Below are positions 1 to 63,692 of a stretch of DNA of 63,692 bases, one piece after another. The notes under the pieces are model-generated. The model saw nothing but the letters and a program-made list of their open reading frames with translations. It made no database searches and was not told the origin of the DNA. Position numbers and translations under genes: made by a program. Location of the stretch: the NCBI GenBank assembly GCA_026421185.1, contig JAPKCH010000007.1, positions 1-63,692 of the forward strand. Reading direction: 5' to 3'. The DNA is from Dehalococcoidia bacterium (GTDB lineage Bacteria > Chloroflexota > Dehalococcoidia > Lucifugimonadales > Lucifugimonadaceae). Numbering within the stretch: the first letter of the stretch is position 1; the number at the start of each line of letters is the position of its first letter.

Positions 1-2
1 AG

Positions 3-641
3 ATTTTCCAGCGTATGTATACACCGGCTATCGGGTCGGGACAGGTGATGAACTACCTGAGCCAAACCGGTAACAACGTTCTCAGTGGAGCCGACATGCT
101 CGCTGAGGCGCCCCGGCAGTACAAGTCGAAGGTCGAGTACGCGGACAACCCGATTGCGAAGTCGCTTAGGGACGTTGCTCGTGTTCACACGGCAGGGCTT
201 GGCACACGAATTTTCTACACGACCCACGGTGGCTATGACCACCATGCTCAGGAAGTACCAGCGCACGCACGGTTGCTCCAAGAAATGACCACCGCAATCG
301 AAGATTTCATGCAGGACTTGCGTGATCACGATGCGGCTGAGGAAGTGAACATTCTTGTGTTCACCGAATTCGGTCGACGTATCAAGGACAACGGTTCAGG
401 CACTGATCACGGCACCGGTGGAGGTGCGTTCATGATCGGCGAAAACGTAAAGGGTGGGCTCTATTCTGAGTATCCGTCGCTTGCGGTTGCCGACTGGAAG
501 TTCGGTGAAGATATGGACTTCACCATCGATTTCCGAAGCGTCTACAGCACTATCCTGAATCAGTGGATGGGTCTCGATCCTGTCGACATCGTTGGCGGGC
601 AGTTCGAACAGTTCAATCCGTACACAAAGACGATGGTTTAA
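3..641 (+). CDS. DUF1501 family protein, C-terminal part (5' end outside window)
   Basis: The frame is open to the left edge, so this is the C-terminal part of a longer protein; the ATG at 15 is internal. The sequence has the late DUF1501 (sulfatase-like fold) motifs: a TTHGGYDHH stretch near residue 70, FTEFGRR near 120, and a GTDHGTGGG stretch just after. DUF1501 proteins are widespread in Planctomycetes and Chloroflexi and usually have no assigned reaction; they often sit next to DUF1800 or repeat proteins. Here the next gene, 17 bp downstream on the same strand, encodes an NHL propeller, so the two are probably co-transcribed. Family assignment is fairly sure, function unknown. Confidence 0.8.
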   Translation: MFQRMYTPAIGSGQVMNYLSQTGNNVLSGADMLAEAPRQYKSKVEYADNPIAKSLRDVARVHTAGLGTRIFYTTHGGYDHHAQEVPAHARLLQEMTTAIEDFMQDLRDHDAAEEVNILVFTEFGRRIKDNGSGTDHGTGGGAFMIGENVKGGLYSEYPSLAVADWKFGEDMDFTIDFRSVYSTILNQWMGLDPVDIVGGQFEQFNPYTKTMV

Positions 642-658
642 TCCCAAGGGACAATTTA

Positions 659-1657
659 ATGACTAAACCACATGCTTTGCTCAGAGCGGGCTACCCGTTT
701 TATTCCACACTCGGAATGCGCCGCGTTACGACTGCTCCGGCCGATGTTGTAGTTGGAACCGAGCGCGATGTTTACACGCTGAACCGTTTTGCCGGTGAAG
801 GCGGTGAGATCAGGCGTACAAATTGGGATGACGAGGATTTAGGTGATATCGGAAGCGGGTTCATTTGGCCCGTGCAGATGATCTCCGACCCCGACGATTC
901 GCTGGTTGTTTCTGATGAAGGAAATCACACGATAAGTTTCTGGTCGAAAGACGGAGCGAAGCTCAATTCTTGGGGTACTCATGGCTCCGAAGATGGAGAA
1001 CTTGATCGCCCTTCAGGGATTACTTTTGATGCGAACGGCGACATGTACGTTGTAGACACTCTGAACCACCGTGTTCAGAAGTTCACCGTCGATGGCAAGT
1101 TCATATCTTCATTTGGATCGTTCGGCGATGGCGATGGACAGTTCAACATGCCGTGGGGCATTGGAATCGACCCGAACGATGGCTCGATTGTAATTGGCGA
1201 TTGGCGAAATGATCGAGTACAGAAATTCTCATCGGAAGGTGAGTATTTGCTGCAGTTCGGCACTTCGGGATCTGAACGCGGTCAGCTAAATCGACCTGCT
1301 GGTGTGACCATCGATGGGCATAGTGACATCTATGTTGCCGACCGTGGAAATCATCGGGTTCAACTGTTCAATCCTGCTGGCGAATTCGTCGACATATTCC
1401 TCGGTGACGCTGTTTTATCGAAGATTGGTCGAACATACATAATGGCAAACCCGAAGGTACTGAGGTCACGGGAAGATATCGATCACGTCGACGTCAAGCG
1501 ACTACGTGGCGTTATGTCGGTACGGGTCTATGGCGATCTGATGTACATACCCGATTTTGGTTGCCACCGGATTCAGGTGTATCGCAAAGAGGCATATGAA
1601 CTAACCGAATCTGAGATCTACCCACGTCCAAAAGCACCAACCCTCTACACCGTTTGA
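659..1657 (+). CDS. NHL-repeat beta-propeller protein
   Basis: 332 aa from ATG 659, chosen because AAGGGA lies 8 nt upstream and the longer in-frame start (563) would overlap the DUF1501 gene. From about residue 75 to 225 there are at least three NHL repeats with the usual pattern: a G(I/V)(T/A)(F/I)D strand, a (I/M)YVAD-type strand, then NHRVQKF or NHRVQLF and a glycine-rich GSxGxxxGQF(N/D)xP linker. NHL propellers usually act as binding scaffolds; the 6-bladed family (SMP30/NHL) can also be hydrolytic, but I see no specific catalytic motif. No obvious signal peptide or membrane segment. Probably in one transcript with the DUF1501 gene; partner unknown. Confidence 0.85.
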   Translation: MTKPHALLRAGYPFYSTLGMRRVTTAPADVVVGTERDVYTLNRFAGEGGEIRRTNWDDEDLGDIGSGFIWPVQMISDPDDSLVVSDEGNHTISFWSKDGAKLNSWGTHGSEDGELDRPSGITFDANGDMYVVDTLNHRVQKFTVDGKFISSFGSFGDGDGQFNMPWGIGIDPNDGSIVIGDWRNDRVQKFSSEGEYLLQFGTSGSERGQLNRPAGVTIDGHSDIYVADRGNHRVQLFNPAGEFVDIFLGDAVLSKIGRTYIMANPKVLRSREDIDHVDVKRLRGVMSVRVYGDLMYIPDFGCHRIQVYRKEAYELTESEIYPRPKAPTLYTV

Positions 1658-1718
1658 TGGTTTTTAATTCTTTAGATTTTGGCTGTGTTGGTAGTGGTTG
1701 GATGATGGGTATTGCTCA

Positions 1719-2057
1719 ATGCCTATAATGTATGGCTTCGGGGCTCAACGTCGGCAGATGCTCGACGCTGAACTGAAACGACTGATCGACGAAATGCCTC
1801 AGCTTGGGATGGAATCTATGTTTTTGGTTGGGCCGTTCGCAAGAGGCGAAGTTGGACCGGGTACAGCGTTGGATCTTGTCGTGGTTCAGGAGACAGACGA
1901 ACCCGTTCATCGCCGCGCTGACTTTTGGACGACTCATTTGCGACCACGAATCGGGATGAATTTTTACGTTTACACGCTGGACGAGTTTGAAAACCCTCAG
2001 AGTCATGATCCCGTGCTTCATGATGCCGCCAACAACGGTGAAAAGGTCTACGGATAG
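1719..2057 (+). CDS. MNT-type minimal nucleotidyltransferase-like protein, catalytic motif degenerate
   Basis: 112 aa if started at ATG 1719 (ATG 1728 and TTG 1698 are in-frame alternatives; none has a clear ribosome site). It looks like the small nucleotidyltransferase half of an MNT/HEPN pair: a helix, then VGPFARGEVGPGTALDLVVV. The family motif is GS...(D)xD. Here the serine is a proline (residue 39) and the first aspartate of DxD is an alanine (A50-L-D52), so catalysis is doubtful. The HEPN gene starts 5 bp downstream, as is typical of these two-gene modules. In characterised pairs the MNT protein can AMPylate the HEPN partner; whether this one can is unclear. Confidence 0.65.
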   Translation: MPIMYGFGAQRRQMLDAELKRLIDEMPQLGMESMFLVGPFARGEVGPGTALDLVVVQETDEPVHRRADFWTTHLRPRIGMNFYVYTLDEFENPQSHDPVLHDAANNGEKVYG

Positions 2058-2062
2058 ACGCA

Positions 2063-2467
2063 ATGGCTAATCGAGATTCATCTGTAAGTTGGCTGGCTCA
2101 GGCCGATGCTGATTTGGAAGCCGCACGAGCGAACGCAGATCAAGATCGTCATGCGCTAGCGTGTTTTTTGTCCTACGAGACTGCGGTGAAAGCAGTGAAG
2201 GGATTTTTGTACAAGAAGGGGGCGGAGATGGTGTGGGGTGATCATCTTTCCGATCTGTGCGAAGACGCTATGGCGTTCGATCCATCGTTTGATTTTGTAA
2301 AATCAGTTGGTGCGTTATTGGATAAGCATGCTACTGGCGCGCGTAATCCTGATGCAGTCGGTGGGGCTGTGCCTGCGCAACTTTACGACGCTAACGATTC
2401 AAGTCATTCGATAGAAATCGCTGGCGAAGTGCTTGAGGCTGTTCGCGTAAAGATATTGGCGGAGTAG
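2063..2467 (+). CDS. HEPN-domain protein, partner of the upstream MNT-like protein
   Basis: 134 aa, all helical by eye. It shows the HEPN start (SWLAQADADLEAA), the middle helix with CFLSYETAVKAVKGFLY, a WGDHLSDL turn, and GARNPDAVGGAVPAQLYD near residues 92-109. That last part matches the HEPN subgroup with a (Y/N)P(D/N)A motif, not the Rx4-6H ribonuclease motif of toxin HEPNs such as RnlA or SO_3166; I see no such R...H pair. It follows the MNT-like gene by 5 bp, so the two form a cassette. It could be a toxin-antitoxin remnant or a nucleotide-binding module with another role. Confidence 0.7.
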   Translation: MANRDSSVSWLAQADADLEAARANADQDRHALACFLSYETAVKAVKGFLYKKGAEMVWGDHLSDLCEDAMAFDPSFDFVKSVGALLDKHATGARNPDAVGGAVPAQLYDANDSSHSIEIAGEVLEAVRVKILAE

Positions 2468-2570
2468 TGGTTTTTTAGGTGAAATGACTTCAGTCAAAGT
2501 TCCTCTGACCTCGGCATCCAATACGTAATCAGCCCACAGCCTAGCCATCTCATTTTGAGTGAGAGTTAAT

Positions 2571-3326
2571 TTAATTCGTAGCCCACTCTATGGCGGCGGA
2601 TTGCATGGCGTTTACGCCGGTTTTGAACTCGGAAAAATCGATGCCGTAGTTCCAGTCGGTCCATAGCTCGTCGCTTACGACAAGAATGTTGCAGCACGTT
2701 ACATCACGATGTTCAGCGACTCGATACATCGCCGAAGTCTCCATATCTATACCGAGAATGCCGGATTCCATGTGGCTAGCGATATCGTCGGTCATCTCTC
2801 GGTAGAAACCGTCAGTCGTCCACCAATCACCGCTTGCCGTGCGCCCACCATGCTTTTCGATTAGCGAAGAAAGCTTAGCGAGCATTGCCTGATCGGCAGT
2901 TGGGTCGCCTTTGTCCGGGTAGTGCGAGGAAGTTCCCTCGTCGAGAATTTTCACAGCGTTCGGAATCAGCACGTCGCCAACGGGATGGCTAGTATCGATC
3001 CCCCCTGACGCACCAACTCCAACAAATGATTCAGCTCCGCATGCAATTAAATCTTCCATCAGCATGATCGTCCCAGGTGCCCCGATTGGAGCGAACGCCA
3101 CTGTGATTCCACCTTGATTGTTGTCTACAGTACGAAGCCAGAACGTGTCGATGAACATCGTACGAGGAGCCGGAGTGGCTCCAAGCGCATTGGAAAGTTC
3201 TTCAGCCCACTTCTCGGTCCAAGTGAGCAGGACTTTCTTACCGACGCGCATATCGTCGAACGATTCGCCTCGGGCCTTTAGACGATTTCCTACGGCCTGA
3301 TGCGGTGTAAAACGTGGGTGTGACAT
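2571..3326 (-). CDS. Nucleoside phosphorylase (uridine/purine phosphorylase family)
   Basis: 251 aa starting MSHPRFTPHQ at ATG 3326; the open frame runs further up to 3455 but that part overlaps the upstream gene. Family features seen: VGVGASGGID (phosphate/ribose loop) around residue 100, and GIDMETSAMYRVAE near 190, the DMEx signature in which Met and Glu bind the ribose hydroxyls. These cytosolic enzymes cleave nucleosides with phosphate to base plus (deoxy)ribose-1-phosphate. The exact base is not predictable by eye. It starts 7 bp after the stop of the HpaI-like aldolase gene on the same strand, so the two are probably an operon. Confidence 0.8.
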   Translation of the reverse strand: MSHPRFTPHQAVGNRLKARGESFDDMRVGKKVLLTWTEKWAEELSNALGATPAPRTMFIDTFWLRTVDNNQGGITVAFAPIGAPGTIMLMEDLIACGAESFVGVGASGGIDTSHPVGDVLIPNAVKILDEGTSSHYPDKGDPTADQAMLAKLSSLIEKHGGRTASGDWWTTDGFYREMTDDIASHMESGILGIDMETSAMYRVAEHRDVTCCNILVVSDELWTDWNYGIDFSEFKTGVNAMQSAAIEWATN

Positions 3327-3333
3327 GAAAGCC

Positions 3334-4104
3334 TTAGAGTCCCAAGGGGCCTTTGACGCCAGCGAGGTAATCGGCGGCTCCGGCCTGCATAAATTTAGAG
3401 GCCGAGCTAACGATCCACTTGATCCCACGTTCGTGCCAGAACAGTGTCTGATCAACGGTTACGCCAAGCGTTCCGGTGTACTTGTCGGCTGCGTTGATTC
3501 GTTCGTGCATATCCTGAATTGAGTCGACTACTTTGTCGCTCATGGTCTGCCCTGGAATTCCGAAGTTCACGGAAAGATCGCCAGGCCCAAGAAAGATAGC
3601 ATCGGCGTTTTCTGTGGCAATAATTTCGTCGGAATTTTCAATACCTTCTAGGGTCTCGATTTGGAGAGAAACGAACGTTTCTTCATTCGATTCCTTGATG
3701 TAGGTAGCGAGGTCTTGAAGACCAAAGCGTGCGTTTCGACCTGCGAAAGCCCCACGTTTACCCATTGGTGGGTACTTCACGGCGTCGACGACTTTCTTGC
3801 CGTCGGCAGCGTTGTTGATGAGTGGAATCATCACACCTGCGGCACCGGCGTCCATGTACCGCTGGATGTGCTGTTGTTCGTTCAGACCAATGCGCATGAT
3901 GGCGGTTGTGCCTGAAAGCTCTGCGGCACGAATCATGTGTTCGGCGGTTTCGTAGTCCATTGGCCCGTGTTCACAGTCGATGACCACGAAATCGAAGCCC
4001 ATCCAACCCATCGTTTCCGTCATTCCGGGTGATGGCAGTCCGACGAATGGTCCTACCGTGGATTTGCCTTCGTTTAGCTTCTGCTTCAGTGCGTTCTTAT
4101 TCAC
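3334..4104 (-). CDS. HpcH/HpaI family class II aldolase
   Basis: 256 aa from GTG 4104, which has GGAG 8 nt upstream. TIM-barrel features of the family are present: VVIDCEHGPMDYE near 40 (catalytic His), MRIG near 70, GAAGVMIPLI near 90, LQIETLEGIEN near 148 (metal-binding Glu) and FLGPGDLS near 170 (metal-binding Asp). The family performs retro-aldol cleavage of 2-keto-3-deoxy or 4-hydroxy-2-oxo acids to pyruvate and an aldehyde, needing a divalent metal. First gene of a two-gene operon with the nucleoside phosphorylase. The substrate cannot be told; it fits the catabolic theme of the region. Confidence 0.85.
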   Translation of the reverse strand: MNKNALKQKLNEGKSTVGPFVGLPSPGMTETMGWMGFDFVVIDCEHGPMDYETAEHMIRAAELSGTTAIMRIGLNEQQHIQRYMDAGAAGVMIPLINNAADGKKVVDAVKYPPMGKRGAFAGRNARFGLQDLATYIKESNEETFVSLQIETLEGIENSDEIIATENADAIFLGPGDLSVNFGIPGQTMSDKVVDSIQDMHERINAADKYTGTLGVTVDQTLFWHERGIKWIVSSASKFMQAGAADYLAGVKGPLGL

Positions 4105-4237
4105 TCGTATCGCTCCGGATCAAAATTATGATTGTCTGGCAGAACGAGAATACTCGCATGTGGAGCATCGTGAAAGTCTGGCTTGGTACGGATAGTGCGC
4201 CGTGGCGGAGCCTTGGGCCTGATGTAATTTTGCTGGA

Positions 4238-5434
4238 ATGGAACGGCGATTGCGTTGGACTAGGACGGGTTTGGGTCAATACCATGTTGGTGTGAACACT
4301 TTAGACCAAATATCCGACTACGTTTTGTCGCCTGAGTTTGAACCCGTGAAAGATCTACTTGAACAAGATATTCAAGATGGACTTCATCCCGGCGCACAGT
4401 TGAGCATTGCTATCGATGGTGAACTAATTGCCGACTTTGCAGTTGGTGAGAGAATTGTCAATTCCGGTGTCGCACTGACGAACAATTCAGTGATGCCGTT
4501 ATTTTCATCGGCGAAACCGATTACTGCAGTAGCCCTTGGGGTTTTGGCAGATTCTAAACGTCTGAACTTTGATGATCCTGTCGCTACTCATATTCCTGAG
4601 TTCGCTACCAACGGTAAATCAGCAATTCAGATCAAGCACATTATGAACCACACTTCTGGTTTGGCGTATGATGCTCTTGCCGATGGAGGACGTAATCGAG
4701 CTGAAGTGATTGCTCGATTAAGTGGTTCAGGCACTATCGACGACTGGATACCCGGCGAACGTTCGGCTTATATTCCGACCGCAGGCTGGCACATTCTTGG
4801 TGAGATTATCGAACGGGCAGGCGAAAGTTCGTTCGAATCGTTTGTTCAGGATTTCATTTTGAATCCGGTCGGAATGAACAGCACATTTCCGAATGTTGCC
4901 CCCGCGCTAGCTGGCGAACTTGGGGATGCCTTCGGCGTAATGCATGACTCCCGTCAGCAACCGATGACTGTGAGTGCTGCATGCACGCCTGAGCAGCTAG
5001 GTAGGTTTATATGTCCCGGAAGCAGCTTTCACGGCCCTGCACATGACATGGTCAAGTTCTACTCGATGTTGCTCAATGACGGCGTTACGTTGGATGGTGA
5101 GCAACTTATTTCCGAAGACACGCTAAGTACGTTGACTACACGCCAGCATGAAGGTTTGCTGGATGAAACGTTTGGCGTTGTTATGGATCGCGGATTGGGA
5201 TTCTTTGTCGACAGTCAGCGACATAGTCCAGCTGCTCCATACGGCTACGGCACTTCTGCATCATCCGTGGCTTTTGGGCATGGCGGTAAAGAATCGTCTT
5301 TAGGTTTTGCTGATCCTGAAAAGGGACTTGCAGTATCGTTGGTGTTCAACGGAATGCCAGGCGAACCAAAGCATGATCGTCGATTGAAACGAGTATTGTC
5401 GGCGGTTTACGAAGCGGTTGAGGCCGTTGAGTAA
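4238..5434 (+). CDS. Serine hydrolase of the class C beta-lactamase/EstB family
   Basis: 398 aa from ATG 4238; GTG 4292 is an equally plausible start giving a protein about 18 residues shorter, and neither has a good ribosome site. Catalytic motifs: SSAK (S90-x-x-K93), a Tyr at about 178 (SAYIPTAGW, the YxN-like position, with Thr in place of Asn) and FGHGGKESS near 350 (the KTG/HGG box). No signal peptide is visible, so a cytoplasmic esterase or amidase is more likely than a secreted beta-lactamase. It stands alone, divergent from the HpaI-aldolase operon. Confidence 0.85.
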   Translation: MERRLRWTRTGLGQYHVGVNTLDQISDYVLSPEFEPVKDLLEQDIQDGLHPGAQLSIAIDGELIADFAVGERIVNSGVALTNNSVMPLFSSAKPITAVALGVLADSKRLNFDDPVATHIPEFATNGKSAIQIKHIMNHTSGLAYDALADGGRNRAEVIARLSGSGTIDDWIPGERSAYIPTAGWHILGEIIERAGESSFESFVQDFILNPVGMNSTFPNVAPALAGELGDAFGVMHDSRQQPMTVSAACTPEQLGRFICPGSSFHGPAHDMVKFYSMLLNDGVTLDGEQLISEDTLSTLTTRQHEGLLDETFGVVMDRGLGFFVDSQRHSPAAPYGYGTSASSVAFGHGGKESSLGFADPEKGLAVSLVFNGMPGEPKHDRRLKRVLSAVYEAVEAVE

Positions 5435-5551
5435 AAGATGACATTCATCGTTTTCTTTGTCAGTGTCGTAATCTGACTGAAGCGCCAAAACTTGGGGTAT
5501 AACGATTGCTTTAGATCAAAGCTTAAGCCTACTACTACGGTTATTAATCGG

Positions 5552-5767
5552 AATCCGAAAAAAAAATTGCGCATACACGTCATATGGAGTTAGTCTGATT
5601 GGGAAATGATTTTTCGTAACATACATCTGACCGACTGCCTCTGTTGCTGTACCACCTCTGAGGAGATGGCACCCTAGGATCGCGCACAAGCACGCACCGT
5701 AACGCCAACCCTCGCTAATCGAATGCGGGGTTTTTTTTTGGCAATTACTAATTCATAAAAATACATC
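5552..5767 (+). ncRNA. Structured leader-like RNA, copy 1 (upstream of metY)
   Basis: The 474-bp gap before metY holds a 216-nt block nearly repeated at 19745-19961 on the other strand. Shared features in order: AATCCG start; TTGCGCATACAC; a hairpin with 11-nt arms (5575-5585 / 5604-5614) and an 18-nt loop; a 43-nt core at 5629-5671 (37/43 identical in the two copies) containing GTACCACCTCTGA and GAGATGGCA; a TAGG that can pair with the bases just before the core; GCAC repeats; then a terminator hairpin and a T-run. Downstream the conserved ATTACTAATTCA...ATACATC tail continues. I recognise no Rfam family. Position before metY suggests a methionine/SAM-linked riboswitch, but a free small RNA is equally possible. 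Confidence 0.65.
5709..5739 (+). terminator. Intrinsic terminator at the end of RNA copy 1
   Basis: CCCTCGC pairs with GCGGGG around the loop TAATCGAAT and is followed by nine T residues (5731-5739). It ends the conserved RNA 170 bp before metY, which would allow conditional termination. Confidence 0.8.
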
Positions 5768-5896
5768 TAATGAACCATGCTAAAGTTTCAGCTAAATTCG
5801 ACCAAATGTTTTTTTCACGTAATGCTTGCTGGTCCGGTTGAGATTTTGTGTTTGGAAAGAATGAGTTCTTGTTAGAATAAAAAACGCCTAAATTAA

Positions 5897-7228
<1,332 letters not shown>

Positions 7229-7254
7229 TAGCTAGTTCGATAGCAAACAACAGT

Positions 7255-7290
7255 GCCGGTCACGAGCCAGTGAAATCCCTCGTGATCGGC
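7255..7290 (+). other. Hairpin in the metY-metA gap
   Basis: A 12-bp stem with one G-U pair (7255-7266 with 7279-7290, GCCGGTCACGAG and CTCGTGATCGGC) ends 10 nt before the metA ATG. No T-run follows. No Shine-Dalgarno is visible for metA, so the stem may affect its translation or mRNA processing. Confidence 0.45.
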
Positions 7291-7300
7291 GACTACTCCT

Positions 7301-8191
7301 ATGACTTTAATTCTTCCAACCAACTATCACGCTCTTCCACAGATCGAACAGAATCGCGTGAAGTGGGTTCCGGTTCCACAGGCTAAGAAGCAAGATATTC
7401 GTCCTCTTAGGATCGGCATAATGAACATAATGCCGATCGGTGAACAGTACGAATTCAATCTGCTGTTGCCTTTAGGATTGTCGGTTTTGCAGATCGAACC
7501 AGTTTGGATTCGATTGGAATCCCATCAGTACAAAACGTGGGAGCCGGGTCATATCGACGATCACTACGTTAGTTACGCAGAGGCGATAAAAGACTCGATG
7601 CTCGACGGGTTAATCATTACTGGTGCTCCTGTTGAGCATCTCAAGTTCGAAGAAGTTGCGTATTGGAACGAGTTCACTGAGATAGCGAAGCACGCCCGAG
7701 CACATACTCCGAATACGCTGGGTATTTGCTGGGGAGCGTTTGCACTTGCTTACTTGGAAGGCATTAGCAAAGTAGATTTTGAACAGAAATTGTTTGGGGT
7801 TTATGAGCTGAATAACCTCGATACTGAGCACTTTATTATGGGTGCGATGGACGACGCATTTCTTTCACCTCAAAGTCGGATGGCAGGAATGTCTGACACC
7901 GAACTTTTGCTAGCGCGAGATCGAGGTGATATCAATCTTTTGGCGCATGGTAAGGAATCGGGTTACACGATTTTCGAGACCAAAGATCAAAAGGTACTGA
8001 TGCATCAGGGACACCCGGAATATAGCTCGGGGAGACTTGCGTACGAAGTGCTTAGAGATGCTGGTGATGATTCAGTGTCACTAGTTCAGAATTTTGATCC
8101 ATCGAATCCGGTGAACCGATGGCGGATGCACCGGAATACGTTCTTCCATCAGTGGCTGCGGTATTGTTACACGCAGATTAGTTTGCGATAG
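7301..8191 (+). CDS. metAA: Homoserine O-acetyltransferase, MetA type
   Basis: 296 aa, the normal MetA length. Class I glutamine amidotransferase-like fold: IMNIMP near 40, TGAPVEHLKFEEVAYW (108-122), catalytic Cys143 in GICWGA, and HQGHPEYSSGR near 232 (His and Glu of the triad). MetA enzymes differ at position 111: Gly there gives succinyl-CoA use, Glu gives acetyl-CoA use. Here the matching residue is Glu112 (PVE), so acetyl transfer to homoserine is predicted. This agrees with MetY just upstream, which uses O-acetylhomoserine. The product feeds methionine synthesis. Confidence 0.93.
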   Translation: MTLILPTNYHALPQIEQNRVKWVPVPQAKKQDIRPLRIGIMNIMPIGEQYEFNLLLPLGLSVLQIEPVWIRLESHQYKTWEPGHIDDHYVSYAEAIKDSMLDGLIITGAPVEHLKFEEVAYWNEFTEIAKHARAHTPNTLGICWGAFALAYLEGISKVDFEQKLFGVYELNNLDTEHFIMGAMDDAFLSPQSRMAGMSDTELLLARDRGDINLLAHGKESGYTIFETKDQKVLMHQGHPEYSSGRLAYEVLRDAGDDSVSLVQNFDPSNPVNRWRMHRNTFFHQWLRYCYTQISLR

Positions 8192-8284
8192 CTTCGGGAT
8201 TTTTCATCCTTGGCTATATTTAGGATCGGAGTGGGTCTAGCGTTGTGAATCCCCTCAACTTAGGGAGAAAGGACATGACCCGTA

Positions 8285-9049
8285 CTATCCTTTGAAGACG
8301 GTGTCGGGAATGTCTCGGTTTATAAGCAATCGACGTACTCGTTTGAGGATTGCGTCTGCGATTCGGTGACCCGCCTGATCGGCTTTGATCACACACCATC
8401 GAGGATCGGTCTTCGACAACTCCAAGTAGCCTTTGCGAATGTTCTGGTGGAACTTCAACGGCTGTTCCTCAAAACGTCGCTGGCCTTCGTCGTCGACTCG
8501 TGTAGGCGATTTGTCGTCGGGAGCGCTGAACAGGTCAGGCTCGTTTGAGACTCTCGACAAGCTAACTTTCGGGTCGAGATCGAGAAGCACTGTTAGGTGT
8601 GGTTCGAATCCAGCAGTAGCGATATCGTTGAGCTGCTTGATCGTTTTCAGATCTCCACCACGTGCGTATCCCTGATATGCGAGGGTTGAATCTATGTATC
8701 GATCGAGAACAACTATCTTGCCTTTATCGAGGGCAGGGCGGACGGTTTCAAACATGAGTTGAGCACGCGCTGCTTCGAAAAGTAGGGTTTCGGCAAGCGG
8801 TGAAGATGTATTGGCTCGTTTGATCCAGCGTCGCACGTTGTTTCCTAGATCGGAACTGCCGGGTTCTTGGCAGTGGATAGTGTCGATTCCGAAGCCCTGA
8901 AGCTTGTGGAATAGACGTTCTGCCTGAGTCGATTTACCGACTCCTTCGCCACCCTCGAAAGTAATCAGAATCCCGTTTTTCACCGTGCGCTTTTTCATGC
9001 GCTCAGCTTCGGCTCCAAAGTCCATTTCTTCCTGCTGTTTAGCAGTCAA
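8285..9049 (-). CDS. tmk: Thymidylate kinase
   Basis: 254 aa from TTG 9049; ATG 9025 is an alternative, and the family core starts only at about residue 27 (ILITFEGGEGVGKSTQ), so the N-terminal end is uncertain. P-loop GGEGVGKST, VLDRYIDSTLAYQG (the DRY motif) near 118, and a lid region. Phosphorylates dTMP to dTDP. An insert around 160-180 (FSAPDDKSPTRVDDEG) is longer than usual. Last gene of a minus-strand run after the AAA/R3H ATPase, with a 63-bp gap. Confidence 0.9.
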   Translation of the reverse strand: MTAKQQEEMDFGAEAERMKKRTVKNGILITFEGGEGVGKSTQAERLFHKLQGFGIDTIHCQEPGSSDLGNNVRRWIKRANTSSPLAETLLFEAARAQLMFETVRPALDKGKIVVLDRYIDSTLAYQGYARGGDLKTIKQLNDIATAGFEPHLTVLLDLDPKVSLSRVSNEPDLFSAPDDKSPTRVDDEGQRRFEEQPLKFHQNIRKGYLELSKTDPRWCVIKADQAGHRIADAILKRVRRLLINRDIPDTVFKG

Positions 9050-9112
9050 GTTTCAATCCTCGTACTTGCAGTGAATTAGGCAGTGCCTCGCCCAAGGTTA
9101 ATAGTCAGAAGC

Positions 9113-10819
9113 CTATCGTTTGCGACGGCGAATTACAACGCGCCGAGAGGGCTCTCTGCCCATGCTAGCGGAGCCAAGATTGCTGCGAGAGGCAAGACCG
9201 TGTTGAAGCCGCCGAACGTACGGTGGCTGCGACATTAGCTCGACACGCTGTTCTCCAGATACCACTCGACTGATTGCAGCTTCGGTTTCGTTCAAAGCTT
9301 CGCGTGATCGTCCGCTCTGGTTGTGCTCTTCGAAATTGCTAGTGTCGACGGTGTTAACCTTAACTTTTTCTTGGCTAAAACGTTTCAGGAACTGCCTGAT
9401 TTGTTCCTTTGTTCCACGTCGAAGAACGTGGACCATTATGCCATCTCTTTCGGCTCTACGAACGGCAGTTGGACGTCGGCCGTAGTGAGATTTCGTAGTC
9501 ACGAAAATCTCTCCGTCATCGGCAAAATCAACTACCTCAATTGGAGCGCCAGTTTCTTTAATGATTTCAGTAATTGCAGTCTTTGTAATTCCGAAAGGAA
9601 AGACTTTGGTTACGACTTGCTTCGGAAGCTCTGGTGACCCGGACGCCTCATCGTATTGACTGAGGTCTAACTCAGAAGGTCGATTCCTGATTCGTGGCGC
9701 TCGCTCGCGGCGATCCTGCCCTTCGTCACGATCGCGTGACGAACGTCGTCGCCCTACGTCGTTGATATCGAACGGTGCTGGAGCGAATTCAGATTCTGAG
9801 CCAGCGAGTTCTTCGACTTCGGTTTCAACTCGCCCATCGGACTGGAGCCGACGCACTTCCTGAGGAATAGAAATTCCGCGTAGCATACGGTCGACAGCTG
9901 TGCCTACTTCAGGGTGAATGGCGACAGCGTTTCGTTCACGTATTTCTACGACGATATCGAACGTGGGTTCATGCTTGCGTTCTAGAACTGTTTTCTGAGT
10001 ACGACGTCGGCGCGCTTCGATGTCACCGAGCGTGACAGTTTGCTGCCCTCCGACGAGGTCGGAAAGTGTTGGGTTCGACATAACGTTGCCGAGCGTGTTT
10101 CCGTGAGCGGTTGCTACGAGTTGCACGCCACGTTCTGCGATAGTTCGTGCGGCGAGAGCTTCTAACTCGGTGCTCATTTCGTCGATCACGATGACTTCGG
10201 GCATGTGATTTTCGACGCCTTCTATCATCACTTTGTGCTGAAGGCTTGTGTTCGCAACCTGCATACGGCGAGCGTGCCCGATTGCTGGATGAGGAACGTC
10301 GCCATCGCCAGCAATTTCGTTGGAGGTATCAACTACGACGACTCGTTTCTGAGCCTCATCAGCTAGTACGCGTGCGGTCTCCCGAAGGATGGTGGTTTTA
10401 CCGACACCGGGACGGCCAAGAATGAGGACACTTTTTCCTGAGCGTATAAAGTCTTCAATCAGACGGACTGATCCGAAAACGGCTCGACCGACACGGCATG
10501 TCAGTCCGACGGGTTCGCCTGCGCGATTGCGCATAACAGATATTCGGTGAAGGGTGCGTTCGATTCCGGCTCGGTTGTCGTCACCGAAGTGACCGACGTG
10601 CTCAACGACGTGGGCTATCTGCTGACGTGTAACTTCGACATCACTAATCTCAGCTTGCACAACCGAAAACCGTGCTTCCGGGTTTCTACCAAGATCTAGT
10701 ACTACTTCAACTAGATCGCCAATATCTTCTCGTGCTCTGAGGTTTTCGGCGATTTCAGAAGGGAATATGTCGATGAATGCTTCGAGATCGTCGACGATCT
10801 GTGCGGTGGATTCTGCCAG
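9113..10819 (-). CDS. Ycf45-type AAA ATPase with C-terminal R3H domain (apparent CTG start)
   Basis: The open frame with a standard start begins at GTG 10660, but the upstream frame continues with family-like sequence (DLEAFIDIFPSEIAENL, then DLVEVVLDLGRNPEARF) back to a TAG at 10832. The only near-start codon there is CTG 10819, with AGGAG 9 nt before it; this gives 568 aa. Domains: N-terminal helical part, FGDDNRAGIERTLHRIS, P-loop GRPGVGKTT near 135, Walker B VIVIDEMS, an arginine-rich linker, and a C-terminal R3H nucleic-acid-binding domain (VELMSQPPYVRRLQH). Related to SpoIIIAA and chloroplast Ycf45; function unproven. Between the GNAT gene and tmk on the same strand. Confidence 0.8.
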   Translation of the reverse strand: MAESTAQIVDDLEAFIDIFPSEIAENLRAREDIGDLVEVVLDLGRNPEARFSVVQAEISDVEVTRQQIAHVVEHVGHFGDDNRAGIERTLHRISVMRNRAGEPVGLTCRVGRAVFGSVRLIEDFIRSGKSVLILGRPGVGKTTILRETARVLADEAQKRVVVVDTSNEIAGDGDVPHPAIGHARRMQVANTSLQHKVMIEGVENHMPEVIVIDEMSTELEALAARTIAERGVQLVATAHGNTLGNVMSNPTLSDLVGGQQTVTLGDIEARRRRTQKTVLERKHEPTFDIVVEIRERNAVAIHPEVGTAVDRMLRGISIPQEVRRLQSDGRVETEVEELAGSESEFAPAPFDINDVGRRRSSRDRDEGQDRRERAPRIRNRPSELDLSQYDEASGSPELPKQVVTKVFPFGITKTAITEIIKETGAPIEVVDFADDGEIFVTTKSHYGRRPTAVRRAERDGIMVHVLRRGTKEQIRQFLKRFSQEKVKVNTVDTSNFEEHNQSGRSREALNETEAAISRVVSGEQRVELMSQPPYVRRLQHGLASRSNLGSASMGREPSRRVVIRRRKR

Positions 10820-10871
10820 TTCGAATTTCTCCTAATTTCGTGGTTACTTGATAGTTAGCAGATTTTACGGA

Positions 10872-11810
10872 CTAATTGATCGTTGCAAATGCTTTTTTTG
10901 CCTCAGTAACGGTCTGTGCAATCGGTTTTACCATCACTTCATATTGGGCCTGCTCAGTGAAGCCAAGTGAAACTAGTAGATACGAAAGGGCAGGTCGATA
11001 TTCTGGGACGATTGAAGTCGCTGGAACATCCTCACTTTCTTCCAATGCTGCCGCTAGCAGTTCAGGAATGTTAGATTCTGTTTCTGCAGCCCAATTAATG
11101 TTGAACATGTGGCCCGAACGTGTGGAGTTTCTCTGAACGAGGGCGCCGATGTCGCCATTGCCTATATCGAACACCCATTCCGATGTTTTTCGCCCCAAAT
11201 GTTCAGAGCTAGCGAGCCAATCCTGTGTGGTTTGACCCTGCTTCATTCGAACTTCTATAGGTGTAGTGGCGTTATGTAGATTGAACAAAGCATGATCGTC
11301 AACTGATGTTCGAGGGCGAAGTTCGATCGAACTATCAGGTATAGCGATGTTGTTTACGGACGTACTGGCGGATTCCAATCGAAAGACCGTTTCGCGCTGT
11401 ACCACAGAATATCCGGCTCTTCTTGCGTCATCAAATAGGGCACTGTTCGTTGGTATACGAATGAAAATTCGGTGTGCGCCGGCTCTGGCAGCAGGAACAG
11501 CGACCTGTTCTAGAAGATCAAGTGCTAACTCAGGTTTTGAATTACGAAGATAGAGTTCGCCAACTTCCCATGTATGTGCTCCTGAGCGTGGACCTGCTCG
11601 AAGTACACCGTCGATCCGCCCTCGGTGCGCCTCTACCCAGTAGCTTTTCCACGCGCGGGGTGACAGGGCAATGCTTGCATATTTAACTGTTGGAAACCCA
11701 CTGGGTCCGCCTCGAAGTGCATCTACTAAAGTACATGTTTCACCCTGATCCGACGACTGTCTGAATTGCAGCAGTCCAGGAGAATCTGTTGGGTGAAGGT
11801 GGCGGATCAT
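10872..11810 (-). CDS. GNAT-fold acetyltransferase-like protein
   Basis: 312 aa. ATG 11810 overlaps the pdxT stop by 4 bp (ATGA), so it is translationally coupled. The middle (VGELYLRNSKPELALDLLEQVAVPAARAGAHRIFIRIP) resembles a GNAT core, with a second, weaker half after residue 170 ending in YLLVSLGFTEQ. The acetyl-CoA loop R/QxxGxG is not clear, so activity is uncertain. Its place between pdxT and the AAA/R3H gene suggests house-keeping co-expression rather than a shared pathway. Confidence 0.6.
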   Translation of the reverse strand: MIRHLHPTDSPGLLQFRQSSDQGETCTLVDALRGGPSGFPTVKYASIALSPRAWKSYWVEAHRGRIDGVLRAGPRSGAHTWEVGELYLRNSKPELALDLLEQVAVPAARAGAHRIFIRIPTNSALFDDARRAGYSVVQRETVFRLESASTSVNNIAIPDSSIELRPRTSVDDHALFNLHNATTPIEVRMKQGQTTQDWLASSEHLGRKTSEWVFDIGNGDIGALVQRNSTRSGHMFNINWAAETESNIPELLAAALEESEDVPATSIVPEYRPALSYLLVSLGFTEQAQYEVMVKPIAQTVTEAKKAFATIN

Positions 11811-12508
11811 ACCGTGGCTGGGGTTTCCTCCGTGGTGTGGCTGACGTGATTTCGACGGGTTGAATCGATTTGAGCCTCTTCAGCCAGTGTTACGAACAGC
11901 GAGTGTAATCGGGTGTCTTTAGTAAGTTCCGGATGGAACGAACTCGCAAGCACTCGACCGCTTTTTACTGCGACAGCCTGTTCCGGTGTGCCATCGGTCT
12001 TAGCGGGAATGATAGCCAGAGTTTCGACGTCATCGCCGGTGTCTTGAACGATCGGTGCTCGGATGAACACTGCACGCATAGGATCGCCTTCGATTCCTTT
12101 GATATCAAGCTCAGCTTCGAAGCTATCGACCTGACGACCGAAGAAGTTTCGCTCTACTCCAATATCGATGAAATTTAGGGGAGTTGGGTAGGGGTTTGCT
12201 AGTTTGCGAGCGATCACGATCATGCCGGCGCACGTGCCCCAAAGCGCCATTCCGGACTCGACGTGCGAACGGAGATCATCAACAAAATCGAACATGTGAA
12301 GCAGTTTTACAATAGTCGTGCTTTCACCACCGGGAATGATTAACCCATCGATTTCGTTAAGTTGTTGAACTTTACGAATCTCAATGGCATTAATCCCGAT
12401 CAGATCGAGCATGTGTATGTGCTCGGCGAAATCGCCCTGCAGCGCAAGTACACCGATGCGAGGCTGCCCCTGCACCGGTGTAGGGTTTACGTTCAAGTTG
12501 TTTACCAA
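11807..12508 (-). CDS. pdxT: Pyridoxal 5'-phosphate synthase glutaminase subunit PdxT
   Basis: 233 aa, with a C-terminal tail beyond the usual ~190-200. Releases ammonia from glutamine and channels it to PdxS. Motifs: [12 protein letters not shown] near 18, [10 protein letters not shown] near 56, catalytic Cys in WGTCAGMI near 91, and [10 protein letters not shown] near 192 (His and Glu of the triad). The start overlaps the pdxS stop by 7 bp, which supports coupled translation of the two subunits. Confidence 0.95.
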
Positions 12509-13440
12509 CCTCGGGTCTGAAGTTGCTGATCTTCAGGAATCTTGCTAGCTTCGATACCAGGCATAGCGTCACCGAGTCCACGAGAGATTTCGGCAAGCAT
12601 GTCAGGATCATTGAAGTGGGTCGTTGCTCGAACAATAGCGTCCGCCATCTTAGCCGGGTTGTCGCTCTTGAAGATTCCTGAACCAACGAACACGCCTTCT
12701 ACACCTATCTGCATAAGCAAAGCAGCGTCAGCTGGAGTTGCTATACCACCAGCAGCGAAGTTCACAACCGGAAGCTTTCCGGTGCGGGCAACTTCAACAA
12801 CGAGCTCGTAAGGAGCGCCGTAGTCACGTGCGAGTGTCATGAGTTCTTCGCTAGGAGCGTTCTCAATCGTGCGTATGTCGGCCTGAATCTGGCGAGCGTG
12901 CGTTACAGCGTGAACGATGTCACCTGTACCAGCTTCACCCTTGGTGCGAATCATAGCTGCGCCTTCGCCGATTCGGCGAAGTGCCTCACCGATGTTTCGT
13001 GCACCACAGACGTAAGGCATTTTGTACTGCCATTTGTCGATGTGGTAAGCGTTGTCGGCTGGAGTTAGAACTTCAGATTCGTCACAGTAGTCGACACCCA
13101 GTGCTTCGAGGATCTGGGCTTCTACAAAATGACCGATTCGAGCCTTAGCCATTACTGGAATGGATACAGCGTCTATGATGCCTGAGATAAGGTCAGGATC
13201 GGACATTCGTGCGACTCCACCGTCTCGGCGGATGTCTGAAGGTACGCGTTCGAGAGCCATAACTGATACGGCACCGGCGTCTTCAGCTACTTTTGCCTGG
13301 TCTGGAGTTACGACGTCCATGATAACGCCGCCCTTGAGCATCTGGGCTAATCCGCCCTTTACTCGCCAGTCGCCTACTTCAGGCTTAGACATTTCTTTCC
13401 AACGCTGTGCGCCTGCCGCGCCATTCGTTGATGTTGCCAT
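12502..13440 (-). CDS. pdxS: Pyridoxal 5'-phosphate synthase subunit PdxS
   Basis: 312 aa from ATG 13440, which has GGAAGGA at a good distance; the frame is open further up but without family sequence. Condenses ribose-5-phosphate, glyceraldehyde-3-phosphate and ammonia to PLP in a 12-mer with PdxT. Nearly every block of the family is present: [61 protein letters not shown]-type ring ([16 protein letters not shown]) and [18 protein letters not shown]. First gene of the minus-strand run through tmk. PLP made here serves metY, ilvE, glyA and thrC in this window. Confidence 0.97.
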
Positions 13441-13821
13441 TTTTGTGGTCCTTCCGGCTTTTACATTTAGACTGAAGCTTTGCTTCAAATCGAGGTGAAA
13501 TGTGATCGCGACACCGAACCCGCGCCACACCTTTGCGACATCGTGACGCATTACACACAATTATACGCCCGCATAAGCGTGAAGACAGTTTTTTGAGAGT
13601 GGGATGGTGTGCCTGATTTTCCGGGCGATGGTGCAGGCGTATTAGTTAACCAAAATCACACCTGATCAATTACTGAGAACCTAGTCAAGGGCTAGCCGGA
13701 GCGGGCATCGGATATTTGGTACGGTCGATGTCTGCGGGTCGCTTACTAACAGTTTCGACTATATTCCTACTATTAGGCTTGTTCAGCCACACCAAGTTGG
13801 ATGTCTTATATGCCGGCTTAG

Positions 13822-14060
13822 GTGCGGTTCAAAACTCCGAGTTTACCGAAAGTTACTTACATGTTTGAGAACGGTATTGAGGTTAATGAACAGCTCTTAT
13901 CGAATTTGTCGATTGCTCTTTCCATCCGCTATCAACCGAACGACATCGACTTCGCGAGAAGTTAGTTCAGAAGGGTGAACAATTCGCTCTTATCTGCTAT
14001 CCGTACTTCGGTGAAGGATTAAAAAAAAAGACCGTAGCAATGAGTGCCACGGTCTTTTAA
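13822..14060 (+). pseudogene. Possible frameshifted small gene remnant
   Basis: The 660 bp between pdxS and gap contain no clear gene. A 47-codon frame opens at GTG 13822 (ending in QPNDIDFARS) and stops at 13965. From 13953 another frame continues with protein-like sequence (REKLVQKGEQFALICYPYF and on) to a stop at 14060, overlapping the terminator. Joined by one frameshift they would make about 80 residues. No family recognised; it may be chance. Confidence 0.2.
14021..14058 (-). terminator. Intrinsic terminator of the rph-eno-gap operon
   Basis: On the minus strand, AAAAGACCGT pairs with ACGGTCTTTT around a 13-nt loop and runs into nine T residues (the A-run at 14021-14029). It lies 43 bp after the gap stop codon. 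Confidence 0.88.
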
Positions 14061-14101
14061 ATTTTCGTTATTCTAGCTCGCCAGCAAATCAAGGTCGGAG
14101 A

Positions 14102-15121
14102 CTAAATGCCTTTTTCGACCATGAAGTTAGCGAGATCGGCAGTTCGTGAAGAGTAACCCCATTCGTTGTCGTACCAGCCCACAACTTTCACGAAGTTATC
14201 ACCAACCGCAGAGGTTGCGAGGGAGTCGATTGTGCAGGAGTTAGGGTTGCCGATGTAGTCGACAGATACCAGCGGTTCTTCGGAGTAGCCGAGGATGTGA
14301 TGAAGGGAGCCCTTCATCGATGCCTGTCGGTAGGCTTCGTTCACATCAACAAGCGATGCCTTGCTCTCGAGCTTTACAGTGAGGTCGGTAACCGATCCCG
14401 TTATAACTGGAACACGGTAAGCCATGCCGTCGATCTTGCCTACGAGTTCTGGAATAACAAGCGTTACGGCTTTTGCTGCACCGGTTGTTGTTGGGATGAT
14501 GCTGTTGGCGGCAGCACGTGATCGACGTAGATCGCTGTGGACTTGGTCGAGGATTTTCTGGTCATTGGTGTAGGCGTGGATGGTCGACATCAACGCACTC
14601 TCGATGCCGAAGCTGTCATGTAAGACTTTAGCCATCGGAGCTACACAGTTTGTTGTGCAAGATGCGTTCGATACAACGTTGTGAACGGCTGGGTCGTACA
14701 TACCATCATTTACACCGAGTACAACTGTGATGTCTTCATTCTTGGCAGGTGCCGAGATGATGACTTTCTTGGCTCCGCCCTTGAGGTGCCCAGCAGCCTT
14801 TGTGGCATCGGTGAAGAATCCGGTTGATTCGATTACGATTTCAACGCCAACGTCTCCCCATTTTATCTTGGAAGGATCTCGCTCGGAGAATGATGTGATA
14901 CTTTGCCTATCGATGATCAGTGCGCCGTTTTTTTCTTCGACGGTGCCTGAGTATCGACCGTATGTGGAATCGAATTTGAACAGGTGGGCATTTGTTACAG
15001 CGTTACCCAGATCATTAATTGCAACTACTTCGAGAGTATCGCTGTGTCGTTCCGAAATCGTTCGGAATACCTGTCGGCCGATTCGCCCGAATCCGTTTAT
15101 TCCAACTTTCGTCTTTGCCAT
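14102..15121 (-). CDS. gap: Glyceraldehyde-3-phosphate dehydrogenase
   Basis: 339 aa. Oxidises glyceraldehyde-3-phosphate with NAD(P)+ and phosphate to 1,3-bisphosphoglycerate. GINGFGRIGRQVFR at the start is the dinucleotide loop; AINDLGN near 35 has the Asp that favours NAD+; the catalytic Cys is in SNASCTTNCVAPM near 155; the downstream IHAYTNDQKILD and RRSRAAANSIIPTTTGAAKA blocks are typical. Third gene of the rph-eno-gap run, 57 bp after eno, closed by a strong terminator. Confidence 0.97.
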   Translation of the reverse strand: MAKTKVGINGFGRIGRQVFRTISERHSDTLEVVAINDLGNAVTNAHLFKFDSTYGRYSGTVEEKNGALIIDRQSITSFSERDPSKIKWGDVGVEIVIESTGFFTDATKAAGHLKGGAKKVIISAPAKNEDITVVLGVNDGMYDPAVHNVVSNASCTTNCVAPMAKVLHDSFGIESALMSTIHAYTNDQKILDQVHSDLRRSRAAANSIIPTTTGAAKAVTLVIPELVGKIDGMAYRVPVITGSVTDLTVKLESKASLVDVNEAYRQASMKGSLHHILGYSEEPLVSVDYIGNPNSCTIDSLATSAVGDNFVKVVGWYDNEWGYSSRTADLANFMVEKGI

Positions 15122-15178
15122 TTCGCCCCCCTTACTTGACTGCTCGTACTTACTTGATTTTGATGAAATGATTGTCTG

Positions 15179-16468
15179 CTATTTAGGGAGAACTCGCTTG
15201 CCTGCGAATTGAGCCTTGCTTCCGAGTAGTTCTTCAATACGAAGAAGTCTATTGTATTTTGCGATGCGCTCACTTCGAGCTGGCGCACCTGTTTTGATCT
15301 GGCCAGCGGATGTTCCTACTGCCAGATCGGCGATTGACGTATCTTCTGTTTCGCCTGAACGGTGACTAATAACAACGCCGAAGTCTGAGTTTTGTGCGAG
15401 GGTTACTGTGTCGAGAGTTTCAGAAACACTTCCGACCTGATTTAATTTCACTAGAACCGCATTGCCAGCTTTGGTATCGATCCCCTGCTGAAGGTAACGT
15501 GCCTGAGTAACGTACAGGTCATCACCTACGAGTTGTATGCGATCACCGGTCTTAGCGGTTTGAACTTCCCATCCTGACCAGTCGTCTTCTGCAAGCCCGT
15601 CTTCTACTGAGTAGATAGGGAAGTCGTTTGCGAGAGTGGCGTATTCCTCGACCATCTCTGCACTGGACAGCTTCCGGCTTTCTCGTGCGAGGTTGTAGAT
15701 GCCATCGACATAGAACTCGGATGAAGCAGGGTCGAGTGCGATGAATACTTCTTCGCCGGGCTTGTAGCCAGCTCCTTCGATTGCGGCCGTGGCGTACTCG
15801 AGAGCTTGTCTGTTCGTGAGCCCCTGTGGAGCAAATCCTCCTTCGTCACCTACAGTGGTTGCGTGTCCATCTGTGTGAAGCTTCTTCTGGAGCCATTGGT
15901 ACATCTCTGCGCCACAACGAAGAGCCTCTGAGAATGTTTCGATACCTGCAGGCACGACCATAAATTCTTGAAAATCGGTCGAGCCCATTGCGTGAGCGCC
16001 GCCGTTGAGGACGTTGAACATTGGAACAGGCAGTTCAGTAGGCGAATCGTTGCCTGAGAGTTCGGCGATGTGCTCGAACACTTCTTTGCCAGAACTTACT
16101 GCGGATGCTCGGAGAGCTGCGAGTGAAATAGCGAGAATAGCGTTTGCACCGACTCTGCCCTTGTTGGCTGTGCCGTCGAGATCGATCATCACTTTGTCGA
16201 TCGCTCGTTGATCGGTAGCTTGAAGTCCGGTTACTGCCTTACCTAGCTCGCCATTTACCGCCCCAACAGCCTTCAAAACACCCTTGCCGTCAAATCGGTT
16301 GTTATCGGCGTCTCGAAGTTCCACTGCTTCTCGGCTACCCGTGCTGGCTCCAGATGGCACAGCAGCTGAAGCCGTAGTGCCATCGTCAAGAATGACGGTT
16401 GCGCCTACGGTTGGGTTGCCTCGTGAGTCGAGGATTTCGTGTCCGATTACCGATGTGATTTTGGCCAT
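15179..16468 (-). CDS. eno: Enolase
   Basis: 429 aa, full length. Dehydrates 2-phosphoglycerate to phosphoenolpyruvate with Mg2+. Blocks seen: EILDSRGNPTV at the start, SGASTG loop near 40, GGAHAMGSTDFQEFMVVP near 155, GDEGGFAPQ near 207, YSVEDGLAEDDW near 285, VGDDLYVT and the family signature VISHRSGETEDTSIADLAVG near 370. This is true enolase, not one of the three mandelate-racemase-type relatives elsewhere in the window. Confidence 0.97.
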   Translation of the reverse strand: MAKITSVIGHEILDSRGNPTVGATVILDDGTTASAAVPSGASTGSREAVELRDADNNRFDGKGVLKAVGAVNGELGKAVTGLQATDQRAIDKVMIDLDGTANKGRVGANAILAISLAALRASAVSSGKEVFEHIAELSGNDSPTELPVPMFNVLNGGAHAMGSTDFQEFMVVPAGIETFSEALRCGAEMYQWLQKKLHTDGHATTVGDEGGFAPQGLTNRQALEYATAAIEGAGYKPGEEVFIALDPASSEFYVDGIYNLARESRKLSSAEMVEEYATLANDFPIYSVEDGLAEDDWSGWEVQTAKTGDRIQLVGDDLYVTQARYLQQGIDTKAGNAVLVKLNQVGSVSETLDTVTLAQNSDFGVVISHRSGETEDTSIADLAVGTSAGQIKTGAPARSERIAKYNRLLRIEELLGSKAQFAGKRVLPK

Positions 16469-16552
16469 GTGTTTGCTTTTTTCTCTATTTTTGACTGATC
16501 GTGCTGCCTTATTAGGCTGCTGCGTTCAAATAGTTCTCGCTACCGTCACCCG

Positions 16553-17281
16553 TTATAGTGCAAGTGCAGTGCTTTGTATTGCTAGTAGGTTTTCGATTCC
16601 AGTTTCAGCGAGTCCTAGCATTTTATCGAGCTGTGAACGAGAGAACGTGGCTTCTTCACCAGTCCCCTGAAGTTCGACGAACTCGCCAGCGCCGGTCATT
16701 ACTACGTTCATGTCGACGTCCGCTGATGAGTCTTCGTTGTAGTCGAGGTCGAGTACTGCTACTCCGTCTACAATACCAACGCTGATTGCGGCAATGGAGT
16801 CCCTGAGCGGGATCGATTCAATAGTGCCTGCTTCGAGCAATCCCGTGAGTGCTTGATGTAGGGCGACGTATGCTCCGGTGATCGAGGCTGTACGTGTTCC
16901 GCCATCGGCTCGAATAACGTCGCAGTCTAGAAGGATAGAAATTTCGCCCAATGCTGACAGATCGGTTACTGATCGGAGCGCCCGACCAATAAGCCGCTGG
17001 ATTTCCTGAGTTCGCCCGCCAACTTTGCTTCGTTCACGTCGTACGCGTTCGCGTGTCGAACGTGGAAGCATTGAATATTCAGCAGTTACCCAGCCTGTGC
17101 CTTTACCTCGCAACCAGGGTGGAACTCGGGTTTCTACAGTCGCAGCACACATCACGATGGTGTTTCCTGTTTCGATGAGGGCTGAGCCTTCAGCATCTGG
17201 AACGTAACCGGGTGTGATTTTGACCTGGCGCTGCGTTGAATTTGAGCGGTTATCCGATCGGACAAGAGTATTTTCTGACAA
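16553..17281 (-). CDS. rph: Ribonuclease PH
   Basis: 242 aa from TTG 17281, with AAGGAACC upstream. Phosphorolytic 3' trimming of tRNA. Motifs: [53 protein letters not shown] (phosphate-binding Arg), [21 protein letters not shown] and [20 protein letters not shown], in the correct order. Heads a minus-strand run with eno and gap; its promoter is in the 187-bp divergent gap shared with the ketopantoate reductase-like gene. Confidence 0.95.
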
Positions 17282-17468
17282 ATCTATGGTTCCTTTAGTG
17301 AATCGACCAACAATTTTACCAGTGAATTCTCAGTTTTCTTTAACAATTGTTTTGGCATTGCGTTTCAATTCGATGCTTTGGTGAACCATCGGGCTGTACA
17401 TTCCGATAATGTTGACCACGAAAATTAGACTAGTGTTTGTAGAACATGAAATGGATTAGGTACTGGCA

Positions 17469-18383
17469 ATGCGTATAGCGGTAATGGGTGCAGGAGCTGT
17501 CGGCGGTTATTTTGGTGGCTTACTCGCCAATCAAGGTGAAGACGTTGTATTGATAGCGCGTGGTGCACACGGCGATGCCATCGCCAAAAACGGATTGCAG
17601 GTCGATAGCCACTGGGGCAAATTTAACGTGAAGGTCGCAGTGACGGACGATCCTTCGACAGTTGGCGAGGTCGACTTGATTCTTCACTGCATCAAGCTCT
17701 ACTCTAACGCCGATGCGTTCCCTTCAATGAAGAGCATGATTGGCGAAAACACAAATATCCTGACAATTCAGAACGGTGCTACTGCGGGACATATTCTCGG
17801 CGCTGAATTCGGTGATAAGCACGTGCTTCAGGGTGCTACTTACATCGAAACTGGCATCGCTGGACCGGGGCACATACACCAGAGCGGTTTGACTGCGATG
17901 ATCGAATTCGGTGAAGATGATGGTTCGCAAACCGAACGAACTGCAGTTATCAAAAAACTGTTTTCACGTGAAGGCATGCAGGTCGTTGTCAGCAGTAATA
18001 TCGTCGACACGCTGTGGGCCAAGATGGTAGCTGTAGGTTCGATCGGGTCTGTAATGGCAGCGTCTCGAGCTACTTTCGTAGAAATTCTCGCAAGCCCGCA
18101 CGGCGAACATACTGTCCGCACAGTGATGGAAGAAATCGTCGCCGTTGGGCAGTCGCAGGGCGTTACGTTCCCACCACGTTATGTTGAATCGAAGATGAAA
18201 GATGCGATTGGTGAGGCGGAAGAAACTCAGGCATCACTCCAGTACGATCTCGATAATGGTAGGCCTTTAGAACTCGACGATATTCTTGGCGCAGTTGTGA
18301 AAATTGGCCGAGATGCCGGCATTCCGGTTCCTGCAAGTGCTGCGCTAGTTACAGTTCTCGATAAGTTTAAACAGGGCTCGTAA
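17469..18383 (+). CDS. 2-dehydropantoate 2-reductase family protein
   Basis: 304 aa. ApbA/PanE fold: N-terminal NADPH loop GAGAVGGYFGGLLA, ARG near 33 (adenine-phosphate recognition), CIKLYSNADAF near 75, NG pair in TIQNGA near 100, catalytic Lys in LWAKMVA near 180, and a C-terminal helical domain. True PanE reduces ketopantoate for coenzyme A; many paralogs act on other 2-oxo acids. The next gene is RraA-like, and no other pan genes are near, so a catabolic role is as likely. I leave the symbol blank. Confidence 0.8.
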   Translation: MRIAVMGAGAVGGYFGGLLANQGEDVVLIARGAHGDAIAKNGLQVDSHWGKFNVKVAVTDDPSTVGEVDLILHCIKLYSNADAFPSMKSMIGENTNILTIQNGATAGHILGAEFGDKHVLQGATYIETGIAGPGHIHQSGLTAMIEFGEDDGSQTERTAVIKKLFSREGMQVVVSSNIVDTLWAKMVAVGSIGSVMAASRATFVEILASPHGEHTVRTVMEEIVAVGQSQGVTFPPRYVESKMKDAIGEAEETQASLQYDLDNGRPLELDDILGAVVKIGRDAGIPVPASAALVTVLDKFKQGS

Positions 18384-18428
18384 TAAATTTAGTTATTGCG
18401 TAATTACTGAATCCAATTGGAGAAACTC

Positions 18429-19148
18429 GTGACAACCGAACCTGCAATTTCAGATGAGATACTCGCTAAATTAGGTGAGCTTCCGACTCAGACACTGATT
18501 GATGGACTTTGGGTGGACGGCTGGCCACAGGCGATGATTCACGGTTCTCGAGCTATCTTCCCTAGACAGAAGATGGTAGGTAGGGCTGTGACGCTACGAT
18601 TCGTACCGCATCGCCCTGATGTCCTTAAGGACAAGCCAAAAGCCGAAGACTCACCTGAGTACGTAGCTTTCGAGATGTGCGGACCAAATGAAGTGCTTGT
18701 TGCTTCTTCCGTTGGTCCGTGGGAGTCGGTTGGTGGAGATATCAAGTTCTACCGACTCGCCCAACTAAAGATTGGCGGATTGGTTACTGACGGTTCAGTT
18801 CGCGACACTGCTGAATTGAAGGATTACGGATTCCCTGTTTTCGCTCATTCGTCTACCGCCAAGCAAGGGCCTGCAGTAATGCAGCCGTGGGGCGTGAATG
18901 ATGTCATCGAATGTGGAGGCGTTGTAGTTCGACCTGGTGACGCGATCATCGGCGATGACGATGGAGTCGTGGTTGTTCCAGCAGCGATGGCTGAACGAGT
19001 GCTTGAAATAGCAGCTGAACGTGAAAAGGTTGAAGTGGTTATCAAGAAGGAACTTCGCAAGAATCCTGGATCACCGGGTAAGTACTATCCGTTCAACGAC
19101 AATACGTGGAAACTGTTCGAAGAGTACAAAGAACGCGGCGAAGCGTAA
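18429..19148 (+). CDS. RraA-like / 4-hydroxy-4-methyl-2-oxoglutarate aldolase family protein
   Basis: 239 aa from GTG 18429, preferred over TTG 18417 because GGAG sits 8 nt before it. Family motifs: GxVTDGSVRDTAEL (IGGLVTDGSVRD near 120), FPVFAHSSTA, VRPGDAIIGDDDGVVVVP near 180. The Arg and Asp of the GSVRD segment bind pyruvate and metal in characterised aldolases. Members either cleave oxo-acid aldols to pyruvate or, in E. coli, inhibit RNase E. The catabolic neighbours favour an aldolase. Probably co-transcribed with the upstream reductase. Confidence 0.8.
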   Translation: MTTEPAISDEILAKLGELPTQTLIDGLWVDGWPQAMIHGSRAIFPRQKMVGRAVTLRFVPHRPDVLKDKPKAEDSPEYVAFEMCGPNEVLVASSVGPWESVGGDIKFYRLAQLKIGGLVTDGSVRDTAELKDYGFPVFAHSSTAKQGPAVMQPWGVNDVIECGGVVVRPGDAIIGDDDGVVVVPAAMAERVLEIAAEREKVEVVIKKELRKNPGSPGKYYPFNDNTWKLFEEYKERGEA

Positions 19149-19184
19149 TCGGTAGCTCTCGAATCTTTTTGTAGGCGATTGCCG

Positions 19185-19739
19185 TTAGTCGACTAACGGA
19201 GTTCCATCAGGACGTAATCCGCGTGCTGCCATTCGTTGAGCTCGCTTTTCGAAGTTAGCGCAATCTTCACAAACGCTTTCTGGAATGATGCCCCAGCCGA
19301 TCAGAAATCCGAAGATTTTGCAACCGAGGCAGTATCCGAATACGCTCTCCAAGCCTGCGGCTAAGATGAGACAGCCGAGAACGGTATATGCAGCTCCGTT
19401 CAATCCGAACCCTAATGATAGGACTGCCGCACTAACGCTAAATACAATACCAATCGAAGCAGCAAATCGCTTTGGTGGTCCTGCAACTGGTCGGTAAGGT
19501 AGGTTGAATTTTGGAACGATGATCTTCGTGACGATGTATGCAAGAGGACTGAGACGAGCTCCGGCAGCTACACGTGCAATGAAGCCGTATGCAAGCACCA
19601 GCGTGATCCACGGCTGATCGAACACGATAGTTGCGATTGCCATGAGCACGACCCCACCGGCGACCACTCTTGCGACGCTGGCGTTGATTGGGTGCGGGAA
19701 GCTAAAGAATGAGGGCTTGCCCTGAGAGTCAGTTGTCAT
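19185..19739 (-). CDS. DUF4395 family integral membrane protein
   Basis: 184 aa, with about four membrane segments (roughly 20-60, 90-115, 118-145). DUF4395 hallmarks: FPHPINASVARV at the start, RLSPLAYI near 62, a KRFAASIG segment near 90, and the Cys motif LESVFGYCLGCKIFG near 130. A second CxxC (VCEDCANFEKR) follows near 155, outside the membrane. Function unknown; the cysteines suggest sulfur or thiol chemistry. Its start codon comes 6 nt after the conserved structured RNA (copy 2) and shows no Shine-Dalgarno, so expression may be controlled through that leader. Confidence 0.8.
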   Translation of the reverse strand: MTTDSQGKPSFFSFPHPINASVARVVAGGVVLMAIATIVFDQPWITLVLAYGFIARVAAGARLSPLAYIVTKIIVPKFNLPYRPVAGPPKRFAASIGIVFSVSAAVLSLGFGLNGAAYTVLGCLILAAGLESVFGYCLGCKIFGFLIGWGIIPESVCEDCANFEKRAQRMAARGLRPDGTPLVD

Positions 19740-19744
19740 TGATT

Positions 19745-19961
19745 GATGTATTTTTGTGAATTAGTAATCGTCAAATAATCCCCCCTGCTTTCAATTAGCC
19801 AGGGGGGCGTTCCAGTGCATGCTCGTGCCCTGACCTACAATGCCATCTCTTCAGAGGTGGTACTGCAACAAAGACTGTCGGTTAGGTGTACGGGAAGACA
19901 CACCATTTAGAGCTTAACGTAACCCCAAATGGTGTGTATGCGCAATTATCTTTTGCGGATT
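19745..19961 (-). ncRNA. Structured leader-like RNA, copy 2 (upstream of the DUF4395 gene)
   Basis: A 217-nt block homologous to 5552-5767. The first hairpin has perfect 11-bp arms (19927-19937 with 19898-19908, ACACACCATTT and AAATGGTGTGT) and an 18-nt loop, the same geometry as copy 1; one pair is T-A in copy 1 and C-G here. The 43-nt core lies at 19841-19883. ACCTA and TAGGT flanking the core can pair. The final hairpin stem is CCCCCCTG/CAGGGGGG, different in sequence from copy 1 but around the same loop (TAATTGAA). The rest of the gap (19962-20140) shows nothing I can name. Confidence 0.65.
19780..19807 (-). terminator. Terminator-like hairpin closing RNA copy 2
   Basis: CCCCCCTG pairs with CAGGGGGG, 8 G-C rich pairs. 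The tract that follows (ATTATTTG) is a weaker U-run than in copy 1, so termination may be partial. It lies about 40 nt before the DUF4395 start. Confidence 0.55.
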
Positions 19962-20140
19962 TAGAATGACCCATCGATTAGTAGCTGTTCTAAAAGTAAG
20001 ATGCGAGAAATCCCACACAGATCCTACAAACGTCTTATTGGAGGCTTACACATTAGTGGTTATATAGATATCTCACGAGGACGAGTAAGTGATGCGATCG
20101 GCTTTTTCTGCATCATGTAAGTGGCTATTTCAGCTACGTA

Positions 20141-22093
20141 CTACGTAGTAGGAATTACCGGCAGTACGATTCTTGATGGGTGATTGGCACCGGTGTGAAT
20201 CGTGTTGTCGGCTTTGATCATTTTTGTGTGACGTCCAACGGGTTCGCCCGTGTTTGGATTAATGTCGAATCGTGGGAAGTTCGAGCTCGATACGTCGAGA
20301 CGTATTCGATTCCCCTTCTTGAACACGTTTGATGTAGGCCACAGCGTGATAGAAACTTCGACGGCTTCACCGGGAGTCATCATCTTGGGTTCGGTCCATG
20401 AATCACGATATCGGACACGCTGAATCGTATCGACCAAATTAAGGTGATAACCCTCTGGGTAATCGTCACTGTGCGGGTAAACGTCGATTAGCTTGACGGT
20501 GAAGTCGGTATCAAGCGCTGTTGAAGAAACCCATAGCTTGATCATCACTTCACCAGTCACTTCTATGTTGTCTTGTAGCGGGTCAGTCTCGAACGCTAAT
20601 ACGTCGGAACGATCTTTCAGCAGTTGGTACGGTTCCTCGGCTCCGATCCACTCAGAGCTTTCCTTTTGATGGAAACCACCTGCAGCGATTACCTCGCCGA
20701 GATTGTTGCGAGCGAGCGTCCACTGATCGAGAAATTCTGGGACATTGTCAGGATCGGGACCGTCGTCTTCAGGCGCAAGAATCTTGAACATACCTACGAG
20801 CTGACCACCAATGGTAGGTACAGGGTGCTCAGGATCATATGTGTACGTCAGCGAGTTATCGTCTTCCATCGCCTCGAACGAATCTAGTGAGCCATCTTCG
20901 TGTAAGTAAAGAGTTTGAAATTGCGCCCGTTCAAGAGGCCATTCGTTTTCGTCACGCCAGAAACCGCCGTGGTTCAAGTGACCCTCAGGCGTTTTTTCAC
21001 CGTGGCCCGTTCCCATAACGTAAATGCGCACTGATGGATCTTTGTCGGGCGCTGCGAAACCTTTCAAATGCTGATCGAAAAACTTTAGACGTTCGACGTT
21101 ATAAATCTCGTTGCCCCAGACACTTTCTTTCCCGGTGTCTGTATCTCCATGCCACTGACCAGTGGATCTTGTACCACCGTGTCACCAGGCGCCCAGAACA
21201 AGCCGTGTTGCCGATTCGTTCTGCTGATTCATTTGGGTGAAGTAGTTAGCGGTAGCGCCGGCGAAGTTGTCGTACCAACCACAGGAAACGGTCATTGGAA
21301 CATCAGCGTGTTGATCGAAGTACGGTTCTTGGTTTGCAGATTCTTGATCCCACCATTCGTCGTACTCACCACGGTAGTAGTAGTCGAACACGGTTTTCTC
21401 AAGATCGGGAGCGACCCTGAGAGCGGTTTCGCCGGGCTTCAATGGAAATCGTTGTAGCCAATCTCCCATGTCACGCATGGCATCGAAAATAATCTTGGCT
21501 TTCTCGGGGTCATCGCCAACTTCGTGGCTATCGAGAGCGTGAAGATGTGCAGCTCCGAACATTTGCAGAGACATCGCTCCGCCTTCACGGGCTTCGTGTC
21601 GGTAGATGTTCGTAGGCCCAGCCTCGACCCACATTGCAGATAGGTGCGGTGGCTTCCTTAGGGCTAGCTGAGTCTGAGTTATTGCCCTGTGAGAAGAACC
21701 GAGAGTTCCGATCTTGCCGGAGCACCAGTCTTGTTCAGCTAGCCACTCTATGGTGTCGTAGCCGTCGTCGCCTTCCCACGGATTCACCGTGTGGTAGTAG
21801 TGACCATCGCCTTCGGAGCGGAAGCGCGATCGCAGGTCTTGGATCACAAATGCGTAGCCACGCCGTACGTAGTAGGGAATAACATCGTCCCATTCGGGAG
21901 CGGTCTTGTCGTATGAAGTACGAACGAGGAGGGCTGGTACTTGCTCGCTGGAGTCGACTACGCGACCGTCGCCGTGACAGGGAAGGAAAATGTCGGTGGC
22001 GAGGCGGATGCCATCACGCATCGACATCATCACGTCACGAAAGGCGTGAACGCCGTACTGGGGTTGGGATGATGTTTTCGAAGAAGATGTCAT
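20141..22093 (-). pseudogene. CocE/NonD family hydrolase interrupted by one in-frame TGA
   Basis: One frame of 651 codons encodes a full X-Pro dipeptidyl-peptidase (S15)/CocE-type hydrolase, broken only by TGA at 21182-21184 (codon 304). Before it: MSMRDGIRLATDIFLP, TSYDKTAPEWDD, the nucleophile Ser134 in GSSHRAITQ, and CGWYDNF with the acid. After it: HGG with the catalytic His directly following the TGA, then the ordinary C-terminal jelly-roll (DTDFTVKLIDVYP, IRLDVSSSNFPRFDINPNTG). The intact paralog at 22471-24186 reads GPWSH at the place where this gene reads GAW-stop-H. Either a fresh nonsense mutation, a sequencing/assembly error, or readthrough. Confidence 0.8.
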
Positions 22094-22147
22094 TATCCAG
22101 CGAGTTTATTCGCTTGGCGGCTGTGCGTCACTTGTGTTTGCGAAGAT

Positions 22148-22270
22148 TTATCTGAATACCGAATTGTAAATCGCCACGCCGAAACCGACGACGATGGTTA
22201 CTAGGTTCGCGATCCAGCCTCATTTTGCTCGATCAGGATCTACAGTGTCGTTGTTGCATTGGCCTGCCAT
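22148..22270 (-). pseudogene. Tiny single-span membrane ORF with an in-frame TGA
   Basis: From ATG 22270 a 40-codon frame reads MAGQCNNDTVDPDRAK, TGA (22220-22222), then GWIANLVTIVVGFGVAIYNS and ends at TAA 22148. The part after the TGA is a clear membrane helix, so the two halves look like one small protein. It overlaps the preceding mini-ORF and lies between the two CocE genes. No family recognised. Confidence 0.35.
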
Positions 22271-22371
22271 GTGAACAGTACGATCAGAAATATAACTAGC
22301 CAAGTACTGAACTTGTTAAGACGAGAATTTGGCGCTTCGCCAATGCCTTGACCGTCGGAACCACTGCTCAA
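22240..22371 (-). CDS. Tiny putative single-span membrane protein
   Basis: 43 aa from TTG 22371, with a polar start (SSGSDGQGIGEAPNSRLNK) and one membrane helix (FSTWLVIFLIVLFTW). No ribosome site is evident. Its end overlaps the ATG at 22270 of the second mini-ORF by 31 nt. The 377-bp gap between the two CocE genes otherwise holds nothing. Not recognised; may be spurious. Confidence 0.3.
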   Translation of the reverse strand: MSSGSDGQGIGEAPNSRLNKFSTWLVIFLIVLFTWQANATTTL

Positions 22372-22470
22372 TTAACCATTTGGCGTTCCGTAATTTCTCT
22401 GCGTAAAAGGAATGAGGTGAATTTTGGTCAGGGCGTTTTGGCGGAGTTGTTGTTCCTGTAATTTGTCACT

Positions 22471-24186
22471 TCAGCGAGGTATAACCGGCAGTGTCACATG
22501 TGACGGATTTTGTGCGTCATGGTAGATCTTTTGATTGGCCACCGTGATTTCAGTGTCGGTGGCTATTGGATTGCCGCTGTTGAGATTGCGGTTGTAGCGA
22601 GGAAAGTTCGAGCTTGATATTTCGATGCGGATGCTGTGCCCTTTCTTGAACATGTTTGATGTGTTCCACATGTCGATTTCGAATTCGTAAATCTCGCCCG
22701 GTCTCATCATTTCGGGATTGTCGGTTCCATTGCGGAATCGTGCCCGAACGATGCCTTCACACAAAGCAATCGCTTTGCCGTCAGGTTCGAGGTCGGTGAG
22801 AGCTGCTGTGAAGTCGGTGTCGATTGCATCCGACGATGCCCAGATAGTTGCTCTAATAGGGCCTGTTACTTCGGTGTCTTCGGTTAGTGGTTCAGTGGTG
22901 AATGTGAGAATATCCGAACGCTGTTGAAGCGACGACCGATCATGGGGTCCGCAGAAATCGAATGTTTGGTACTGAGATCCAAGGGAGCGGACAGGATTCG
23001 CAGGATCGTATGTGAAGTTATCTGGGGTGTTTGAATCAGTCGGTGCCTTGGTCGAAAGCGACCCACCAGTACCTGCCGCATCGCCGTCGCTGCTCATGTA
23101 GAACCTTGTCCACTCCGTGCGAGCCAACGGCCATTCATACTCGTTGTGCCAAGTGTTTTCTCCCATAATGAAAAGGCGAATTGGAGCTTCGTCATCGATT
23201 CCGGTATCGATTCCTTTTAGCTGCTGGTCGTACCAATGTAGGTGCATTTCGATCACATCACAAAGTGCCTTTTTGCCGAACGTACGATCGGCATATTCAC
23301 CGTTTTTGCCCATTGGAACTCGACCCCACGGCGCGATCTGGTGACTCCACGGGCCAACAAGTAGTTTCGTCTTTTTACGAGCGTCTTCGTTTCGGGCATT
23401 CTTGCTCCAACCATTGAACAACTTGAAGTTTTCGTTCGAAAGTGAATCAAACCAGCCGGTGATGAAGTACGAGGGAATATCGACCTGGTCGTACTTGTCT
23501 CGCAGGCTGTAGCCCGACCACCACTCGTCATACTGCTCGTGCGCAACAACTCCAGAGTAGTAAGGGTGGGTTGTTGAAACTTCTTCCATTGCAGTGTCGA
23601 GCGGCAGGGCGAAAAAGAACGTGTCCTGATCAAAATGCTTTAAGGATTCGTACTGCATTGAGCGACCAAGCATGTTTAGGAATGCGAAGCTCACGTTGTG
23701 GTGAATCACGCCGTTTACTCGATGGTGACCGTAGTTGTCCTGTTGCGATGCGATCGGAGCGACAGCTTTTAGGTACTTGGAACGGAGAGTTGCCGGAAGT
23801 GTCTGCGTGAAGCCCGGGTATGAAAGACCGAACGTGCCTATATTGCCGTCACACCAGTCCTGTTGGCCGATCCATTCGTGGGTGTCGTATCCGTCGTAAA
23901 GCTCGCATACGTACGGCTCCCACTCCCCATCTGAATCGCCACGACCACGGCAGTCCTGCATCACAACTGCGTATCCGCGTGCCGTGAATTCACGAGCCCA
24001 ATCGATATATCGAGCTTCCTGATTGTCGTAGATCGTTCGTAGTAGAAGCACCGGCCACGGTCCGTTGCCTTGTGACGTAGGTGGGTGCCATATATCGGCA
24101 GAGAGGTTGACCGCATCACGCATTGGAACCGGAATATTGAGCTTGAGTCGGCCGGGTTCGATTAGAGGTAATGAATCAGAAGCCAT
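22471..24186 (-). CDS. CocE/NonD family hydrolase
   Basis: 571 aa. Alpha/beta hydrolase with a helical cap and a C-terminal jelly-roll. Motifs: MRDAVNLSADIWHP near 22, QDCRGRGDSDGEWEPY near 98, nucleophile Ser in FGLSYPGFTQ near 139, TGWFDSL near 255 (acid), catalytic His in LLVGPWSHQIAPWG near 285; C-terminal DTDFTAALTDLEPDG and IRIEISSSNFPRYNRN. Members hydrolyse acyl esters or amides (cocaine esterase, glutaryl-7-ACA acylase, X-Pro peptidases); substrate unknown. No signal peptide. Divergent from the hydroxyacid dehydrogenase gene. Confidence 0.88.
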   Translation of the reverse strand: MASDSLPLIEPGRLKLNIPVPMRDAVNLSADIWHPPTSQGNGPWPVLLLRTIYDNQEARYIDWAREFTARGYAVVMQDCRGRGDSDGEWEPYVCELYDGYDTHEWIGQQDWCDGNIGTFGLSYPGFTQTLPATLRSKYLKAVAPIASQQDNYGHHRVNGVIHHNVSFAFLNMLGRSMQYESLKHFDQDTFFFALPLDTAMEEVSTTHPYYSGVVAHEQYDEWWSGYSLRDKYDQVDIPSYFITGWFDSLSNENFKLFNGWSKNARNEDARKKTKLLVGPWSHQIAPWGRVPMGKNGEYADRTFGKKALCDVIEMHLHWYDQQLKGIDTGIDDEAPIRLFIMGENTWHNEYEWPLARTEWTRFYMSSDGDAAGTGGSLSTKAPTDSNTPDNFTYDPANPVRSLGSQYQTFDFCGPHDRSSLQQRSDILTFTTEPLTEDTEVTGPIRATIWASSDAIDTDFTAALTDLEPDGKAIALCEGIVRARFRNGTDNPEMMRPGEIYEFEIDMWNTSNMFKKGHSIRIEISSSNFPRYNRNLNSGNPIATDTEITVANQKIYHDAQNPSHVTLPVIPR

Positions 24187-24340
24187 GTTCAGCTTGCCTA
24201 TGCTGCTGTTGAAGGGATGGAGCCCGCCGTATTGTGTGCCAGCTTCAGTGATTGTTCAATACCGCATCGGTTGAGTAATTGAGGTAACCTACCGCTTCGT
24301 ATGATTCGTTAGCTTCATCAGGATAATTTGGAGAATAAGA

Positions 24341-25408
24341 ATGGTATTCAAGGTCGTCATCACCATGTACAACCGGCAACCGAACGAGATCACGACAAAC
24401 GTGATTCGCGATGCTGGTATCGAAGTTGAGTACAATCCAGCGAGAACCGAGAACGAGGTGATTACGGCTGCTAAGGATGCCGACGTACTGCTGGTCGGAA
24501 CCGTGCCTCACACGACTCGTAAAGTGCTTGAAGCATTGCCGAAACTGAAGATGGTGGGACGATCAGGAGTTGGTGTCGACTCGATCGATCTAAACGCTGC
24601 GACCGAGCTAGGAATCTGTGTGACGAACACTCCTGGTATCAATACTTCTGAAGTCGCTGATCACGCTATGGCGATGCTGCTTTCGATCACTCGCCAAATA
24701 GTCGAACAAGACGCTGCTTTGAAAACTGGTGCGTGGTCGGACCGCCCCTCTGAGCTTGATGTAATACGAAATAAGCTACGGCGAATTGCTGGCAACACGG
24801 TTGGAATTTTCGGGCTTGGAAGCATCGGGAAAGGATTTGCGAACCGGGTGCGTGGATTTGGTCCCGGTAAGATTATTGCTTACGATCCATATGTTCCTCA
24901 GACCGCTGCAGATCTAGTTGGGGTTCAGATGGTCGATTTCGACACACTATTGTCGGAATCGGACTACTTGACGGTTCATTCGCCAGCTACGACCGAGACA
25001 AATCATATATTCAATATCGATGCGTTTAGGAAGATGAAACCAAGTGCAGTGTTCATCAACTGCGCACGAGGTCCGATCGTCGATGAAGGTGGATTACAGC
25101 AAGCACTTCATACCGGCGAGATTATTGCGGCTGGAATCGATGTAACTGAAGTAGAGCCATTGGACGCTGAAAGTCCACTCCTGAAGATTCCTAACCTAAC
25201 GATAAGTCCACACGTTGCAGGTAATTCGGATGTCAGCGGAATCGCCGCAGCAACTCGTTGGGGAGAGAACGCAGTGAACATACTCACTGGCAAGCCGCTT
25301 CACGGACTCGGTAATCCCGAGGTTGTGAAGAGGATAGCCGTAATGCGAGCGCAAGGTGCGAGTCGCTGGGACGGCATTCCTGATCCCGTGACGGTGGCTT
25401 GGACCTAG
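24341..25408 (+). CDS. D-isomer-specific 2-hydroxyacid dehydrogenase
   Basis: 355 aa from ATG 24341, with TTGGAG 8 nt upstream. NAD-binding domain GIFGLGSIGKGFANR near 150; catalytic residues in NCARGPIVDE (Arg), VTEVEPLD (Glu) and ISPHVAGNSD (His). The N-terminal half has GRSGVGVDSIDL and NTPGINTSEVADHAMAMLL. It resembles the phosphoglycerate dehydrogenase/CtBP side of the family but lacks the ASB and ACT domains of SerA, so another 2-hydroxy acid is likely. Confidence 0.87.
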   Translation: MVFKVVITMYNRQPNEITTNVIRDAGIEVEYNPARTENEVITAAKDADVLLVGTVPHTTRKVLEALPKLKMVGRSGVGVDSIDLNAATELGICVTNTPGINTSEVADHAMAMLLSITRQIVEQDAALKTGAWSDRPSELDVIRNKLRRIAGNTVGIFGLGSIGKGFANRVRGFGPGKIIAYDPYVPQTAADLVGVQMVDFDTLLSESDYLTVHSPATTETNHIFNIDAFRKMKPSAVFINCARGPIVDEGGLQQALHTGEIIAAGIDVTEVEPLDAESPLLKIPNLTISPHVAGNSDVSGIAAATRWGENAVNILTGKPLHGLGNPEVVKRIAVMRAQGASRWDGIPDPVTVAWT

Positions 25409-25737
25409 GGACCTACAGCGTCATTCATTTGTGGCTCGCCATCGCGTGAGTACACACCGAGTCTTAGGACCTCGCCTGAAACCTGAAACGTAATTGGTGA
25501 CGGAGTCGGGATCAGTATTTTTATAGCGGTGCGATCTGAATCACGACTAATACAAAGTGTCACGATCGCAGTGATAGCGACCACGCTAACGAGAACAGCT
25601 GCCTTCGATGGGTATTTGTTTGTACCTTCAACTTTTACTACTTTTCGTGATCGATAGGCTCTCGGATCGTTTTGCAGTGCGGGCTCTCTGCAAATCCGAC
25701 AGTGTAATGAGGCGTGAGTATGGCACAGGTTGAGCAA
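25405..25737 (-). CDS. Small zinc-finger protein with one membrane segment
   Basis: 110 aa from TTG 25737. The start LCHTHASLHCRICREP has the spacing C-x2-H...C-x2-C of the B-box-like finger that precedes rhomboid and other membrane domains in Actinobacteria and Chloroflexi. One membrane helix follows (AAVLVSVVAITAIVTLCI, about 46-63), then an extracytoplasmic tail. Its end overlaps the convergent dehydrogenase stop by 4 bp. No ribosome site seen, function unknown. Confidence 0.5.
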   Translation of the reverse strand: MLNLCHTHASLHCRICREPALQNDPRAYRSRKVVKVEGTNKYPSKAAVLVSVVAITAIVTLCISRDSDRTAIKILIPTPSPITFQVSGEVLRLGVYSRDGEPQMNDAVGP

Positions 25738-25937
25738 TCAAGGATATCGAAAGCCGGAAATTCTAACGATTGATTGGCTTTGCTTAGGAAATGCAACCAA
25801 GCGAGTGTCCATAAGCCTAAAATGCTTGCCAATTAGCGTGAACGTTTCAGCACTACATACAATTGTGTTTCGATTCAACATTAGGCGTTCACCTCCCCTT
25901 TGACCACCAACATCAATATAGGAAGCTACTTCGTAAT

Positions 25938-27092
25938 ATGAAGATCGAGAAAATTGAAGTAACCACGTTCAAGTCGACCTCTAAAACGGTTCATGATACT
26001 GACGGCCACCAGCACCCAGGTGCCGAGCACGACACGACCGAAGCTCTGCTCACGATCACAGATGACGAAGGTAACTCTGGCTATTCGATTGGTTCACCAG
26101 AAGCGCTTCGTCCTTACATCGTTGAGAACTTCTTCAAAAAGGTCTTCATGGGTGAAGATCCACGGGATCGTGAAAAGCTCTGGATTAACCTCGCCAAATG
26201 GCAGCGCGGTAGCGGTGCCAACCTGACCGATCGATCGATGGCAGTCGCCGAAATGTCTCTGTGGGATCTCGCAGGCCGAGCATCAGACACACCTGTTTGG
26301 AAGATGCTTGGTGGATACCGTGACAAGGTTCTCGCTTATGGATCGACCATGTGTGGTGACGAGATGGAAGGCGGACTCGCTACTCCAGACGACTACGCTA
26401 ATTTCGCTGAGTGGATGGTCAACCGTGGTTACAAAGCAATCAAGCTCCATACATGGATGCCTCCTGTAACTTGGGCTCCTAGTGTCGAGATGGATATCAA
26501 GGCTTGTGCTGCGGTTCGTGAAGCCGTTGGCCCCGACTTCCCATTGATGCTCGATGCGAACCACTGGTACTCACGCATGGATGCCCTAAAGCTCGGTAAG
26601 GGTATTCAAAATCTTGGTTATCACTGGTATGAAGAGCCAATGGACGAGCATTCAACCGAGTCATACCGATGGCTCGCTGATCAGTTGGAAATTCCAGTGA
26701 TCGGTCCTGAGTACGCTTATGGCAAGCACCACACACGTGCAGAGTGGATCGCTAGCAAAGCCTGCGACATCGTTCGTGTTGGTGTCGCTGATGTTGGTGG
26801 TATAGGACCAAGTATGAAGTGTGCTCACCTCGCTGAGTCGTTCAACATGGATTGCGAAATTCACGGTGGCGGTGCAGGAAACCTAGCTGTTATTGGTGGA
26901 ATCATGAACACCACGTGGTACGAACGTGGGCTACTTCACCCGTTCGTCGACCATGATGAAGTTCCTAAGCACTTGAACACCATTGTCGATCCGATGGATG
27001 AAGACGGTTACATTCAGATGCCGACTCTGCCGGGGTTGGGCGAAGATATCAATTTTGATTACATCGCCGAGCGAACGATAGCCACACACTAA
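25938..27092 (+). CDS. Mandelate racemase/muconate lactonizing-type enolase-superfamily enzyme (1)
   Basis: 384 aa from ATG 25938. The frame opens at 25863 but the family begins at MKIEKIEVTTF. Barrel motifs: AIKLHTWMP (KxH at the end of strand 2), MLDANHWYS (metal Asp), YEEPMDEH (Glu), IGPEYAYGK (third acidic ligand), VGVADVGGIGP and EIHGGGAGNLA (general-base His with preceding Asp). These acid-sugar dehydratases or racemases abstract the alpha proton of carboxylates with Mg2+. The motif set differs from the two other copies in this window, so a different substrate is expected. Confidence 0.88.
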   Translation: MKIEKIEVTTFKSTSKTVHDTDGHQHPGAEHDTTEALLTITDDEGNSGYSIGSPEALRPYIVENFFKKVFMGEDPRDREKLWINLAKWQRGSGANLTDRSMAVAEMSLWDLAGRASDTPVWKMLGGYRDKVLAYGSTMCGDEMEGGLATPDDYANFAEWMVNRGYKAIKLHTWMPPVTWAPSVEMDIKACAAVREAVGPDFPLMLDANHWYSRMDALKLGKGIQNLGYHWYEEPMDEHSTESYRWLADQLEIPVIGPEYAYGKHHTRAEWIASKACDIVRVGVADVGGIGPSMKCAHLAESFNMDCEIHGGGAGNLAVIGGIMNTTWYERGLLHPFVDHDEVPKHLNTIVDPMDEDGYIQMPTLPGLGEDINFDYIAERTIATH

Positions 27093-27150
27093 TTAACTTG
27101 TGAATGGGCATTCAACACGGTTTATTTGTGCCTCAATGCACTAATGGGTC

Positions 27151-27178
27151 TTGTCGCTTGCCCTGACGTTCGTATAAT
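27151..27178 (+). promoter_or_regulatory. Candidate sigma70-type promoter of ilvE
   Basis: TTGTCG (27151-27156), 16-nt spacer, TATAAT (27173-27178). It leaves a leader of roughly 130 nt before ilvE. Confidence 0.5.
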
Positions 27179-27236
27179 TGTCCACTGGTCATATTGATTG
27201 GTCAGAATTAGAGTGCAGCTACTTATTTGAGTTGAC

Positions 27237-27289
27237 ACGCCCGCGCTAACTGCGATTTGCCAAGAGCAAAGAGTAGAAGTTGCGGGCGT
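27237..27289 (+). other. Long hairpin in the ilvE leader
   Basis: ACGCCCGC (27237-27244) pairs with GCGGGCGT (27282-27289) around a 37-nt loop, ending 25 nt before the start codon. No T-run and no T-box sequence. It could affect translation of ilvE. Confidence 0.35.
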
Positions 27290-27314
27290 TGTTGCATATT
27301 TGGGAGAAGAAATC

Positions 27315-28250
27315 ATGACGCAACAAACCTGGGCATTCCTCGGTGGGAAGCAAGTTCCCGAAGAGAACGCTACGGTAGGCGTCAAGACTCACGCTCTCCA
27401 CTACGGAACCGCTGTATTCGAAGGCATACGCGGTAACTGGAATGAACGACTCGGTAAGGTCGCGATCTTCCGATTGAAGGAACACTACGAACGCCTTCTG
27501 CGTGGTTGCCAGATTCTTCGAATCAACCTGCCTTACTCGGTTGATGATCTATGCAAGATCACAACGGATCTTCTAGAGAAGAACGGATTCGCTGAAGACG
27601 TTTACATCCGACCTCTTGCCTTCAAGGGCGAACAGTTGGTTGCGAATCTCAACCTGAACACCGTTGCAGACGAGTTCATGCTGGTTATCCAGCCCTTCGG
27701 AAACTACATCGATAACAGTCGCCCGTTGAAGTGCCAGACATCTTCGTGGCGCCGACCTATGGACTCTTCGATGCCAACAGGTGTCAAGATTTCTGGTTTG
27801 TACACAACAAGCATTCTGGCCAAGACCGAAGCTCTCGCAGCCGGTTTTGACGAAGCGATTTTGTTGAACCAAGATGGAACGGTATCTGAAGGATCAGGGG
27901 AAAACCTGTTCATGATCCGAGATGGCGTTATCAACACTCCTTCGGAAACTGATAACTGCTTGCTTGGTATTACCCGAGATTCAGTTATTCAAATAGCGAA
28001 AGACGAACTTGGGCTTGATGTTGTTCAACGACACATTCATCGATCCGAGCTTTACCTTGCTGATGAAGTATTCTTAACGGGTACTGCTGCTCACCTAACT
28101 GCGGTTGGGGAGTTGGATAATCGAAACATCGGCACTGGCGATAAAGGACCCATCACTCAAAAGCTTCAGGAACTGTATTTCTCGACTGTCGTAGGCGACA
28201 TCGAACGGTATTCAGGCTGGAGCACGATGGTTACTCCTCTGATCCAGTAA
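27315..28250 (+). CDS. ilvE: Branched-chain amino acid aminotransferase
   Basis: 311 aa from ATG 27315, with GGGAG 9 nt upstream. Fold-type IV PLP enzyme; last step of Ile, Leu and Val synthesis with glutamate as donor. Motifs: HALHYGTAVFEGIRGNW near 31, YIRPLAFKG near 97, PLP lysine in GVKISGLYTTS near 157, KTEALAAGFDEAILLNQDG, EGSGENLFMI near 196 and EVFLTGTAAHLTAV near 255. Separate from the ilv-leu operon; it has its own promoter and terminator. Confidence 0.94.
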   Translation: MTQQTWAFLGGKQVPEENATVGVKTHALHYGTAVFEGIRGNWNERLGKVAIFRLKEHYERLLRGCQILRINLPYSVDDLCKITTDLLEKNGFAEDVYIRPLAFKGEQLVANLNLNTVADEFMLVIQPFGNYIDNSRPLKCQTSSWRRPMDSSMPTGVKISGLYTTSILAKTEALAAGFDEAILLNQDGTVSEGSGENLFMIRDGVINTPSETDNCLLGITRDSVIQIAKDELGLDVVQRHIHRSELYLADEVFLTGTAAHLTAVGELDNRNIGTGDKGPITQKLQELYFSTVVGDIERYSGWSTMVTPLIQ

Positions 28251-28278
28251 TTCCGATGTTACTGGAGTTAGTTTTTTT
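28244..28278 (+). terminator. Intrinsic terminator of ilvE
   Basis: CCAGTAA (28244-28250, including the stop codon) pairs with TTACTGG (28259-28265); seven T residues follow at 28272-28278. Confidence 0.75.
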
Positions 28279-28333
28279 CGTTTATATTTCGAACGTTGTG
28301 CCCACGGGATTGAGTTAAGTAAGGACCTAATAG

Positions 28334-28963
28334 GTGAACACCGATCCTGACGTGGTGCGGGCTCTGTTTGCGAGTCACTACTTTTTATTAGCGTTTCTCT
28401 CGAGTCTCGGCACGTTGCAGATTGCGGTAGCTAACGCTGGAACCCGCGGACTGTGGATGACTCCGCACGCGGGTATGACTCGATTGCTGGGGATCGCTCT
28501 GGTTATAACTGCAATCGCAGTGTTCTTTCTTCAACCTCTCTGGGTCGGCGGCCCGTGGGCTGCTGGTAGTGTCGAGGCTGATTCACTTTTACGTGACTGG
28601 GGCACTGCTAGCTGGGACGAAATCGCTGGAGCCCGAAACGTGAATGATATTCACGGCGGTCTCGACGGCGTAAAGCAGGCATTTTGGTTCTCTATTGCTG
28701 CGATTTCAGCGTTTCTAGTATCAGCAATTGCGGGAACCGTGACCATGAATGTCATCGCTTTTACTGAAGAGCAAGCAGGCAAAACATCGTCACTAGATGA
28801 ATCAGGTGGACTTGAGGGATTAGTACACCGGTCGTATTTGTCAAACCTTCTCATTTCGTTTCGTAATTTCAAATCTGAAATTGTTGAGGTGTGGCGGTCT
28901 GGTATTCGTAATTCAGACAAGTGGAGTTTGATCAGGTTGGTCTTTAGTAGTTCGTCTAAATGA
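28334..28963 (+). CDS. Membrane protein of unknown function
   Basis: 209 aa from GTG 28334, with AAGGA 8 nt upstream. Three hydrophobic segments: about 15-35 (FLLAFLSSLGTLQIAVANAG), 48-70, and 115-140 (AFWFSIAAISAFLVSAIAG). The C-terminal third is charged and likely cytoplasmic. Not recognised. Its stop overlaps the start of the PAP2-like gene (ATGA), so the two are translated together and may act together in the membrane. Confidence 0.6.
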   Translation: MNTDPDVVRALFASHYFLLAFLSSLGTLQIAVANAGTRGLWMTPHAGMTRLLGIALVITAIAVFFLQPLWVGGPWAAGSVEADSLLRDWGTASWDEIAGARNVNDIHGGLDGVKQAFWFSIAAISAFLVSAIAGTVTMNVIAFTEEQAGKTSSLDESGGLEGLVHRSYLSNLLISFRNFKSEIVEVWRSGIRNSDKWSLIRLVFSSSSK

Positions 28964-29547
28964 GCTCCATCGACGCAAACATTGTGATCTGGCTAAACGG
29001 ATTTGTTGGCACAGTTAGGGCGTTTGACGATCTAATTAGGATCATTGCCAGCGATTACTTGATGCCATTGGTGTTCTCATTGGGAATGCTTGGTCTTTGG
29101 TTTTCGGGCACGTCGCCAGCTCAGAGAGTGAAATATCAACTGACGATGCTTATGGGCATCAGCGCGCTATCGATAGCCAACATTGTTGTGTGGATCTTCA
29201 ATCTGGTAATTGAAAGACCCCGACCGTTCGTTGAGTATGGCGATCAATTGAACTTGTTGTTCTACCCACCTACCGATCCATCGTTCCCTGCTAACCCTGT
29301 GGCAGTCGGTTTTGCTGCGGCTACTGCTGCGTGGACGATAAACAGAAAGTTCGGATGGTGGATGTACGGCGCTGCTGCGGTATTCGGATTTTCACGCTTG
29401 TATGCAGGAGTCTTTTATCCGACCGACATTATTGGCGGCGCGATTGTGGGTATCGCCACCTACGGATGCACCACGTACCTACGACGATTCCTTGAGCCAA
29501 TAATTACTGGCTTCGTGCGGCTTATCCGCGGTTTATCAGCCGCATAA
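28960..29547 (+). CDS. PAP2-fold membrane protein lacking the catalytic residues
   Basis: 195 aa with about five membrane segments. The three PAP2 phosphatase motifs are recognisable in position but changed: K-x6-RP is N81...R88-P89 (ERPRPF), PSGH is P110-A-N-P113, and SR-x5-H-x3-D is S145-R146...F152...D156 (SRLYAGVFYPTDIIGG). Lys and both His needed for phosphoryl transfer are gone, so lipid-phosphatase activity is unlikely; it may be a scaffold or binding protein. Coupled to the upstream membrane protein; 3' end overlaps the convergent PHP gene by 26 bp. Confidence 0.75.
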   Translation: MSSIDANIVIWLNGFVGTVRAFDDLIRIIASDYLMPLVFSLGMLGLWFSGTSPAQRVKYQLTMLMGISALSIANIVVWIFNLVIERPRPFVEYGDQLNLLFYPPTDPSFPANPVAVGFAAATAAWTINRKFGWWMYGAAAVFGFSRLYAGVFYPTDIIGGAIVGIATYGCTTYLRRFLEPIITGFVRLIRGLSAA

Positions 29548-30421
29548 TATGACGGAGCCTTCGATACCATTTGCGCCGTATCCTGGTGGAAATTAAGTAA
29601 AAGGTAGATACGTCGGGCATATGCATCCAACTTCGTCGTAGACGTCGTCGGCGCGACCGCGCAGAGGGTTCTCGTAGCTGCGGTAATCGTCCTTCGAGAA
29701 TCATGTAGGGATTCGTTTCGAATAGATCGATCGCTTCTTCTTCACCAACAAGATCAGAAACGATATCGAATGCTTCGCTCAGGATTGGTGACCTAGGCGT
29801 ACGTTCGTTATGCATTTCAGATGAAACGACATGGGTAATTCCTAGTCGAATGAACTGCTCTGCTGCTCGTCGTGAAGTAGCTCCGTTCTCTCCGGTAAGG
29901 CTTCCCGCTGCAAGTTGAACGATCACTCCCTCTCTGACTAGTACCTGCAATCGTTTTGGGTTTCGTTGGAACTCCATATTGCGTTCTGGGTGAGCCAGAA
30001 CTGGAACGAGTCGCTGTGTTAGAAGTCGGCTAATGACTTCTTCCACGTACTTGGGTAGGCGGCTGAATGGCGGCTCTACAAGTAAGAACCTTGTTCTGTT
30101 CAGTGTTATTACGTTTTCTGAATCGACAAGATCAGGAAGTGATGCATCTAACCTGTGGACCATACCTGTGAAAATTCGTACCGAAGGTGTATTTCTTCTG
30201 GCGTACTCGCTTCGAAGAGCTGCGTTAATCGTGTCCGCCAACTCCCTAATGATCCCGTTGGGCTTATGCTTCAGTTCAATATCGGTATAGTGAGGCGTCG
30301 CCACGATCACCTCAGTTCCATCACGCGCGGCCATACGAGCCATCTCAAGGCTTTCTTCAATGGTTGCTGGACCATCGTCTAAACCAGGAAGTATGTGAGC
30401 GTGAATATCGACTCGTGGCAA
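29522..30421 (-). CDS. PHP-domain protein-tyrosine phosphatase-like protein (CpsB/YwqE type)
   Basis: 299 aa from TTG 30421. Metal-binding PHP signatures: DIHAHILPGLDDGP at the start, VATPHYT near 40, LAHPERN near 140. In typical members a Glu follows a Gly in the GxE segment and SDAH closes the site; here these read FTGMVHRLD and SEMHN, so one ligand is lost and another altered. CpsB-type enzymes dephosphorylate tyrosine kinases of capsule export. No such kinase is in the window. The last 50 residues are very basic (RRRRLRRSW). Upstream PIG-L gene is 16 bp away. Confidence 0.7.
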   Translation of the reverse strand: MPRVDIHAHILPGLDDGPATIEESLEMARMAARDGTEVIVATPHYTDIELKHKPNGIIRELADTINAALRSEYARRNTPSVRIFTGMVHRLDASLPDLVDSENVITLNRTRFLLVEPPFSRLPKYVEEVISRLLTQRLVPVLAHPERNMEFQRNPKRLQVLVREGVIVQLAAGSLTGENGATSRRAAEQFIRLGITHVVSSEMHNERTPRSPILSEAFDIVSDLVGEEEAIDLFETNPYMILEGRLPQLREPSARSRRRRLRRSWMHMPDVSTFYLISTRIRRKWYRRLRHIMRLINRG

Positions 30422-30437
30422 CTCGTTGAACGCCTTT

Positions 30438-31190
30438 TTAAGTTCGAGCAGTTAGACGGCGGAAAGATTCGCCGTATTGAAAGCCATAACCCTTGGCCAC
30501 ATCGGTGTGACGAGATCTCATTCGAACGTCCATGTCTGATCCGAACGACAACCCAGGCAACTGACTTTCGTGCATCGCCAGCGCATTGATTTTCGTGTCG
30601 ACTGCATCAGATACATCGACGATCACGTCGGGTTGGTCGGTGCCCCAGAAGAATAAATGCTTCACTTTGTGAGGCTCCACACCATCTACAATCTGTTCAG
30701 GGAAGTGCAGATGATCGCGGGCGTACGGATACACAGCATCTTGGACTGTAATGCCAACGTGGCGGTGATCGCGATGTTGGAATCCGCTAATACGGTGCTG
30801 GTCATGGGCGAACACCACTTCAGGTCGGTACTTACGGAGTGCGTGAACGACTTCACCAAGGAATACACGATCGGCCTCAAGCTCACCGTCTGGATGATCG
30901 AGAATAACGATGTCGCCTATTCCGATCACATCAGCAGCGGAACGTTGTTCGGCAGATCGAATGCCAACGATTCGTTCTGAAGTCATCTCCGTGTCATTGC
31001 TACCGCTGCTGCCAGTAGTGCATTGAACGTAAGTAATATCACATCCCTGAGCCGCCCAGTGAGCAGCAGTTGCACCTGCTCCGATTTCTGCGTCGTCAGG
31101 GTGAGCGAAAATAACCATCGCTCTTTTAGGAATTTCTTCTATTACTTCGTATTTCGTCACCTGATTAGGAGTCGAAAAAGGGTACGTCAT
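30438..31190 (-). CDS. PIG-L/LmbE family deacetylase
   Basis: 250 aa from ATG 31190, with TGGAG 6 nt upstream. Zn2+-dependent N-acetyl hydrolase: VIFAHPDDAEIGAGATAA near 25 holds the HPDD motif (Zn ligands and general base), and HRDHRHVG near 148 the third ligand. Members include MshB (deacetylates the mycothiol precursor GlcNAc-inositol), BshB and sugar-antibiotic deacetylases; which one this is cannot be told. Notable because MshA-like and MshD-like genes lie 8-10 kb away. Operon partner: the PHP gene. Confidence 0.82.
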   Translation of the reverse strand: MTYPFSTPNQVTKYEVIEEIPKRAMVIFAHPDDAEIGAGATAAHWAAQGCDITYVQCTTGSSGSNDTEMTSERIVGIRSAEQRSAADVIGIGDIVILDHPDGELEADRVFLGEVVHALRKYRPEVVFAHDQHRISGFQHRDHRHVGITVQDAVYPYARDHLHFPEQIVDGVEPHKVKHLFFWGTDQPDVIVDVSDAVDTKINALAMHESQLPGLSFGSDMDVRMRSRHTDVAKGYGFQYGESFRRLTART

Positions 31191-31419
31191 GAATTCTCCA
31201 GCTCGCGACAAATATCTCTTGCGTAATGTGTAAGGCAACACATCATAACGAGTGAAGACGAAGATTCAGCGATTTTGAAGGAAATGCGGCGAATTTTTGA
31301 AGGTGGATATAAACTTTAATGCTGTGGTTGAATCTGTTTTAGAGATTCACTTATTTTTTGATAGCAAACCAACGGCGTCCATGTGTTCAAACACAATGAG
31401 ATGCAGTATCGGAACTCCC

Positions 31420-32664
31420 ATGTCGGCAATTGCCTCTTTTGATCCTGAAATTGCGAAAGTAATAGAGAACGAGCAGCGACGTCAGCGAGATCAACTGGTG
31501 ATGATCGCTTCTGAGAACTACACCAGCGCTGCAGTTCTCGAAACCGGTGGATCGGTGTTGACCAACAAATACGCCGAGGGCTACCCGGGTCGACGTTACT
31601 ACGCTGGTTGCGAAAACGTAGACATCAGCGAGCAGCTTGCCATTGATCGAGCAAAAGATCTGTTTGGTGCCGAGCATGCAAATGTTCAGCCGCACTCTGG
31701 TTCGCAGGCAAACATGGCAGCGTTTTTCACGCTAGCGAACCCTGGCGACAAGATTATGGCGATGTCGTTGGATCACGGTGGGCACCTTACGCATGGCTCA
31801 CCTGTCAACTTTTCAGGCAAGCTCTACGAATTCGGCCACTACGGAGTTGATCCTGACACCGAGGCTCTGGATTACGACGTTGTGCAGCAGCAGGCGGAAG
31901 AGTTCAAGCCGGCAATAATCATTGCTGGCTACACGGCATATCCAATGATTATCGACTTCAAGCGGTTCCGTGATATCGCAGATTCTGTTGGTGCTTACTT
32001 GTTGGTCGATATGGCTCACATCGCTGGTCTGATCGCTGGTGGAGTACATCCCTCACCGGTTGAGTATGCTGACATTGTCACTAGCACTACTCACAAAACA
32101 CTGCGTGGTCCACGTGGAGCAATGGCTCTTACTAAGAAGTCACTGAGACGTAAATACAACTCTGCAGTGTTCCCAAATATGCAGGGTGGACCGATGGAAC
32201 ATGTTATTGCAGGTAAGGCAGTTGCTTATAAAGAAGCTATGCAGCCCGAGTTCAAGAATTACGCTCATCAGGTAGTACTGAACTCAAAGGCTCTTGCGAG
32301 TGCTCTTGCAGTTGGAGGTCTTCGTATCGTGGCAGGCGGATCAGAAAACCATATGATGCTCGTCGACACTCGGTCGATCGGGCTCACTGGTAAGGATGCT
32401 GAGGCAGCACTGATTACTGCTGGATTAGTTGTGAACAAGAACACGATTCCGTTCGATCCTGAATCACCGATGGTTACTTCAGGTATTCGAATTGGAACGC
32501 CAGCACTCACATCGCGTGAGTTTGATGTCGCTGATATGAAGAACGTAGCGGGTTATATTCTAGAGGCTCTGAAATCTCACGATAACGAGTCTGAGCTTTC
32601 GAATCTTGCTGCCGAGGTTGCAAAATTTGCATCGAAATTCCCGGTGCCGGGTCTCGATTCCTAA
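31420..32664 (+). CDS. glyA: Serine hydroxymethyltransferase
   Basis: 414 aa from ATG 31420; the open frame is longer but the family begins at SAIASFDPEIAKVIENEQ. Transfers the serine hydroxymethyl group to tetrahydrofolate with PLP. Motifs: IASENYTSAAVLE, NKYAEGYPGRRYYAGCE, QPHSGSQANMA, LDHGGHLTHGSP, LVDMAHIAGLIAGGVHPSP and the PLP lysine in TSTTHKTLRGPRGA near 225. Stands alone before the rpsF group. Confidence 0.97.
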   Translation: MSAIASFDPEIAKVIENEQRRQRDQLVMIASENYTSAAVLETGGSVLTNKYAEGYPGRRYYAGCENVDISEQLAIDRAKDLFGAEHANVQPHSGSQANMAAFFTLANPGDKIMAMSLDHGGHLTHGSPVNFSGKLYEFGHYGVDPDTEALDYDVVQQQAEEFKPAIIIAGYTAYPMIIDFKRFRDIADSVGAYLLVDMAHIAGLIAGGVHPSPVEYADIVTSTTHKTLRGPRGAMALTKKSLRRKYNSAVFPNMQGGPMEHVIAGKAVAYKEAMQPEFKNYAHQVVLNSKALASALAVGGLRIVAGGSENHMMLVDTRSIGLTGKDAEAALITAGLVVNKNTIPFDPESPMVTSGIRIGTPALTSREFDVADMKNVAGYILEALKSHDNESELSNLAAEVAKFASKFPVPGLDS

Positions 32665-32755
32665 GAGCTTAATTTAGTAATCGAGACAACTGAGTTGTAA
32701 CTTAGGTCGATCTGCTGTAAAAATAAAGGCTGACGGCTTGGAATAGCGTGATAGA

Positions 32756-33118
32756 ATGAATCGGTTTCGAGTAAATTTAGAAGAACACGGTGGATCGTTG
32801 AGAAAGTACGAATTAGTTTGGATTCTTGGTAGCGATGCTGGCGAAGAGCAGGGTACCGAGTCCGTAAAAAATATAACTTCGCTGGTAAGCAGCGCTGGTG
32901 GTGAAGTTTCAGGTACTGATGTCTGGGGCAAACGTACGTTGGCTTACCCTATTCAGAAGAACACTGAGGGTTACTACCTTCAGGCAAACTTCGAAATCGA
33001 TGGTGAGAAGGCTCCTGGGCTCGACAGGGCAATTGGCGCCGATCAGTCGATCATTCGTCATCTGCTCGTTCGCGATGAGATCAAGCCGGCTGCTGTCGAA
33101 TCAGGCGACGCCGAGTAG
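32756..33118 (+). CDS. rpsF: 30S ribosomal protein bS6
   Basis: 120 aa from ATG 32756. The family core begins at LRKYELVWILGSDAG (residue 15), so TTG 32798 is an alternative start. GTDVWGKRTLAYPIQKNTEGYYLQANF near 58 is the usual bS6 signature. Binds 16S rRNA with bS18. First in the conserved rpsF-ssb-rpsR order. Confidence 0.92.
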   Translation: MNRFRVNLEEHGGSLRKYELVWILGSDAGEEQGTESVKNITSLVSSAGGEVSGTDVWGKRTLAYPIQKNTEGYYLQANFEIDGEKAPGLDRAIGADQSIIRHLLVRDEIKPAAVESGDAE

Positions 33119-33153
33119 AGTCTGGCTTTTAGCTAGTCACGGATGAATTTTAA

Positions 33154-33612
33154 TTGAGTCTTAACCAGATACTCCTCATAGGCCGGGCAGGTAACGATCC
33201 TGAGATGCGTTACACGCCAAGTGGCACTCCTGTTACAAGTTTCAGCCTTGCTGTAAACAACAACAAGCGTGACCAGAACGGTGAATGGACCGAAGAAACT
33301 GAATGGTTCCGAGTTACGGCTTGGGAACGGGCAGCTGAATCGGTAAACCAGTATTTGGCAAAAGGTCGCCGGGTGTTTGTTGACGGTCGATTATCGACTC
33401 GTCAGTACACAAGCAGTTCAGGCGAAGCACGCACATCGTTGGAAGTTCGAGCATTCAAAGTTGTAATGCTTGATTCGCCCGGCGGTGATTCAACGGGAAC
33501 CGGTGCACCATCGGAAGCCCGTCCATATTCAGCAGGTCCTTCAAGCCCTCCGGCCAAAGAGGCTCCTGCTGCAAATAACCCATCTGAAGACGTGGAGGAA
33601 CTGCCTTGGTAG
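33154..33612 (+). CDS. ssb: Single-stranded DNA-binding protein
   Basis: 152 aa from TTG 33154. N-terminal OB fold: LNQILLIGRAGNDPEMRYTP, FSLAVNN, TEWFRVTAWERAAE and LAKGRRVFVDGRLSTRQY. A flexible Pro/Ser/Ala linker follows to the acidic tip EDVEELPW; the tip normally ends in Phe and recruits partner proteins, here it ends in Trp. Between rpsF and rpsR as usual. Confidence 0.95.
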   Translation: MSLNQILLIGRAGNDPEMRYTPSGTPVTSFSLAVNNNKRDQNGEWTEETEWFRVTAWERAAESVNQYLAKGRRVFVDGRLSTRQYTSSSGEARTSLEVRAFKVVMLDSPGGDSTGTGAPSEARPYSAGPSSPPAKEAPAANNPSEDVEELPW

Positions 33613-33680
33613 CAGTTCCCATGTGGGACGAATTTGGCAGATTGCTAGATAGTTCTACTGTCCTTTCCGCGAGGTAAAAA

Positions 33681-34208
33681 ATGACAACCCCCCGAACAAA
33701 TGAACGCGAAGGCGGTGGTGGACGACCACCATTCCGACGTGGTGGCCGCCGAAGACGACAGTGTTTCTGTAAAGAAAGCACCGTTGATTACAAAGATGTT
33801 TCAGGTATCCGCCGATTTATCACTGACCGTGGTCGCATCGAAGCTGGAAAAAAACAGGGTAACTGCGCCAAGTGCCAGCGGACTCTGACTATAGCCATCA
33901 AGCGTGCTCGTCACCTAGCTTTGCTTCCTTACGCTCCTGATCACATTCGAGTGACCGGATCCGTATCGGCTACAAAGATTTCTGACGAAAAAGAAGAGAC
34001 TAAACCCGGCGACGCATCTGAAAAAGACGAAGCAACGGAATCTGCTGAGACCACTGCCGTGGCTGAAGACGCTCCTGTCGCAGAAGAAGTTGCGGAAGAA
34101 TCTGAGTCATCAGAGGAATCCGAATCTGCTACTGAAGACGTTTCAACTGACGAGGTTGAAGAAGCCACAGAAGAAGCGGACGACAGCTCCGACGAAGAAG
34201 ACAAGTAG
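33681..34208 (+). CDS. rpsR: 30S ribosomal protein bS18 with long acidic C-terminal tail
   Basis: 175 aa; normal bS18 is about 70-100. The core (residues 25-90) is standard: QCFCKESTVDYKDVSGIRRF, then NCAKCQRTLTIAIKRARHLA and LLPYAP. Cys28, Cys30, Cys62 and Cys65 could bind zinc. From about residue 95 the protein is a low-complexity tail of Glu, Asp, Ser, Ala and Thr with very few basic residues. The N-terminal 25 residues are Arg/Gly rich. No frameshift is needed to explain the tail. rplI, which usually follows, is not here. Confidence 0.93.
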   Translation: MTTPRTNEREGGGGRPPFRRGGRRRRQCFCKESTVDYKDVSGIRRFITDRGRIEAGKKQGNCAKCQRTLTIAIKRARHLALLPYAPDHIRVTGSVSATKISDEKEETKPGDASEKDEATESAETTAVAEDAPVAEEVAEESESSEESESATEDVSTDEVEEATEEADDSSDEEDK

Positions 34209-34293
34209 TCTCTTCGAGCTGACAATTCAATGTTGGGAAGGTCGAAAACTCGCTATTTGGCGATCCCGGCCTCAGTTTTAGCAAGCGCCGAAA

Positions 34294-35490
34294 ATGTCCA
34301 CAGAAGACACAAGCGAAGATCGTAACGAAGGCCAAGACCTGAAAACTGGCCTAGGTACGACTCCAATTCCTGATTACGAAGCTGGCCGGCGTAGTATTAC
34401 TGTCCGCGACGGTAAAACTCGACGCCAAATGGTGGCTGAGAAGAACCGTATTCAGGTGAAAGCGCGACCATTTATGATGGTTGCGCTTGTCGTTTTGGTC
34501 GGACTTCTAGCGATTCCTGTCTACGCGTATTTCGAAAAGTATGTGTTCCCTCCTCGTGAGCTTGCTTTGCGAGTTGAAGATACCGAGTACTCACGCGGCG
34601 ACGTTGTGGATTTTATTCGCTTTAACCAGCGGATGAGTGAAAGCCTCGGCGTGCCATTTGAAACTGCTAATTCGCTGTTCGATGCATTGCAAACACTGCA
34701 AGAAAACGAGCTTGCCTTTCAACTTGCCCCTCGTTATGGCATCGCCGTATCTTCCGAAGAGGTTGATGAACGTCTGAGTTCTATCTTAGGTTTCGTAGCT
34801 GTGACTGTTGCTGAACGTGAGTCGCAGGAATATCAAGACAGCGTCGAAGAGAGTAAACGCCAATTCATTCACCGGATCGGTATGGATGAAGAAGTCTTCC
34901 GAGATTTCATTCGCAAGAGTATGTTCAAAGAGAGATTGCGTACCGTAGTTGCCGACACGATTCCGCGTATTCAGGCGCAAGTTCACTTGTACGAAATCGT
35001 CAAATTGACTAACGACTTTGAGGAACGACGATCGATTGAGCGAGATCTGGTTTCTGGTATTCCAATTGAGAACGTTATTTTTAACCACTCGGATGATCCT
35101 GACCTAAGGCGTGATTCAGGTGACCGTGGGTGGGCGCCGTTCGGAGTTTCTCCTGAAGTTGATCCGTTATTGTTTGGGCTTGACGGTAATGGCAATCGGC
35201 TTCTCCCTCTTCGATACCCTAGTACTGCCCGGTTTGACGAAGAGAATAACTGGTACAGCTATTTGATTGTTGAAGAAGTACAAGACGCCAGACAAGTTGA
35301 CGAAGCTAGTTTTGAAGCATTGACTACGCGTGGCTTGACTATTTTCTTCAATGAAGAACGTAGAAACTTCGATCTACACATGGTTCTCGACAGCGCAATC
35401 TTTGCTTGGGTGAATGATCAGGTACAACTCTCTGCCTTGTTACCGACTCCAACTCCGGTTCCATTCGGTTCTCAGAGTTTTAGCCAGTAA
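34294..35490 (+). CDS. Membrane-anchored SurA-like/peptidyl-prolyl isomerase-type protein
   Basis: 398 aa. A basic cytoplasmic start of about 60 residues, one membrane helix (PFMMVALVVLVGLLAIPVYAY, 59-79), then a SurA N-like helical domain: LRVEDTEYSRGDVVDFIRF, LQTLQENELAFQLAPRYGI, SSEEVDERL, FIRKSMFKERLRTVVADTI. A parvulin-like region follows (VHLYEIV...DRGWAPFG) but weakly conserved. Probably an extracytoplasmic chaperone attached to the membrane. Its stop overlaps the hom start by one base. Confidence 0.75.
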   Translation: MSTEDTSEDRNEGQDLKTGLGTTPIPDYEAGRRSITVRDGKTRRQMVAEKNRIQVKARPFMMVALVVLVGLLAIPVYAYFEKYVFPPRELALRVEDTEYSRGDVVDFIRFNQRMSESLGVPFETANSLFDALQTLQENELAFQLAPRYGIAVSSEEVDERLSSILGFVAVTVAERESQEYQDSVEESKRQFIHRIGMDEEVFRDFIRKSMFKERLRTVVADTIPRIQAQVHLYEIVKLTNDFEERRSIERDLVSGIPIENVIFNHSDDPDLRRDSGDRGWAPFGVSPEVDPLLFGLDGNGNRLLPLRYPSTARFDEENNWYSYLIVEEVQDARQVDEASFEALTTRGLTIFFNEERRNFDLHMVLDSAIFAWVNDQVQLSALLPTPTPVPFGSQSFSQ

Positions 35491-36809
35491 TGGGTACGTA
35501 TATGTCAGCATTAGAGCAACGGTCGACCGGTATCGGTTTGTTGGGGCTTGGAGTGGTTGGGACGGCAGTGGCTAAGGCCATTATTGAACGTCACGGACCT
35601 AACGACCAAAGTACTCGTCTTAACGTCGTAGCAGCGGTAGTACGAGACGATTCGCGTAAGCGCTATGTCGATCTCGATACATCAGCCATTTCGACCAATC
35701 TCGATACTGTGATAGGTAACCCCGATATCGCAATCGTCGTAGAACTTATGGGTGGTGAAGACCTAGCGTTCGATTACATCACTAGCGCTCTCAAGTCCGG
35801 TCAACACGTTGTTACGGCGAACAAAGAAGTAATGGCAAAACGTGGCAGTGAACTTCTGGCTACAGCAACCGCAAACAACGTTCATCTGTACTACGAAGCC
35901 AGTGTCGCCGGCGGTATTCCTATCATCGGTCCACTCATGAACGATCTCACTGCGAATAAGATTCAAAGTGTACGTGGAATTATCAACGGCACAACGAATT
36001 TCATTCTTACGAAAATGGAACACGAGGGTGCCGACTTCAGTGACGTATTGGCGGAAGCTCAGTCACTCGGTTACGCCGAATCTGATCCGACAGCCGATGT
36101 CGATGGATTCGATGCTTTGTACAAGATTTCGGTTCTTGCTCGATTGGCGTATCACACCGAAGTTCCGGTCGATGTTATTTATTGTGAAGGCATTCGAGAA
36201 GTTCATGCGAAGGATTTCCGGTATGCCAGCGAACTTGGTTACACGATCAAGTTACTTGCGGTTGCACAGGTAAATTCCAAATCAGGATTGCTAGCTCGTG
36301 TTCACCCGGCACTGATTCCGCTCGAAGTTCCGATGGCTTCAGTCAACGGAGTATTGAACTCCGTTGAAGTCGAAGGCGATCTTGTTGGACCATTGTGGTT
36401 CCAAGGAGCGGGAGCTGGCCCAAACCCTACCGGTAGTGCTGTGATGGGTGATATTTTGAGAATTGCTAATGGCGCATCGAACAGCGGTTCATCACCATCT
36501 ACTTTAGAGCCATTTCCGATAGCTTCGATGGACGATCACGTTTGTCAGTACTACATTCGCCTTACAGCATCTGATCGACCTGGTGTACTTGCCAATGTTG
36601 CAAGATTTCTGGGCGAAGCGGACATTAGCATTAACTCAGTTCTACAAAAAGATACAGATATTGAGAATGGTCACGCCGACCTCGTGATAATGACTCACCC
36701 GGCGCGAGAGGCTAATATGCAGAGTGCGGTAAGTTCCATTAGGGAACTTGAAACGGTGCTCCAATTGGACAGCCTTATTCGTGTTGAAACTTACGGCGAC
36801 CGTTCTTAA
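35490..36809 (+). CDS. hom: Homoserine dehydrogenase with ACT domain
   Basis: 439 aa (ATG 35490; ATG 35502 possible). NAD(P) loop GLLGLGVVGTAVAKAI at the start, TANKEVMAKRG near 110, NGTTNFILTKM near 166, SLGYAESDPTADVDGFDALYK near 190 with the catalytic Lys region, and a C-terminal ACT domain from about 355 (IRLTASDRPGVLANVARFLG) for threonine feedback. Reduces aspartate semialdehyde to homoserine, which feeds thrC here and metA at 7.3 kb. thrB is not in the window. Confidence 0.95.
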   Translation: MGTYMSALEQRSTGIGLLGLGVVGTAVAKAIIERHGPNDQSTRLNVVAAVVRDDSRKRYVDLDTSAISTNLDTVIGNPDIAIVVELMGGEDLAFDYITSALKSGQHVVTANKEVMAKRGSELLATATANNVHLYYEASVAGGIPIIGPLMNDLTANKIQSVRGIINGTTNFILTKMEHEGADFSDVLAEAQSLGYAESDPTADVDGFDALYKISVLARLAYHTEVPVDVIYCEGIREVHAKDFRYASELGYTIKLLAVAQVNSKSGLLARVHPALIPLEVPMASVNGVLNSVEVEGDLVGPLWFQGAGAGPNPTGSAVMGDILRIANGASNSGSSPSTLEPFPIASMDDHVCQYYIRLTASDRPGVLANVARFLGEADISINSVLQKDTDIENGHADLVIMTHPAREANMQSAVSSIRELETVLQLDSLIRVETYGDRS

Positions 36810-36862
36810 CGTTCGTTTAGCGGTTGGGTAGTGACCCAGCCTGATCAGGAGCGATCTTCTCG

Positions 36863-37930
36863 TTGACGATCATGTCTACTGGCTTAATAGATAGGTACAG
36901 AGAATTCTTACCTGTCACGTATGCCACCCCGACGGTCTCTTTGGGAGAAGGAAGCACCCCGCTCGTTCGATCTCAAAGTATCGGCGATTCACTCGGTTGT
37001 AAGAACCTGTATTTCAAGCTCGAAGGTTGTAACCCGACCGGTTCATTTAAAGACCGCGGCATGGTGATGGCGATCGCTAAGGCGCTCGAAGCCGGTAAGA
37101 AGCGCATCATTTGTGCGTCTACTGGTAATACCAGTGCAGCAGCTGCTGCTTACGGCGCTCGGTATGGGATGGAAACTATAGTTCTCATTCCTGCTGGAGA
37201 GATCGCTCTCGGTAAAATTGCGCAAGCCATGGCGTATGGCGCACGAATTCTCGCTATAAATGGTAGTTTCGATGATGCATTGAACACTGTTCGAGAGATC
37301 GTTGAAATAATGGACATTGAATTGGTGAACTCGGTGAACCCATATCGAATCGAAGGTCAGAAGACCGGCGCATTCGAGATTGTCGATGAACTAGGCGAAG
37401 CCCCAGACATGCTTTGCATCCCAGTAGGAAACGCTGGAAATATTACGGCTTACTGGAAGGGCTTCAACGAATATCAGTCGCTCGGTCGATGTGAGACTAC
37501 GCCGAAGATGATGGGGTTCCAGGCAGCAGGTGCCGCACCTATCGTTCGGGGTGAACGTGTGATGAAGCCTGAAACTATTGCAACGGCTATCAGAATCGGT
37601 AATCCAGCGAGCTGGGCGAAGGCCGAAGCTGCCCGAGACGAATCTGAAGGCATGATCGATATGGTCGACGACACCGAGATTGTCGAGGCTTATCTACGTT
37701 TGGCGCGAGAAGAGGGTATTTTCTGCGAGCCAGCCTCTTCCGCTTCTGTAGCTGGGTTGATTAAGCTACCCGAATTAGGTGTAGACCTGACCGGCAAGAC
37801 GGTTGTTTGCATATTAACTGGTAATGGACTGAAAGATCCGGGTACGGCTGAGACGCGAGCTCTCGTTGAGCTTGAGTATGTCGAGCCCGACATAGATTCA
37901 GTAATGAAACGCTTGAACAGCGGTAAGTAA
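36863..37930 (+). CDS. thrC: Threonine synthase
   Basis: 355 aa from TTG 36863 (AGGAG 11 nt upstream); ATG 36872 is the alternative. PLP enzyme that converts O-phosphohomoserine to threonine. Motifs: LGEGSTPLVRS, KLEGCNPTGSFKDRGM with the PLP lysine near 60, ASTGNTSAAAAAYGARYG, IPVGNAGNITAYWKGF near 190, EPASSASVAGL near 292. The order hom-thrC is usual. A short hairpin (GGTTGGGT/ACCCAGCC) sits in the 53-bp gap. Confidence 0.95.
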   Translation: MTIMSTGLIDRYREFLPVTYATPTVSLGEGSTPLVRSQSIGDSLGCKNLYFKLEGCNPTGSFKDRGMVMAIAKALEAGKKRIICASTGNTSAAAAAYGARYGMETIVLIPAGEIALGKIAQAMAYGARILAINGSFDDALNTVREIVEIMDIELVNSVNPYRIEGQKTGAFEIVDELGEAPDMLCIPVGNAGNITAYWKGFNEYQSLGRCETTPKMMGFQAAGAAPIVRGERVMKPETIATAIRIGNPASWAKAEAARDESEGMIDMVDDTEIVEAYLRLAREEGIFCEPASSASVAGLIKLPELGVDLTGKTVVCILTGNGLKDPGTAETRALVELEYVEPDIDSVMKRLNSGK

Positions 37931-37988
37931 TAGACAACCGACTTAATTCAAGTATTCAGAACGATTTGCTAAAGGAATAGCCGCAAAA

Positions 37989-39008
37989 TTGACTTGTTGT
38001 AGCATTGGGATTGAGCAGGGGACTTTTGAAAGTCTCGTAGATCACTGGCAGCATCTAATCGAAGGATGCCCCGAATCGACGTTCTTCGATTCACAAACAT
38101 GGCAGCAGAGCTGGTGGGCCGAATTTGGTGAAGGTTCTGAACTCAAACTCCTGACAGTTCGCACCGGTTCTGGCGATGTGATCATGATCGCACCTCTAAT
38201 GGTCGATGGCTCAGAAGTTAGTTTCCTTGGAAGTACCGATTTAGTCGACTATCACGATTTTATCACTCAAGATCGACTGATACCGCTGTGTATCCAAGCT
38301 GTGGTTTCGGCTATCAGCGAGATGCCTGAAATCGACAAAATTCTGTTGCAGTCACTGCCGGGCAACTCGCCAACGATTACGCAGTTCCGTGAAGCAGCAG
38401 AACAGGCTGGCTGGAATGTTGAGCTTGAGCAAGAAGACGTTGCTCCACGTATCGAGCTGCCAGCTACTTGGGATGAGTACGTATCGAGCCTTCGTAAGAA
38501 GGATCGTCATGAACTGCGCCGTAAACTCAGAAGGCTTGAAGCCGCTGGTGAAGTGAAGCAAGTAGAGCTCAGCAGTCCAGAAGATATTGAAGCTGCGATG
38601 GGTGACTTCATGCGATTACATCGTATGAGTACACCTGACAAAAACGAGTTCATGAACGCTCAACGTGAACAGTTCTTTTGCAAAGTCGCTGTGGCTCTTG
38701 CACGAGATAATTCAACCCGATTAGTCTTCCTCGAAATCGACGGCATACGAGAAGCAACATCATTGTCATTTGTTTCTGGCAACGTGCGCTACTTGTACAA
38801 CAGCGGGTACAACCCCGCCCATTCGAAGTTATCGGTTGGGTTGCTAAATCATGCATTAGCGATTAAATCTTCGATTGAATCAGGACACAGAGTCTTCGAC
38901 TTTATGCGCGGAAACGAATCATATAAATACCATCTTGGGGGAATCGACCGTCAGGTCTTCGCTCTAACAGCTACTCGCCTTACCTCGGGCAAGTCAAAGG
39001 TAAAGTAG
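37989..39008 (+). CDS. GNAT/FemAB-like acyltransferase
   Basis: 339 aa from TTG 37989, with AGGA 13 nt upstream. Built of two GNAT-like halves: TFFDSQTWQQSWWAEFGEG at the start, then SSLRKKDRHELRRKLRRLEAAG near 168 and YLYNSGYNPAHSKLSVGLLN near 272, ending FMRGNESYKYHLGG. This is the CelD/BioF2-like (GNAT_6) pattern, also found in peptidoglycan-bridge FemX proteins; it often sits in polysaccharide gene groups. The glycosyltransferase gene starts 11 bp later. Confidence 0.72.
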   Translation: MTCCSIGIEQGTFESLVDHWQHLIEGCPESTFFDSQTWQQSWWAEFGEGSELKLLTVRTGSGDVIMIAPLMVDGSEVSFLGSTDLVDYHDFITQDRLIPLCIQAVVSAISEMPEIDKILLQSLPGNSPTITQFREAAEQAGWNVELEQEDVAPRIELPATWDEYVSSLRKKDRHELRRKLRRLEAAGEVKQVELSSPEDIEAAMGDFMRLHRMSTPDKNEFMNAQREQFFCKVAVALARDNSTRLVFLEIDGIREATSLSFVSGNVRYLYNSGYNPAHSKLSVGLLNHALAIKSSIESGHRVFDFMRGNESYKYHLGGIDRQVFALTATRLTSGKSKVK

Positions 39009-39019
39009 CTCTTTCGATC

Positions 39020-40246
39020 ATGCATTTAGCAATAATTACAGTTCACGGATGTCCTGTGCGCCAAGCTGGCAGCAAGGACTCTGGTGGCATGAACATCTAC
39101 ATCCTCGAGATGGCGAAACGACTCGCCGCTCGTGGTGTTCAGGTCGACGTATTTACTCGTCATCACGATCCGCTTGATCCGCAGATAATCATGCTTGCCC
39201 CTGGAGCACGGCTTATCCATTTGCCAGCAGGGGCTCCCTCTGTAAAGAAAATCGATGTGTACGATCTTCTGCCGCAATTCGCCTCACAGATGCGAAGGTT
39301 CTGCGTCGAGAATCGACTGCGATACGACATCGTCAGCAGTCACTACTGGCTTTCGGGTCTTATAGGTATGCGTTTGGCTTCTGAATGGGGTGTACCGCAC
39401 ACTACAAGTTTCCACACGCTGGCTGAGATGAAGCGCCGTGGTCGTCCTGAAGAAACTGAAGTAGCAGAACGCGATTCATCTGAAACTGAAATTGCTCGCT
39501 CAGCAGAATCCGTAGTGGTTTGGACCGAGCACGAAAAAGAAGCAATCGTCGACTATTGCGATATCGATCCTGGCAAAGTAACTGTCATTCCGCCGGGAGT
39601 CGATCTTACCCGCTTCCGACCTATGTCGCAGAAGCAATCGCGCGAATATTTGGGTTACGACGATCAGAAAAATATCCTATTCGTAGGTCGCTTAGAACCG
39701 CTCAAAGGAATCGATAACCTTTTCCGTGCAGTCGCCAGTCTTGAAAATTCAGGGTCAATTATGCTCAGCGTTGTTGGTGGTGATGCAAACTCCGAAGAGA
39801 AAGAACGATTAAAGGTAATTGCCAAGCGAATGAAACTTACCGATTCAATACGCTTCATCGGATCAGTTAGCCAGGACGAGTTACCGATTCACTACAACGC
39901 CGCCGATGTATGTGTATTGCCATCTCACTACGAAAGTTTTGGACTGGCTGCACTAGAGGCCGCCGCTTGTGGTCGGCCTGTGGTCGCATCAGAAGTGGGT
40001 GGGTTGCCGGCAATCGTTCTGAACGGTTCAACAGGCTTTCTTGTTCCGCCTAAGCAGAGCGCTGGAATGGCCGAACGACTTTGTGAGCTACTGGACGATG
40101 ACATACTGCGGTCTCGAATGGGAACGGCAGCTCGTACTCACGCTGAAACACTGGGCTGGGAACGTTCAGCTGATTCGCTTATCGCTTGTTATCGTGACCT
40201 GTTGCCTGAAGTGGCGGCAACCACAGTACCTGCAGCCGGCGGATAA
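39020..40246 (+). CDS. GT4 glycosyltransferase, MshA/sucrose-synthase-like
   Basis: 408 aa. N-terminal VHGCPVRQAGSKDSGGMNIY, VDVFTRHHDP, SSHYWLSGLIGMRLA and HTTSFHTLAE match the N-domain of MshA-type retaining transferases, which use UDP-GlcNAc. C-terminal domain: VIPPGVDLTRFRP, ILFVGRLEPLKGIDNL and the EX7E donor site in HYESFGLAALEAAACGRPVV near 310. MshA starts mycothiol synthesis with inositol-3-phosphate; related enzymes make sucrose phosphate or glycans, so I do not assign a symbol. Follows the FemAB-like gene closely. Confidence 0.82.
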   Translation: MHLAIITVHGCPVRQAGSKDSGGMNIYILEMAKRLAARGVQVDVFTRHHDPLDPQIIMLAPGARLIHLPAGAPSVKKIDVYDLLPQFASQMRRFCVENRLRYDIVSSHYWLSGLIGMRLASEWGVPHTTSFHTLAEMKRRGRPEETEVAERDSSETEIARSAESVVVWTEHEKEAIVDYCDIDPGKVTVIPPGVDLTRFRPMSQKQSREYLGYDDQKNILFVGRLEPLKGIDNLFRAVASLENSGSIMLSVVGGDANSEEKERLKVIAKRMKLTDSIRFIGSVSQDELPIHYNAADVCVLPSHYESFGLAALEAAACGRPVVASEVGGLPAIVLNGSTGFLVPPKQSAGMAERLCELLDDDILRSRMGTAARTHAETLGWERSADSLIACYRDLLPEVAATTVPAAGG

Positions 40247-40255
40247 TCGATTCCG

Positions 40256-41173
40256 CTAGAGCGGTCGTTCCCACCAGTTGACTTGGCTGTTCTCGACGAA
40301 CCCAATGGACGAATACACTCGAATAGCCGGTGCGTTTTCGGAGTCGACATCAAGTTCCATGCTGGAGACGTTTTGCTTCAACAAATGGTTGTAGCCAGCT
40401 TCAGCGATAGCTCTGCCTAGCCCTTTTTTGCGGGCTGATGGAAGTACTCCCGTCATGCCTATTCGCCCAACGGAACTTCCGTCTCGGTCGTGAATTTGTG
40501 TCCAGCAGTAGGCGACTAACTGCTCATATGAATCGTGGATCATAACGATGTCATCCACACTCGCTCCCGGCGAGAGTAAGTGTGCTTGGATCTCTTCTTC
40601 AGTGTTAGCCGAGTATCCGAAGTGTTCATTGAACACAGTGTTTTGCAAATAGGTAACTTCGGGAACTTCGTCCAGACCCAGCATTGTTCTGAGCGAAAAT
40701 CCGTTTGGTATTACAGCATCCATCGGCTTCAATTCCGATACAAGTTTGAGTTTCAAATACTTACGTACCTTCGTCCATCCCAATTGTTCGACGAGCTGTT
40801 CAAGTTCTACCTCGTTGTCGCGAGTTGTGAGGTGAGCAATTGGTGCTTCTGCTTTCGCACGATTCGTTGCCCAGTCTATTAGCCTTTTCCGAATATCCAA
40901 TCCGAAGATATTGCTGCCTATTCCAATAATGGAACGGCCGATGTTTGCTTCCGGTTCAACAATTGCGTAGCCGATTAGTTCATCGTTTTCCTTGAGCACT
41001 GCGATGTTTTGCTTTGGATTAACACGCGATGATTCAAGTTGAGAACGAAGTTCTTCGACGTTGTCTGCCCAATCATGATGACCGTGACGGCCGACATCGT
41101 TCAGCAGTTGCTGCAATGCGTCAAGATCGGACCACTTGAAATTTCGTATCTGTAGACGGGCTTGGATGGACAA
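40256..41173 (-). CDS. Double GNAT acetyltransferase, mycothiol-synthase-like
   Basis: 305 aa with two GNAT halves. The second is well kept: GRIGMTGVLPSARKKGLGRA near 240 with the acetyl-CoA loop (RKKGLG), then SSMELDVDSENAPAIRVYSSIGFVE. This arrangement and the LDVDSxNxxAxxVYxxxGF end resemble MshD, which acetylates cysteinyl-glucosaminyl-inositol. The first half is more divergent. Convergent with the MshA-like gene (9 bp between stops). Substrate unproven. Confidence 0.75.
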   Translation of the reverse strand: MSIQARLQIRNFKWSDLDALQQLLNDVGRHGHHDWADNVEELRSQLESSRVNPKQNIAVLKENDELIGYAIVEPEANIGRSIIGIGSNIFGLDIRKRLIDWATNRAKAEAPIAHLTTRDNEVELEQLVEQLGWTKVRKYLKLKLVSELKPMDAVIPNGFSLRTMLGLDEVPEVTYLQNTVFNEHFGYSANTEEEIQAHLLSPGASVDDIVMIHDSYEQLVAYCWTQIHDRDGSSVGRIGMTGVLPSARKKGLGRAIAEAGYNHLLKQNVSSMELDVDSENAPAIRVYSSIGFVENSQVNWWERPL

Positions 41174-41298
41174 TGTTTTTCGTCAATTAGCTATTAGATA
41201 ACCGGTGAAGTGTATTCCTATGACTCGCCTGGAGGTTTCAGATCGACCGTGAAATCACCAATAGTTAGTTTTGATTATCGTGATCTAAGTTGAAGTCA

Positions 41299-41328
41299 TT
41301 GCTTCTCGATGGCTGCAAGACTTATAAT
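41299..41328 (+). promoter_or_regulatory. Promoter of the ilv-leu operon
   Basis: TTGCTT (41299-41304), 18-nt spacer, TATAAT (41323-41328), placing the RNA start about 41335, just before the T-box stem I. Confidence 0.6.
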
Positions 41329-41334
41329 TATCTC

Positions 41335-41591
41335 TAATGAAACGCTGTGAACGGGAATAGTACCGGACGCAGTACGCAAGAGAGAGCCGGTGTTGGTGTG
41401 AATCCGGTGCGTACTAATTCGAGAACTCGCCTTTGAGCGGATGATCTAAACTCTGTAATTACAGACTAGGATCAAACGGGTTTGGCCACGTTACGGTTCC
41501 TTGAGTGGTCAGGTATTCGAACGCTTGGCAATCGAAGGTGGTACCGCGGGATGTAAGTCTCGTCCTTTGTGAAGGGACGAGATTTTTTTTT
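41335..41591 (+). ncRNA. T-box riboswitch, leucine type (specifier CTC)
   Basis: Fills the 529-bp gap before ilvB. Stem I base CGCT (41343) pairs with AGCG (41436). Inside are GAACGGGAATAGTA, AGAGAGCCGG and GGTGTGAATCCGG, the usual stem I elements. The specifier loop reads GAACTCGCC, so the codon is CTC, Leu (41426-41428). The T-box itself, AGGTGGTACCGCGG, is at 41536-41549 and can bind the tRNA acceptor end. Uncharged tRNA-Leu would prevent the terminator and allow transcription of the operon. 41174-41300 shows nothing else. Confidence 0.95.
41559..41591 (+). terminator. T-box-controlled terminator before ilvB
   Basis: CTCGTCC (41559-41565) pairs with GGACGAG (41575-41581), followed after one A by nine T residues. 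It competes with the antiterminator formed by the T-box sequence. Confidence 0.92.
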
Positions 41592-41702
41592 GCCCATCGT
41601 AAGTTTGCAGTGCGAGTGCGTTTGAAAGTTCGGAAAATAGTTACTAATAGTTGGTAGAAGGGAATTGCCGAGTAACTTCGGCAATCGAGCCAGGAAACCG
41701 TC

Positions 41703-43385
41703 ATGTCAAAGTACCTCAGTGGTAGTCAAATAGTCTGCGAAGCGCTCCTCAATGAGGGCGTCAACGTGGTCTTTGGCATTCCCGGTGGCGCTATTCTTCC
41801 GCTCTACGGCGTACTTTCGCAGTACCCCGATCTGCGCCACATTCTTTCTCGCCATGAGCAGGGCGCTGCTCACTCGGCAGATGGATACGCACGTTCAACC
41901 GGCAAGGTCGGTGTGGCGTTCGCAACATCGGGCCCCGGTGCAACGAACCTTGTAACCGGATTAGCAACAGCCATGATGGATTCAGTTCCAATGGTTGCTA
42001 TCACCGGTCAAGTTGGCCGCTCTGCAATCGGAACCGACGCTTTCCAAGAGACTGACATCACCGGTGCAACACTGCCAGTGACTAAGCACAACTACCTCGT
42101 AATGCGAGCCGAAGATCTCGGTGCAACGATTCACGAGGCGTTCCATATCGCACGTACTGGTCGCCCCGGTCCAGTATTGATAGACATTCCAAAAGATGTC
42201 TTCACCGAGATGGGCGACTATGATTCTAGTGCGCATATCGACCTACCCGGATACAATCCGCCCGGCAAGGCTGAAGAGTCGCAAGTAGAAGCTGCGGCAG
42301 CATTGATAAATGAATCCGAACGCCCTGTAATTCTCGCTGGCCACGGTGTTGTTCTCTCACGATCATGGGATGAGCTGAAGCAACTGGCTGAGAAGGCACA
42401 GATCCCTGTAGTTACGACGTTGCTAGGAATTTCATCGTTCCCAGAAGACCACGTGCTCAGTACTGGCTTCCCCGGGATGCACGGCATGGCATACGCATCG
42501 CTTGCGGTTGATCAGGCCGACCTGATTATCAACTTTGGCAGTCGCTTCGACGATCGTATTGTTGGTGACGCCAAGCGATTCTCAACTGGGTCTAAGAAGA
42601 TCCACGTCGATATCGATCCAGCGGAAATCAATAAGAGCATCCAAGTTGAAGCTCCTGTTATAGGCAATATCAAAGACGTGTTCGCTCAGTTGCTTCCAAA
42701 AGTGAAGCCAAACACCCACGTTGATTGGTTGCAGCACATCGAGCATCTCAAAGCTGAACACCCTTCACTGCGAATTCCTGAGTCCGACCGATTGATGGGG
42801 CAGCACGTTGTGAAAGCTTTGTCTGATGTCACTAAGGGTGATGCAATCATCACTACTGGCGTTGGTCAGCACCAAATGTGGGCTGCACAGCATTACCAGT
42901 TCACGAACGCCAATTCATGGCTTTCTTCGGGTGGTGCTGGGACGATGGGATACGAAGTTCCATCGGCTATCGGTGCGCAGGTTGGTAACCCAGACAAGTT
43001 AGTTTGGTCGATCTGTGGAGACGGTGGTTTTCAGATGACTCTCATGGAGTTGGCAACAGCTGTTGAGAACAACTTGCCAGTGAAGTACGCAATTTTGAAT
43101 AACAACCACTTGGGAATGATTACCCAGTGGCAAGGATTATTCTACGACGGTGACTATCAGGCTGAAACGTATACGGCTAACCCTGATTTCGTGAAGCTTG
43201 CGGATGCCTACGGGATGAAGGGTATTCGTGTAACGAGCCAGGATGAACTTGAATCGGCTATTGCTGAAGCAAACGCCCATGATGGTCCAGTAATCGTCGA
43301 TTTCGTTATCGAAAAGGTGGACGACCTCTACCCAATGATTCCTGCTGGCCAAAGCGTTAAAGAACTGATCGAGGACCCGAACTAA
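41703..43385 (+). CDS. ilvB: Acetolactate synthase large subunit
   Basis: 560 aa from ATG 41703, with AGGAAA upstream. ThDP/FAD enzyme joining two pyruvates (or pyruvate and 2-oxobutyrate). Motifs: FGIPGGAILPLY, SRHEQGAAHSADGYAR with the catalytic Glu near 51, TSGPGATNLVTGLA, FGSRFDDRIVG near 275 and the ThDP site GDGGFQMTLMELATAVENN near 440. First gene of the T-box operon; the ilvN start overlaps its stop by one base. Confidence 0.97.
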   Translation: MSKYLSGSQIVCEALLNEGVNVVFGIPGGAILPLYGVLSQYPDLRHILSRHEQGAAHSADGYARSTGKVGVAFATSGPGATNLVTGLATAMMDSVPMVAITGQVGRSAIGTDAFQETDITGATLPVTKHNYLVMRAEDLGATIHEAFHIARTGRPGPVLIDIPKDVFTEMGDYDSSAHIDLPGYNPPGKAEESQVEAAAALINESERPVILAGHGVVLSRSWDELKQLAEKAQIPVVTTLLGISSFPEDHVLSTGFPGMHGMAYASLAVDQADLIINFGSRFDDRIVGDAKRFSTGSKKIHVDIDPAEINKSIQVEAPVIGNIKDVFAQLLPKVKPNTHVDWLQHIEHLKAEHPSLRIPESDRLMGQHVVKALSDVTKGDAIITTGVGQHQMWAAQHYQFTNANSWLSSGGAGTMGYEVPSAIGAQVGNPDKLVWSICGDGGFQMTLMELATAVENNLPVKYAILNNNHLGMITQWQGLFYDGDYQAETYTANPDFVKLADAYGMKGIRVTSQDELESAIAEANAHDGPVIVDFVIEKVDDLYPMIPAGQSVKELIEDPN

Positions 43386-43975
43386 TGGCACCAGTCAACG
43401 GAACGTTTCAACGAACAATATCCGCACTGGTTCAAGATAAACCAGGTGTACTCGCTCGCATATCTGGTCTTTTTCGACGACGTGGGTTCAACATTGCCAG
43501 TTTGGCCGTTGGGCGATCAGAACGAGTAGGAATGTCTCGAATGACGTTCGTCGTTGAGGGCCCTGATGCGGTAGTTCGACACGTGGCTGCACAGCTCGAT
43601 CGATTGATCGATGTTGTGGAAGTTTACGATATAACTGAACAAAACATCGTCTGGCGCGAATTGGCGTTGATCAAGATTGCTGCTCCTGCTGCTTCCCGAA
43701 GCGAGGTGCTGGAGCTTGCTAACGTCTACCGCGCAAACGTAATCGACATTGGAGTCGAAAGCTTGACTCTGGAAATCTCTGGCGGACGACAGAAGATAGA
43801 CTCATTGATCGAACTGCTTAAGAAGTTTGGGTTACTGGAAGTGATCCGAACAGGCAGGGTTGCAACTCTAAGAGGAACGCTTGTCGAGGGTGAAGACGAT
43901 GGTCTTTACCAAGCCGATGCAAGCAATCCAACATATGTACTTCCAATTACTACTGGTGAATCTGGAAGCGTCTAA
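43385..43975 (+). CDS. ilvN: Acetolactate synthase small regulatory subunit
   Basis: 196 aa, longer than the ~165 of many bacteria. N-terminal ACT domain: ISALVQDKPGVLARISGLFRRRGFNIASLAVG, with the valine-binding loop. The C-terminal part (SRSEVLELANVYRANVIDIG...LIELLKKFGLLEVIRTGRVA) is the ALS_ss_C domain. A 30-residue extension without known motif ends the protein. Mediates valine feedback on IlvB. Confidence 0.95.
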   Translation: MAPVNGTFQRTISALVQDKPGVLARISGLFRRRGFNIASLAVGRSERVGMSRMTFVVEGPDAVVRHVAAQLDRLIDVVEVYDITEQNIVWRELALIKIAAPAASRSEVLELANVYRANVIDIGVESLTLEISGGRQKIDSLIELLKKFGLLEVIRTGRVATLRGTLVEGEDDGLYQADASNPTYVLPITTGESGSV

Positions 43976-44049
43976 TAACGTTTCTAAAAAATGCTGCTAG
44001 GACTGCTGGCAGAAAACAAAATCACGAGCCCTAAGGCTGACAATTCGAA

Positions 44050-45048
44050 ATGGCTACTCTCACTTACGATAAAGATATTGATGATTCGATACTGCGAGAT
44101 AAGACAATCGCGGTATTGGGTTACGGATCACAGGGTCACGCCCACGCGCTGAACCTCAAGGACAGCGGCTTCAACGTAATTGTTGGCCTGTACGAAGGCA
44201 GCCGAAGCAAGAAGATTGCTGAAGAAGCTGGCTTGGAAGTTGTTTCTAATGCTGAAGCAACCAAACGTGCCGACCTGATTTCATTCTGCCTTCCTGACAC
44301 CGTTCAGAAGAAGGTTTACCAAGAAGATGTTCTACCAAATCTGGCTAAAGGTAAGACGATTCTTTTCGCCCACGGGTTCACAATTCTGTACGAACAGATC
44401 ATTGCACCTGAAGGCGTCGACGTGGTCATGATCGCTCCTAAGGCCCCTGGCCACCGAGTACGTGCTGTATTTGAGCGAGGACTTGGTGTTCCATGTCTCA
44501 TCGCTGTTCATCAGGACGTATCTGGAACTGCTCACGACCTCGCACTTGCTTACGGCAAGGGTGTCGGTGGTGGACGAGCCGGTATCTTGGAAACTACTTT
44601 CAAAGAAGAGACCGAAACCGACTTGTTCGGTGAGCAGGCTGTTCTCTGTGGTGGTGTGACTGAACTTGTGAAGACCGGATTTGAAGTTCTAGTTGAAGCT
44701 GGTTACGAGCCCGAATCTGCTTACTTCGAAGTTCTTCACGAACTGAAGCTCATTGTCGACCTGATGTACCAGGGTGGTCTCGGTCACATGCGGTACTCGA
44801 TCAGCGAAACAGCTGAGTATGGCGATTACACACGTGGACCAGTCATTATCGACTCCAACGTTAAGAAGAATATGCAAAAGGTTCTCAAGCAGATTCAGTC
44901 GGGCGAATTCGCACGAGAATGGATCGCTGAGAACGATGAAGGCCAGCACAAGTTCAAGCAGATGCGTGCTGACAACGAAATTCACGGCGTCGAAAAAGTC
45001 GGTAAAGAACTTCGCGATATGATGCCTTGGTTGGAGTCGACTACTTAA
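44050..45048 (+). CDS. ilvC: Ketol-acid reductoisomerase
   Basis: 332 aa, class I length. Isomerises and reduces acetolactate with NADPH and Mg2+. [20 protein letters not shown] near 20 is the dinucleotide loop; YEGSRSKK supplies the phosphate-binding basic and Ser residues typical of NADPH use. [12 protein letters not shown] near 192 and [21 protein letters not shown] near 218 carry the metal ligands. Third gene of the operon. Confidence 0.97.
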
Positions 45049-45071
45049 TTTGTAGTCACTCTTTTTGAAGA

Positions 45072-45104
45072 GAACACCGACTCGATTTAGTTGAGTCGGT
45101 GTTC
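45072..45104 (+). other. 12-bp hairpin between ilvC and leuA
   Basis: GAACACCGACTC (45072-45083) pairs perfectly with GAGTCGGTGTTC (45093-45104), loop GATTTAGTT. It is followed by AAACCC, not a T-run, so it is more likely an mRNA stability or processing element than a terminator. Confidence 0.55.
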
Positions 45105-45156
45105 AAACCCGACGGGTGTTACCTGTCAAGATTGGTCAAGCGCTGGAGGTATTCAC

Positions 45157-46725
45157 ATGGCGCAGCAAAGCGGTATTGAAGACAAAGTAATAATTTTTGA
45201 CACGACTCTACGTGACGGCGAACAGTCTGCTGGCGCGGGTCTAACAGTCGAGGAAAAACTTCGTATCGCTCATCAGCTAAACAAGCTAGGCGTCGACGTG
45301 ATCGAGGCAGGCTTTGCTGGTAGTTCACCCGGTGACTTTGAGGCAGTACGCCGCATCGCCAACGAGGTTAAGGGACCTGTGATTACTTCACTTGCGCGTG
45401 CCGTCAAAGCTGACATCGATGCGGCAGGTAAGGCTTTGGACGGCGTTGAGAACGCACGTATTCATACGTTTATCTCGGCGTCCGACATCCACCTGATGCA
45501 CCAGATGCGAAAAGACCGTGAAGCGATAATGGATATGGCTGTGAACGCAGTCGCACACGCTAAAACTTATGTCGATGACGTTGAGTTCTCGCCTATGGAC
45601 GCCTCGCGAACTGAGCCAGAATATCTCTATGCAATGGTTGAAGCCGTGATCAAGGCTGGTGCCACGACCGTCAACATTCCGGACACTGTCGGGTATTCGA
45701 CTCCCGAAGAGTTTGGTGCGTTGATCAGGGGCATCAAAGATAACGTTCCGAATATCGATCAAGCTGTGATTAGTGTTCACTGTCACAACGACCTCGGAAT
45801 GTCAGCAGCCAACTCTCTTGCCGCCCTCGAAAACGGTGCAAGACAGATTGAAGGTTGTATCAACGGTCTTGGCGAGCGTGCAGGAAATGCCGCTCTCGAA
45901 GAAGTGATCATGGCGATCGAAACTCGCCCCGATCACTACAAAGTTAACACCAACATCAACACTGCTGAAATTGGCAACTCCAGCCGAATGGTGAGCTCAA
46001 TTTTTGGAATCCCTGTTCAAGCGAACAAGGCAATCGTTGGTCAGAACGCTTTCAGGCACTCGTCTGGGATTCACCAAGACGCCTACCTGAAAGAACGAAC
46101 AACCTTCGAGATTATGGAACCCGATACTGTCGGATGGCGTGGTCAGGCAATTGTGCTTGGCAAGCTGTCGGGTAGAGCAGGGCTTCGATCACGTTTGCAT
46201 GAGCTTGGTTATGATTTGTCAGATCAAGAACTTACCAGTGTGTTTGTAACGTTCAAGGATCTTGCCGACAACAAACGTGAAGTTACTGATGTTGATCTTG
46301 AAGCTCTCATGTCGGAGCAACACCGCTACATCGATACCGGCCGAACCTACAAAATAGATTCAGTCCACGTTGTGTGCGGTAATGACACCCAACCTGAAGC
46401 GAAGATCACGTTGTGTTGTCCTGATGGCGAGTCCCGAACGGTCGAGTCGAAGGGCACAGGCCCGGTTGACGCGGTCTGCAAGGCTATCGATTCAGTCGTT
46501 GATCTCGATATCGAACTCACTGAGTTCTCAGTGTCGGCGGTTACCGAAGGAATCGATTCTCTTGGCGAAGTAACTATCAGGGTTGCCAAAGACGGGTCGA
46601 TATACTCAGGTCGTGGTTCGGATTCCGATATCGTTGTGGCCTCGGCGAAGGCGTATGTAAACGCCATAAACCGATTGATCACGATTGGTGTGCAGGATCG
46701 ATCTGAAACAGCGGGTGCGGTGTAG
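45157..46725 (+). CDS. leuA: 2-isopropylmalate synthase
   Basis: 522 aa from ATG 45157, with GGAGG 7 nt upstream; the frame extends to 45091 without family sequence. Condenses acetyl-CoA with 2-oxoisovalerate. FDTTLRDGEQSAGAGLT at the start, EFSPMDASRTEPEYL near 143, VNIPDTVGYSTPEEF near 172, VHCHNDLGMSAANSLAALENGARQ (His metal ligands) near 205, then a LeuA C-terminal regulatory domain from about 390 for leucine feedback. Distinct from the CimA at 58.7 kb. Confidence 0.95.
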   Translation: MAQQSGIEDKVIIFDTTLRDGEQSAGAGLTVEEKLRIAHQLNKLGVDVIEAGFAGSSPGDFEAVRRIANEVKGPVITSLARAVKADIDAAGKALDGVENARIHTFISASDIHLMHQMRKDREAIMDMAVNAVAHAKTYVDDVEFSPMDASRTEPEYLYAMVEAVIKAGATTVNIPDTVGYSTPEEFGALIRGIKDNVPNIDQAVISVHCHNDLGMSAANSLAALENGARQIEGCINGLGERAGNAALEEVIMAIETRPDHYKVNTNINTAEIGNSSRMVSSIFGIPVQANKAIVGQNAFRHSSGIHQDAYLKERTTFEIMEPDTVGWRGQAIVLGKLSGRAGLRSRLHELGYDLSDQELTSVFVTFKDLADNKREVTDVDLEALMSEQHRYIDTGRTYKIDSVHVVCGNDTQPEAKITLCCPDGESRTVESKGTGPVDAVCKAIDSVVDLDIELTEFSVSAVTEGIDSLGEVTIRVAKDGSIYSGRGSDSDIVVASAKAYVNAINRLITIGVQDRSETAGAV

Positions 46726-46753
46726 TTCGCTACTCATAAAGTGAAACATAAGG

Positions 46754-46790
46754 AAACCGCACCTCGAAATTATTCGGGGTGCGGTTTTCC
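46754..46790 (+). terminator. Terminator-like hairpin between leuA and leuC
   Basis: AAACCGCACC (46754-46763) pairs with GGTGCGGTTT (46778-46787), extended by CGAA/TTCG in the inner part. The T-run is short (TTTTCC). It may reduce, rather than stop, transcription into leuC. Confidence 0.55.
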
Positions 46791-46886
46791 GCTACTATTT
46801 CTGCTTCATATTGCGGAGATGTAACGAAATTAAATGTTGTGGGCAATAGGCTCACGAAAAATAATAATTCTGGGAGTTACGTGCAC

Positions 46887-48296
46887 ATGGCAAAGACCAT
46901 GTTCGAGAAGATATGGGAACATCACATTGTTGCCGAGCCAGAGGGTCAGCCAGCTCTTATCTATATCGACCTTCATTTGGTGCACGAAGTCACCTCTCCA
47001 CAGGCTTTCGAAGCGCTTCGTCTGACCAACCGTAAGGTTCGTCGACCTGATCTGACTATCTCGACTGTCGACCACAATTTGCCGACAGACGATACTCGAA
47101 ACGAAGAGATCAAAGATCCTATCGCCCGTATTCAGGTCGATACCCTTCGGAAGAACTGTAAAGACACCGGTGTTGTTCTGTACGACATCGATTCAGCGGC
47201 TCAGGGAATCGTTCACGTCATTGGTCCAGAGCAGGGCTACACCCAGCCGGGAATGACGATCGTTTGTGGTGACTCGCACACATCTACCCACGGTGCGTTC
47301 GGTTCACTTGCTTTCGGTATTGGTACATCTGAGGTTGAGCACGTTCTGGCTACACAGACCCTGAGACAGGCAAAGCCTAAGACGATGGAAATTCGTTTCA
47401 ACGGCGAACTGAAGCAGGGCGTGACTGCGAAAGACATGATTCTCTCTGCTATCGGTGAGTTGGGAACGGCCGGCTGGACCGGCTATGTTGTTGAGTTCAC
47501 TGGCGATGCCATCAAGAAGCTCAATATGGCAGGACGAATGACCGTCTGCAATATGACAATTGAGGGTGGCGCACGAGCTGGTCTTATCGCTCCTGATGAC
47601 ACTACGTTCGACTGGATGCGTGGTCGTAATTTCGTTCCTAAGGGCGATGAATTCGACGCAGCCGTCATTGAGTGGCGTGAGCTTGCCACGGATGAAGACG
47701 CAGAGTATGACGCTCTGCTAGAGATCGATTGTGAGTTACTTGAGCCGCACGTAAGCTGGGGCACGAACCCGGGTCAGGTTACTGGAATTACAACCAGAGT
47801 TCCTTCACCTACCGATTTTGAAGACCCTGCAGATGTATCTTCCGCCGAGCGTGCTCTCGAATACATGGGACTCACTGGTGGAACACAGGTCGAAGATATT
47901 GAAATCGATCGAGTATTCATAGGTTCTTGCACCAACGCTCGAATTGAGGATCTAAGATCCGCTTCATTAATTGTCAAAGGTCGTAAGGTCGCTTCTTCAG
48001 TTCGAGCACAGATCATGCCAGGTTCAACCCTGACAAAGATGCTTGCTGAAAAAGAAGGACTCGACCAAATCTTCAAGGAAGCTGGATTCGAGTGGCGCGA
48101 GTCTGGTTGTTCGATGTGTCTGGGAATGAATCCCGACATTCTCGTACCGGGCGAACGATGTGCATCAACATCTAATCGGAACTTTGAAGGCCGGCAGGGT
48201 AAGGGCGGTCGTACACACCTTGTAAGTCCTGAAATGGCAGCAGCAGCTGCTATCGAAGGTCACTTCGTAGACGTAAGAGACTGGGAGACCGAATAG
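46887..48296 (+). CDS. leuC: 3-isopropylmalate dehydratase large subunit
   Basis: 469 aa from ATG 46887, with GGGAG upstream. Aconitase-type [4Fe-4S] enzyme. [18 protein letters not shown] near 25, DHNLPT near 59, [32 protein letters not shown] near 130, the cluster Cys in [14 protein letters not shown] near 348 and [13 protein letters not shown] near 408. Functions with LeuD, whose gene follows after an inserted membrane-protein gene. Confidence 0.96.
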
Positions 48297-48336
48297 CTCG
48301 GTCTTTCAACTGGCACCCGGTGAACGGTTTATTACG

Positions 48337-49599
48337 ATGTCGTTAGGCGACAAGAACTCACATAGCATTGACCCTCGTCCTCCGAAAGATCGAAAAGACG
48401 CGGGTGGTGAGTCGTCCAGAAAAGGACGACGTACGCGTGACGCTAAGGCCGCTCCACCAAGTGGCGGCGGAATCATGCATCGTATTACGGGACGATCAGA
48501 AATGGATCGTGCCAAAGTAAAACGGTACGAACCTTACGGTTACGAATCGAACAATAAACAAGTTAAGTGGGTTGTTGCTGTATTAATTGGCTGGATATTG
48601 GTTTCACTAATACTGGCGTGGCAGGATCGATCTACAGCCAACTATTTGATCGAATTGAAGTCCGAGGGATTGGTTTCCGTTCCTCCTTCTCAGCAACGAG
48701 CACCTCTGTACATCTTCGAGCTGGCTGAGTTTTCTGCGCGAGAAGGTTCAGGATTAACGTGGCAACAGCGGTTTGCCGCACGATATCCGTATGACCTTGC
48801 CGGCTCTGGAATGGCTGACACGCCCGATGCTGATCCTGAACCAACACGAGATTTAGACACCTTGTTTAGATATGCCGAATCCGCAGGAGTCGCCTGTACT
48901 AGCGAACTTGATTTCGTCTCTCGTACCGATGAATGTCTTCGTTTGATCGAAATTCAAGAGAAATACACTTCTGTCAAAGACACTGGTGCGATGCTGTTTG
49001 TCCTGTTGATTTCGGTGCTGTTTTTAAACATGTTTGCATTCGGATCTTTTTCTCATCGGGCAAGCAGGAATGTTCTTGCACTCAATAATGAAGGCCAGAA
49101 ATTCACACCTGAAAAGGCAGTTCTTTGGTTTTTTGTTCCTGTTCTAAATATGGTGAGACCATGGCAGGTTTTCAGAGAATTGTTCAAAGGCAGTGACCCC
49201 GATGTCACAACCTATGATCAACATGCTTGGAGAGCCAAAGGTCGAGTACCAAATATTGTTCATGTATGGGCAGCGGTGTTTGTGGGAGTATTCTTATTCA
49301 ACCCTCGAACAATTGGATGGTTCTGGTATTCGGTACGGCAAACTATGGATGATGTGATCGTTGCGCATCAGCGTTTGATCATTGCCGATATATTGATGGC
49401 GATTCTAGGAATTGCGGCGATATTTGTTGCTCTGGAATTGCACAAACGACAAGAAGCACGACACGCCAAAGTTGGCGATGTTACTGTTACGCCCCCAGCC
49501 CCGGTAGATGCTTTAAAAGAGGCTCTAAAAGAGGGAATCATGCGCAAAGATTTAGAAAACAGACGAAATCGTTCGAAGCGGAACGATTCGAGCAAATAG
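48337..49599 (+). CDS. DUF4328 membrane protein inserted in the leu operon
   Basis: 420 aa. A basic, disordered start of about 75 residues, then membrane segments at about 78-98 (VVAVLIGWILVSLILAW), 221-240 (AMLFVLLISVLFLNMFAFG), 262-280 (VLWFFVPVLNMVRPWQVFREL), 310-330 and 345-370. WFFVPVLNMVRPWQVFRELF is the DUF4328 signature. A large loop between segments 1 and 2 contains two Cys. Function unknown. It sits between leuC (40 bp) and leuD (34 bp) on the same strand, where no extra gene is normal. Confidence 0.75.
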   Translation: MSLGDKNSHSIDPRPPKDRKDAGGESSRKGRRTRDAKAAPPSGGGIMHRITGRSEMDRAKVKRYEPYGYESNNKQVKWVVAVLIGWILVSLILAWQDRSTANYLIELKSEGLVSVPPSQQRAPLYIFELAEFSAREGSGLTWQQRFAARYPYDLAGSGMADTPDADPEPTRDLDTLFRYAESAGVACTSELDFVSRTDECLRLIEIQEKYTSVKDTGAMLFVLLISVLFLNMFAFGSFSHRASRNVLALNNEGQKFTPEKAVLWFFVPVLNMVRPWQVFRELFKGSDPDVTTYDQHAWRAKGRVPNIVHVWAAVFVGVFLFNPRTIGWFWYSVRQTMDDVIVAHQRLIIADILMAILGIAAIFVALELHKRQEARHAKVGDVTVTPPAPVDALKEALKEGIMRKDLENRRNRSKRNDSSK

Positions 49600-49633
49600 A
49601 CGAACCGGTTAGAAAAGACTAAAGGTAACTAAA

Positions 49634-50230
49634 TTGGAAAAGTTCACGAAGCTCACAAGCATCGTTGCGCCTCTTGATCGAGCCAACGTCGATACCGACC
49701 AAATAATTCCGAAGCAATTCCTCAAGCGAATTGAGCGAACCGGATTTGGCGAGTTTGCGTTCTTCGACTGGCGATATCTTGAAGATGGTGTTCCAAACCC
49801 AGACTTCATTCTTAACGAAGAGCGATACGTTGGTGCCAATATTTTGGTTGGTGGCCGAAACTTCGGTTCAGGATCTTCACGTGAACACGCACCGTGGGCA
49901 CTGAGAGAAATGGGCTTCCAGTCGATCATCGCAACTAGCTTTGCCGATATTTTCCGTAGCAACTGTATGCAGAACGGTATGCTACCGGTGATCCTGAGCG
50001 AGTCAGAAGTCGACACTGTCATGGCGCGCTCACTTCGTGGATATGGTTACAAGGTGACCATCGATCTTGAGTCGCAGACAGTTACTGACGATCAGGGACT
50101 CAACGCTAGTTTCGATGTCGATCCATTCCGAAAGAACTCGCTTCTTGAAGGATTAGATGATGTTGGAATTACGATGGGTCTCAGCGAAGAAATCGACTTA
50201 TTCGAGGAAAAGCGCACTGCTCGTTGGTAG
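49634..50230 (+). CDS. leuD: 3-isopropylmalate dehydratase small subunit
   Basis: 198 aa from TTG 49634. Swivelling domain of isopropylmalate isomerase. Motifs: APLDRANVDTDQIIPKQFLK near 12, FFDWRYL, NILVGGRNFGSGSSREHAPWAL near 68, SFADIFRSNCMQNGMLPV near 102. Bacterial-type length with LeuC. Confidence 0.96.
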   Translation: MEKFTKLTSIVAPLDRANVDTDQIIPKQFLKRIERTGFGEFAFFDWRYLEDGVPNPDFILNEERYVGANILVGGRNFGSGSSREHAPWALREMGFQSIIATSFADIFRSNCMQNGMLPVILSESEVDTVMARSLRGYGYKVTIDLESQTVTDDQGLNASFDVDPFRKNSLLEGLDDVGITMGLSEEIDLFEEKRTARW

Positions 50231-50357
50231 TCATTGTGCACCAATTTTCAGTGGTAGAATAGAATTTTATGCGAAGTGTAGCTGCGCGATGTTAGACTTC
50301 AGATGTTGTTTTTTAAGAGAAGACCCAGTTTTGGGTGCCGAAAGCAGAGCTTTTTAG

Positions 50358-51467
50358 ATGGATGCACGGATCGCAGTACTTGGCGGAGATGGTATTGGCC
50401 CAGAAGTCACAGCAGAATCGATAAAAGTCTTTGACGCAATTGGTAGTCGTTTTGGACATGATTTCACTTATGTGACTGGACTGGTTGGTGGCGCAGCCAT
50501 CGATGCTACGGGCAGTGCACTTCCCTCCGACACGATGAATATCGTTCTTGGGGCGGATGCAGTAATGTTCGGTGCCGTTGGTGGTCCGCAGTGGGACAAC
50601 CCGCAGGCTAAGGTTCGCCCTGAAGATGGAATTCTCGCTCTTCGTAAGGGACTCGGACTTTTCGCCAACCTTCGACCTGCAAAAGTTTATCCGCAGCTAA
50701 TCGGCTCATCTCCATTGCGTCCTGAGCTTCTGGTTGATGTTGATTTCATCATTGTTCGTGAACTTACTGGTGGTCTCTACTTCGGCAAGCCAAAGCGCCG
50801 TTGGGAGAATTCCCGTGGTCGCCGAGCTGTCGACACTCTCGCTTACTCTGAAAAAGAGATCGAGCGAGTTGTTCGAATTGCTTTCGAGTTGGCTCGAGAC
50901 CGTAAGAAGCGCGTTCACTCACTCGACAAAATGAACGTTATGGAGACATCACGACTCTGGCGTGAGGTTGCAACTGAGGTTGGTATTGAATACCCCGATG
51001 TAGAACTGATTCACATGCTTGCCGACAACGCAGCAATGCAGATCATCACCAACCCTGCATCATTCGACGTGATCGTTGCTGAGAACACCTTTGGAGACAT
51101 CATTTCTGATGAAGCTGCCGTTATCGGTGGTTCACTCGGAATGCTGCCTTCAGCCTCGTTATCGTCCCTGCCGCCTAAGAATGGCCGACGTCGACGTGGT
51201 GGTAAGCCAGCGTTGTACGAACCTATCCACGGTTCAGCTCCAGATATCGCAGGTAAGGCGTTGGCGAACCCAATGGCTTCAATCCTCAGTGCAGCCATGC
51301 TGCTCCGACTTTCGTTAGGACTCAATGCTGAAGCTGATGTTGTTGAAGGCGCAGTCGATTCGGTTCTTTCAGAAGGCTACCGAACTCACGATATTGCGAC
51401 CGGGGGCGAACGCCCACTGACAACCAGCCAGGTTGGCGATATGATCGCTGGGCTCGTAGCTGGATAG
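50358..51467 (+). CDS. leuB: 3-isopropylmalate dehydrogenase
   Basis: 369 aa. Oxidatively decarboxylates 3-isopropylmalate with NAD+. IAVLGGDGIGPEVT at the start, GAVGGPQWD near 72, LRPAKVY near 95, VRELTGGLYFGKPKRR near 131 (substrate Arg), DKMNVMETSRLWREV near 197, NTFGDIISDEAAVIGGSLGMLPSASL near 240 (metal Asp), YEPIHGSAPDIAGK. An insert SLPPKNGRRRRGGKPA near 275 is longer and more basic than usual. Last gene of the operon. Confidence 0.95.
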   Translation: MDARIAVLGGDGIGPEVTAESIKVFDAIGSRFGHDFTYVTGLVGGAAIDATGSALPSDTMNIVLGADAVMFGAVGGPQWDNPQAKVRPEDGILALRKGLGLFANLRPAKVYPQLIGSSPLRPELLVDVDFIIVRELTGGLYFGKPKRRWENSRGRRAVDTLAYSEKEIERVVRIAFELARDRKKRVHSLDKMNVMETSRLWREVATEVGIEYPDVELIHMLADNAAMQIITNPASFDVIVAENTFGDIISDEAAVIGGSLGMLPSASLSSLPPKNGRRRRGGKPALYEPIHGSAPDIAGKALANPMASILSAAMLLRLSLGLNAEADVVEGAVDSVLSEGYRTHDIATGGERPLTTSQVGDMIAGLVAG

Positions 51468-51497
51468 ACTGTTCGTTCAAACGAGACTCTCTTAACT

Positions 51498-51546
51498 AAA
51501 TCGACAGGAGACTTTTATCACTAAACCTCCTACTGTCGATTTGTTT
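51498..51546 (+). terminator. Hairpin ending the ilv-leu operon
   Basis: AAATCGACAG (51498-51507) pairs with CTGTCGATTT (51533-51542), with an inner GAG/CTC, followed by GTTT. Lies 30 bp after the leuB stop and between convergent genes. Confidence 0.6.
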
Positions 51547-51590
51547 AACCTGGTATTCGCCCATATACGAATGCCCGGTAATTTAAGCTG

Positions 51591-52787
51591 CTACGAATCC
51601 TTGCCAGAAAGTTCGTTGTCGATATCGACTTCGTGGGCTGCTAACCATTCAGGATCGAAATTCACACCGAGACCTGGACGGTCAGAGACGTTAAGATGGC
51701 CATCCTGAATATCGAGTGGGTGGTCTATCATGACGTTGTACCCGGAAAGATCATATCTACTTGTTTCGAGTTTGTAGAAGTTCGGCACGGTCATCATGAC
51801 GTGTGCACCGGACATTACGTTGATCGGGCCTGACGCATCGTGTGGTGAAATCGGTATGTAGTACGCCTCTGCCATTGTTGCGATCTTCTTTAGCTCGGTA
51901 ATACCGCCTGTCCACGTGACATCGGGCATGATGTAGTCGGCGAGTCCGTTCTCAAAGATAGGTACGAACTCCCAGCGGGTGTGCAGACGCTCACCAACTG
52001 AAATAAGCGGAGCTATCTGCTCTTTAACTTGTTTGAGCGCTTTCCAGCTTTCAACAGGAACTGGTTCTTCGAACCAGAAGATGTCCCATTCGGCCATCTT
52101 GTTCGCCAGTCGAATCGCTGTCGGCACGTTATACATGCCGTGGGCATCGATCAGGATTTCGATGTTTGGCCCAGCTGCTTCTCTTGCCGCGGCGAGAACA
52201 TCCATTGCCGCATTCTCTGCCTCGATGCTGATTTCACCGTCTAGGAAGCTGGCGTTACCGACGTGGAGATTGTGCATCATCGGGTCCATCTTGAATGCAC
52301 GATGTCCCGAAGCGACGATTTCTTTGACTGATTCGGTGATGTGTTCAGGTGACTTTGGCTCTGGAGGGTGGCAGTACAGGGCGATCTTGTCTCGAACGGC
52401 TCCTCCCAGTAGTTTGTAGACAGGCTGATTCAATACCTTGCCACGAATGTCCCAAAGTGCGATATCGATTCCACTGATCGCTGCCGTAGTTGCGCCACGA
52501 GTGCCGACGTAAGTCATACCTCTGAAGATCTTTGCCCAGATGCGCTCGATATCTTCAGGATTTTCTCCAATGAGCCACTTACCGATTTGATTCACAAATG
52601 CGGCTACGGCTCCATTGGCTACGGCTCCAGGGTAGGTCGTGATTTCACCCCATCCGGTGATTCCTTCATCGGTGTCGACCTGAATGAACACGAATGTCCT
52701 GTTTGTTGCATCGCGTACTTCGTCAGTTCCGGGGTTGTTATCCCACGGCGTTTTAACTACCCATGATCGGGCGTTAGTTATCTTCAA
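51591..52787 (-). CDS. Enolase-superfamily acid-sugar dehydratase-like enzyme (2)
   Basis: 398 aa from TTG 52787, with AGGAAA upstream. Motifs: HRAFKMDPMMH (KxD), LIDAHGMYN near 212 (metal Asp and a candidate base His), FWFEEPVPVES (Glu), SVGERLHTR (third ligand), YIMPDVTWTGGITELKKIA, and PISPHDASGPI (second His). The KxD plus DAHG plus SPHxxxGP set is that of the galactonate/mannonate dehydratase group of the mandelate racemase subgroup. Exact sugar acid unknown. Confidence 0.86.
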   Translation of the reverse strand: MKITNARSWVVKTPWDNNPGTDEVRDATNRTFVFIQVDTDEGITGWGEITTYPGAVANGAVAAFVNQIGKWLIGENPEDIERIWAKIFRGMTYVGTRGATTAAISGIDIALWDIRGKVLNQPVYKLLGGAVRDKIALYCHPPEPKSPEHITESVKEIVASGHRAFKMDPMMHNLHVGNASFLDGEISIEAENAAMDVLAAAREAAGPNIEILIDAHGMYNVPTAIRLANKMAEWDIFWFEEPVPVESWKALKQVKEQIAPLISVGERLHTRWEFVPIFENGLADYIMPDVTWTGGITELKKIATMAEAYYIPISPHDASGPINVMSGAHVMMTVPNFYKLETSRYDLSGYNVMIDHPLDIQDGHLNVSDRPGLGVNFDPEWLAAHEVDIDNELSGKDS

Positions 52788-52968
52788 CGTTCGTTTCCTA
52801 TTGTGACTTGCGACCTAGTCCCAGATGTAATTAGCGGATCTTCGCACGATTATCTGCTCGTTTAGTCTCCAGTCAACCTCAAATAGACCCAACTGTTCCT
52901 TGACACTCACGAACCTCGGAATAAAGTACGCCGGGTTGCGAATTAATTTAAGAACCAGTCGAGACAAT

Positions 52969-55314
52969 ATGACGAACCAGATAACTGAAGCCGATCTACA
53001 AAATGCACTGCCTGATGTTGAGTCGGATCAGAAGCTTGCTGGCATTGTTGCCGAAACGACTATTCATCGCGATAAGTGGGGTATTCCGCACATTGCTGCC
53101 GAGAATGAAGCCGACCTGTTTTTTGCTCAAGGTTTCGCAACTGCGCAAGATCGTCTGTTCCAGATGGACTACGACCGATTACGTTGTTTAGGTCGGTCTT
53201 CCGAGCATTTGGGTGATAGCGGTTTGGCTCAAGACAAGCTGATGCGTCGACGATCGTTGCAGATTGTTTCTAAGCGGGACCTTGATGTTTGCAGTCCTGA
53301 AGCCAAAGCGATGATTACCGCTTATACCGCAGGCGTGAACGCTTACATCGAGTCTGGCGCTCCGCTTCCTGTCGAGTACAAGCTGACCGGAACTAAACCC
53401 GAAAAATGGGAAGACTGGCACTGCATTCTTGTTTACAAGGTTCGGAATACCGCTGAGGGATCGTTTCAGGCGAAACTGTGGCTAGCGAAATTGGCGGCCG
53501 AGATCGGACCCGAGCGAACCGCTGCGGTTTCTCCGGGTAGCCAACCCAATGCCTTGATGACCGTACCTCCTGGAGCTGAATACTCCGGTGGTGCGTTGAA
53601 CGCTATCGAAGAACTAACGAACGTAGTGAACGCCACGGAATCACTTCGTGAAACCGATGGCGGTTCGAATGGTTGGGCGATTTCGGGTGATCGGACGGAA
53701 TCTGGATTGCCGCTGGTTGCTGGCGATTCCCATCGTGGACTCGAAGTGCCAAACGTCTATTACCAAGTGCATTTGAAAACTCCTGAATTTCAAACGCTTG
53801 GGCACTCAATTCCCGGCGTGCCTATGGCTATGCACTTCGCCCACAACGACTTCGTTGGGTGGGGTATGACCCACGGCGGCGCCGACACTCAGGATTTGTT
53901 CGTTGAGCAGCTTAGACGGACGGGAACCAAGGTCGAGTATTTATTTAAAGACAACTGGCTAGAAGCTGTTCGTTCAGTAGAGAAAATATCTGTACGTAAC
54001 GGAGAATCTGAAGAAGTAGAGATCGTTGAAACTCATCATGGACCGATAATTTCCGGCAGTGTCGACTCTGGCTGGGGCATCGCTATTTCTGATCCCGGCT
54101 CACGGGGTGGCACGAAATGGGTTGATGCTGCATACGCCGCTATGAAGTCACAGTCGGCGGATGAACTCGAGAAGGCTTTTGATACTTGGACCGACCGAGT
54201 AAACAACTATCCATATGCCGATGTTCATGGGAACTTTGGATATTTGTTCAAAGGGCTTGTGCCTGTTAGGACAGGCACAAACGGTTGGGGTCCTATTCCC
54301 GGTTGGACTGGTGAAAATGAGTGGAACGGATTCATTCCCAATGCCGAATTACCACGTTCTAAAAATCCTGATTGTGGTTGGATCGTAACCTGCAACCAAC
54401 GTGTGGTTGGTGAAGACTACGAACACTATTTGACGCACCTGTACGGAACGGACTACAGAGCTCGACGTATTCGTGATCGCATCGAAGACATCTCAGATCG
54501 CAAAGCTACGGTTGCTGACATGTCGTCGATTCACGCTGACACGGTTTCGATTCCTGCGATCGTACTGAGCAGCGCTATTCGTGAATTGCCTGCGCTCGAT
54601 GGTATCTACTCGGCAGCAGCAGGATTGCTTGAATCGTGGGATCACGATCTCAAGGAAGATTCGTCGGCTGCCGCAATATATGGCGCGTCGTCACGTGAAT
54701 TGAACAAGCAACTCGCACTCGCTGCGTATGGATCGCTTGCTGGTGGAGTTACGGGCGAATACGTCGATGCCGGTGCTGAGGATCAGCTACGTCGACAACT
54801 TAAGCCAGACTTTATTCGGCGACTCGGCGAAGGATCGTTAGGCGAAGCGCCATACGGCTTCGACACGACCGCATTGGTTTCAAATGCGTTCAAAGCTGGC
54901 GTTGATTATTTGGTAGACCGGCTTGGGGATGACGCAAGCAGGTGGCGTTGGGGCGATCTTCACAAGACAGGACACGTGCATCCGTTGTCGGGAGCATTCC
55001 CTGAAGCGGCCGATCAGTTAAACCCACCAAAGGTCGAAGCATCTGGAGACGGTGACGTGCCGTTTGCCAGTGGAAGCCCTACTCCGGCTGAATTCGCAAT
55101 AAAGACCGGACCTGTCAATCGATACATTCACGATCCTTCGAACTGGAGCAATGGCCGGTGGATCGTTCCATTGGGATCATCTGGGCATCCAGCGAGTCCG
55201 CATTTTGCAGATCAGCAAAACATGTGGGCGACAATCGAAACAATTCCTCAGCTGTGGGATTGGTTGGAAATCGCCGGCGATGCTGAATCGACTCAACGAT
55301 TGCTGGCTGAATAA
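52969..55314 (+). CDS. Penicillin acylase family (Ntn-hydrolase) protein
   Basis: 781 aa from ATG 52969. Family layout: alpha part with IHRDKWGIPHIAAENEADLFFAQGFATAQDRLFQMD near 28, then the nucleophile serine in TDGGSNGWAISG near 225, where the precursor is normally cut to free the beta-subunit, followed by PLVAGDSHRGLEVPNVYYQVHL and PGVPMAMHFAHNDFVGWGMTHGG. Hydrolyses amides such as penicillins or acyl-homoserine lactones. Most relatives are exported; here no signal peptide is seen at either possible start, so it is probably cytoplasmic. Confidence 0.9.
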   Translation: MTNQITEADLQNALPDVESDQKLAGIVAETTIHRDKWGIPHIAAENEADLFFAQGFATAQDRLFQMDYDRLRCLGRSSEHLGDSGLAQDKLMRRRSLQIVSKRDLDVCSPEAKAMITAYTAGVNAYIESGAPLPVEYKLTGTKPEKWEDWHCILVYKVRNTAEGSFQAKLWLAKLAAEIGPERTAAVSPGSQPNALMTVPPGAEYSGGALNAIEELTNVVNATESLRETDGGSNGWAISGDRTESGLPLVAGDSHRGLEVPNVYYQVHLKTPEFQTLGHSIPGVPMAMHFAHNDFVGWGMTHGGADTQDLFVEQLRRTGTKVEYLFKDNWLEAVRSVEKISVRNGESEEVEIVETHHGPIISGSVDSGWGIAISDPGSRGGTKWVDAAYAAMKSQSADELEKAFDTWTDRVNNYPYADVHGNFGYLFKGLVPVRTGTNGWGPIPGWTGENEWNGFIPNAELPRSKNPDCGWIVTCNQRVVGEDYEHYLTHLYGTDYRARRIRDRIEDISDRKATVADMSSIHADTVSIPAIVLSSAIRELPALDGIYSAAAGLLESWDHDLKEDSSAAAIYGASSRELNKQLALAAYGSLAGGVTGEYVDAGAEDQLRRQLKPDFIRRLGEGSLGEAPYGFDTTALVSNAFKAGVDYLVDRLGDDASRWRWGDLHKTGHVHPLSGAFPEAADQLNPPKVEASGDGDVPFASGSPTPAEFAIKTGPVNRYIHDPSNWSNGRWIVPLGSSGHPASPHFADQQNMWATIETIPQLWDWLEIAGDAESTQRLLAE

Positions 55315-55647
55315 AGTCTCGGACTAATACCGGTACATCACTCGTAACTGAACTGCCGAAATATCGGTCAGACATGTTCCGGCGTAAGTATTCGCGCGAT
55401 TACAAAAAAGACTGGTGAAATTACCTATCAAGTTCATGGAATTCGTCAGGAGTAGAGTTTTCTGACTGAAAAGAAGCTGCGTAATAACGAAATACGTAAC
55501 TATATGACGATTACAATCGCATAAGAGTGCGGTTGAGGATGTTATCAATCGTTTACATGGCGAATATCGTCGCAATAAGTGTAATTTCGGTGATATCATT
55601 GATCTCAGTTCATCGGATGGATAATAACGAAATCCACTGGTAGGACG

Positions 55648-55680
55648 CTAAACGGGACGTAATCCGTTTAGGAGTTTTTT
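55648..55680 (+). terminator. Attenuator-like hairpin before the 57-codon gene
   Basis: CTAAACGG (55648-55655) pairs perfectly with CCGTTTAG (55664-55671), followed by GAG and six T residues. It is 16 nt before the small gene start, so it may regulate that gene rather than end the acylase transcript, whose stop is 330 bp away. The rest of 55315-55647 has no gene I can support. Confidence 0.7.
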
Positions 55681-55695
55681 AAAGAGAGATCTAAA

Positions 55696-55869
55696 TTGAG
55701 TAAATTGAGTAACGTAATTCGAATCGCATTCCGCCGCTTGGACCACGCGTTCGACACAAAGCTAGTATCGGCAAAAGAATTGAACCAGGCTAACTTGCTT
55801 GGCGATCAGGTTGCACGACACAGCCACTATGCAGAGAGCAAGACTCGACGCGGCTACCGAGTTAGCTAA
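55696..55869 (+). CDS. Small basic protein, 57 aa, unknown
   Basis: From TTG 55696 with AAGAGAGAT just upstream: starts MSKLSNVIRIAFRRLDHAFD and ends with an Arg-rich SKTRRGYRVS. Predicted as one amphipathic helix plus a basic tail, no Cys, no membrane segment. Codon composition resembles the neighbours. It lies between an attenuator-like hairpin (16 nt upstream) and a strong terminator (70 nt downstream), an arrangement that argues for a real, separately expressed gene. No family recognised. Confidence 0.5.
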   Translation: MSKLSNVIRIAFRRLDHAFDTKLVSAKELNQANLLGDQVARHSHYAESKTRRGYRVS

Positions 55870-55939
55870 CGCCAGTCGCCATTCCTCATAACAGGACGGC
55901 GCGATAACTCAGTAGATTGCTGCGAGCAAATATAAAACG

Positions 55940-55976
55940 AAGCCCTCGATCATCAAGATCGAGGGCTTTTGTTTTT
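55940..55976 (+). terminator. Strong intrinsic terminator after the 57-codon gene
   Basis: AAGCCCTCGAT (55940-55950) pairs with ATCGAGGGCTT (55958-55968), then TTGTTTTT. The opposite strand could also use it for the enolase-superfamily gene ending at 56006. Confidence 0.9.
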
Positions 55977-56005
55977 AACATAGTCCGATTATGTGCCCGA
56001 CGGGT

Positions 56006-57163
56006 TTAGTGCCACTTGCGTTCGTCTTCCACTGTACGAATTGCACGAGGAGGGAACGGCTTGTAAGGATGCTGAGCAAGCTTTTCTTCGTCGATATCGA
56101 TGCCGAGTCCGGGTGCCGTGGGAAGTTCTATATAGCTATTGTGGGGTTCGAGGTATCCCGAGGTGAAGGTTCTGCAAACCTCTTCGACCTGGACCATATA
56201 TTCGTAAATTAAAAAGTTCGGCATGGTCGCCGATGCGTGAATCCCGGCGGCGAGTCCGATTGAGGTCGAGTTCCATCCGTGAGGCGATACGCCGATGTAG
56301 TGCGGCTGAGCCATCGCAGCAATCTGCGTGAGTTCCAAAATGCCGCCGGTGTTGCAGATATCTGGATTAATGATGTCGACCGCACGCTTGTCGAAGATCT
56401 CTCGGAATCCGTTTCGTGTGTAGTGCGCCTCTCCTGTAACGACCGGAATAGTAGTGTTTTCTTTCACTTCTTTGATCGCATCAATATTGTCGGGAGGGCA
56501 GGGCTCTTCGAACCAGTACGGGTTGTATTGCTCCATTTCTTTTGCCACACGAATTGCGTTCATGGGAGCTAGGCGACGGTGGACTTCTACTAGTAGTTCT
56601 ACGTCAGGTCCGACGGCTTCGCGGACGGTTCCTAGGGTTGCTGCGGCTTCGGTTAATTCGTCGCGGTTTACATACTCTCGCCAAGGACCTGGGAACGGGT
56701 CGAACTTCAGTGCATTGAAGCCGCGTTCGTCGACAAGTGTTGCAGCTGCTTGGGCCTTATCGTCGGCTGTTACGCCGTCACCCCAGCCGTTGGCGTATAC
56801 CCGGATATGAGGTCTTACTGGACCGCCAAGAAGGTTGTATATCGGCTGCTCGGTAGCCTTGCCGACAATGTCCCACATAGCGATTTCAATTCCGCTGAGA
56901 GCGCAGTGTAAATCCATTGCCGAACGCTTCGTTGCGAAATCCTCGTGGACAACGTGCATCAGGTGACGAATGTGGAACGGGTCACGGTCGATTACGTAGC
57001 GTGAAAGCTGGTCGACGTGAGCTTCGATCTGAGTATCTCGATCAGCTTGCGAATAAGCCTCGCCCCAACCCGTTATTCCGGCGTCGGTCGAAAGCTTGAT
57101 GTAGATGAAATTCTTGCCAGCTCCCGGATGCCATTTAATGACTTCAATATCTGTGATTTTCAC
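56006..57163 (-). CDS. Enolase-superfamily acid-sugar dehydratase-like enzyme (3)
   Basis: 385 aa from GTG 57163, with AGGAG 6 nt before it. Motifs: NALKFDPFPGP (KxD), LLVEVHRRLAPMNA near 195, where the first metal ligand is Glu and a His follows, YWFEEPCPPDN, VVTGEAHYTRNG (third ligand), INPDICNTGGILELTQIA and VSPHGWNSTSI (His). Closest in pattern to the D-galactonate dehydratase group. It is about as distant from copy 2 as from other family members by eye, so not a recent duplicate. Confidence 0.86.
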   Translation of the reverse strand: MKITDIEVIKWHPGAGKNFIYIKLSTDAGITGWGEAYSQADRDTQIEAHVDQLSRYVIDRDPFHIRHLMHVVHEDFATKRSAMDLHCALSGIEIAMWDIVGKATEQPIYNLLGGPVRPHIRVYANGWGDGVTADDKAQAAATLVDERGFNALKFDPFPGPWREYVNRDELTEAAATLGTVREAVGPDVELLVEVHRRLAPMNAIRVAKEMEQYNPYWFEEPCPPDNIDAIKEVKENTTIPVVTGEAHYTRNGFREIFDKRAVDIINPDICNTGGILELTQIAAMAQPHYIGVSPHGWNSTSIGLAAGIHASATMPNFLIYEYMVQVEEVCRTFTSGYLEPHNSYIELPTAPGLGIDIDEEKLAQHPYKPFPPRAIRTVEDERKWH

Positions 57164-57269
57164 GTGCCACTCCTAGATCATGTGCTAAACGCCTTGTTAG
57201 CGCAGCGGCATCATATACCCTGGTGAGACTCAGAGAAGAGAGCTAGTGAGTTGTGTCGAATTCGTTCGG

Positions 57270-58070
57270 CTAGACGAACTTCACGAGTGCGCCGCCGACA
57301 CCTTCGATGTCAATAGAGACTTCATCGCCGGGCATTACCCACTTGGTTTCAACAACGCTACCGAGCATCACCACTTCGCCAGCTTTGAGGTGCTTACCGC
57401 GCTCTGCGAGTGAGTTTGCTAGCCATGCTAGCGCTTCGTATGGGTGACCCATGATGTCGCCCGTAGTGCCTTCACCAACTCGTTTGCCATTGATCGTCAT
57501 GTGTCCGATCGCTGTTGCGAGATCGGGAGCGTCTTTTACCGGCTTGGGCTGGCTTAGAACGATTCCTGAAGCGAAGAAATCATCGGCGATCAGCGATGGA
57601 GTGTCGACTGTCTTGTAGTCGGTCCAGCGGTCGTCAACAATTTCGATAGCCCCGAACAACGCCTGAACGGCTGGAGTTACAGATTCGCGAGTGAAGGGCG
57701 TTCCGTCTGGGGCGGGCGGTAAGTCACTACCTATGAATGCAGCGATTTCGCATTCGACGCCGGGGTGAGAGAAGTTTTGATACTGGGCGGAAGTCGCTAT
57801 GTAGTTGGTAGATGTGTTGTACACAGCACCGGCGCATGGATTGTTGATGCCAAGAAATTCCTGCATCACCGGAGTGGTGCAACCAATCTTGTAACCGACA
57901 CGTTTGCCGTATCCGGCTTCGTTGAGCAACTCGTGGAGCTGATCTTGAACTTTGTATGCCTCAGCTTCGTCAGCAGGGCGGAACGCTTCGGGAAGTCCGT
58001 CGATTATCTGATTACGCACTCGAGTTAGAGCGAGGATTCCGGCGGATTGCTTGAGTTCTTCTTGATTCAT
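57270..58070 (-). CDS. 2-keto-4-pentenoate hydratase/FAH-superfamily protein
   Basis: 266 aa from ATG 58070 (TTG 58073 adjacent). MhpD-type fold: VGYKIGCTTPVMQEFLGINNPCAGA near 60, HPGVECEIAAFIGSDLP near 103 (metal Glu pair), AIEIVDDRWTDY near 142, and GHPYEALAWLANSLAERGKHLKAGEVVMLGSV near 205. Members hydrate 2-hydroxypenta-2,4-dienoate in aromatic degradation or decarboxylate 4-oxalocrotonate. Placed 106 bp after the enolase-superfamily gene start on the same strand, so probably expressed together in sugar-acid or aromatic catabolism. Confidence 0.85.
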   Translation of the reverse strand: MNQEELKQSAGILALTRVRNQIIDGLPEAFRPADEAEAYKVQDQLHELLNEAGYGKRVGYKIGCTTPVMQEFLGINNPCAGAVYNTSTNYIATSAQYQNFSHPGVECEIAAFIGSDLPPAPDGTPFTRESVTPAVQALFGAIEIVDDRWTDYKTVDTPSLIADDFFASGIVLSQPKPVKDAPDLATAIGHMTINGKRVGEGTTGDIMGHPYEALAWLANSLAERGKHLKAGEVVMLGSVVETKWVMPGDEVSIDIEGVGGALVKFV

Positions 58071-58239
58071 CAAAGTGTTGGGTTCGATTTCTTAAACTTT
58101 GGCGTGCGTTATCTTCATGCGAATACGTTTCGTGATTCCGACAATTGATTCTATGTCTGAACGTATAATCGTGCATCCGTATATTTATATATTGGCGACC
58201 AGTGTTAAGCGCTGTTCAGCTAATCACGAACCGAGAACT

Positions 58240-58680
58240 TTGTCGATCAAGATACCGCGCCTGTTACTGGCCGAACTTATTTCACATGCTTTGCAAGACG
58301 ATCCCAACGAAAGTTGTGGTCTCTTATTGGGCGTAGGCGAGATTGCTGACGAAGTTCACCGAATGTCGAATGTGAACGTAAAGCCGATAAGCCGATATGC
58401 GATGCAGCGGGGTGAATTGCTTGAAGCCCAGGAGAAGGCGAAGAAGTCGGATCGTGCATTCGTGGCGATCTATCATTCGCACACGTTTACTCAGGGCTAT
58501 CCGTCGAAGACCGATATCAAGAACGCAGTCGCAGTGGCGAGTATTTCTACTCGCCACGTAATCATTTCACTTGTTGAAAAGACGCGGCCTGTGGTTCGTG
58601 CGTTCGAGATTGATCCAAAAGCGAACGTGACCGAGTTGGTCATCAAGACCGACGGTGAGCAGTACCGAGCTTCGGATTAG
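58240..58680 (+). CDS. JAMM/MPN-domain metallopeptidase (M67)
   Basis: 146 aa if started at TTG 58240, where the family begins (MSIKIPRLLLAELISHA); the frame is open to 58099. JAMM residues: Glu in ESCGLLLG near 25 and the zinc motif HSHTFTQGYPSKTD (HxH-x7-S-x2-D) near 92. Bacterial stand-alone JAMM proteins cut ubiquitin-like or sulfur-carrier fusion proteins, for example ThiS/MoaD-CysO types in cysteine synthesis. No sulfur-carrier gene lies next to it. Convergent with cimA (21 bp between stops). Confidence 0.82.
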   Translation: MSIKIPRLLLAELISHALQDDPNESCGLLLGVGEIADEVHRMSNVNVKPISRYAMQRGELLEAQEKAKKSDRAFVAIYHSHTFTQGYPSKTDIKNAVAVASISTRHVIISLVEKTRPVVRAFEIDPKANVTELVIKTDGEQYRASD

Positions 58681-58701
58681 GATTCACCTCCGGCCACATT
58701 G

Positions 58702-60324
58702 TTACTTGCCAGCTACACCGTTCTGGAATAGCCACCATTCGAAGCTGTCGGTAAGGGCTAGCCAGCTGGCTTCGAGAATATTCGTCGAAGCACCAACTGT
58801 GTACCAAACGTCTTTGTCATCAGCTGATTCGATTACGACTCGTACTGCAGCACCCGTGCCGACGCCTTCGTTTACGACCCTGACCTTGTAGTCGGTTAAA
58901 CGAATTGCGCTAAGTTCCGGGTATGCGTCAATCAAGCCTTTTCGCAATGCGCCGTCAAGGGCTCCAACTGGACCATCTCCCTCGGCTGCTGTGTGCACAA
59001 TGTCGTCACCGACACGAACCTTTACGGTCGCTTCGGAAAGCATTGGGTGCTCCGCACCATCTTTGCGCCAACCTGTGCCGAACGAAGAACGGCGTCGATT
59101 TTCGATAACCACCATGAAGTCGACAAGTTCGAACGGTGCTTCGTAGTTAGGTAGTGCTCGCCGAAGCACGAGATCGAAAGATGCGTTAGCACCTTCGTAC
59201 GAGAAGCCTTTTGACTCTTGATCTTTCACGTGCTGAACGATTGTTCGTGCATCCGCATCGTTCAGGTCGTCCGCAAGTCCCATTTCCTTGATTCGGTGGA
59301 TCACGTTTCCTCGACCGGATAGCTCAGAAATCACGACATCGTTTGAGTTTCCGACCAGCGAAGGTTCGATGTGCTGATACGCCTGAACTGACTTCTGGGT
59401 AGCAGCAGCATGAAGTCCGCCTTTGTGCGAGAACGCACTGGAACCAACAAACGGCTGGAATGGGAATGGGCGACGGTTCACACGTTCGGAAACGAAGTTA
59501 GAAACGTCGGTGAGAGTAGCTAGCTGATCTGAGGAGATAGCGTCGATGCCCATTTTGAGATTCAGGTTGCCGATAACGCTAACCATGTTGGCGTTTCCGG
59601 TTCGTTCGCCGTAACCGTTGATGCAGCCCTGCACCTGATAGGCGCCAGCCTCGACTGCAGCGATGGCAGAAGCCACGGCTGTGTCGGTGTCGTTGTGGGA
59701 ATGAATGCCGATAACGGCGTCATCGCCGAGATCTTCTTTTACCCGTTTTACGATTGCGGCGACTTCACTAGGCAGCGTGCCACCATTTGTGTCACAAACG
59801 ATCAAACGCTCAGCGCCGGAGTCCATCGCAACACGTAGAGCCTGAACGGCGTATTCTCGGTTCATCTTGTAACCGTCGAAGAAATGTTCAGCGTCAAAAA
59901 ATACTCGACGGCCCTGTGCTTTTATGTAGCTAACTGAATCTGCGATCATCGCTAGGTTTTCTTCGAGAGAAGTCTGAAGAACGTCTATGACCTGATATTC
60001 AGAAGACTTTCCTACGAGTGTGACAACCGGAGCGTTCGTATCCAGCAACGCTTTGAGCGTTGGGTCGGATTCAGGACTGACGTTTGAGCGACGAGTGTTT
60101 CCGAATGCTGCAACTTGTGCGTGCTTTAGGTCGAGCGATTGAACTCGCTGGAAGTACTCGTCGTCTTTCGGATTTGCGCCGGCGTATCCACCTTCGATCA
60201 CATCGATTCCGAGTTCGTCGAGGCGCTGCGTAATAGCGAGCTTGTCCTCAACAGAAAGTGAAATACCTTCCTGCTGTGTTCCGTCACGAAGGGTCGTGTC
60301 GTAAAGCTCAACTTTTTTATTCAT
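58702..60324 (-). CDS. cimA: Citramalate synthase
   Basis: 540 aa from ATG 60324, with AGGAGA upstream. Condenses pyruvate and acetyl-CoA to (R)-citramalate, the threonine-independent entry to isoleucine. LYDTTLRDGTQQEGISLSVEDKL, EGGYAGANPKDDEYFQ, FFDAEHFFDGYKMNREYA near 140 (CimA-specific, where LeuA has another sequence), GIHSHNDTDTAVA near 200 and QGCINGYGERTGNANM. A C-terminal regulatory domain follows from about 400. The upstream T-box has an isoleucine specifier, which independently supports CimA over LeuA. Confidence 0.95.
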   Translation of the reverse strand: MNKKVELYDTTLRDGTQQEGISLSVEDKLAITQRLDELGIDVIEGGYAGANPKDDEYFQRVQSLDLKHAQVAAFGNTRRSNVSPESDPTLKALLDTNAPVVTLVGKSSEYQVIDVLQTSLEENLAMIADSVSYIKAQGRRVFFDAEHFFDGYKMNREYAVQALRVAMDSGAERLIVCDTNGGTLPSEVAAIVKRVKEDLGDDAVIGIHSHNDTDTAVASAIAAVEAGAYQVQGCINGYGERTGNANMVSVIGNLNLKMGIDAISSDQLATLTDVSNFVSERVNRRPFPFQPFVGSSAFSHKGGLHAAATQKSVQAYQHIEPSLVGNSNDVVISELSGRGNVIHRIKEMGLADDLNDADARTIVQHVKDQESKGFSYEGANASFDLVLRRALPNYEAPFELVDFMVVIENRRRSSFGTGWRKDGAEHPMLSEATVKVRVGDDIVHTAAEGDGPVGALDGALRKGLIDAYPELSAIRLTDYKVRVVNEGVGTGAAVRVVIESADDKDVWYTVGASTNILEASWLALTDSFEWWLFQNGVAGK

Positions 60325-60400
60325 GGCGCGCTCGTTCTCCTGGTTAATGCGCTTTGATATTCAATTTTAGGATGGGTTGAATACAATGTATTTTGGACAC

Positions 60401-60430
60401 AAAAAAACCCATCCTTATAAGGGACGGGTC
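60401..60430 (-). terminator. T-box-controlled terminator before cimA
   Basis: On the minus strand ACCCGTCC pairs with GGATGGGT around CTTATAA, followed by seven T residues (A-run at 60401-60407). Confidence 0.9.
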
Positions 60431-60680
60431 GAAAGACTCGCGGTACCACCCTCGTTTCCTGATTCGCTTCTCGTTCAGCAGGACACTTATTGAGCACAAT
60501 ATTTATGCCCTCGTGCCTTATAACGGGACACGAACCCGATTGCGCCTACTTGCTGATGACGAGCATCAACTTTCAGGCAACGACTCAGGAGTGATTTTCT
60601 GTTGGAATTCAGGTGCCCGCTCTCACCGTACTGGGCTCGCTCAAACCGTATATATCCGACTTACTCGTCTCCGTTGTACA
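60401..60680 (-). ncRNA. T-box riboswitch, isoleucine type (specifier ATC)
   Basis: Covers most of the 545-bp gap upstream of cimA. On the minus strand: stem I base CAACG (60672-60676) pairs with CGTTG (60578-60582); inside, GACGAGTAAGTC, GAGCGAGCCC and GGTGAGAGCGGGC. The specifier loop reads AAAATCACTCCTGAG, codon ATC, Ile (60593-60595). T-box sequence AGGGTGGTACCGCG at 60439-60452. A terminator follows. Low charged tRNA-Ile would switch cimA on. TTGACA at 60706-60711 may be a -35 box, but its -10 is unclear. Nothing else is seen in 60721-60869. Confidence 0.93.
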
Positions 60681-60869
60681 GAATCGAAATTCTGCTACGT
60701 CTTAATTGTCAATGATATCACTTACAACACCTAAACAAATAACTCACAAACATTGATTACATCACTAGCTAGATGAATAGCGTGTTTGGCGGGTGATGCC
60801 TAAAATGTCCTAGTAACCTTTGGATACCAACCTAATCTTTTCAACGCGTCCGTGCGTTTGGAGCGACAT

Positions 60870-61418
60870 TTGAGCGAGTTCGAACGCAACGATCTGGGAC
60901 TTGTTGACTACCTTCACTGTGAGTCTGTAGGTGATCCAGGGCAGCGCACGTTCAACATCACAGCCCGTAGTGAGCGCGGTGAGACTGTGGTGTGGATGGA
61001 AAAAGAACAGCTGTATCAGGTTGGAATTTCACTGAGACAGTTTTTAACTACTCGTGGTTCTCCAGCTGAACCCGCTCCGTTCTCTCAACCTCCTGTTGAT
61101 TCGCCTGTTCCCGTTCACGTTGAATTCAAGACTGGCGACATGTCGCTGCAGCACGATCCTGAATCAGACGTTTTTACTTTGATTGCGCGTGATGTACCGA
61201 GGGAAGAGCCGGACGTTGAGCAACTGGCAGAAATAACTTTTAGTTTTCAGCGATACCAAGCCGAGGAAATATCTAAAAAATCCGTGTCTGTAGTATCTGC
61301 TGGCCGGAAACCGTGCCCTTTGTGCGAAGCTCCACTTAACTCGGGTGAAAGCCACTTCTGCGCCAAAGTGAACGGATATAACCCAACAGAAAATCCTATG
61401 GAAAACGAGCGTTCGTGA
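60870..61418 (+). CDS. DUF3090 family protein
   Basis: 182 aa from TTG 60870, which has GGAG 6 nt upstream; GTG 60852 also opens the frame. Family features: VGDPGQRTFNITAR near 20, VWMEKEQLYQVGISLRQFL near 45, and a C-terminal CPLCEAPLNSGESHFCAKVNGY, a zinc-knuckle-like CxxC...C segment typical of the family. In Actinobacteria this gene travels with the SCO1664 type gene, here overlapping by 4 bp (GTGA), and often near mshC. Function unknown. Confidence 0.85.
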   Translation: MSEFERNDLGLVDYLHCESVGDPGQRTFNITARSERGETVVWMEKEQLYQVGISLRQFLTTRGSPAEPAPFSQPPVDSPVPVHVEFKTGDMSLQHDPESDVFTLIARDVPREEPDVEQLAEITFSFQRYQAEEISKKSVSVVSAGRKPCPLCEAPLNSGESHFCAKVNGYNPTENPMENERS

Positions 61419-62266
61419 GCTCTGACGAGGGTGATCAGGAAGCGATTGAGGGTTTGCCTGCTGAATTAGTAGACGAATCTAGAGTTCTACAGCGGTTGGC
61501 AGATTGGCCCATTACCGGCATTGGTTTGCATCCCGGCGGATCGAACTATGTGTTCGTCGTTCGACTCACCGATCCAGAGAAATTTGATTCGACGGCCATG
61601 TTGTCAGAATCTGCCGATGAAATGCCTGAAGTCGACGAGTCAGCTTCGATCTATGGCATTTATAAACCGCAAGCCGGTGAACGGCCGTTGAGAGATTTTC
61701 CGGGTGGTACTCTGCACTACCGAGAACGAGCCGCCTATTTGATTTCGCAAGAGTTCGGCTGGCCAAGAATTCCTCCGACGGTGATTCGAACGGGTCCACA
61801 CGGCGAAGGGAGTGTTCAGCTTTTCATCGACGCTGCTCCGACTGTGGAAGATGACGACGAACCCGATAATTTCTTTTCATTGCGAGATGATCGTCTCAAT
61901 GATTTTCGGGATATGGCTATGTTTGATGCCCTTGTTCACAATGCCGATCGCAAGGGTGGGTCATGCATTGTTGATGAAGACGGAATGCTGTGGTCGATAG
62001 ATCATGGGCTTACGTTTAATCAGACGGCGCGCCGTCGAACTGTGATGTTCGAATTCAATGGAACGGAGTATCCCTCCGGTCTTCTGGAATCCGTGAAGTC
62101 TTTGGTAGCTGGCATCGAGGCTAGTTCGACGTTGAAAACGGAGTTGACTGGTCTGCTCTCCCCGCCGGAAATCAGAGATCTTGTGACACGTGGGAAGAAG
62201 ATGATCGAGATTGGGCATTATCCTGTGCTCGATCCCGATATTAACGTTCCGTGGCCAATGGTTTGA
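61415..62266 (+). CDS. SCO1664-like (PI3/4-kinase-fold) protein
   Basis: 283 aa from GTG 61415. Shows the family pattern: ASIYGIYKPQAGERPLRDFPGGTLHYRERAAYLISQEFGW near 78-117 (ATP-binding Lys in YKP and a Glu), IPPTVIRTGPHGEGSVQLFID, then FDALVHNADRKGGSCIVDEDG near 170 and LWSIDHGLTFN (metal-binding Asp). Related to HipA/phosphatidylinositol-kinase folds. Usually paired with DUF3090 as here. Substrate unknown. Confidence 0.85.
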   Translation: MSSDEGDQEAIEGLPAELVDESRVLQRLADWPITGIGLHPGGSNYVFVVRLTDPEKFDSTAMLSESADEMPEVDESASIYGIYKPQAGERPLRDFPGGTLHYRERAAYLISQEFGWPRIPPTVIRTGPHGEGSVQLFIDAAPTVEDDDEPDNFFSLRDDRLNDFRDMAMFDALVHNADRKGGSCIVDEDGMLWSIDHGLTFNQTARRRTVMFEFNGTEYPSGLLESVKSLVAGIEASSTLKTELTGLLSPPEIRDLVTRGKKMIEIGHYPVLDPDINVPWPMV

Positions 62267-62290
62267 TCTAGATATTTCGCATCTAAACAA

Positions 62291-63481
62291 ATGACAATTT
62301 CTATCTCGAAACAAGACGCCAAGCGAATCGCTATTCGCGCTCAGGGACTTGCTTGCGAACGTCCGGATAAACAGATCACGCTAAGCGAAGTACAGGCTTC
62401 TATTCGCGCCATGGGTCTGCTCCAGATTGACTCAGTTAACGTGTGCGTGCGATCACACTACATGCCGTTGTTTTCTCGGCTTGGCATTTACGACCAAGAT
62501 CTGCTGGATCAACTGGCTTACAAAGAGAAGGCTGTGTTTGAGACCTGGGCGCATGCGGCTTGTTACGTGCCGGTAGAAGACCACAGATTGTTCCGACAGA
62601 GAATGAACGCGAGCAAGCCCCCTAAGCATGTTACCGAGATTATTAAAGATCGTCCCGGCTATATGGATTCTGTACTCGATCAGGTAACTGAGCGAGGTTT
62701 ACTCACTGCTTCGGAACTGGATGACGCCGGAAAACGAAGCGGCCCTTGGTGGGGTTACACCATTGGTAAGATCGCTGCCGAATGGCACTTTCAAACTGGT
62801 GCTCTTTCAATCGCAGATCGCAAGAACTTCGCACGATATTATGACCTCACTGAGCGAGTGATTCCTGCCGAGCATCTCAACAGTTCAAGTACAACTACTG
62901 AGGAAGCTCATCGTGAAATGATGCTGCTCGCTGTAACGGCTCACGGGGTTGGCACGGCGGAAGATTTCGGGAATTACTATCACCTGAAAAATGCACAGGC
63001 AAAAGCACACTTGTCAGAACTCGTTCAAACTGGCGATATTCAGAGCGTGTTGGTTGAGGGTTGGGATACGCCGGCATACGCACCGCTTCAAATTGAATCC
63101 ACAGAACCGACTGATGCCAGGGCAATACTTACCCCGTTCGATCCTCTTGTTTGGAATCGTGATCGTATCGATCGTATATTCGATTTCTTCTATCGGATTG
63201 AAATCTACGTGCCACAGCCGCTACGGCAGTACGGCTACTACGTGTATCCGTTCGTTCTTGGCGAAGAACTCGTGGCGAGAGTGGATCTGAAAGCCGAACG
63301 AAACAAGGGTGTTCTGAGCGTGAAGGGCGCTTTTGCTGAAGAGGGGCAAGACCACGAATACGTGGCGGCAAATCTCGCTGATGAACTGAAATTAATGGCT
63401 GACTGGCTTGGACTTAAACAGGTAGCCACTGGCCGCAAAGGTAATCTGATTCCAGCGCTACGAACAGCACTCAAACGCTAG
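62291..63481 (+). CDS. YcaQ/AlkX-type DNA glycosylase-like winged-helix protein
   Basis: 396 aa. HTH_42 family: MGLLQIDSVNVCVRSHYMPLFSRLGIYD near 40-65, ETWAHAACYVPVEDH near 90, GPWWGYTIGKIAAEWHFQTGAL near 150, ILTPFDPLVWNRDRIDRIFDF near 278 and IEIYVPQPLRQYGYYVYPFVLGEELVARVDLKA near 302. The QxD in LLQIDSV marks the YcaQ (AlkX) subfamily, which removes crosslinked or bulky N7-alkylguanine; the AlkZ subfamily has QxQ. Starts 24 bp after the SCO1664-like gene. Confidence 0.88.
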   Translation: MTISISKQDAKRIAIRAQGLACERPDKQITLSEVQASIRAMGLLQIDSVNVCVRSHYMPLFSRLGIYDQDLLDQLAYKEKAVFETWAHAACYVPVEDHRLFRQRMNASKPPKHVTEIIKDRPGYMDSVLDQVTERGLLTASELDDAGKRSGPWWGYTIGKIAAEWHFQTGALSIADRKNFARYYDLTERVIPAEHLNSSSTTTEEAHREMMLLAVTAHGVGTAEDFGNYYHLKNAQAKAHLSELVQTGDIQSVLVEGWDTPAYAPLQIESTEPTDARAILTPFDPLVWNRDRIDRIFDFFYRIEIYVPQPLRQYGYYVYPFVLGEELVARVDLKAERNKGVLSVKGAFAEEGQDHEYVAANLADELKLMADWLGLKQVATGRKGNLIPALRTALKR

Positions 63482-63503
63482 AGCAGCCTTACGCTCGTTC
63501 TAG

Positions 63504-63692
63504 CTACAGCACGAAGAACCTATTGCTGGCATCGGTCCAGACGTTATTGATGTTCAACCCTACTGCATTTGCCATGCTGCTAAATGCTTCGATTGTGTAC
63601 TTGTTCACCTGTTGCGGCTTCACGTGCACTTGTCACTCGGTTAACCATCCGTCAGGCTTTACCGGGGCGAAGTAGTCCTTTGCTCGACATTT
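63504..63692 (-). pseudogene. C-terminal end of a methyltransferase-like protein with an in-frame TGA (runs off window)
   Basis: On the minus strand the frame from 63692 reads KCRAKDYFAPVKPDGWLTE, TGA (63633-63635), QVHVKPQQVNKYTIEAFSSM and VWTDASNRFFVL before TAG at 63504. Both halves look like one protein. The NKYTIEAF...VWTDASNRFFVL ending resembles the C-terminus of SAM-dependent methyltransferases of the EgtD kind; this is weak. A tryptophan would suit the TGA position. The N-terminal part is outside the window. Confidence 0.45.

Follow-up and report, generated by a model that had tools for sequence, protein, structure and literature searches.

A putative cysteine-responsive leader-peptide attenuator upstream of metY and DUF4395 genes in SAR202 bacteria

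The window analysed here, a contiguous stretch of 63,692 nucleotides from a SAR202 genome, carries two copies of an intergenic element. The first (5552-5767, + strand) lies upstream of metY (5909..7228, +; TIGR01326 above cut-off), the putatively regulated gene, which encodes an O-acetylhomoserine/O-acetylserine sulfhydrylase and is followed by a gene for a MetA-like homoserine acyltransferase (7301-8191). The second (19745-19961, - strand) precedes a gene for a DUF4395 membrane protein (PF14340; 19185..19739, -), the usual target of the attenuator proposed below. As an earlier sequence-only reading had held, homology between the copies extends over almost their full length (75% identity, E 3.9e-34), and a G+C hairpin followed by T closes both. 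A third copy in the same genome is truncated where contig C71 ends, and more are present in other species of the genus. That reading took the pair for a structured, ligand-binding RNA, a new riboswitch class for a sulfur metabolite. Such a class would fit two similar copies in front of sulfur-related genes, and the Rfam search that the reading had proposed indeed gave no match for either copy, even at permissive thresholds. None of the covariance models for SAM, SAH, cobalamin, T-box or other Rfam families matched either leader copy. Permissive-threshold Rfam matches to the copies were considered and set aside as chance only.

The stems on which the riboswitch proposal depended did not hold up so well. 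The 11-pair palindrome described as a first hairpin of both copies occurs in copy 2 only, while seven other copies form 4-8 of the 11 pairs; at this site, which lies across the promoter spacer and start codon described below, 64% of cells were paired vs 57.5% in shuffles. The pairing of ACCTA with TAGGT, said to be preserved by G-U substitution, comes to 5/5 and 4/5 pairs in the window copies and to 1-3 of 5 in the other six. Because neither pairing is kept in further copies, the compensatory change read from two sequences disappears when more are compared, and the conserved covarying stems expected of an aptamer were not found. Folding of copy 2 was better than that of its own shuffles (z -3.45), as a riboswitch would predict, but copy 1 folded no better than its shuffles (z 0.06). 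Copy 2 alone has the palindrome in perfect form (ACACACCATTT...AAATGGTGTGT; 19900-19940, -), across its promoter spacer and the ATG of its leader, and there it might serve as an operator.

The 43-nt core of the element lies within a 23-codon open reading frame with a run of Cys codons and with -35/-10-like hexamers upstream, all of which had been overlooked. In copy 1 this ORF, MIFRNIHLTDCLCCCTTSEEMAP* (5606..5677, +), precedes metY, is probably leaderless, and reads ATG ATT TTT CGT AAC ATA CAT CTG ACC GAC TGC CTC TGT TGC TGT ACC ACC TCT GAG GAG ATG GCA CCC TAG, with Cys codons at 5636-5638 and 5642-5650. In copy 2 the ORF before DUF4395, MVCLPVHLTDSLCCSTTSEEMAL* (19835..19906, -), has Cys codons at 19900-19898 and 19870-19865 and hence just two that are adjacent. 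An in-frame Cys run is found in the ORF of all copies of the element, and length differences between species are whole numbers of codons, the ORFs of the genus having 20 to 26. Protein-coding conservation, which the sequence-only reading had itself named as speaking against a structured RNA, is thus what the core ORF displays. What stands of that reading is an undescribed, conserved cis-regulatory leader outside Rfam and before sulfur genes; its identity as a structured RNA gives way to a core that encodes a Cys-rich leader peptide. Short translated leaders can mimic structured RNAs if only two copies are compared. Substitutions at codon positions 1, 2 and 3 numbered 92, 115 and 118, so that the peptide lacks a third-position bias; this would be expected for a leader peptide and is uninformative as independent proof of translation. 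Other Cys-Leu-Cys-Cys ORFs with an ATG and a -10 in place were not found beyond the cassettes described below, in either the window's own genome or the complete L. marina genome. The L033 leader (genome G010) retains its Cys run, while its start ATG is replaced (GAAGAGATT) and no T run was found 3' of the leader; perhaps it is a decaying copy.

Upstream of the ORF, both copies contain a promoter-like pair. In copy 1 (5567..5596, +) the -35 TTGCGC (5567-5572) is separated by an 18-nt spacer from the -10 TAGTCT (5591-5596), and in copy 2 (19916..19945, -) TTGCGC (19945-19940) is paired with TACGTT (19921-19916). TTGC, 18 nt and TAnnnT are kept in nearly all leaders of the genus with a fixed distance from -10 to ATG; the fuller pattern is TTGC(G/T)(C/T), 18 nt, TAnnnT, with the final T of the -10 lying 9 nt before the ATG, and 8-10 nt before it in most other leaders. 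No -10 was recognised at the expected place in genus g6 and a few single leaders, and a strict consensus promoter scan, which demands 9 of 12 consensus matches, did not score the leader promoter. No Shine-Dalgarno sequence was found upstream of the leader ATG. Since the -10 lies 9 nt before the ATG and a Shine-Dalgarno is missing, the leader ORF is probably leaderless or nearly so; from usual promoter geometry, transcription would start at the ATG or 2-4 nt before it.

Of 76 genomes from the SAR202 family to which the window belongs, 52 have DUF4395 (PF14340); the family includes Candidatus Lucifugimonas marina JH1073 (CP046147), a cultured SAR202 strain of the same genus as the window (PMC10444878). 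We surveyed the DNA upstream of 49 DUF4395 genes from this family for ORFs that start with ATG, span 11-45 codons and hold three or more Cys within six codons, and scored as a -10 any TAnnnT at -16..-9. Such an ORF was present in 30 of the 49 regions, 23 of which also had the TAnnnT. Dinucleotide shuffles gave means of 0.38 (ORF) and 0.02 (ORF plus TAnnnT), with maxima of 3 and 1 in 200, and the antisense strand gave 2 and 0. The rule is strict: it misses copy 2, and it was not applied to the leaders before the first tandem copies in G014a and G012 or to G029, all three of which do hold Cys-run ORFs. Among the 19 regions without an ORF by this rule are several where DUF4395 is the second of two tandem copies or follows another gene, or where the rule missed a leader. 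In some small genomes (G026, G041 and G044) DUF4395 directly follows a 1-Cys-peroxiredoxin-like gene, without a Cys leader.

Cys-run leaders occur in at least six genera, with widely different peptides (MSNIYMRKCCCCCCCRNERFL, MSINLMKMFCCCPNNNFGVA, MNIQLFDCACLCTVAPPGVDV and MTTRTQITDACLCCCTCTRTTTT), and both TGT and TGC serve as Cys codons; it is therefore the Cys codons, and not one nucleotide sequence, that are conserved. Nucleotide-level alignment of leaders between genera was impossible. Outside the genus all that persists is a Cys run in the same place and a terminator, on wholly different RNA sequence, which, together with a conserved core that is an ORF, makes the riboswitch a very improbable explanation; nothing points to a metabolite-binding aptamer. 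The same divergence bears on another reading, in which the Cys-rich product has a function of its own, either as a metal- or redox-active micropeptide or by sensing redox or metal state while still nascent, instead of Cys-tRNA supply. In its favour, the probably leaderless mini-gene comes with a promoter and a terminator, DUF4395 contains four invariant cysteines, and a nascent exported protein that lets a ribosome sense copper is known (PMC9973294). However, conservation of the peptide between genera does not extend beyond the Cys run, the ORF is confined to this position, and its 3' end is predicted to double as an antiterminator, as described next. We consider a peptide with such a function of its own unlikely.

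An intrinsic-terminator-like hairpin with a U-tract lies 3' of the ORF in all 34 leaders that were modelled, mostly 21-36 nt past the stop codon. Five of these terminators were assigned by hand, the automatic search having failed in two leaders and chosen a wider hairpin in three; a consensus terminator scan, which allows loops of at most 8, missed the leader terminators. Four candidate arms could be assigned in copy 1 (+ strand). Arm 1, CCACCTC (5652..5658), would form a protector pairing with arm 2, GAGGAGATGGC (5660..5670), which is the end of the ORF and the 5' half of the predicted antiterminator. Arm 3, GCCAACCCTCGC (5704..5715), would provide both the antiterminator 3' half and the terminator 5' arm, and arm 4, GCGGGG with a T9 tract (5725..5739), the terminator 3' arm and U-tract. 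The terminator hairpin of copy 2, CCCCCCTGGC...GCAGGGGGG (19780..19807, -), is followed by an imperfect T tract.

These pairings are conserved to differing degrees. The hairpin of arms 1 and 2 overlaps the codons immediately 3' of the Cys run and has 6/6 pairs in seven of eight aligned copies. Between arms 2 and 3 the genus pairs GAGG with CCUC and UGGC with GCCA; 95% of cells were paired here, vs 41-54% when the arms were slid against each other. In G017 a two-sided change puts CGGC:GCCG in place of UGGC:GCCA, the sole double change in the genus. Within the genus, shuffling of letters in these two arms gave 71/500, which is not significant, and copy 2 forms 5/8 of the pairs. Wholly different arms pair equivalently in genus g7 (AGGUUUCU with AGAGAAACC) and in g10 (G108; CGGGGGUUGACG with CGUUCGCCCCCG). 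The conserved pairings, arm1:arm2, arm2:arm3 and arm3:arm4, exclude one another as in an attenuator, and two of the arms lie within coding sequence.

We modelled ribosome stalling by folding the RNA outside the ribosome with the transcript cut before the terminator 3' arm. The mean probability that arm 3 was paired upstream was 0.66 with the ribosome at the Cys codons, 0.22 with the ribosome at the stop codon, and 0.42 for composition-shuffled sequence. Stalling gave the higher value in 34/34 leaders (p 1e-10), and also exceeded shuffled sequence (Wilcoxon p 4e-9). With the complete terminator at equilibrium, P(terminator) was 0.94 at the stop vs 0.79 on stalling and was about unchanged in half of the leaders. 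The model of attenuation therefore rests on co-transcriptional folding; a weak contrast at equilibrium would be as expected of a kinetic switch.

The features of a ribosome-mediated attenuator are accordingly found together: an ORF with a run of Cys codons, an intrinsic terminator (with an imperfect U-tract in copy 2) and a predicted stall-dependent antiterminator in 34 of 34 leaders. We consider it very probable, from sequence and folding models, that the element is a ribosome-mediated, cysteine-responsive transcription attenuator of trp-type anatomy. A housekeeping-type promoter would give a transcript starting at the leader ATG or about 2-4 nt before it, whose 19-26-codon leader ORF would be translated without a Shine-Dalgarno. 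With ample Cys-tRNA, the ribosome would reach the stop codon and mask arm 2, leaving arms 3 and 4 to form the intrinsic terminator, and transcription would stop short of the structural gene. With scarce Cys-tRNA, the ribosome would stall at the Cys codons and mask arm 1; arm 2, made of the last codons of the ORF, could then pair with arm 3, which would block the terminator and let RNA polymerase enter the gene. The net effect would be to turn sulfur genes on when the cell is short of cysteine. All evidence for the attenuator is computational: the ORF, the enrichment of Cys runs, the promoter spacing, the terminator and the alternative pairings were computed, and from these we infer that the leader is translated and leaderless, that cysteine is the signal, and in which direction regulation runs. 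A putative new RNA class is thereby replaced by a concrete, testable gene switch, and one that is carried by the cultured strain JH1073. SAR202 is among the most abundant groups of deep-ocean bacteria.

Leader peptides with Cys runs are already known. In Mycobacterium, leader peptides were predicted before cys operons, with terminators missing (PMC1262725); the first polycysteine candidates there were leaderless translated ORFs (PMC4633059), and those of M. smegmatis are cysteine-responsive according to Canestrari et al. 2020 (doi 10.1111/mmi.14498), as related in PMC9094748, PMC9031893 and PMC13236596. As far as these accounts describe them, and set beside the SAR202 leaders by description instead of peptide sequence, they too are short, apparently leaderless ORFs with a Cys run near the end, before sulfur or cysteine genes. 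They belong, however, to another phylum, and the SAR202 leaders differ in having DUF4395 as a target and in having an intrinsic terminator and antiterminator, reported missing in Mycobacterium (PMC1262725). These closest precedents, called translational attenuators (PMC9031893, PMC13236596), raise the possibility that the SAR202 Cys leader attenuates downstream translation or acts through Rho-dependent termination instead of intrinsic termination. We think there is only a small chance of this, given that a hairpin and U-tract lie at a consistent distance 3' of the ORF in all modelled leaders and that the sequestered arm 3 belongs to that very terminator. A further precedent is uORFC-8-2 upstream of cysS in Rhodobacterales, a Cys-codon uORF with a terminator for which a ribosome-mediated mechanism was proposed (PMC8632094). 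Its tandem-Cys uORF followed by a terminator resembles the SAR202 arrangement, but it is from Alphaproteobacteria and concerns cysS only, and the SAR202 targets differ. Trp-type attenuators such as ilvB1 of Mycobacterium tuberculosis (PMC13236596) share the pairings of arms 1:2, 2:3 and 3:4, the regulatory codons and the intrinsic terminator, whereas the SAR202 leader would sense Cys codons and probably begins at or just before its start codon. No leader-peptide attenuator from Chloroflexota is described in the literature that we searched. As far as that search goes, the phylum and the link to DUF4395 are new, as is the association of a probably leaderless start with a switch between intrinsic terminator and antiterminator.

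Beyond the family, we examined the DNA upstream of about 80 DUF4395 genes, from Actinomycetota, from other Chloroflexota and from a few further phyla, and found no comparable leader. More than 50 of the DUF4395 loci were from Actinomycetota, and among these we did not encounter common descent with the mycobacterial polycysteine leaders. Searches before metY or yeeE of relatives likewise found no Cys leader. The metY copy in the window sits in a roughly 300-bp cassette of promoter and attenuator (5471..5770, +) within ancestral metY upstream DNA: the flanks match the L. marina metY upstream region, which is without the cassette, up to about 5454 and again from about 5769, while the middle matches only C71, at about 90% identity as far as that contig reaches, and the yeeE leader of G011. 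In G011 (L227/L005) a duplicate of about 115 nt of the yeeE 5' end precedes the yeeE copy of the cassette, presumably left behind by the recombination event that brought the cassette in. By sequence, we take it that the same cassette moved before metY in the window genome and before yeeE-tusA in G011. The metY insert flanks and the G011 duplicate therefore show that promoter and attenuator can be copied together, as one unit, in front of further genes. Because the element ends 170 nt before metY, a second promoter between attenuator and gene is possible.

The product of the G011 gene is a sulfur transporter of YeeE/YedE type, which resembles the YedE and TsuA models but scores below their cut-offs, and the gene is followed by one for a small protein that we name TusA-like from its sequence only. 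No yeeE was found in the window's own assembly, probably owing to a gap beyond the end of C71. Both metY and yeeE/yedE-tusA fit a role in providing cysteine and methionine with reduced sulfur, and by inference DUF4395 would share it. DUF4395 is a membrane-type protein, small and helical, in which four cysteines are invariant; its model is confident (pLDDT 85.5), its predicted fold has no significant match in the PDB, and the literature searched mentions it only twice, in passing, so that the attenuator link is a first functional lead. Tentatively, and with the balance tipping slightly against it, we suggest that DUF4395 is an unrecognised membrane protein of sulfur or cysteine acquisition or of thiol handling, tied to cysteine through a leaderless attenuator that was copied as a cassette to metY and yeeE-tusA. 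In relatives without a Cys leader (L221-L225), another conserved unit lies about 60-100 nt before yeeE/yedE, with a -10-like TACACT/TACCAT directly followed by a GC hairpin and U-tract (GAGAAAATCCCCGGCTGATCGGGGTTATTTTTT), and with CTCGCACGTTTCGCACACG; it is possibly a second attenuator, without an ORF.

T-box leaders (RF00230) also read the aminoacylation state of a tRNA through a choice between terminator and antiterminator, but the SAR202 leader has no T-box match and would act through a translated ORF. One such leader (RF00230, 108 bits) does occupy 41338-41570 of the window; the gene behind it, which starts at 41704, is acetolactate synthase-like.
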